DNA of 22,882 nucleotides from a virus, in the IMG/VR virus record IMGVR_UViG_3300032360_000053, positions 1-22,882 of that record; one strand, 5' to 3'. A program made the translations under genes and the position numbers. Positions 1 through 22,882 of this stretch are shown piece by piece (within the stretch, counting starts at the first letter, position 1; every line of letters begins with the position of its first letter). Below the pieces are notes generated by a model. It made no database searches, had not been told where the DNA came from, and saw nothing but the letters and a program-made list of their open reading frames with translations.

Positions 1-36
1 ACAAAAACTAGCAATAAACCTTATGGAGGAAGATAA
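1..36 (+). CDS. C-terminal end of an unknown gene (partial)
   Basis: Frame 1 is open from the window edge and gives eleven residues ending in PYGGR before a TAA at 34-36. The TAA overlaps the ATG of the next gene by one base (TAATG), the same junction seen at 210-214, so this is probably the tail of a real upstream gene. Too little is visible to say what it encodes. Confidence 0.45.
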   Translation, partial: TKTSNKPYGGR

Positions 37-212
37 TGACCGATAAAAAGAAAATAAAAATATATGAGTTCATGCTTGACAATGACGTAAGTATTAACGA
101 AATACTTGATGTTATTATTGAGTCCAACAACCTTATAGGTGTTGGAATCGTTAGCCTACAAGACCAAGTAGAAGAACATCTTAAATCACACTTCAAAGGG
201 GAGTACTACTAA
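36..212 (+). CDS. Small hypothetical protein (58 aa)
   Basis: A 58-residue reading frame starts at ATG 36, preceded by a good ribosome binding site (GGAGGA at 25-30), and stops at TAA 210-212, overlapping the next ATG by one base. The N-terminus is lysine-rich (MTDKKKIKIYEF); the middle has a hydrophobic helix-like stretch (EILDVIIESNN), and the end is charged. I recognise no family. The TAATG couplings on both sides suggest it is translated as part of a run of small early genes. The function is unknown; the coding call rests on context, start signal and lack of competing frames. Confidence 0.7.
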   Translation: MTDKKKIKIYEFMLDNDVSINEILDVIIESNNLIGVGIVSLQDQVEEHLKSHFKGEYY

Positions 213-433
213 TGACACCAATTGACGCAATAGACCAACTAACAGAAGAAGGGCTTAAACAAGAGCTTATTGTTGCTTGGTGGACCAAAGAGACTGTTGA
301 ATTTAACGCAGACACAACACTAACAGATGAAGAATGGCTAGATCTTATTGAACATGCTGATTACAAGATGAGCTGGTCAAGTATTAACGATACATTTATG
401 GATATAATTGAAGACATGAGGAGTAATACATGA
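212..433 (+). CDS. Small acidic hypothetical protein (73 aa)
   Basis: The product is 73 residues, strongly acidic and tryptophan-containing (VAWWTKE, EEWLDLIEHADY, DIIEDMR), predicted by eye to be mostly helical with no membrane segment. It starts at the TAATG junction with the preceding gene and overlaps the following ATG by four bases (ATGA at 430-433). A purine-rich AAGGGGAG at 197-204 acts as the ribosome binding site. Small acidic early proteins of phages often bind and modulate host proteins, but nothing in the sequence identifies a target, so function is left open. Confidence 0.8.
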   Translation: MTPIDAIDQLTEEGLKQELIVAWWTKETVEFNADTTLTDEEWLDLIEHADYKMSWSSINDTFMDIIEDMRSNT

Positions 434-654
434 AATGCTCCTCTTGTCAAAAGGAACTAGAACTATATGAAGGCGTATTCAAAGTTGATACCGGCTGTTA
501 TGTTTATTGTGGTGATGACTACACATGCATGATTAAACAAGGAGCAGAGCACGGGATAGACTCCAAGAAAGAATATCTTAAGCAGTACCAGCAAGATGAA
601 GGTGAATACGCCTACTACACAACACTACAAGAAGATGATTTTGAAAATAACTAA
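430..654 (+). CDS. Small cysteine-rich, putative zinc-binding protein (74 aa)
   Basis: The 74-residue product begins MKCSSC and has further cysteines at 23, 27 and 33 (GCYVYCGDDYTC). A CxxC pair followed by a second cysteine cluster is the pattern of a small zinc ribbon, so metal binding is likely but not proven. The C-terminal half is acidic and tyrosine-rich. It overlaps the upstream stop by four bases, which implies translational coupling, and is followed after 12 bases by the next gene. I cannot assign a role; a DNA- or protein-binding adaptor is the usual guess for such phage proteins. Confidence 0.75.
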   Translation: MKCSSCQKELELYEGVFKVDTGCYVYCGDDYTCMIKQGAEHGIDSKKEYLKQYQQDEGEYAYYTTLQEDDFENN

Positions 655-666
655 CGGAGAAATAAA

Positions 667-1062
667 ATGAAGAAATATATATGGGAAGTTGGAGTGGACA
701 TACAGACAATATATCTATTCCCTGAGGCAGATAATGCAGATGAAGCTGAAATGATAGCTGAAGATGAAATGAGGAAGCTTACGCTAGGATGGGATGGCTT
801 TGACTTTGATTACTATGCTAGTACCGCACAGATAGAGGGTGTAACTCAAGAGTACGCTGAATACATAGTTAAAGACCCTTTAGAAACGAAAAAAGAACAT
901 ATACGTGAGAACCATACTGATGGAGAGGTTCTTGACTACCTTATGGATATCGCTGAGGTAGATACTATTGAGGCGCTAGAAGATATATTAGAAAAACGTC
1001 AAGTTAAAAGTATCACAGAGCTTGAAGAGTCTATCACGGAGGAAGCATGGAGAAGAAATTAG
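667..1062 (+). CDS. Hypothetical acidic protein (131 aa)
   Basis: This 131-residue product has a beta-strand-like, aromatic N-terminal part (KYIWEVGVDIQTIYLFPEA) followed by an alternating acidic helical region (ADEAEMIAEDEMRKL) and a long charged helical tail rich in Glu and Ile. No catalytic motif or membrane segment is visible. The start at ATG 667 follows an AACGGAG ribosome binding site at 653-659. Its end overlaps the next gene by 16 bases. I do not recognise the family. Confidence 0.8.
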   Translation: MKKYIWEVGVDIQTIYLFPEADNADEAEMIAEDEMRKLTLGWDGFDFDYYASTAQIEGVTQEYAEYIVKDPLETKKEHIRENHTDGEVLDYLMDIAEVDTIEALEDILEKRQVKSITELEESITEEAWRRN

Positions 1063-1274
1063 AATTTGCAACAATTGTAGGACTAGAAGAGCATCAACTA
1101 TTTGCTAACAGAGGTACTCTAAACGAGGCTATGCAATACGCTGACGATATTCTTAAACAAATACCGACAGAAGGTGGTGATAGACTAGCCGCCTATACTG
1201 CAGCTTACGTGCTCTATAACACTGCTGTGAGGCACTACAACAAACAAATCGAGGAGTTAGAAGAGAGTGACTAA
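1047..1274 (+). CDS. Hypothetical helical protein (75 aa)
   Basis: A 75-residue mostly helical protein with a central hydrophobic/aromatic helix (LAAYTAAYVLYNTAVRHY) and an acidic C-terminus (QIEELEESD). The start lies inside the previous gene, with a GGAGGAAGC ribosome binding site just upstream (1038-1046), so the two genes are probably co-translated. The central helix carries Arg, Tyr and His and looks amphipathic rather than transmembrane. No family is recognised and function is unknown. Confidence 0.75.
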   Translation: MEKKLEFATIVGLEEHQLFANRGTLNEAMQYADDILKQIPTEGGDRLAAYTAAYVLYNTAVRHYNKQIEELEESD

Positions 1275-1359
1275 TTCAGCAATCGCAATCTTTATGTTCA
1301 TAGGTTTTTTACTGGTAATAATATGGGAGCTCCACGATGAAAAAGAAAATCGCAGATAA
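1267..1359 (+). CDS. Candidate single-pass membrane micro-protein (30 aa)
   Basis: A GTG-started frame at 1267 encodes 30 residues: a short polar N-terminus, an uninterrupted hydrophobic stretch (AIAIFMFIGFLLVIIW) long enough to span a membrane, and a charged tail (ELHDEKENRR). It overlaps the end of the preceding gene by eight bases and the start of the DUF3310 gene by 23. A GAGGAG at 1251-1256 lies ten bases upstream of the GTG, slightly long spacing. It fills what would otherwise be a 62-base gap. The hydrophobic composition is unlikely for random sequence in this gene-dense, polar neighbourhood, but the GTG start and overlap keep this a candidate. Confidence 0.45.
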   Translation: MTNSAIAIFMFIGFLLVIIWELHDEKENRR

Positions 1360-1558
1360 TATTAATCCACAACACTATAAGTCTCACCCCTCTGGGGTTG
1401 AGGCCATAGCAATCACTGAACACATGAACTTTTGCCTAGGTAACGCCCTCAAATATATATGGAGGGCTGACCTTAAGCATGATGATGGAGGTATTGAAGA
1501 CCTTAAAAAGGCTAAGTGGTATATTGAGAGAGAGATAGCAAGGATAACACATGAATAA
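1337..1558 (+). CDS. DUF3310 family protein (73 aa)
   Basis: The 73-residue product matches the small phage DUF3310 family by its signature order: HYKSHPSGVEAI, then a helix around EHMNFCLGNALKYIWRA, then GGIEDLKKAKWYI. This domain occurs alone in many phages and as part of T7 gp1.7-like proteins involved in nucleotide metabolism. Here it is the minimal stand-alone form, so I infer only the family. It starts at ATG 1337 inside the preceding micro-ORF, with GGGAG at 1324-1328 as ribosome binding site, and is the last gene before the RNA polymerase gene. Confidence 0.85.
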   Translation: MKKKIADNINPQHYKSHPSGVEAIAITEHMNFCLGNALKYIWRADLKHDDGGIEDLKKAKWYIEREIARITHE

Positions 1559-1560
1559 TA

Positions 1561-1569
1561 TGGTATAAT
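1561..1569 (+). promoter_or_regulatory. Candidate extended -10 promoter upstream of the RNA polymerase gene
   Basis: The sequence TGGTATAAT is a perfect extended -10 element for a bacterial sigma70 holoenzyme (TGnTATAAT). No good -35 box lies 16-18 bases upstream, which extended -10 promoters tolerate. It lies directly after the DUF3310 stop and about 60 bases before the polymerase start, so it could let host polymerase transcribe that gene. This is a sequence match only. Confidence 0.35.
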
Positions 1570-1581
1570 AATCAATGACTT

Positions 1582-1608
1582 ATAGCCCCTTTAGAGAATA
1601 AGGGTGCG
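1582..1608 (+). promoter_or_regulatory. Leader hairpin and 12-base element shared with the polymerase 3' end
   Basis: Between the candidate -10 and the polymerase start, AGCCCCTTT and AAGGGTGC can form a stem of about eight pairs with one mismatch around an AGAATA loop. The right arm is part of AATAAGGGTGCG (1597-1608), found again exactly at 4069-4080 just at the polymerase stop codon. It could be a phage-polymerase promoter core, an autoregulatory site or coincidence. Twelve-base repeats are expected by chance in a window this long, so only the placement is notable. Confidence 0.25.
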
Positions 1609-1628
1609 AGTTTACTTACGGAGGTGTA

Positions 1629-4070
1629 ATGGAAACGAATACTATAAACAATCTGGCAGATATTCTAGAGAATAGAATAACCTCCAGAAAGAACAACAGA
1701 TCTGGAGCTGCTAAGTTATTTAGAGACACTCAATGTCTTTATAACGACTTCAGAAGCGTAAAGATACTTAATAATACCTTTAGTTTCCTCATCCAGAAGT
1801 TTAGAAAGGGTGACGGAATAGCTAAACTAACAGCAACCTCTAAGAGTATTGGAGATATTGCTATAAACATACTAAACCCCCAAGGATTCGATCCTAGCGC
1901 TGCAAACTCCCTCATGGTAGGTGACTTCGTGTTAGATCTTTTAATCGACGAGAGGTACCTTATCTTGAACCGTGAGCCTTACTTTAGAGTAGAGGAGGTG
2001 TATGACAAGGGTATTAAGAAGAAAGTTAACTATAATCCTTATGTCTTAGAAATGGGGCAAGAGTTCCCTAAAATATCCCTTGATCCTAGAGATCGTATAG
2101 GTATATCTCTAAGACCTTACAAGTCGTGGGTTAAAGGTAGACGAGTAACTGAAGGGGTACAAGAGAACTTAATAAAGTCTACTGTGGATGTTACCGAGCA
2201 ATTCGATAACTCACTCTTCATGAAGTCCATGGAAACCCTTGAAAATGTTAAATGGAAGATAAACCCTGACATTGCTAAGATAAGTCTTCTGTTAAAGGAC
2301 AAATTAACAGAAACATTTATAACCTTGGAAGACTTTGAAGGTAACGATGTGCCATTTGACACCTCTGACATACGTAGAGATGATGTAAACGCACACCTAA
2401 AGGGTATTGATGTGTATCGTAACGGAGATATCTTCGAGCCACACAGAGGTAACTCATCTACTGTGCCGACTCTTGAGAAGGAAGTGGAAAGACTAACGGC
2501 TAGACTTAAGAAGCTAAAGAACAAGAAGAAGCTGGAAGAAACAAGAGAGGCTCTTCATAAAGTTCATAAGGCTTACAATCTAGAGAACCGTAGATGGACT
2601 GATAAGCAATACTGTCTACGTACTCAATCTCAAGCTGCTCGTAACAAAGCAATTATAGAGACTGTTAGTGGTACGGAAACACAACCCGGATGGTTAGGTT
2701 ATGAGTTCTACCAAGGTATGTATCTAGACTATAGGGGTCGTATATATAACAAAGACCCTTACTTTAGCTACCAATCAAACGACCTTGCAAGGGGACACTT
2801 CCTGTTCGCTACAGAAAAAGAGCTCAACCAAGAAGGTGTTGAATATACCTTTATGCATGTCGCTTCCTCGTTCAACCAAACGTATTCGCTGGAAGAACTA
2901 GAAGCTACTGACTGGCTAGAGTTAGATTATATATCAGAACTCAAGAAGCAAGGTCTGTCAGATATATCTGTAGATAAGATGGGTGTTAACGATAAGCACA
3001 ATTGGACGGTAGAACATATCGACCACTTACTTGACGTTGCTGAGAACCCAATGGAACACTTAGACTACTGGATGTCTGCTGAGAAGCCTTGGGTTTTCCT
3101 ATCGTTATGCTTTGAACTTGGAGGAATCGTTGGTGCTTCACTGACTGGTGATCCTTACATGTCTGGTATGCCAATCTCAATCGACGGAGTTAACAACGGA
3201 ACGCAGCATTTAGCAGCAATGTCTCTTGACGAGAGAGCTGGTGAGCTTGTTGGGTTAACACCGATGGATATGCCTAAGGATTTCTACTTAACTATTGGTA
3301 GAGAAATGATAACTCTTAACGAGGATACTGACATAGGTAAGAAACTAAGAAAGATCCCTATGAAGCTCATTAGGAAAGGTATTAGCAAGCGTGGCTCAAT
3401 GACAAGGGCTTACGATGCTGGCTCTAGAAAGATTGGTGAAATTATCTATCAAGATTCCTATGATGCTGGTATCACAGCCAAGTATAAGATAACAAGGTCA
3501 GACTCAAGAGCATTGGGTAAGGACTTGGTGTCGGCATACGATACTGTCTGCTGTGGGCCTGTTAAGATTAAGAAGTACCTTCAGGCGCTCGTGAAACACC
3601 GTGTGAAACAGATGAGAGTTAAGGATGTGTCTTGGACAACTCCTTCAGGATTCCCTGTGCTCACTCAGAAGTGGGTATCTCGTAAGAAAAAGTACCAAGG
3701 GACTCTACAAGGTCGTACTATAGGTCACATCTATCTTGATGTAACAGATACACCTGCCTTAGCTGAGCACCTGTCTGCAATCGGAGCTAACTGGGTACAC
3801 TCTTATGATGCTAGTCATATGTCTATGGTGATAAACAGTTTGGGTCTTGAATCATTTGGTGCTATTCACGATAGCTTCAGTGTTCATGCTGCTGACGTAG
3901 GTTTTCTTATAAACACAACCAAGGAGGAGTTCATAAAGATGTACGAGAAAGATATATTCTCTATCATGAGGGACGAGCTAATATATAATGAGCCTTTCGA
4001 TGAGAAAGAACCTGAGCTTGGCTTACTGACACTAGAGGATATAAGAGGTTCGGACTTCTTCTTTTGCTAA
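1629..4070 (+). CDS. T7-type single-subunit DNA-dependent RNA polymerase
   Basis: An 813-residue single-subunit RNA polymerase (T7 RNAP is 883). Motifs visible in order: DYRGR at 367-371 (T7 DxxGR), motif A IDGVNNGTQH with catalytic D519, motif B KRGSMTRAY with K587 and Y595 (same eight-residue spacing as T7 K631-Y639), HSYDASH, and motif C IHDSF with catalytic D748. The C-terminus SDFFFC matches the conserved SDFAFA foot of T7 RNAP. Oddly, the residue after Y595 is Asp where T7 has Gly640. A strong GGAGG (1620-1624) precedes ATG 1629. It would transcribe phage genes from its own promoters in the host cytoplasm. Unlike N4 RNAPII, which is split into two proteins, this enzyme is a single chain. 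Residues 113-125 are encoded by a repeat shared with the gene at 15258. Confidence 0.95.
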   Translation: METNTINNLADILENRITSRKNNRSGAAKLFRDTQCLYNDFRSVKILNNTFSFLIQKFRKGDGIAKLTATSKSIGDIAINILNPQGFDPSAANSLMVGDFVLDLLIDERYLILNREPYFRVEEVYDKGIKKKVNYNPYVLEMGQEFPKISLDPRDRIGISLRPYKSWVKGRRVTEGVQENLIKSTVDVTEQFDNSLFMKSMETLENVKWKINPDIAKISLLLKDKLTETFITLEDFEGNDVPFDTSDIRRDDVNAHLKGIDVYRNGDIFEPHRGNSSTVPTLEKEVERLTARLKKLKNKKKLEETREALHKVHKAYNLENRRWTDKQYCLRTQSQAARNKAIIETVSGTETQPGWLGYEFYQGMYLDYRGRIYNKDPYFSYQSNDLARGHFLFATEKELNQEGVEYTFMHVASSFNQTYSLEELEATDWLELDYISELKKQGLSDISVDKMGVNDKHNWTVEHIDHLLDVAENPMEHLDYWMSAEKPWVFLSLCFELGGIVGASLTGDPYMSGMPISIDGVNNGTQHLAAMSLDERAGELVGLTPMDMPKDFYLTIGREMITLNEDTDIGKKLRKIPMKLIRKGISKRGSMTRAYDAGSRKIGEIIYQDSYDAGITAKYKITRSDSRALGKDLVSAYDTVCCGPVKIKKYLQALVKHRVKQMRVKDVSWTTPSGFPVLTQKWVSRKKKYQGTLQGRTIGHIYLDVTDTPALAEHLSAIGANWVHSYDASHMSMVINSLGLESFGAIHDSFSVHAADVGFLINTTKEEFIKMYEKDIFSIMRDELIYNEPFDEKEPELGLLTLEDIRGSDFFFC
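1964..2003 (+). repeat. 40-bp dispersed repeat, copy 1 (inside RNA polymerase gene)
   Basis: These 40 bases match 15926-15965 at 37 positions by direct comparison. The three differences are at repeat positions 20, 24 and 36. The segment encodes LNREPYFRVEEVY here and LNREPYLKVEEVY in the other copy, so both are read in the same codon phase. This copy lies where a T7-like polymerase is expected to have a conserved N-terminal-domain segment, so it is probably the donor. Confidence 0.9.
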
Positions 4071-4088
4071 TAAGGGTGCGGTTCAATG

Positions 4089-4134
4089 ATACCCCTTTTT
4101 ATCTCTAATACGTATTAGAGGATAAAGGGGGTAT
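4089..4134. repeat. 46-base near-perfect dyad (inverted repeat)
   Basis: The core CTCTAATACGTATTAGAG (4103-4120) is a perfect 18-base palindrome. It continues outward with ATACCCC...GGGGTAT arms to 4089 and 4134, interrupted only by two mismatches and two G.U-type positions. As RNA it would be a very stable hairpin, but no T tract follows, so a plain terminator is unlikely. As DNA it could bind a dimeric protein or be part of an origin. Confidence 0.7.
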
Positions 4135-4272
4135 GTTTCAAAACGCTGGATGAACCCCTAAAGGTACTTAAGAGACTTAGAGAGCCTTTTAAGGCTTAGG
4201 AACCCGCCAAGACTTTTGTTCCAGACCTTATAGGAAACACTTTTTTTAATTAACAATCAATAAATAATAATA

Positions 4273-4302
4273 AGCTGTAGTCTGTGGTAGGTACCGCAGC
4301 TT
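4273..4302 (+). other. RNA hairpin upstream of terminator
   Basis: AGCTG near 4273 pairs with CAGCT near 4297, and inside it TGTGG (4283-4287) can pair with CCGCA (4294-4298) as an alternative. The inner TGTGGTAG (4283-4290) is also the exact reverse complement of CTACCACA (4330-4337) in the loop of the next terminator, so two mutually exclusive folds can be drawn. This is seen by pairing only. Confidence 0.35.
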
Positions 4303-4313
4303 AATAGAAAAAC

Positions 4314-4368
4314 GCCATACATACCCCCACTACCACACCTCCGGGGGGATTGTATGGCACCTTTTTTT
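4314..4368 (+). terminator. Rho-independent terminator downstream of RNA polymerase gene
   Basis: GCCATAC (4314-4320) pairs perfectly with GTATGGC (4352-4358); inside it CCCCC (4324-4328) pairs with GGGGG (4344-4348), leaving a large loop. A run of seven T (4362-4368) follows after three bases. This is the expected shape of an intrinsic terminator and would end transcripts coming through the polymerase gene. Confidence 0.75.
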
Positions 4369-4426
4369 GGAGTCCCCTACGGGTACTCTAAGCAAGAAAA
4401 GTTCTCACGGTGTGGGACTTTATAAG

Positions 4427-4450
4427 AACAGGAAACCCCTGTTATTTTTT
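4427..4450 (+). terminator. Second rho-independent terminator, just before the SSB gene
   Basis: AACAGG (4427-4432) pairs perfectly with CCTGTT (4438-4443) around a five-base loop, and is followed by A and six T (4445-4450). It ends 21 bases before the SSB start, so the SSB transcript must read through it, start after it, or be regulated by it. A compact stem with a U tract is a standard intrinsic terminator. Confidence 0.6.
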
Positions 4451-4471
4451 AACTAAGTATGAGGAAAATAA

Positions 4472-4984
4472 ATGATACTTAAAAATGTAAAGATAAAATG
4501 GCCTAGGCTTGGAGACAATCCCAGCACTAAGTTCGCCTCAGAGGATACGGAGTGGTCAATCGACGCTTACCTTTCACCTGAGGATTCTAAACAATGGGTA
4601 GCTGACGGCTATGCACAGAAGGAGCGCTTCGATAATGAAACTGGCGAGCCCTATGTAAAGATCAAACGCAACACTCATTTTAATAAAAAGAATCCTGTAT
4701 CAGGACAGATGGAGAAGAACCCTATCTCACCTCCATTTGTAAAAGATCAATACGGGGACGAGATGGAGCAAAGCATCATTGGCAATGGCTCTGTCTGTAA
4801 CATCCAATACATGGTACGAGACTGGGAATATGCTGGAAAGGCTGGCAAGTCCCCAACTCTAGTTGGAGTCCAAGTAGTTACCCTTGAGGAATACTCAGGT
4901 GGTGGTACTGCAGACGAGTTTACATATGCCGCAAGGCCAGCAGTAGACATCGTTGAAGAAGACGACGAAGACGTACCGTTCTAA
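4472..4984 (+). CDS. Phage single-stranded DNA-binding protein
   Basis: A 170-residue protein with a beta-rich body (MILKNVKIKWPRL, then aromatic and basic strands such as EPYVKIKRNTHFNKK) and a very acidic, aromatic-ended tail EEDDEDVPF. That tail is the hallmark of SSB and T7 gp2.5-type proteins, where it recruits polymerase and helicase partners. It would coat single strands during replication and recombination and may anneal strands for the nearby exonuclease. In N4 the phage SSB also activates transcription; whether this protein does so is unknown. The start has GAGGA at 4461-4465. It is the first gene of the DNA-metabolism block, after a terminator-rich gap. Confidence 0.85.
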   Translation: MILKNVKIKWPRLGDNPSTKFASEDTEWSIDAYLSPEDSKQWVADGYAQKERFDNETGEPYVKIKRNTHFNKKNPVSGQMEKNPISPPFVKDQYGDEMEQSIIGNGSVCNIQYMVRDWEYAGKAGKSPTLVGVQVVTLEEYSGGGTADEFTYAARPAVDIVEEDDEDVPF

Positions 4985-5054
4985 CCTCCCGACAAGGAGT
5001 GCCCCTGAGCACTGGCGTAAAACTGCTCACTTACTTTAATCATTCTGAGGGTAT
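4985..5054 (+). promoter_or_regulatory. PhoH leader with two alternative hairpins
   Basis: In this 70-base gap AGTGC (4998-5002) can pair with GCACT (5009-5013), while TGAGCA (5006-5011) can instead pair with TGCTCA (5024-5029). The two stems share bases and exclude each other. The gap ends in GAGGG three bases before the PhoH ATG. No promoter is obvious. The folds are short and may be accidental. Confidence 0.25.
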
Positions 5055-5726
5055 ATGACCAAAAGACAAGCAAAGACTAGCCGTAAAATTAAATTAGAAC
5101 CTTTATCAATATCACAAGGATACTACATTCAGTCCATTGAGGACAAGCAAGTATCTGTAGGATTAGGGTTTGCAGGTACAGGTAAAACGTACATCGCAGC
5201 GACACTTGCTGCTCAGTTTAAGACAGACAACAAGAAGGCTAATATTATCTTGTGCAGGCCGAACGTATCCGATAGTAAAACAATTGGATTCCTTCCCGGA
5301 GAGATGGAAGAGAAGATGGCGGTATGGGTCGTACCTTATATGGATGTCCTTAAGAGACACATGAATGGAATCGTTGAGAAATATATTGCAGACGGTTCAA
5401 TTGATGTAGTCCCTTTTGAGTATATGCAAGGAAGAACATGGGACAACAGTTTTATTATGCTGGATGAAGCCCAACACACAACACCTAAAGAAATGGAAAT
5501 GTTCCTGAAGAGGATAGGTACAGGATCTAAGGTTGTTATAACTGGTGACTTAAACCAAGCAGCCAAAGGAAATTCAAGTGGGCTAAACATGCTGGTCGAT
5601 ATGCACGAGCAACTAGACTACTTAAACAAGTACATTGGAGTGACAGAGTTTGACGACCTTAACGACATCGTTAGATCTGACTTCTGCAAGATAATCTCAA
5701 AGGCGTTCTACGATATGGAGGATTAA
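5055..5726 (+). CDS. phoH: PhoH-like ATPase
   Basis: The 223-residue product carries a P-loop GFAGTGKT at 38-45 and Walker B FIMLDEAQ at 133-140, followed by TPKEMEMFLKRIG and VVITGDLNQ, the order seen in PhoH-family proteins. PhoH proteins are cytoplasmic ATPases related to SF1 helicases, in some cases fused to RNA-handling domains. This phage version is the ATPase domain alone. It is common in marine phages, but its role in infection is unsettled. It sits between SSB and a nuclease gene with one-base spacing to the latter, consistent with a nucleic-acid role. Confidence 0.9.
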   Translation: MTKRQAKTSRKIKLEPLSISQGYYIQSIEDKQVSVGLGFAGTGKTYIAATLAAQFKTDNKKANIILCRPNVSDSKTIGFLPGEMEEKMAVWVVPYMDVLKRHMNGIVEKYIADGSIDVVPFEYMQGRTWDNSFIMLDEAQHTTPKEMEMFLKRIGTGSKVVITGDLNQAAKGNSSGLNMLVDMHEQLDYLNKYIGVTEFDDLNDIVRSDFCKIISKAFYDMED

Positions 5727-5727
5727 T

Positions 5728-6231
5728 ATGAGTGTCAATGAAAACCTTAAAGAGTATGACGAACTAAAAAGGAAGTATATGAATAAATCAGATAATAAGT
5801 GGAAGATAAACAGACCCCGCTATGAAACAGAGTTTGACATATCCAACGAACAAAAAGTCTCAGAGGTTATGGCATCAGAATGGAACTGTCAGCTTCATAA
5901 GCTACCTATTAGTTATAGGTTAGACTTCCTGCTAACAAGAGGAGGGGTGGCTAAGGCAATGGTTGAGGTTAAGGCTAGGAACAATGCCCACAATAAGTAC
6001 TCAACACTATTGCTATCACTATCAAAGTGGAATCATGGTATAGAGTTTAAGACTCACAACAATCTTGAGTTTATACTTGTTGCAAAGTTTACAGATGGGA
6101 TATACTACTATGTATACTCAGATGAAGATGAGTTTGAGATTAAATGGGGTGGCCGTACAGTAAACAAAAGAGACTCAGCAGACGTTGAGCCTGTTGTTCA
6201 CATACCAATAGAAAAAATGATAAGAATATAA
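5728..6231 (+). CDS. Putative PD-(D/E)XK nuclease
   Basis: A 167-residue protein with the arrangement RLDFLL (D66), then MVEVKAR (E80, K82), after an upstream helix containing Glu (NEQKVSEVMASEW). D...ExK on adjacent strands is the PD-(D/E)XK nuclease core, and the spacing resembles T7 endonuclease I (PDFLL...ETKG), though I see no specific match to it. It would cut or resolve DNA in the cytoplasm. The gene starts one base after phoH with a GGAGG site at 5717-5721 and is followed by the helicase gene, so a repair or recombination role is likely. The exact substrate cannot be read from the sequence. Confidence 0.65.
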   Translation: MSVNENLKEYDELKRKYMNKSDNKWKINRPRYETEFDISNEQKVSEVMASEWNCQLHKLPISYRLDFLLTRGGVAKAMVEVKARNNAHNKYSTLLLSLSKWNHGIEFKTHNNLEFILVAKFTDGIYYYVYSDEDEFEIKWGGRTVNKRDSADVEPVVHIPIEKMIRI

Positions 6232-6243
6232 AAGGAAAAACGA

Positions 6244-7749
6244 ATGGAACTCAGACAGTATCAGAAGGATGCGCTGAACAATATCATTCGGTCTCATAGA
6301 CGAGGTAACAAGAACGTGTTACTTCAAGCTGCCACAGGGTCTGGGAAGACCGTGATGGCATCCGCATTTGTGAAACACTTTGTGGAACAAGGAAAGAAAG
6401 TACTGTTCCTTGCTCACCGCAGAGAGTTAATCACACAATGTTCAAGCAAGCTAGATGCTTTCGGCATTAAGCATGGAATAATTATGGCAGGCTCATCAGC
6501 TGAGTTTTGGTACGACGTTCAAGTAGCGTCGATTGACACGTTAAGATCACGGTCAATAACAAACAAGCATGAAGAGCTACCTAAGGCAGACCTCGTTATC
6601 ATTGACGAGGCTCACAGATGCTTAAGTAATACATATCTTAAGCTAATCAAATTGTACAAGGATGCACATATCCTTGGACTCACGGCTACCCCAGTTAGGT
6701 CAGATGGTAGGGGTCTTGGTCATATCTTTAGTGATATGGTTCAGGCACCCTCTATCGGATGGCTTATTAAACAAGGGAGTTTAGTCAAAGCAACATACTA
6801 TGCACCAACTATCCCAGACCTGAAAGGTATTCAATCATCTATGGGTGATTACAATTCAGTTCAGTTGGCAGAACGTATGGACAACCCTCAACTAGTAGGT
6901 GATGTTATATCATCATGGAAGAAGATAGCACAAGGAAAGAAAACAATTGTGTTTGCAACATCAGTAAGCCACTCAATGAACTTAGCAGAATCCTTTGTAG
7001 ATATGGGGATTAGAGCTGCACACATTGATGGAACAACTGACCACGACGAACGCGAAAGGGTACTGTCAGAGTTTAACTCAGGAACTATTCAGGTAATTTG
7101 TAACTGCATGGTTTTAACTGAGGGATTTGACTGCCCCCCTGCTGAAGTATGTGTACTAGCTAGACCCACAAAGTCTTTAGGTATGTACATTCAAATGGTT
7201 GGTAGAGTTCTTAGACCCTACCCCGGCAAGGAACACGCCACTATCATTGACCATTCAGGTGCTGTGTACATGCATGGGTTTGTTGAAGACGAAGTAAAGT
7301 GGTCGCTAGATCCTAAGAAGCCACTATCAATACAAGAAAGAAAAGAACAAAGAGATAAGGAAGAGACTATGATTATTTGTGATGGATGCTTTACGGCATA
7401 CTCCGGATCAAACATCTGTCCCAAGTGTGGTCACGTGGCAGAGAAGAAATCAAAGTACGTAGAAGTTATTGATGCAGAACTAGGGTGGGTCGACAAGGCC
7501 ACCAGAACTGTCAAGAAGAAGTTAACATATGCACCAGAGTTTAGAGAGGAGTTCTACTCCATGCTTCTAGGCTACTGTGCTATGAAAGGATACAGTACCG
7601 GATGGGCGTTTCATACATATAAGAATAGGTTCAAAGAGTTACCGAACTATTCTAGTGCAGAAGCAACAAAGCCCAGCAAGGAATGTAGGAACTACATCAA
7701 GCACTTACAAATAAAAGCAGCAATGAGTAAAAAAAATAAACGGAGGTAG
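6244..7749 (+). CDS. SF2 DEAH-box helicase, RadD-like
   Basis: The 501-residue product has a complete SF2 core: Walker A AATGSGKT (29-36), DEAH (121-124), TATP (147-150), and motif VI QMVGRVLRP with Q317, R321 and R324. A four-cysteine zinc site follows at C379, C382, C392, C395 (CxxC...CPKC). The helicase core plus C-terminal zinc cluster is the layout of E. coli RadD, a RecA-associated repair helicase. Alternatively it may function like T4 UvsW in branch migration. It probably remodels replication or recombination intermediates rather than acting as the replicative hexamer, since no RecA-type helicase domain is present. The ribosome binding site AAAAGGA precedes ATG 6244. Confidence 0.9.
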   Translation: MELRQYQKDALNNIIRSHRRGNKNVLLQAATGSGKTVMASAFVKHFVEQGKKVLFLAHRRELITQCSSKLDAFGIKHGIIMAGSSAEFWYDVQVASIDTLRSRSITNKHEELPKADLVIIDEAHRCLSNTYLKLIKLYKDAHILGLTATPVRSDGRGLGHIFSDMVQAPSIGWLIKQGSLVKATYYAPTIPDLKGIQSSMGDYNSVQLAERMDNPQLVGDVISSWKKIAQGKKTIVFATSVSHSMNLAESFVDMGIRAAHIDGTTDHDERERVLSEFNSGTIQVICNCMVLTEGFDCPPAEVCVLARPTKSLGMYIQMVGRVLRPYPGKEHATIIDHSGAVYMHGFVEDEVKWSLDPKKPLSIQERKEQRDKEETMIICDGCFTAYSGSNICPKCGHVAEKKSKYVEVIDAELGWVDKATRTVKKKLTYAPEFREEFYSMLLGYCAMKGYSTGWAFHTYKNRFKELPNYSSAEATKPSKECRNYIKHLQIKAAMSKKNKRR

Positions 7750-7751
7750 TA

Positions 7752-8657
7752 ATGAGTAACCATTTAGATGTTACTGGTAAATGGTACGGTGTGCTAACAG
7801 CACTCGGTATCGACAGAGAGTATCTGCAGAACAGGCATGGGCCTTGCCCAATATGTGAAGAAGGTACAGACAGATTTAGATTTGATGATAAGGACGGCAG
7901 AGGAACGTACTACTGTAATACATGTGGTGCTGGCGATGGCTTTGAACTATTACAAAAGGTAAAAGGATGGAGCTTTGTAGACTGCTTAGATTCTATTAGA
8001 CCTATCATCGATCACACAACAGTACAAGTTAGCAAGCCAAAGAAAGACCCAACCCTTGCGCTTAAGAAGGTAGCTCGTATGAGTACGCCTGTTAACTTTA
8101 CAGGTAGTGTCGCTGACTACTTAAGGAGTCGTGGCCTGAACGCCTACCCAGACACCCTGAAGGAGGCTAAGCTATACACATGGGAAGAGGGTGTAAAGCT
8201 CGGACCATTCCCTGCAATGCTTGGACTGATTCAAGATGCCAAGGGTGCGGGTGTGTCGTACCACATAACGTACACACATAACGGGGAGAAGCTTAAAGGC
8301 ATGACAAGCAGAAAGATTATGCCACCAAAGGGCACCATCACTGGTGCTGCAATTAGACTTCACGACCATGAAGGACATATATGTTTAGCTGAAGGTATCG
8401 AAACTGCACTAGCTGCAAGTAAAGTATCTGAGCTACCCGCCTTTAGTGTCATGAACGCACACTGTATGGCAACCTTCGAGCCACCAGAAGACGTAAAGGC
8501 TGTAGATATTTATGCAGATAACGATGCGTCTTTCGTTGGACAGAAGTCTGCTTATCAGCTGGCTGAGAGGCTTGCTGCTAAAGATATAAAAGTAAACATA
8601 CTTATCCCTCCAGTAATTGGAGAGGATTGGTTGGACTACTTAAACAACTTAGATTAG
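7752..8657 (+). CDS. DNA primase with zinc ribbon and Toprim domain
   Basis: A 301-residue protein with an N-terminal zinc ribbon, C32-C35 (CPIC) and C55-C58 (CNTC), as in phage primase-helicases, and a C-terminal Toprim domain with E214 (LAEGIETALAA) and the D256-N-D258 pair (IYADND). This is the primase half of proteins such as T7 gp4 or P4 alpha, without a helicase domain. It would make RNA primers for lagging-strand synthesis. The replicative helicase and DNA polymerase are not in this window. GGAGG (7742-7746) lies in the end of the helicase gene, so translation is coupled. Confidence 0.85.
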   Translation: MSNHLDVTGKWYGVLTALGIDREYLQNRHGPCPICEEGTDRFRFDDKDGRGTYYCNTCGAGDGFELLQKVKGWSFVDCLDSIRPIIDHTTVQVSKPKKDPTLALKKVARMSTPVNFTGSVADYLRSRGLNAYPDTLKEAKLYTWEEGVKLGPFPAMLGLIQDAKGAGVSYHITYTHNGEKLKGMTSRKIMPPKGTITGAAIRLHDHEGHICLAEGIETALAASKVSELPAFSVMNAHCMATFEPPEDVKAVDIYADNDASFVGQKSAYQLAERLAAKDIKVNILIPPVIGEDWLDYLNNLD

Positions 8658-8665
8658 GAATCAAT

Positions 8666-9547
8666 ATGAAAATAATTAAAGACAAAGACTTACCTCAAGG
8701 ATCTCAAGAATGGTTAGACGTTCGTAGTGGATGTGGAATGGCATCAGAAGTTGGAGCACTACTAGGTGTATCCAAATGGGAGCCAAAGACACCACTGGGG
8801 TTATACAAGATTAAGACTGGTGAGATAAAGATCGAAACAAACTTTGCCATGGAGCATGGTAACAAGTATGAGGATGAGGCTCGTGAAATGTTTGAGGATG
8901 AGATGGGTGCCCAATGGGAGCCAGTAGTAATCCTAACTGAAGACGAGAGCATCCCTATGGGTGCGTCACTAGATGGCTGGAGAGAGGATGACAACACCAT
9001 CTTAGAGATCAAGTGCCCACTAAAGGGTGCAACCTCAGACCTATGGATAGAGGTAGCAGAGACAGGTAGAATGCCTGAGCAGTACTGGCTTCAGTGTCAA
9101 CAACAGATGCTGGTAGCTGGGGCAACCAAACTTTACTTCTGGGTTTACGATGTTAAGAATACATCAGGACTACTTCAGATAGTCAAGGCTGACAAGAAGG
9201 CACAAGACTCAATCACAGAGGCTTGGACAAAGTACTGGGCTCAACAACCACCAGAGGCTCTTAAAGAAGATGTCCTTGCGGTTGATGATGAAGCTTGGCT
9301 TGTCAAAGCAAGACAGTGGAGAGAGGTCAAAGCAAAACTTGACGGACTCGCCTCAACAGAGAAACTCTTAAGAGAAGATCTTATTAATATATCTAAAGGG
9401 CAGTCATGTATTGGCGGTGGAGTTCAACTCAAGCACTCAGAAGCTAAGGGTAGGGTTAACTATTCCAAGATCAGAGAGCTTACCAATGTCAACCTTGAAG
9501 AGTATCGAGGAGCGCCTACTATAAAGCACTACCTAAGGGTAACCTAG
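8666..9547 (+). CDS. YqaJ-like (lambda exonuclease family) recombination nuclease
   Basis: The 293-residue product shows the YqaJ/lambda-exonuclease pattern: QEWLDVRSGCGMASEVGALL near the N-terminus, HGNKYEDEAREMF, GASLDG (D103), LEIKCP (E114, K116) and WLQCQQQM (Q143). These residues bind metals and cut DNA 5' to 3', making single strands for annealing recombination. I chose ATG 8666, which has AGGA at 8657-8660. An in-frame ATG at 8627 would add 13 residues but lies deep in the primase gene without support. No separate annealase gene is visible nearby; SSB may fill that role. Confidence 0.92.
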   Translation: MKIIKDKDLPQGSQEWLDVRSGCGMASEVGALLGVSKWEPKTPLGLYKIKTGEIKIETNFAMEHGNKYEDEAREMFEDEMGAQWEPVVILTEDESIPMGASLDGWREDDNTILEIKCPLKGATSDLWIEVAETGRMPEQYWLQCQQQMLVAGATKLYFWVYDVKNTSGLLQIVKADKKAQDSITEAWTKYWAQQPPEALKEDVLAVDDEAWLVKARQWREVKAKLDGLASTEKLLREDLINISKGQSCIGGGVQLKHSEAKGRVNYSKIRELTNVNLEEYRGAPTIKHYLRVT

Positions 9548-9973
9548 ATGAACATGCTGGATCTACGATTTAAGATAGACCCAGTACCCGCCTCAAGACC
9601 ACGTGTTACGAGGTGGGGAACATACTATGGCAAGAAGTATAAGAACTACAAGGATACAATGAAGGAGCTGACACAAGAACAGGTCCAAACGTACCTTCAG
9701 GGGCTCTTATTTGCCGACATGACCTTCTTTGTACCCATGGCTAAGTCATGGTCTAAGAAGAGGAAGGAGGAGCGCTTAGGGAGATACTGTGACAACAATG
9801 CAGACCTTGATAATTATGAGAAAGCCATCTTGGATTCTCTAACAGGGGTCGCGTTCAAGGACGACTGTCAAATAGTAAAGCAATCATCGAGAAAGATATG
9901 GGCACTTGAGGGTAGCACAGAGATATTTATAAAAGAGATTGCCGACGATATTATTATAGATAACTGGGAGTAA
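9548..9973 (+). CDS. rusA: RusA-like Holliday junction resolvase
   Basis: The 141-residue protein has the RusA signature: an N-terminal PVPASRPRVTRWG strand-loop and the catalytic block DLDNYEKAILDSL with D86, D88 and K92 (spacing equal to E. coli RusA D70, D72, K76), followed by FKDDCQI with D105/D106. RusA dimers cut Holliday junctions symmetrically. The ATG directly follows the exonuclease stop codon without a spacer, so the two are translationally coupled. A second start two codons downstream is possible. It acts with the exonuclease and SSB to process recombining phage DNA. Confidence 0.9.
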   Translation: MNMLDLRFKIDPVPASRPRVTRWGTYYGKKYKNYKDTMKELTQEQVQTYLQGLLFADMTFFVPMAKSWSKKRKEERLGRYCDNNADLDNYEKAILDSLTGVAFKDDCQIVKQSSRKIWALEGSTEIFIKEIADDIIIDNWE

Positions 9974-9975
9974 TT

Positions 9976-10185
9976 ATGTATTTAGATATGAGCATGTTGT
10001 ATGTACTACTATGGGGTGTTGTAGCAATAGGAATATTCTACTCGGCTAGGAAGTATGGAATAAGTCAGTACGCTGAGGGGATGGCAGATGCAATTGTTAT
10101 GCACCACAGTGGAACATTAACATATAAAGTAACAATGAACGAAGATGGAGAGGAGGACTTAGAAATAAAAATAAACAAAGGATAA
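9976..10185 (+). CDS. Small membrane-anchored hypothetical protein (69 aa)
   Basis: A 69-residue product with an N-terminal hydrophobic segment (about residues 7-22, LYVLLWGVVAIGIFYS) that should anchor it in the inner membrane, a positively charged turn (ARKYG), then a short soluble domain ending in an acidic and lysine-rich tail. It starts two bases after the rusA stop. The family is not recognised and the link to its recombination neighbours is unclear. Confidence 0.75.
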   Translation: MYLDMSMLYVLLWGVVAIGIFYSARKYGISQYAEGMADAIVMHHSGTLTYKVTMNEDGEEDLEIKINKG

Positions 10186-10199
10186 TACGGAGGATATAA

Positions 10200-10625
10200 A
10201 TGTCTAGCTTACAATGGATAAAATGCAAGACATGCTTTAAGGTTAAAACTTCCGAAGAGTTTTACAAACAGAACTCTAAGTTTGGAAGATTCAAGGAGTG
10301 CAAAGGTTGTCATAGAGATAGGAGCAAGAAGTTTCGTGAAGACAATCCAGACTACTACCTACTTAATACATACGGCATGACCAAGGAAGAGTACGACCAA
10401 AGACTTGAGGAACAAGGTGGTGTTTGTGCAAATGAGGCCTGTGATTACGGGCTTGATGAAGACCACACACTGTGTGTTGATCACTGTCACAGTACCGGCA
10501 AGATTAGAGGGTTGCTTTGCAATTGGTGCAACTCAGCTGAAGGATTCCTTAAGAGCGATGTTCAAGTAGCAGAAGGACTTATTAAATATATGAGGAAACA
10601 CAATGGCGAAGAAGAAGAGGGCTGA
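10200..10625 (+). CDS. Recombination endonuclease VII family (HNH) resolvase
   Basis: The 141-residue product contains the T4 endonuclease VII core: VDHCHSTGKIRGLLCNWCN with D94, H95 and N111, matching T4 D40, H41 and N62, and a zinc site at C76, C81, C107 and C110. An N-terminal second zinc finger (C9, C12, C34, C37) is typical of the wider family. Endonuclease VII cuts Holliday junctions, Y-structures and mismatched DNA; a homing-type HNH nuclease is the alternative, but the match to the resolvase core and its place in the recombination block favour a resolvase. ACGGAGG (10188-10194) precedes the ATG. This gives the phage two unrelated resolvases within 1.1 kb. Confidence 0.9.
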   Translation: MSSLQWIKCKTCFKVKTSEEFYKQNSKFGRFKECKGCHRDRSKKFREDNPDYYLLNTYGMTKEEYDQRLEEQGGVCANEACDYGLDEDHTLCVDHCHSTGKIRGLLCNWCNSAEGFLKSDVQVAEGLIKYMRKHNGEEEEG

Positions 10626-10794
10626 GGCAACCTTATATGAAGTGAACGGAGGATATAAGAACCCCTCACATGACATGAGGTTAGCTATAAAGTTAAGCAA
10701 GATAGACGTCTCATGGTTTAGCTTTGAAAAACACGGACTGTACCGAAAGGGTGGTCCATTTGAAAATAAAAGAGAAGAAAATGACAACAAATAA
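10603..10794 (+). CDS. Hypothetical basic protein (63 aa)
   Basis: A 63-residue protein starting with a basic patch (MAKKKRAEATLYEV) and ending charged (ENKREENDNK). It overlaps the endonuclease VII gene by 23 bases and the reductase start by 14, with GAGGAA a few bases before the ATG. The overlaps suggest tight coupling with the reductase. No motif is recognised. Confidence 0.65.
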   Translation: MAKKKRAEATLYEVNGGYKNPSHDMRLAIKLSKIDVSWFSFEKHGLYRKGGPFENKREENDNK

Positions 10795-12724
10795 ATTACC
10801 AACAGACTATCAAAACTTTATAGCACTATCAAGGTACGCACGATGGCTACCAGAAAAGAATAGAAGAGAAACATGGGACGAAACTATCTCACGATACTTT
10901 GACTTCATGGAAAAACATCTAAAAGAAAACACAAAGTACAAACTAACCAAACCTATTCGTGATGAACTAACAAAGGACATAGCAGAGCTAAAGATCATGC
11001 CCTCAATGAGAGCACTGATGACAGCAGGACCAGCACTAGAGAAGAACCACATCGCTGGTTACAACTGTGCTTACCTAAGTGTTGATCATCCGAAAGCTTT
11101 CGATGAATGTCTTTACATTCTTATGCATGGTACTGGCGTGGGCTTTAGTGTTGAACGACAGCACATAAGCAAGCTACCTGAAATACCTGAATGCATTGTG
11201 GATATTGAAGACACCATCGTGGTAACAGACAGCAAGGAAGGGTGGCAGTCTGCATTCCGTAGACTGATTAGCTACCTATACAACGGGGAGTCCCCTGTAT
11301 GGGACATGACTAGAGTAAGACCAAAAGGTGCTAGGTTAGAAACCTTTGGCGGTAGAGCTAGTGGATCTGAACCATTAGAGGATCTCTTTAGGTTCTCGGT
11401 AAACATGTTCAAGAGCGCTCAAGGCAGACCACTAACCTCTTATGAGTGTCACCGCATGATGTGCAAGATTGCAGAGGTTGTAGTGGTAGGTGGTGTACGC
11501 AGGTCAGCCCTCATCTCATTGTCGAACCTTACTGATGACAGAATGAGACACGCTAAGTCTGGTCAATGGTGGGCCGATACACCTGAGATGGCACTAGCTA
11601 ACAACTCGGTATGTTACACAGAGAAGCCAGACATTGGTATCTTTATGTCAGAGTGGCTTGCACTGTATGAGTCTAAGTCTGGTGAGCGTGGCATCTTTAA
11701 TAGAGACGCAGCCATAAGACAGGTTGGATCTATTGGACGCAGAGATACTGGACACCAGTTCGGTTGTAACCCTTGCTCTGAGATCATCCTAAGAGACGGT
11801 CAGTTCTGTAACCTAACAGAGGTTGTAGTCAGAGCTGAAGATAAACCTCACGATATCATGGAAAAGATTCGAGCAGCTACAATCTTAGGAACCTTTCAAG
11901 CATCCTTAACCAATATCAAAAGGCTACGTAAGAAGTGGCTGGATAATACTCAAGAGGAAGCATTGCTAGGTGTAAGCCTAACAGGAATCATGGACAACAA
12001 GTTCATGAGCACACCATCAAAAGAACTGGAAGATTTCTTGGAGTCTCTTAAGCACACAGTAGTTGATGTCAATAGAACTTGGGCTAAGAAGTTGGGGATC
12101 TCACAGTCTGCAGCAACGACAGCCATCAAGCCAAGCGGAACAGTATCACAGCTTGTAGATTCAGCAAGTGGTATCCACGCTAGACACAACGACTACTACC
12201 TGCGTAGAGTTAGAGCAGACGCTAAGGACCCTATCGCCCAGCTAATGGAAGATCAAGGTGTCCCTTGTGAGCCTGATGTAACTAAGCCAGATAGTGTCAG
12301 GGTCTTTACGTTCCCTACTGCAGCACCAAAGGGTGCGGTACTAAGAGACGACAAGACTGCCATTGAACAGCTAGAACTATGGTTAATATATCAACGTCAC
12401 TACTGTGAACACAAGCCAAGCGTTACCATCTCTGTTAAAGAACACGAGTGGATGGACGTAGGAGCTTGGGTGTACGAACACTTCGATGAAGTATCAGGTG
12501 TTAGTTTCTTACCACACTCAGATCATACCTATCAACAGGCACCTTATGAGGACTGCTCTAAAGAGGTATACAAAGAGTGGGCATCGAAAATGCCTAAGGC
12601 AGTTGACTGGTCTTTGATTAGTAAGTACGAGCTGGAAGACAACACTAAAGGAATGAAGACGTTGGCCTGTACAGGTAACGTATGTGAAATGGTAGATTTA
12701 ATAGAGGAGGAAGACAAAGAATGA
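10781..12724 (+). CDS. nrdJ: Adenosylcobalamin-dependent (class II) ribonucleoside-triphosphate reductase
   Basis: The 647-residue product is a monomeric class II reductase like the Lactobacillus leichmannii enzyme. The active site is visible: N330, C332 and E334 in NPCSEI, with the redox pair C96 (GYNCAYL) and C343 (FCNLTE). The spacing C332-C343 equals C408-C419 in that enzyme. The C-terminal reducing pair C630/C635 (CTGNVC) is also present. It converts NTPs to dNTPs using host coenzyme B12. I chose ATG 10781, which has a GAGAAG site; an in-frame ATG at 10724 would overlap the previous gene by 71 bases. The enzyme would supply nucleotides for the replication block just upstream and is common in marine phages. 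Confidence 0.95.
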   Translation: MTTNKLPTDYQNFIALSRYARWLPEKNRRETWDETISRYFDFMEKHLKENTKYKLTKPIRDELTKDIAELKIMPSMRALMTAGPALEKNHIAGYNCAYLSVDHPKAFDECLYILMHGTGVGFSVERQHISKLPEIPECIVDIEDTIVVTDSKEGWQSAFRRLISYLYNGESPVWDMTRVRPKGARLETFGGRASGSEPLEDLFRFSVNMFKSAQGRPLTSYECHRMMCKIAEVVVVGGVRRSALISLSNLTDDRMRHAKSGQWWADTPEMALANNSVCYTEKPDIGIFMSEWLALYESKSGERGIFNRDAAIRQVGSIGRRDTGHQFGCNPCSEIILRDGQFCNLTEVVVRAEDKPHDIMEKIRAATILGTFQASLTNIKRLRKKWLDNTQEEALLGVSLTGIMDNKFMSTPSKELEDFLESLKHTVVDVNRTWAKKLGISQSAATTAIKPSGTVSQLVDSASGIHARHNDYYLRRVRADAKDPIAQLMEDQGVPCEPDVTKPDSVRVFTFPTAAPKGAVLRDDKTAIEQLELWLIYQRHYCEHKPSVTISVKEHEWMDVGAWVYEHFDEVSGVSFLPHSDHTYQQAPYEDCSKEVYKEWASKMPKAVDWSLISKYELEDNTKGMKTLACTGNVCEMVDLIEEEDKE

Positions 12725-12795
12725 CAGCTGAAGAAAAGATAGCCATGTTGTATATCATGGTAGATAGAGTAGGACACCTTAGGATATTCTTATGA
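12721..12795 (+). CDS. Candidate micro-protein (24 aa)
   Basis: An ATGA overlap with the reductase stop opens a 24-residue frame (MTAEEKIAMLYIMVDRVGHL...), preceded by GAGGAGG at 12706-12712. Its own TGA overlaps the next ATG in the same four-base way. Strong start signal and coupled junctions argue for translation; it may be a real micro-protein or only a bridge carrying ribosomes to the next gene. Confidence 0.5.
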   Translation: MTAEEKIAMLYIMVDRVGHLRIFL

Positions 12796-12926
12796 AGGTA
12801 AGCCTGATGCGTAAGCTCTGGAAGACTCCGGTTGCAAAAGCAATTGGGGTCTCATGCACCCTTAGAAGTGCAAACAAAATATATAAACAAGCAATCCGTA
12901 AGTTGAACAAACAAAAGAAGGAGTAG
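12792..12926 (+). CDS. Small very basic protein (44 aa)
   Basis: A 44-residue frame starting in an ATGA overlap with the preceding micro-ORF. It is rich in Lys and Arg (MRKLWKTPVAKAIG, IRKLNKQKKE) with no acidic cluster except the final Glu, so nucleic-acid or membrane-surface binding is plausible. Its stop lies four bases before the next gene, and GAAGGAG at its 3' end supplies that gene's ribosome binding site. No family recognised. Confidence 0.55.
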   Translation: MKVSLMRKLWKTPVAKAIGVSCTLRSANKIYKQAIRKLNKQKKE

Positions 12927-12930
12927 CATC

Positions 12931-13743
12931 ATGTTTAAAGAGTTTTTAAAAGAAACACAGTGGTTACTTATAATTGTATTCGGAGTAAGCTTAGCCTTAG
13001 GAGGCACAGCACTACATACAATTAAAAAGAACTACGATATAAAGGAGGATACAAAGGGAATCCCTGATCAGATCTGGGAGATACGAGAGTATGAAGAGAA
13101 GAAAGGTCTTAAGTTTACCAAACTATCAGAGACTCTATATAGTATGACAGGTACTGTAAGGAAGGATGATTGCAAGAAGATTGTACCACAACTTCCAAAT
13201 GAAATGCCATTCGCAGTTATATTAGAATCTCCCGGTGGAGACCTAGCAGAAGGAGCTTGTCTGGCATCCCATCTGAAACTAAGAAATGTTATAACAGTAG
13301 TTAGGGCATCAAGAGTGCTTGACGAAAACGGTAAGATATTATACGAACCCGGACTAGTTAACACAGATCCTAATGAGAAGAGAGTTATGTGTGCATCTTC
13401 ATGCTCACTATTATTCTTAGCTGGTGATATAAGATATCTTATAGGAGATGTATGGCTTGGTATTCATGCACCAAGAACTCCTGAGGAATATATAAATAGC
13501 ATGGGAAGACAGGCACTAGAAGCTAATGCATACAGAACTTCTGCAGCGCTTATGGACCTGCTTAAAAACTTAGGACTAAGTAGCGAGAAGGTGAGACTAA
13601 TGTTTCTTCAGGTCCCATCATCATCTATGTACTGGATTAACGTGAAAGACTGGAAGGAAATGCCAGAGCTTATGTTAATGGCTACTCACTATGTAGACTT
13701 CTGGGGCTTCTCTGGTGAGAACGTTCTAGCAGGAAAAGAATAA
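12931..13743 (+). CDS. Membrane-anchored ClpP/crotonase-fold serine protease (COG3904-like)
   Basis: A 270-residue protein with an N-terminal membrane segment (about 11-30, WLLIIVFGVSLALGG). Its body has a ClpP-like fold pattern: LESPGGDLAEGACLA at 98-112 (substrate-binding/oxyanion strand), then CASSCSLLFLAG with candidate nucleophile S156 or S157 at 154-165, and GIHAP with H179. This order matches the uncharacterised COG3904 group, exported relatives of ClpP and SppA. With one N-terminal anchor the catalytic domain probably faces the periplasm, though orientation is inferred. It is the first gene of a membrane cassette and is followed after eight bases by the SbmA-like gene. Substrates are unknown. 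Confidence 0.75.
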   Translation: MFKEFLKETQWLLIIVFGVSLALGGTALHTIKKNYDIKEDTKGIPDQIWEIREYEEKKGLKFTKLSETLYSMTGTVRKDDCKKIVPQLPNEMPFAVILESPGGDLAEGACLASHLKLRNVITVVRASRVLDENGKILYEPGLVNTDPNEKRVMCASSCSLLFLAGDIRYLIGDVWLGIHAPRTPEEYINSMGRQALEANAYRTSAALMDLLKNLGLSSEKVRLMFLQVPSSSMYWINVKDWKEMPELMLMATHYVDFWGFSGENVLAGKE

Positions 13744-13751
13744 GGAGTATT

Positions 13752-14777
13752 ATGTTAAAATCATTTTTCTGGACGAGGGCTAATGCCTTCTATGCATGGG
13801 CTATGTTGTCTGTGCTTTTAGGAATCTCTTGGTTCACTGTAGAGATTCTAGTTTATTACAACGCGTGGAACAGAGAGATCTATGACGCAATCCAATCGCT
13901 CCAAGAGGAGAGGTTCTGGATGTTGTTCTTAAGCTTTGACTTTGGTAGGATCGGGGACGTTATACTCCTCAAGGAAGATGTAATGCCTTCCTTCCTAGAG
14001 ATCATTGCGCTATACACACCTATAGCTGTGTACGGTGCATGGCAGACACAAAGGTATTGCTTTAAGTGGAGAGAGTCTAACACTCATCACTACTTAAGGA
14101 GATGGAACAAGTGCCCTGCTAAGATCGAGGGTGGCTCTCAACGAATACAAGAAGACCTGATGATGTTTGGTAAAATCCTACAAGGATTGTTTACTGGATT
14201 CTTCTCAGCCATACTTGTGTTGTTTGCATTCCTTCCAATCCTTTGGGAACTATCTGAAGGCCTACCCGTATGGAATGGAGAAATCATTCCGGGGTTCTTG
14301 GTTTGGGTAGCGCTTGGAGTATCTATTGGTGGCACCGTTATATCTTTATTGCTTGGTTGGAAACTACCTAAGCTAGAGTATAACAATCAAGTAGTCGAAG
14401 CTAAGTTCCGTAAGCAGCTGGTACACTCAGAAGATAACTTTAAGGACAGAGCTCTTGAAGTACTGTTCCCTATGTTCTCATCTGTTAAGAGAAACTACTA
14501 TAGATTATTCAACTGGTACATGGGTTTCGGTGTATGGCAGACAGCATTCGGTTTATGTGTGGGCAACCTAGCATTGATCGTACTCGCACCTGCTTACTTC
14601 CAACAGCTTATTACCTTGGGTATTCTGTTCCAAGTGCTTAATGCTTTTGGCAGAGTAGAAAGCTCTATGGCATTCTTTATTGACAGGTGGACTACAATCG
14701 TAGAGTTCCTATCTATCATCAAAAGGATACGTGAGTTCAACAGAGCATTAGATGATGCTGAGGAGAAAGGTGCATGA
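13752..14777 (+). CDS. SbmA/BacA-like inner-membrane peptide transporter
   Basis: A 341-residue multi-pass protein that I align from memory with E. coli SbmA (406 aa) along most of its length: AWNREIYDAIQ, then KWRESNTHHYLRRW (105-118), IEGGSQRIQEDLMMF (125-139), WKLPKLEYNNQVVEAKFRK (203-221), SSVKRNYYRLFNWYM (243-257) and DRWTTIVEFLSIIKRIREF (311-329). SbmA/BacA proteins are dimeric, proton-driven importers of peptides across the inner membrane and lack the ABC nucleotide-binding domain, as here. The shorter length reflects a missing N-terminal membrane segment. It overlaps the ExbB-like gene by four bases (ATGA). A peptide transporter in a phage is unusual; it may import peptides, change drug or microcin sensitivity, or act in superinfection control. 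Confidence 0.88.
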   Translation: MLKSFFWTRANAFYAWAMLSVLLGISWFTVEILVYYNAWNREIYDAIQSLQEERFWMLFLSFDFGRIGDVILLKEDVMPSFLEIIALYTPIAVYGAWQTQRYCFKWRESNTHHYLRRWNKCPAKIEGGSQRIQEDLMMFGKILQGLFTGFFSAILVLFAFLPILWELSEGLPVWNGEIIPGFLVWVALGVSIGGTVISLLLGWKLPKLEYNNQVVEAKFRKQLVHSEDNFKDRALEVLFPMFSSVKRNYYRLFNWYMGFGVWQTAFGLCVGNLALIVLAPAYFQQLITLGILFQVLNAFGRVESSMAFFIDRWTTIVEFLSIIKRIREFNRALDDAEEKGA

Positions 14778-15256
14778 AGAAAACATTGATTAGGTGGTGG
14801 CTATTTACGGTCATCACCTTGTGTGGGGTGTGGCCGTTATGGAGCGCAGGAATCTTTACAGATATATACTTAGCTGACGTTACAAACATTAGCTTTGTTA
14901 TCTACGGAGTGTTCTTAATCTCAGTGGTTCTTACAGGCATCGCTGCCTATAGGATATCTTTAGGGGGTGAGGATAGACGGTTCACCACAAGAACAAATAA
15001 GTATATAGACATCTGTTGGTTCTTAGCAGAAACAATGATGGCTCTTGGTCTTGTAGGTACTGTTGCAGGTATGATATATCTGTTCGGTCAGATCTTTGTA
15101 GAGATAGACCCTAGCAACCCTGATGATTTAAAAGAAGCACTGTCACACATGGCAACGGGATTGTCCACTGCAATGTACACCACTATATGTGGTATGGTAG
15201 GAGCACTAGCAGCAAAGGTTCAACTGATGAATCTAGAGTTCGGTCAGGAGAAATAA
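14774..15256 (+). CDS. MotA/TolQ/ExbB-like proton channel subunit
   Basis: A 160-residue membrane protein with about four hydrophobic segments (roughly 6-22, 37-59, 83-108 and 121-148). The last two carry the family signature: ALGLVGTVAGMIYLF (90-104) and MATGLSTAMYTTICGMVGAL (126-145), as in ExbB, TolQ and MotA. These proteins form pentameric rings around a two-copy ExbD/TolR/MotB partner and turn proton flow into mechanical work on the envelope. The partner appears to be the next gene, one base downstream. The large cytoplasmic loop of TolQ is much reduced here. Four-base overlap with the SbmA-like gene points to co-translation. Confidence 0.85.
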   Translation: MKKTLIRWWLFTVITLCGVWPLWSAGIFTDIYLADVTNISFVIYGVFLISVVLTGIAAYRISLGGEDRRFTTRTNKYIDICWFLAETMMALGLVGTVAGMIYLFGQIFVEIDPSNPDDLKEALSHMATGLSTAMYTTICGMVGALAAKVQLMNLEFGQEK

Positions 15257-15257
15257 T

Positions 15258-15986
15258 ATGGATCGTGCCAGATTTAAAAGTATGACGGCATTCTTAGACA
15301 TGCTCTGGATTCTGCTTGCAGGATTCGGGGCGATGTTTATCATAGCCTTTATGCTTATACAACCGCCAGCCAAGAATGCAGATGTCATTAAGAAGGCTGA
15401 GTTTATTATAACACTTGAGTGGGAGCCAACATCTGAGGATGACCTAGACATATGGATTAGAGATCCCTCAGGAAACGTAGTGTCCTTTAGACAGAAGTCT
15501 GCAGGTCTTATGAACCTAGAGAAAGATGACCTAGGTAAATCAAACGATTCCTTCACGGATGAAAACGGAAACGTACACACCATTCTTTTAAACAAAGAAG
15601 TGATAACGCTTAGAGGTGTTGTTGCTGGTGAGTATGAGGTTATGGTCCATGTCTATTCAAGAAAGTATACAAAAGGTTTCGACATGTCTCAAGGCAATCT
15701 TTCTGTAGAGGTTATTAAGATCAACCCTTATGGAATTGTATATAAAAACAACTACACCTACAACAAGAGAGGACAAGAGATAAGTATAGTAAGGTTCTCT
15801 ATTGCAAGCGACGGAAGTTTTATTGGCTACAACACCATGCCTTCAAACATTATCGGAAACGCAGGTACAAACTACAACCCTCCAATTGGAAGGGAGAATG
15901 TAAGTGAATGGAGGCCCCACTTAACCTTGAACCGTGAGCCTTACCTTAAAGTAGAGGAGGTATATAATGGATATAGATTTAATTAA
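15258..15986 (+). CDS. ExbD/TolR-like partner with periplasmic beta-rich domain
   Basis: A 242-residue protein with one N-terminal membrane segment (12-34, FLDMLWILLAGFGAMFIIAFMLI) containing an aspartate, D14, at the position of the proton-carrying Asp of ExbD, TolR and MotB. The rest should be periplasmic: residues 48-185 are beta-rich and include DDLDIWIRDPSGNVVSF and AGEYEVMVHVY, resembling DUF2135/YfaP-type beta-sandwich domains, not the usual TolR or peptidoglycan-binding OmpA domain. The C-terminal tail (224-236) is encoded by a 40-bp repeat also present in the RNA polymerase gene, so the end looks chimeric. It overlaps the next gene by 20 bases. I infer a stator-like pair with the preceding protein. 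Confidence 0.75.
   Translation: MDRARFKSMTAFLDMLWILLAGFGAMFIIAFMLIQPPAKNADVIKKAEFIITLEWEPTSEDDLDIWIRDPSGNVVSFRQKSAGLMNLEKDDLGKSNDSFTDENGNVHTILLNKEVITLRGVVAGEYEVMVHVYSRKYTKGFDMSQGNLSVEVIKINPYGIVYKNNYTYNKRGQEISIVRFSIASDGSFIGYNTMPSNIIGNAGTNYNPPIGRENVSEWRPHLTLNREPYLKVEEVYNGYRFN
15926..15965 (+). repeat. 40-bp dispersed repeat, copy 2 (3' end of ExbD-like gene)
   Basis: Matches 1964-2003 at 37 of 40 bases. Here it encodes the tail LNREPYLKVEEVY and its AGAGGAGG also forms the ribosome binding site for the gene starting at 15967. The same codon phase in both copies argues for a copied coding segment, not random similarity. Confidence 0.9.
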
Positions 15987-16434
15987 AAATATAATCATCA
16001 TCTCCTTCTTTATTATGACTGTCTTCTCTTTGATAGTTGTAATAAGGTACGGAGGTAAGAACGCAGGAATATATTTCCTGATACCTATTATGCTTTTCGT
16101 ATCTGTTTATGTAGACAGGAACATTGAAAAGATAATGGGGTACCCAGTAACTGCTGAAGGTATAAGTGGTGAGAAGATGTACATACACCACATGGTCAGT
16201 AAAGATAAGAACTGGATATACATATGGACTGTAGATCCGAACTCAGGTGTAGCGCCAAGGGCTTATAAGATACCCTACACACCTGAAGATGAAAAGAAAA
16301 TGGCAGAAGCAAATGATAAGAAAGGAAAAGGTTTACCACAAGGTATTGAACTACCGAGTGAAACAAAACACGGTGGCGATCCGGTTGGGATAAAGCTATA
16401 TGATTTTAATAAGATGAAAGGAGTTACAAAGTGA
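15967..16434 (+). CDS. Two-TM hypothetical membrane protein (155 aa)
   Basis: The 155-residue product begins with two hydrophobic segments (about 8-26, NIIIISFFIMTVFSLIVVI, and 33-48, AGIYFLIPIMLFVSVY), followed by a soluble domain with a YIHHMVSKDKNWIYIW strand pair and a lysine- and proline-rich tail. With two TM helices the soluble domain is probably cytoplasmic. The gene starts within the 3' end of the ExbD-like gene and its stop overlaps the GTG of the ClpP-like gene, so it belongs to the same cassette. The family is not recognised; a linker between channel and cytoplasmic protease is an inference. Confidence 0.8.
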   Translation: MDIDLIKNIIIISFFIMTVFSLIVVIRYGGKNAGIYFLIPIMLFVSVYVDRNIEKIMGYPVTAEGISGEKMYIHHMVSKDKNWIYIWTVDPNSGVAPRAYKIPYTPEDEKKMAEANDKKGKGLPQGIELPSETKHGGDPVGIKLYDFNKMKGVTK

Positions 16435-17006
16435 GTAAGAATAATCAAGAAGGATTGGAGATGATGATCCCACCTAAGGTAGAGCTGCTAAGTAAGGGCG
16501 TATACATAATGATGGGAGATGTAACTCAAGAAAGTATGGCCCCAGTTATTGACTGGATACTTAGTGCGAACATGAAAAAGAAAAAGCCCAAAGAGTTGAC
16601 ACTGGTTGTCTGCTCTAGGGGCGGAGATCTTAACGCTTGCTTTGCACTGGTAGATGTTATCATGGGGTCAAAGATCCCAATCAAGACCGTCGGTCTAGGA
16701 ATGATTGCATCTTGTGGTCTGCTGCTATTCATGTCGGGAGAAAAAGGAAGCCGAGTGTTGACACCAAACACTGCCATCCTGTCTCACCAATACAGTTGGG
16801 GAGCAATGGGTAAAGAGCACGAGCTGTTTGCTAGAGTGAAAGAGATGGAGTTAACAACTAAGAGGCTACTAGATCATTACAGAAAGTGTACTGGTCTAAC
16901 TGAGAAAGCTGTACGTGAAAACCTCATGCCACCGCATGACGTATGGCTAAGCGCTAAAGAGGCTAAGAAGTTTGGTATCTGTGATAGCGTGAAGAAACTA
17001 ACTTAA
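16431..17006 (+). CDS. ClpP-like serine protease (complete catalytic triad)
   Basis: A 191-residue ClpP-fold protein close to the length of ClpP. The triad is present: S94 in GMIASCGLLLFMSG, H119 in ILSHQYSWG and D170 in HDVWLSAKEAKKFGICD. The CSRGGDLNACFAL segment (61-73) is the substrate-binding strand. No signal peptide or membrane segment is visible, so it should be cytoplasmic, perhaps as a multimer. It starts with GTG at 16431 in a GTGA overlap, with AAAGGAG upstream. It could be a capsid-maturation-type phage protease, but it lies among membrane genes, far from head genes, which favours a role with the cassette. Confidence 0.88.
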   Translation: MSKNNQEGLEMMIPPKVELLSKGVYIMMGDVTQESMAPVIDWILSANMKKKKPKELTLVVCSRGGDLNACFALVDVIMGSKIPIKTVGLGMIASCGLLLFMSGEKGSRVLTPNTAILSHQYSWGAMGKEHELFARVKEMELTTKRLLDHYRKCTGLTEKAVRENLMPPHDVWLSAKEAKKFGICDSVKKLT

Positions 17007-17020
17007 CAATAGGAGTAAAC

Positions 17021-17107
17021 ATGAAAGACTTACTGAAGAATAAAGGTATGTTGATTTTCGGTGCAGTAGTACTGCTCATGATTGTCGGTAATTACGTCGG
17101 TCTATGA
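17021..17107 (+). CDS. Single-pass membrane micro-protein (28 aa)
   Basis: A 28-residue frame: basic start (MKDLLKNKG) and a hydrophobic helix (MLIFGAVVLLMIVGNYVGL). AGGAG at 17011-17015 gives it a good ribosome binding site with five-base spacing. The positive-inside pattern predicts the C-terminus out. Its stop overlaps the next ATG by four bases. It follows the membrane cassette and may be an accessory subunit of it. Confidence 0.65.
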   Translation: MKDLLKNKGMLIFGAVVLLMIVGNYVGL

Positions 17108-17172
17108 TGAAAGAAAAGACCGTTGAAGAAACTAAACCAAGACCTTTCTGGAAAAGGGATTGGAGAAAGTAA
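17104..17172 (+). CDS. Candidate micro-protein (22 aa)
   Basis: An ATGA overlap with the preceding membrane micro-protein opens a short basic, proline- and tryptophan-containing frame (MMKEKTVEETKPRPFWKRDW...). It could be a separate peptide or the remnant of a longer gene. Support is limited to the overlap and the fit between genes. Confidence 0.4.
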   Translation: MMKEKTVEETKPRPFWKRDWRK

Positions 17173-17180
17173 ATCAAACC

Positions 17181-17206
17181 TCTGGGGGATGTAACAATCC
17201 CTCAGA
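17181..17206 (+). other. Intergenic stem-loop
   Basis: TCTGGGGGAT (17181-17190) pairs with ATCCCTCAGA (17197-17206) over ten positions with one G.U and a six-base GTAACA loop. No T tract follows, so it is not a standard terminator. It separates the membrane cassette from a run of small genes and could be an RNA processing or stability element. Confidence 0.55.
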
Positions 17207-17224
17207 ATAATAAAGGAAATAGAA

Positions 17225-17521
17225 ATGGATATCGATAAGCATCCTTGCTGGGTCGATCATGATTCAATAGGAAATATAAAGTCCGGTAAGAGGTACACCT
17301 TGAGTGAGGTATTAGATAGGTTATTACTTACCGATGAGGAGTTGCTACTATGTCAACAGCACAGAGAGTACGCTGAAAAATTAGACAAGATGTTTGAAGG
17401 ACATCCTAGTTATGATGAGGATGACGACGAACGCATGGACATCATAGGACAAAACGGAAACGACGGACTTCACTACGGTGAAAGAGTCTTAGGATATAAA
17501 AACCCAGAAGGAGAAGAATGA
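17225..17521 (+). CDS. Hypothetical acidic protein (98 aa)
   Basis: A 98-residue soluble protein with a helical region (LSEVLDRLLLTDEELLLCQQHREY) and an acidic stretch (SYDEDDDERMD). The start at 17225 follows AAAGGAAAT. Its end overlaps the next gene by four bases (ATGA at 17518). No recognised motif; possibly a small regulatory or inhibitor protein, but nothing in the sequence proves it. Confidence 0.8.
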   Translation: MDIDKHPCWVDHDSIGNIKSGKRYTLSEVLDRLLLTDEELLLCQQHREYAEKLDKMFEGHPSYDEDDDERMDIIGQNGNDGLHYGERVLGYKNPEGEE

Positions 17522-17700
17522 TAACAAACGCAGCAAACGACTTGATTGAAATGGCAGTAACATGCAAAGAGCTAATCAGCGACGACATGCCAGATGAAAT
17601 TCAAGCGGCAGCAAACGACGCACTAAGAAGCCTGATTAAAAGCATGGCTATCTTAGGATACAACTTAGTAAGTGGAGATGACAATGACAACTATCGTTAA
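17518..17700 (+). CDS. Hypothetical helical protein (60 aa)
   Basis: A 60-residue, all-helical acidic protein (ANDLIEMAVTCKELI, DEIQAAANDALRSLIKSMAIL) with no membrane segment. It starts in the ATGA overlap with the upstream gene and has GAAGGAGAAG as ribosome binding site inside that gene. The family is not recognised. Confidence 0.7.
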   Translation: MITNAANDLIEMAVTCKELISDDMPDEIQAAANDALRSLIKSMAILGYNLVSGDDNDNYR

Positions 17701-17857
17701 AGCGGTCTTCACAATCATCAACGATGACGAGAAGGCTAAGAGAACAGAGGTAATCGAAATGGTTTACCCTATGGGTGAGGATGGTAACATCATCAAAGCC
17801 CTTGTAGAATACTTAGACTCTGAGGAAGAGAAAGAGTCATCAATAATTACAGGATAA
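17684..17857 (+). CDS. Hypothetical protein (57 aa)
   Basis: The 57-residue form starting at ATG 17684 has GGAG at 17674-17677 with six-base spacing. Upstream in-frame GTG 17672 and ATG 17678 are possible but overlap or precede that site. The product has a beta-strand start (TTIVKAVFTIIND), a charged middle and an acidic helix (EYLDSEEEKE). It overlaps the previous gene by 17 bases. Unknown function. Confidence 0.65.
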   Translation: MTTIVKAVFTIINDDEKAKRTEVIEMVYPMGEDGNIIKALVEYLDSEEEKESSIITG

Positions 17858-17859
17858 AT

Positions 17860-18144
17860 ATGAGCGAGAAATTAGAACATAACATCATGTCCCTTGAAGG
17901 GATACTTGATCAGGAATACGTTGACCAGCTTGGTGCGCCACAGGAGTTAGCAAACACTCCGGCCATCAACGACTGGATGATCAACGATACATACGAAAAG
18001 AACCTACAACTGGAATACGAAATGGCTTTAGCAAATGGTCGTGAAGACAGAGAGGCAAAGCAATGGGCCCAAAAGGTAGCAGACAATGGTCGTCGAGAGT
18101 CACACAAACTTCTTAAGAAGGTTAGACAGAAGCGAGGATACTAA
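17860..18144 (+). CDS. Hypothetical protein (94 aa), last gene of the rightward block
   Basis: A 94-residue protein with an acidic N-terminal half (LEGILDQEYVDQL, NDWMINDTYEKN) and a basic helical C-terminus (NGRRESHKLLKKVRQKRGY), so it could bind nucleic acid through its tail. It starts two bases after the previous stop and ends just before the convergent terminator. I do not recognise a family. Confidence 0.8.
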   Translation: MSEKLEHNIMSLEGILDQEYVDQLGAPQELANTPAINDWMINDTYEKNLQLEYEMALANGREDREAKQWAQKVADNGRRESHKLLKKVRQKRGY

Positions 18145-18145
18145 A

Positions 18146-18193
18146 CAAAACAACCCCAACAGGTTCCGTAAAGGATCCCGTCGGGGTTTTTTT
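18146..18193. terminator. Bidirectional terminator between convergent gene blocks
   Basis: AACAAAACAACCCCAAC pairs with GTCGGGGTTTTTTTGTT around a 19-base inner region. The GC stem is 18154-18160 with 18180-18186 (one mismatch), and T7 follows at 18187-18193. Read on the minus strand the flanking A-rich left arm supplies a T-rich tail (TTGTTTTGTTT). It stops both the rightward early block and the leftward virion block. Confidence 0.85.
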
Positions 18194-18196
18194 GTT

Positions 18197-21100
18197 TTAA
18201 CTTCTTGCGTACTTGGTTGAACTCTTGTCCCAGAAGAACTGTCTGATATGTGTAATATCTTTGTCCATCTGTTTACGTTGAGCTTCAATATAAAAGAGCT
18301 TCTCTCTAAGAGTTTTCGATCCCATTATAAAGTTGCCAGAATCGTCAGACATGTCTGGAGTATGCCAATCAAATGCATCCCCATCATACCTTGAGTTCCA
18401 AGTTGAGACACCGTTAGCTTCAGCATCAGCTGCTGCCAGTGGCTTAAGTCTCCTCTTGTACCTCTGAAGATCCATGGACTCCTTTGTTCTAGAAAGGCCT
18501 ACATCAGCAGGTCTCCTAGTGCCCGGAACAGGATCTAAGATACGTCTACCGTCATTGCCTAACTCAAAGGTCAAGGAATCAAACACATTCATCACGTGGC
18601 TTGAGTCTACATTGAGCTGTCTGAACACGTCATTCATTTCTTTTGTATACTCACCAGCCTGTAAAGGAGTTACGAACAGACCATCAAAGACTTGGAGGGC
18701 GGTGTTACCAGCCATCCCCATCTTACCACGACCTCTAGCAAGGATCCTCTTGTCCATATTAGACATAGCTCTGTTGATATTGATAGAGTCGTTAGCATGA
18801 TTAAGCATCACAGTGATCTGAGACGCAGCCTTAAGACTATCGGGATCTAAACCTGCAGCCCAATAGTTAAACTCTTTCTTTGTCATCCATGAAGAGCCCT
18901 GCTTCTTAACAGGCTTCATCTCTCCGGTTTCCTTATCAACAGTGTGTCGTCCAGTAGCAAAAGAATATCTAGTCCTACTCTCCGGATCAATACTAACCTC
19001 TCTTTTTCCAAGGTTAATCCTGTAGCCAGCTGTAGTTGGTATCGATAATGTAAAGTCTTGTCTATGTGCAATCGACGCTGCTGTTGACAAAGCGTTACCA
19101 AGCTCTTTAACAATACCAAACTTCTGTCCTACGGCTTCTGCCATAGACACACCAAGTGGTAGTATAAAGTCCTTCTCGATATCAATGCCACTCTCTAGTA
19201 ATGTATCTCTAAGGTGTGGTTTCTCTGCAAACAAGTCTGTCATAAACGATTGAACAGATTCTAAAATCCTAGCAGGACCAGCACCATAACCAAAGATCAT
19301 CACAGGTTTCTTAGCAAAAGATCTTCCAAGGATTCCTCCTTGCTCACCTATCAAAGACATAGCGTCCCTGAAGTTCTTAGAGTTAGCGCCTCTCAGAATG
19401 GTTTTAAAGGCAGCAGAAGTCTGTTCGGTAATAGTACCTTTGAACCCTTTCCTTTTCCCATCCTCACTCCAAAGCCATCTTAAGTTTTTCTTAAGCTCAT
19501 CGTCAAGCATTTCATAAGCGTCATCAAACTTCTTGTCGCCCTCTTTCCATATCATGTATTGCTTATCTGCGAATAGGTTAGTAGCTCCTGCAAGTTTAAT
19601 ATCTCCACTCTGCCAAGCAGAATGAGCCATGCCGTTTGTAAGTCCGTCAATCTCTGTCAGGAATCCTGAAGAGTAATAGTTGTGACCCGCGTCGATAGCT
19701 TTTTGAAACTCAACGGCCTCTGCCATTGCAGCTAACGATGCCCAGCCTTCGTGCTTACCGGCAAGTTCCATCGCCTTGATAGCACCGTCGCCCTGTAGAT
19801 CATTAAGCGCATTCGTAAAGGATGCAATATGAGTATCGTATTCTCTGGCTGCGGCTTCTACATCTTCCTTATCGAACCCGAACCTCTTCATGATACCAGC
19901 CTTCATGACTGTCTTATTGTACTCTGAGTTAGGACCTGTCAAGTTATATATAGAAGGTATGCCAGCAGCAATCATAGATCTTGCAAGCTTACTATGCTGG
20001 AAGTTTCCAACAGTCTGATCAACACTCATTCTATTATTGACACCATAAAAGTAATCATAATAAAACGGCTTGCCACCTGCGTTTCTTTCAGCCCACTGTA
20101 GGTCTTTCTTAAAGGCACTGTCCTTAACGGTGTCACTCATGTCGTCAATCTTTTCTGCAAACTGAGGGTCGTTAGTAACATTACCAGCTTCATCAAGAAG
20201 TTGACTACGAGAGTTTCTTCTAAGAACATAACCAACTCGTCTACCAACTGTTCCTTTATTGTTATTACCATCGCCCTTAATCTTTAAGAACTTAGGTCCG
20301 TTCAAGAGGTTAACCGCATTAGGATTAAACAAGATAGCTTTTATAGCAGCTGCCGTTGGAGCATGAATAGTTACCGGAGTATTCTCCTGAACATTAATAT
20401 GATCCAGCTTCTCTTCAAGAGATCCGTGAGGTAAACCTTTGAGTCCTCTATGACCCCTAGGTATAACGTCCTTTAACATGGACTGCTTCTTCTCGTACCT
20501 AACATCTCTAACAGATGAAGGGATAAGTTGCTCAGTTAAATCTTGAAGCCTGTCTGCAAACATCTGACCCTTATGGGTAAGAGTTATAAGGTGGTTTGTT
20601 TTAGGGCCTTCTTCAGATGTGCTCTGAACAGTTTCTATTTCAAATAGCTTGTCTTCCCATAGGTTATCCGCACCATCTTCTTTTTCAGAGAACGTGTTGG
20701 ATACTATGTTCCTAGCAAGTGAACCTGCTAAGCTCTTCTCTTTTGGTGAACTTTCTGTAGCACCCATAGAGTCAAGAATCATGTGACCAATTTGACTATC
20801 GTCAGCAATACCTGTCATTGCATCAGAGTGATCTTGATCTTCTCTCTCGACACTATCAGACTGCTCATCTCTTAGACGAGCCTTCCATGTATTATTACGT
20901 GTCTGAGCTAGAACCGAGTGAAACATAATGTCTGACCAAGCTCTACCAGCATTGGGGTTCTGCTCAGCAATAGATGCATAACTAGTTACAAACTTAGTCA
21001 TGAACTCTGCAATACTTTCCGCGCTGTGAGTTCCCTCAGATGCCATCTTCTTGGCGATAACGTCTTGAACAGACGCTCCATAAAGGTTTGCATTTAAAGT

Positions 21101-21751
21101 CTCATTTAATGTATTGTGAGTCCTCTTGCCTGCATTGTAAGCATCCTCTTCCTCGGATGTGTTTGGATCCTTAAAGAAGAAGTCTCCCTCATCTTCAACA
21201 ACCTGACTAACAAATTGTGGATCCACCCAAGGTGTTGGAGTTCTAACATTATCCTTAGGGTACGAACCATCTTCATTGTAGCGAAAGTATTTATCGTCAC
21301 TCAATGTATTGAACGCCTTACCAAGGTGTCTTCCAAACTCCTCATAGAGTGCTGGATTAGTAGCAACATCTTGAACAGATACGCCACGCTTCTCAGCAAA
21401 ATCTTCTAGCTCTACAAGCTCCTGCTCTTTAGTTAGGTTTGGTTGTGCATAAGCATCGTCACCAACTCGGCTCTTAATAAGGTCAGCCCAACCTTGATCT
21501 GAAGATATGGATGCACCAACACTATTAACAACTGGACCTGCCACGTTAGGACCTGCAACGAGATCCTCCGTGACAGCTGAGTCATAAACGGTATCAACAA
21601 TATCGAGAACACCTTTGGCTGCCTCTTCTGTTTGAGGACCAACATTAAGGAGATCAATAAGATCCCCTAATGCGCCCGTCGCCTCTCCCTTTCTCTTAAA
21701 GGGTGCAACTTGTTGTTGCCCCTTAACGGTAGCGGTACTTGTATAAGCCAT
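18197..21751 (-). CDS. Virion-type (N4 vRNAP-like) single-subunit RNA polymerase
   Basis: An 1184-residue protein in which I find the single-subunit RNA polymerase motifs in order. Motif A: EIDGLTNGMAHSAW with D702. Motif B: AKKPVMIFGYG with K814 and Y822 (spacing eight) and G823. A segment LNHANDSININ (983-993) matches the HSxDxSH element before motif C, and motif C: VFDGLFVTP with D1023. An upstream YDYFYGVNNR (565-574) fits the DxxGR/TxxGR position. D702-K814 is 112 residues, against 111 (D559-K670) in the N4 mini-vRNAP. N4 vRNAP is about 3500 residues with a polymerase core of 1106; this protein is close to the core alone. It lies last in the leftward block at the convergent boundary, as gp50 does in N4. 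AGGAG precedes the ATG. I infer it is packaged and injected to transcribe early genes. Confidence 0.82.
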   Translation of the reverse strand: MAYTSTATVKGQQQVAPFKRKGEATGALGDLIDLLNVGPQTEEAAKGVLDIVDTVYDSAVTEDLVAGPNVAGPVVNSVGASISSDQGWADLIKSRVGDDAYAQPNLTKEQELVELEDFAEKRGVSVQDVATNPALYEEFGRHLGKAFNTLSDDKYFRYNEDGSYPKDNVRTPTPWVDPQFVSQVVEDEGDFFFKDPNTSEEEDAYNAGKRTHNTLNETLNANLYGASVQDVIAKKMASEGTHSAESIAEFMTKFVTSYASIAEQNPNAGRAWSDIMFHSVLAQTRNNTWKARLRDEQSDSVEREDQDHSDAMTGIADDSQIGHMILDSMGATESSPKEKSLAGSLARNIVSNTFSEKEDGADNLWEDKLFEIETVQSTSEEGPKTNHLITLTHKGQMFADRLQDLTEQLIPSSVRDVRYEKKQSMLKDVIPRGHRGLKGLPHGSLEEKLDHINVQENTPVTIHAPTAAAIKAILFNPNAVNLLNGPKFLKIKGDGNNNKGTVGRRVGYVLRRNSRSQLLDEAGNVTNDPQFAEKIDDMSDTVKDSAFKKDLQWAERNAGGKPFYYDYFYGVNNRMSVDQTVGNFQHSKLARSMIAAGIPSIYNLTGPNSEYNKTVMKAGIMKRFGFDKEDVEAAAREYDTHIASFTNALNDLQGDGAIKAMELAGKHEGWASLAAMAEAVEFQKAIDAGHNYYSSGFLTEIDGLTNGMAHSAWQSGDIKLAGATNLFADKQYMIWKEGDKKFDDAYEMLDDELKKNLRWLWSEDGKRKGFKGTITEQTSAAFKTILRGANSKNFRDAMSLIGEQGGILGRSFAKKPVMIFGYGAGPARILESVQSFMTDLFAEKPHLRDTLLESGIDIEKDFILPLGVSMAEAVGQKFGIVKELGNALSTAASIAHRQDFTLSIPTTAGYRINLGKREVSIDPESRTRYSFATGRHTVDKETGEMKPVKKQGSSWMTKKEFNYWAAGLDPDSLKAASQITVMLNHANDSININRAMSNMDKRILARGRGKMGMAGNTALQVFDGLFVTPLQAGEYTKEMNDVFRQLNVDSSHVMNVFDSLTFELGNDGRRILDPVPGTRRPADVGLSRTKESMDLQRYKRRLKPLAAADAEANGVSTWNSRYDGDAFDWHTPDMSDDSGNFIMGSKTLREKLFYIEAQRKQMDKDITHIRQFFWDKSSTKYARS

Positions 21752-21774
21752 CTATAACTCCTGTGTTATTTAGT

Positions 21775-22882
21775 TCATTCAACGAACCAATCTTTAACGC
21801 CCTTCTCTGTTCCAAGTATAGGGATTTCTTTAGCAAGGTATTTATTCCTTAGCTCTTCATTGCCTTCAAGCTGAGCCATAAATAGCCTTTGAAGATTCTT
21901 ACCGTGTTGGAATGTTGGACCAGCAAATCCTTCCGTAGCATCAAGCACGTGTCCAGTAACGGACTTGTGACCTGTGTCATACAAAGGACTGATAGCATCA
22001 AGGAACTTCTCTGGAGTGCCAAGCAATCCTGAAGAAGAGATGCCTCTCTGTACATAGCCCTTGTCTGTTATCCATCCGGGTCTTCCGTCGTACTTCCATT
22101 CGTCTTTAAGCATCTGACTAATGAAGCCCATCATTATCATTGTAGCTGCAATAGCTACTGCATTATACTGAGCTGTTGGATCAGCGCTCTTAACTTTCTT
22201 CCAGATCTTAGGTAGAATGTGTGCAGTAAATACAGACATGAAACCATTATACTGTGTGAACAACCTGTAGTGTGGATTAGAATACCACATAGGTCTATTC
22301 ATAGCTTCTGGATGAGCAATAGCATTATCAACCCAACTCATACGAGCAATGTCCATAGTGTCTAAGAACTTTGGATCTGCATTGATAAGATTAGTATAAA
22401 GATCTTCAGGAGATAGTTTGTTAACTTCCTCTTCGCCACCAAGTCTTTCAGTGACTGTCTTAAGAACGTCAGAGTATCTCTTAGATGTAGCATCCGGATC
22501 GATATTCAACTCTCTCAACCTACCGAAAGCGTCTTGGAACAGGCCACTGTTTCTTCCCGGGTGTCCGGGTGGGAACATACCTATAATCTCCAAGTCTCCA
22601 ACAATAGCATCGTTAGCTAAAGATAGTCGAGCAACCCTTGTAGCATCCGTGTATAGTTTCAAACCATTCATAAGGAAGAAGGCTTTCATAAACCTTTCTT
22701 TAATCTTGGATGTCTTGTACACAGCTTCATCAATACCTACTTGACCAATCGCACCGTGCTTTCCTGTACCGTAACCGTACCTGTAGAAGTCAGCAACATT
22801 CCTGACGTACTCGTCACGAGTAATGCCAGACTTTGGATTGATGTAAGACCAAGCGTCCTTACCTTGCATACTATAATGTTTG
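21775..22882 (-). CDS. Probable internal virion/ejection protein (5' end outside window)
   Basis: The frame remains open to the window edge (at least four codons beyond the ATG at 22869), so this is the C-terminal part, about 368 residues, of a larger protein. It has helical charged regions, an aromatic segment (RPMWYSNPHYRLFTQYNGF), a hydrophobic stretch (NAVAIAATMIMMGFISQML) and glycine-rich turns. This composition and its place immediately upstream of the virion polymerase in a leftward block suggest a large internal or ejection protein, by analogy with podoviruses; I have no diagnostic motif. It ends 23 bases before the polymerase gene. In N4 the equivalent N-terminal portion is fused to the polymerase, so this could be a split counterpart. 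Confidence 0.6.
   Translation of the reverse strand, partial: KHYSMQGKDAWSYINPKSGITRDEYVRNVADFYRYGYGTGKHGAIGQVGIDEAVYKTSKIKERFMKAFFLMNGLKLYTDATRVARLSLANDAIVGDLEIIGMFPPGHPGRNSGLFQDAFGRLRELNIDPDATSKRYSDVLKTVTERLGGEEEVNKLSPEDLYTNLINADPKFLDTMDIARMSWVDNAIAHPEAMNRPMWYSNPHYRLFTQYNGFMSVFTAHILPKIWKKVKSADPTAQYNAVAIAATMIMMGFISQMLKDEWKYDGRPGWITDKGYVQRGISSSGLLGTPEKFLDAISPLYDTGHKSVTGHVLDATEGFAGPTFQHGKNLQRLFMAQLEGNEELRNKYLAKEIPILGTEKGVKDWFVE

Follow-up and report, generated by a model that had tools for sequence, protein, structure and literature searches.

Phages of the N4 kind devote roughly one-seventh of the genome to a single giant RNA polymerase (RNAP) that is injected, and the roles of the domains that flank its polymerase core are debated. 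The giant virion RNAPs (vRNAPs) are 2842-3820 aa long and carry an N-terminal domain (NTD) and a C-terminal domain (CTD); N4 gp50 has about 3500 residues, and the N4 mini-vRNAP corresponds to gp50 residues 998-2103. For N4 vRNAP, PMC4496689 cites unpublished data (its ref. 78) according to which the NTD is needed for injection and the CTD for encapsidation. In a 2025 cryo-EM preprint (PMC12633501), the NTD of gp50 inserts into membranes and the CTD inhibits the polymerase. The view that the N4 CTD directs packaging, adopted in the initial annotation of the locus described here, rests on the unpublished data; the preprint finds the domain autoinhibitory. According to PMC4496689, a vRNAP was accompanied by a heterodimeric RNAPII in all species but two. 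The virion RNAP of Thermus phage P23-45 (PMC10770324) is likewise packaged and starts early transcription, with a non-virion RNAP following; unlike the enzyme treated below, it is a homologue of cellular RNAPs and is fused to the tape measure protein.

Here, we describe a compact polymerase encoded in the window, the whole 22.9-kb stretch of an uncultured virus record (IMG/VR) that was analyzed. The evidence supports its assignment to the single-subunit RNAPs of the N4 virion (gp50) kind, while its own residence in the virion is inferred. It shares with N4 vRNAP the T/DxxGR, A, B and C motifs, the absence of cysteine and the position of last leftward structural gene at a convergent junction. 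It differs in having neither the membrane/injection NTD nor the CTD of N4, in accompanying a monomeric T7-like RNAP rather than a heterodimeric RNAPII, and in following a gene for a 1345-1384-aa internal protein that has no clear counterpart in N4 vRNAP.

The polymerase gene, its motifs and its fold

The gene lies at 18197-21751 on the minus strand and encodes a Cys-free protein of 1184 aa (P0001), identified as a compact N4-type (virion-type) single-subunit RNAP from its ORF and translation, PHROG 2206, hhalign, fold and the family alignment A2. The ORF opens with an ATG at 21751 and contains no internal stops; it is served by a Shine-Dalgarno sequence, AGGAG (21758-21762, minus strand), and a terminator-like hairpin (18170-18192, plus strand) stands just beyond its stop, in the convergent junction, where it separates the two converging gene blocks. 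The Shine-Dalgarno site, the terminator and 12 homologues in IMG/VR confirm that this is a genuine gene. The rightward block of the window encodes the T7-like RNAP, SSB, PhoH, a helicase, a primase, an exonuclease, RusA, endonuclease VII and a class II ribonucleotide reductase, and the leftward block starts at the right-hand contig end and finishes with the compact polymerase. Comparison of the window and its relatives with N4, EcP1 and DSS3P2 shows the polymerase gene at the end of the structural block, running towards the replication block, so that the gp50-like position proposed in the initial annotation holds for the window and relatives alike.

The family was assembled by searching IMG/VR with the upstream protein and then with an alignment; the resulting homologues are 22-48% identical to P0001, the complete ones are 1039-1414 aa long, and A2 comprises 13 members. 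The earlier size estimate, one-third of N4 vRNAP and near the N4 core, was correct (1184 aa against 3500 for gp50 and 1106 for the mini-vRNAP). The accompanying description of a minimal vRNAP without giant flanking domains stands in part: the N4 flanking domains are absent, but its family includes members shorter than P0001. Similarity to the N4 NTD was not detectable in P0001, and there is no room for a CTD because only 161 residues follow D1023. No homologue of the compact polymerase was found in bacterial genomes, and cultured phages, searched by tblastn with three family members, yielded at most weak matches, all of them to Schitoviridae vRNAPs. A possible compact case, Pseudoalteromonas phage Y3 (Poorviridae), was examined and rejected; its sole giant gene, apparently the vRNAP ORF30 of its authors, encodes about 3400 aa.

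All of the catalytic residues of single-subunit RNAPs are present in P0001 (R574, D702, R810, K814, Y822, G823 and D1023), and R574, D702, K814, Y822, G823, H985, D988 and D1023 are invariant in all 13 members of A2. Invariance of the catalytic residues down to 22% identity implies selection for catalysis. The residues initially named for motifs A, B, pre-C and C proved exact and are invariant across the family. Motif A (TEIDGLTNG, residues 699-707, 19631-19657, catalytic D702; this and the following motifs lie on the minus strand) fits ExDGxxxG, the vRNAP motif published in PMC10654107,; its counterpart is EADGVTNG or similar in N4-type enzymes, and T7-like RNAPs have SIDGVNNG or AFDGSCSG there. 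ExDGxxxG is complete in 11 of the 13 family members (in L009 and L010, Ala replaces the final Gly), and T7-like RNAPs are without it. Motif B (RSFAKKPVMIFGYG, residues 810-823, 19283-19324, with R810, K814, Y822 and G823) and the pre-C element (HAND, residues 985-988, 18788-18799, with H985 and D988) were placed by family alignment and motif comparison, and motif C (FDG, residues 1022-1024, 18680-18688, catalytic D1023) by motif comparison; FDG occurs in N4 too, HDS in T7-like RNAPs. The compact enzyme and N4 vRNAP thus have ExDGxTNG, RxxxKxP, YGxG and FDG in common, and T7-like RNAPs do not share them. The A-to-B spacing is nearly identical to that of N4, as had been claimed (112 residues, D702-K814, against 111, D559-K670), and the B-to-C distance is 209 residues in P0001 versus 281 in N4. 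A fourth single-subunit RNAP motif, of the T/DxxGR type, occupies residues 570-591 (GVNNR574...GNFQHSKLAR591, 19979-20044) in the form GxNxR(574) and then GNxQxxKxxR; it was aligned to R424/NPQ/K/R of N4, R574 falling on R424, and G570, R574, G582, N583 and R591 are invariant in A2. The promoter-reading residues of N4, W129, D901 and R904, are not conserved in the compact alignment, which is unreliable outside the catalytic core.

By profile, the compact polymerase is closest to the Schitoviridae vRNAPs. With hhalign, the A2 profile matched the polymerase regions of five Schitoviridae vRNAPs (N4, EcP1, pVa5, PT15-A5 and DSS3P2) at E 1.6e-18 (prob 99), and T7-like RNAPs, including the window's own, at E 1.3e-7. 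The Pfam RNA_pol match of P0001 exceeds the curated cut-off. Neither phmmer with P0001 nor hmmsearch with the family profile found an RNAP among PDB sequences, and only profile-profile and fold comparison led to one. The initial annotation had suggested HMM and structure comparison with N4 mini-vRNAP as a check, and named a predicted structure lacking a polymerase fold as grounds for refutation, a condition that the model did not fulfil. PHROG 2206, 'virion RNA polymerase', matches residues 551-835 (E 4.7e-16), and the AlphaFold2 model built on A2 matches only single-subunit RNAPs among the matches listed. Foldseek against the PDB gave 74 matches at E <= 0.001, and all of the 50 listed are single-subunit RNAPs (E 4.9e-10 to 2.5e-13), among them mitochondrial and T7 enzymes and the N4 structures 3c3l, 3c2p and 9pnq (the mini-vRNAP 3c3l at 2.4e-11 and 9pnq, the cryo-EM N4 RNAP domain, at 1.2e-10). 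The model is modest (mean pLDDT 62.9; best stretch residues ~590-700, pLDDT 79-93), and low TM-scores, here 0.30-0.36 by query length, are what such a model leads one to expect. The prediction supports the fold class, single-subunit RNAP, and does not support structural detail. In a tree, the compact, giant and T7-like enzymes form separate groups with good support; as the tree is unrooted and has three groups, neither the sister pair nor whether the compact or the giant form is ancestral can be decided.

A second polymerase, internal proteins and the absence of cysteine

The window also encodes a monomeric T7-like RNAP of 813 aa with 6 Cys (1629-4070, plus strand; PHROG 414, E 3.7e-94; Pfam RNA_pol, E 2.6e-58), which is found in all sufficiently long relatives but one. 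With CRP-7-type phages included, 14 of the 17 virus records of relatives carry such an enzyme, as does CRP-7 itself; of the other three, one is an incomplete record of 37.6 kb and two are no more than short fragments. A heterodimeric RNAPII of the gp15/gp16 type is a criterion for the Schitoviridae, and the window, with this single RNAP, does not meet it. T7-like (Autographiviral) RNAPs share superfamily and fold with the compact enzyme but differ from it in their HDS motif C, KR motif B, several Cys, a gene in the rightward block and no ExDG; P0001 has FDG and KxP in place of HDS and KR. Neither this second RNAP nor R574 of the T/DxxGR motif had been mentioned in the initial annotation.

Directly upstream of the polymerase lie the C-terminal 368 aa of a large internal virion-type protein, cut by the contig end (21775-22881, minus strand; family A5; no Cys). 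It is homologous to CRP-7 gp34 (BLASTP, E 2e-26), matches PHROG 6958, 'virion structural protein' (E 4.4e-23), and, weakly, the 'phage particle protein' gp50 of LUZ24 (E 1e-4); its full-length relatives are 1345-1384 aa long. Compared with the N4 NTD it showed one short patch (E 3.6e-4, prob 37), and nothing in common with the N4 CTD was found. The polymerase starts 23 nt past the stop of this gene in the window and 11-17 nt past it in all eight relatives for which upstream sequence was in hand. In one relative, the genes that precede the polymerase in its operon encode proteins of about 200, 200, 195, 703 and 1384 aa, sizes similar to those of T7 gp14, gp15 and gp16, and terminase, portal and MCP were found in one relative. 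We infer that injection functions lie on separate proteins in phages with the compact polymerase. Since the NTD and CTD of N4 vRNAP are missing, a different packaging signal must be assumed, perhaps in the poorly modelled N-terminal 76 residues of P0001.

The absence of cysteine is shared by P0001 and all 13 family members, and the five Schitoviridae giant vRNAPs have none in about 3500 aa each. In relatives, Cys is also absent from the 1345-1384-aa upstream protein and from the 507-815-aa protein that precedes it, whereas the T7-like RNAPs from genomes carrying compact enzymes contain 6-13 Cys and that of CRP-7 contains 14. Authors of N4-like genomes have noted that the vRNAPs lack cysteine and have connected this with cell entry (PMC3715699; PMC2784036). 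At the rate of the window's rightward genes, the probability of finding no Cys in 1184 residues is 1.7e-8. When the late proteins of three relatives serve as the reference instead, the probability is 0.012 for one relative and falls as low as 8e-7 for another, so the low Cys content is in part a property of the late block.

Promoters were sought as well. The window contains little of the early region. N4-type hairpin promoters were looked for in relatives, and 3-nt-loop hairpins were in no clear excess; no GCGNAGC family was found upstream of the relatives' early genes. A scan of the relatives for repeated intergenic motifs returned for the most part sequences resembling Shine-Dalgarno sites, which scarcely exceeded shuffled controls, and no shared early-promoter motif.

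CRP-7 gp33 as a cultured candidate

CRP-7, a podovirus of RCA roseobacters for which the authors reported one RNAP only, ORF30 (PMC6918029), gives the best phage-record match to the window's T7-like RNAP. Its gp33, annotated as hypothetical, resembles the compact vRNAP in lying at the end of the leftward structural block, after gp34, and in being 1235 aa long without Cys. A profile of the gp33 family matched a combined single-subunit RNAP profile over motifs A to C (E 1.3e-5, score 57), whereas shuffled, reversed and unrelated controls scored at most 28, with E no better than about 0.09; the combined profile was the fifth tried, which bears on how this E-value is read. Pairwise BLASTP of gp33 with the compact enzyme was not significant, nor was hhalign of the gp33 alignment against the compact, N4 or T7-like alignment alone. 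Unlike the compact enzyme, gp33 has Arg for the motif B Lys and no clear T/DxxGR arginine, and the AlphaFold2 model of its family is uninformative (pLDDT 35). For these reasons gp33 is a lead whose identity as an RNAP is not established, a remote candidate homologue, judged from sequence, of the compact polymerase at the same place.

Proposed role and alternative readings

We think it probable that the gene encodes a compact virion RNAP that is packed, ejected and transcribes early genes, including the gene for the T7-like RNAP. Packaging, ejection, catalytic activity and the early-gene role are inferred, without virion, activity or promoter evidence; observation extends to fold class, motifs, closeness to the N4 profile, leftward block, gene order, lack of Cys and co-occurrence with the T7-like RNAP. 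The polymerase would be a late product, like the capsid and internal proteins, and would share the head with the Cys-free internal (ejection) proteins. From the head it would thread through the short tail, either before the DNA or together with it, and regain its fold inside the host cell. There, it could transcribe the early genes, including that of the T7-like RNAP (1629-4070), which would then transcribe the remaining genes. Such a programme, whose order is inferred, is suggested as likely by the pairing of a compact vRNAP with a monomeric T7-like RNAP. The jobs of the giant flanking domains of gp50 might fall to separate ejection proteins (about 200, 700-775 and 1345-1384 aa). Several observations weigh against this reading: the NTD and CTD of N4 are missing, relatives show neither an N4-type hairpin-promoter signal nor a common early-promoter motif, the promoter-reading residues of N4 are not conserved, within the limits of that alignment, and low Cys content partly characterizes the late block as a whole.

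An active polymerase that is never packaged, a second, late-acting enzyme expressed with the structural operon and serving late transcription in the same infection, would account for the gene's place in the late block and for the missing N4 packaging and injection domains. We regard this as unlikely, though it deserves to be kept in mind: an enzyme made only with the late genes comes too late to start them, its affinity is to vRNAPs that are packaged, and the 13 divergent members, like the internal proteins next to them and the giant vRNAPs but unlike the T7-like RNAP, are without Cys, which fits passage through tail and periplasm. That the protein is packaged but has become a structural part of the ejectosome, derived from an RNAP and without transcription activity, seems quite improbable for the window's family, whose members keep every catalytic residue unchanged even at 22% identity. 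The Arg in motif B and the unclear T/DxxGR arginine of CRP-7 gp33 lend this idea some support, and activity may have been lost in that branch. We give hardly any credence to a fragment of a giant vRNAP whose flanking domains were split off by assembly error or frameshift. It is true that N4-like genomes encode the vRNAP in a single ORF of about 3500 codons and that the upstream gene also encodes a large internal protein, with its weak N4-NTD-like patch; the polymerase, however, has its own start codon, Shine-Dalgarno site and terminator, its 1039-1414-aa homologues occur on many independent contigs in the same two-gene arrangement, and the upstream protein is otherwise without a counterpart in N4 vRNAP.

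If the compact virion RNAP reading is right, it suggests that an injected enzyme can exist without huge flanking domains, an arrangement common to related uncultured phages. A natural family without these domains makes it testable which functions need them: packaging, tail passage, membrane anchoring or autoinhibition. The pairing of a compact vRNAP with a monomeric RNAP departs from the reported link between vRNAP and heterodimeric RNAPII (PMC4496689). The vRNAP survey that used ExDGxxxG first discarded all proteins below 2500 aa (PMC10654107), a filter that compact enzymes could not pass, and surveys with such a cut-off can miss virion RNAPs. More tentatively, and with rather less than even confidence, we propose a lineage of short-tailed phages in which a Cys-free vRNAP of 1039-1414 aa is separate from a T7-sized ejection set, the largest member of which has an N-terminal staphylococcal-nuclease-like domain, and is joined by a monomeric T7-like RNAP; this would be either the pre-fusion state behind the giant N4 vRNAP or a reduced form. 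CRP-7, with an unrecognised and highly diverged relative of the polymerase, would stand near this lineage and, as a cultured phage, offers a place to examine the idea of a compact vRNAP.

A nuclease-like domain in the large internal protein

The large cysteine-free internal protein encoded upstream of the polymerase begins, in its N-terminal ~120 residues, with a staphylococcal-nuclease-like domain. The domain was seen in two relatives (L021:5835-9986 and L009:7067-11101, both plus strand) and in the cultured Roseobacter phage CRP-7 (L002:21573-25679, minus strand); in the window just the C-terminal part of the protein is present (21775-22881, minus strand). The N-terminus matched a PDB thermonuclease at E 0.003, and the best E value against the Pfam SNase family was 0.012. 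It contains DxDT, R, E and YxR elements, spaced approximately as they are in the active site of SNase; R39, E47 and R93 are invariant. The large internal protein may be a nuclease, possibly one that is injected.

CRP-7 gp33

The CRP-7 product gp33 (L002:17859-21566, minus strand), annotated as hypothetical, was matched by a combined single-subunit RNAP profile at E 1.3e-5, the alignment spanning motifs A to C. It lacks cysteine, and its gene lies at the convergent junction, where N4 has gp50.

Genes of the rightward block

The T7-like RNAP of the window (1629-4070, plus strand) matched the yeast mitochondrial RNAP (phmmer E 1.3e-38) better than T7 RNAP (1e-28), which may possibly bear on the origin of the mitochondrial enzyme. 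Among the large ORFs that run rightward in the window and in two ~50-kb relatives, G005 (L053-L055) and G006 (L056-L058), a non-systematic search recognized no DNA polymerase, despite the presence of SSB, helicase and primase.

An SbmA/BacA-like peptide transporter is encoded at 13752-14777 (plus strand; Pfam PF05992, E 2.9e-76), and such matches occur in just 4 of 50,697 phage records. The plus-strand ORFs flanking it (12931-13743, 14774-15256 and 15967-16434) gave no significant family match where searched. A ClpP-like protease (16431-17006, plus strand), with a Pfam match at E 5.3e-29 and one to the PHROG head maturation protease at 3.4e-21, is also encoded in this block, away from the head genes.
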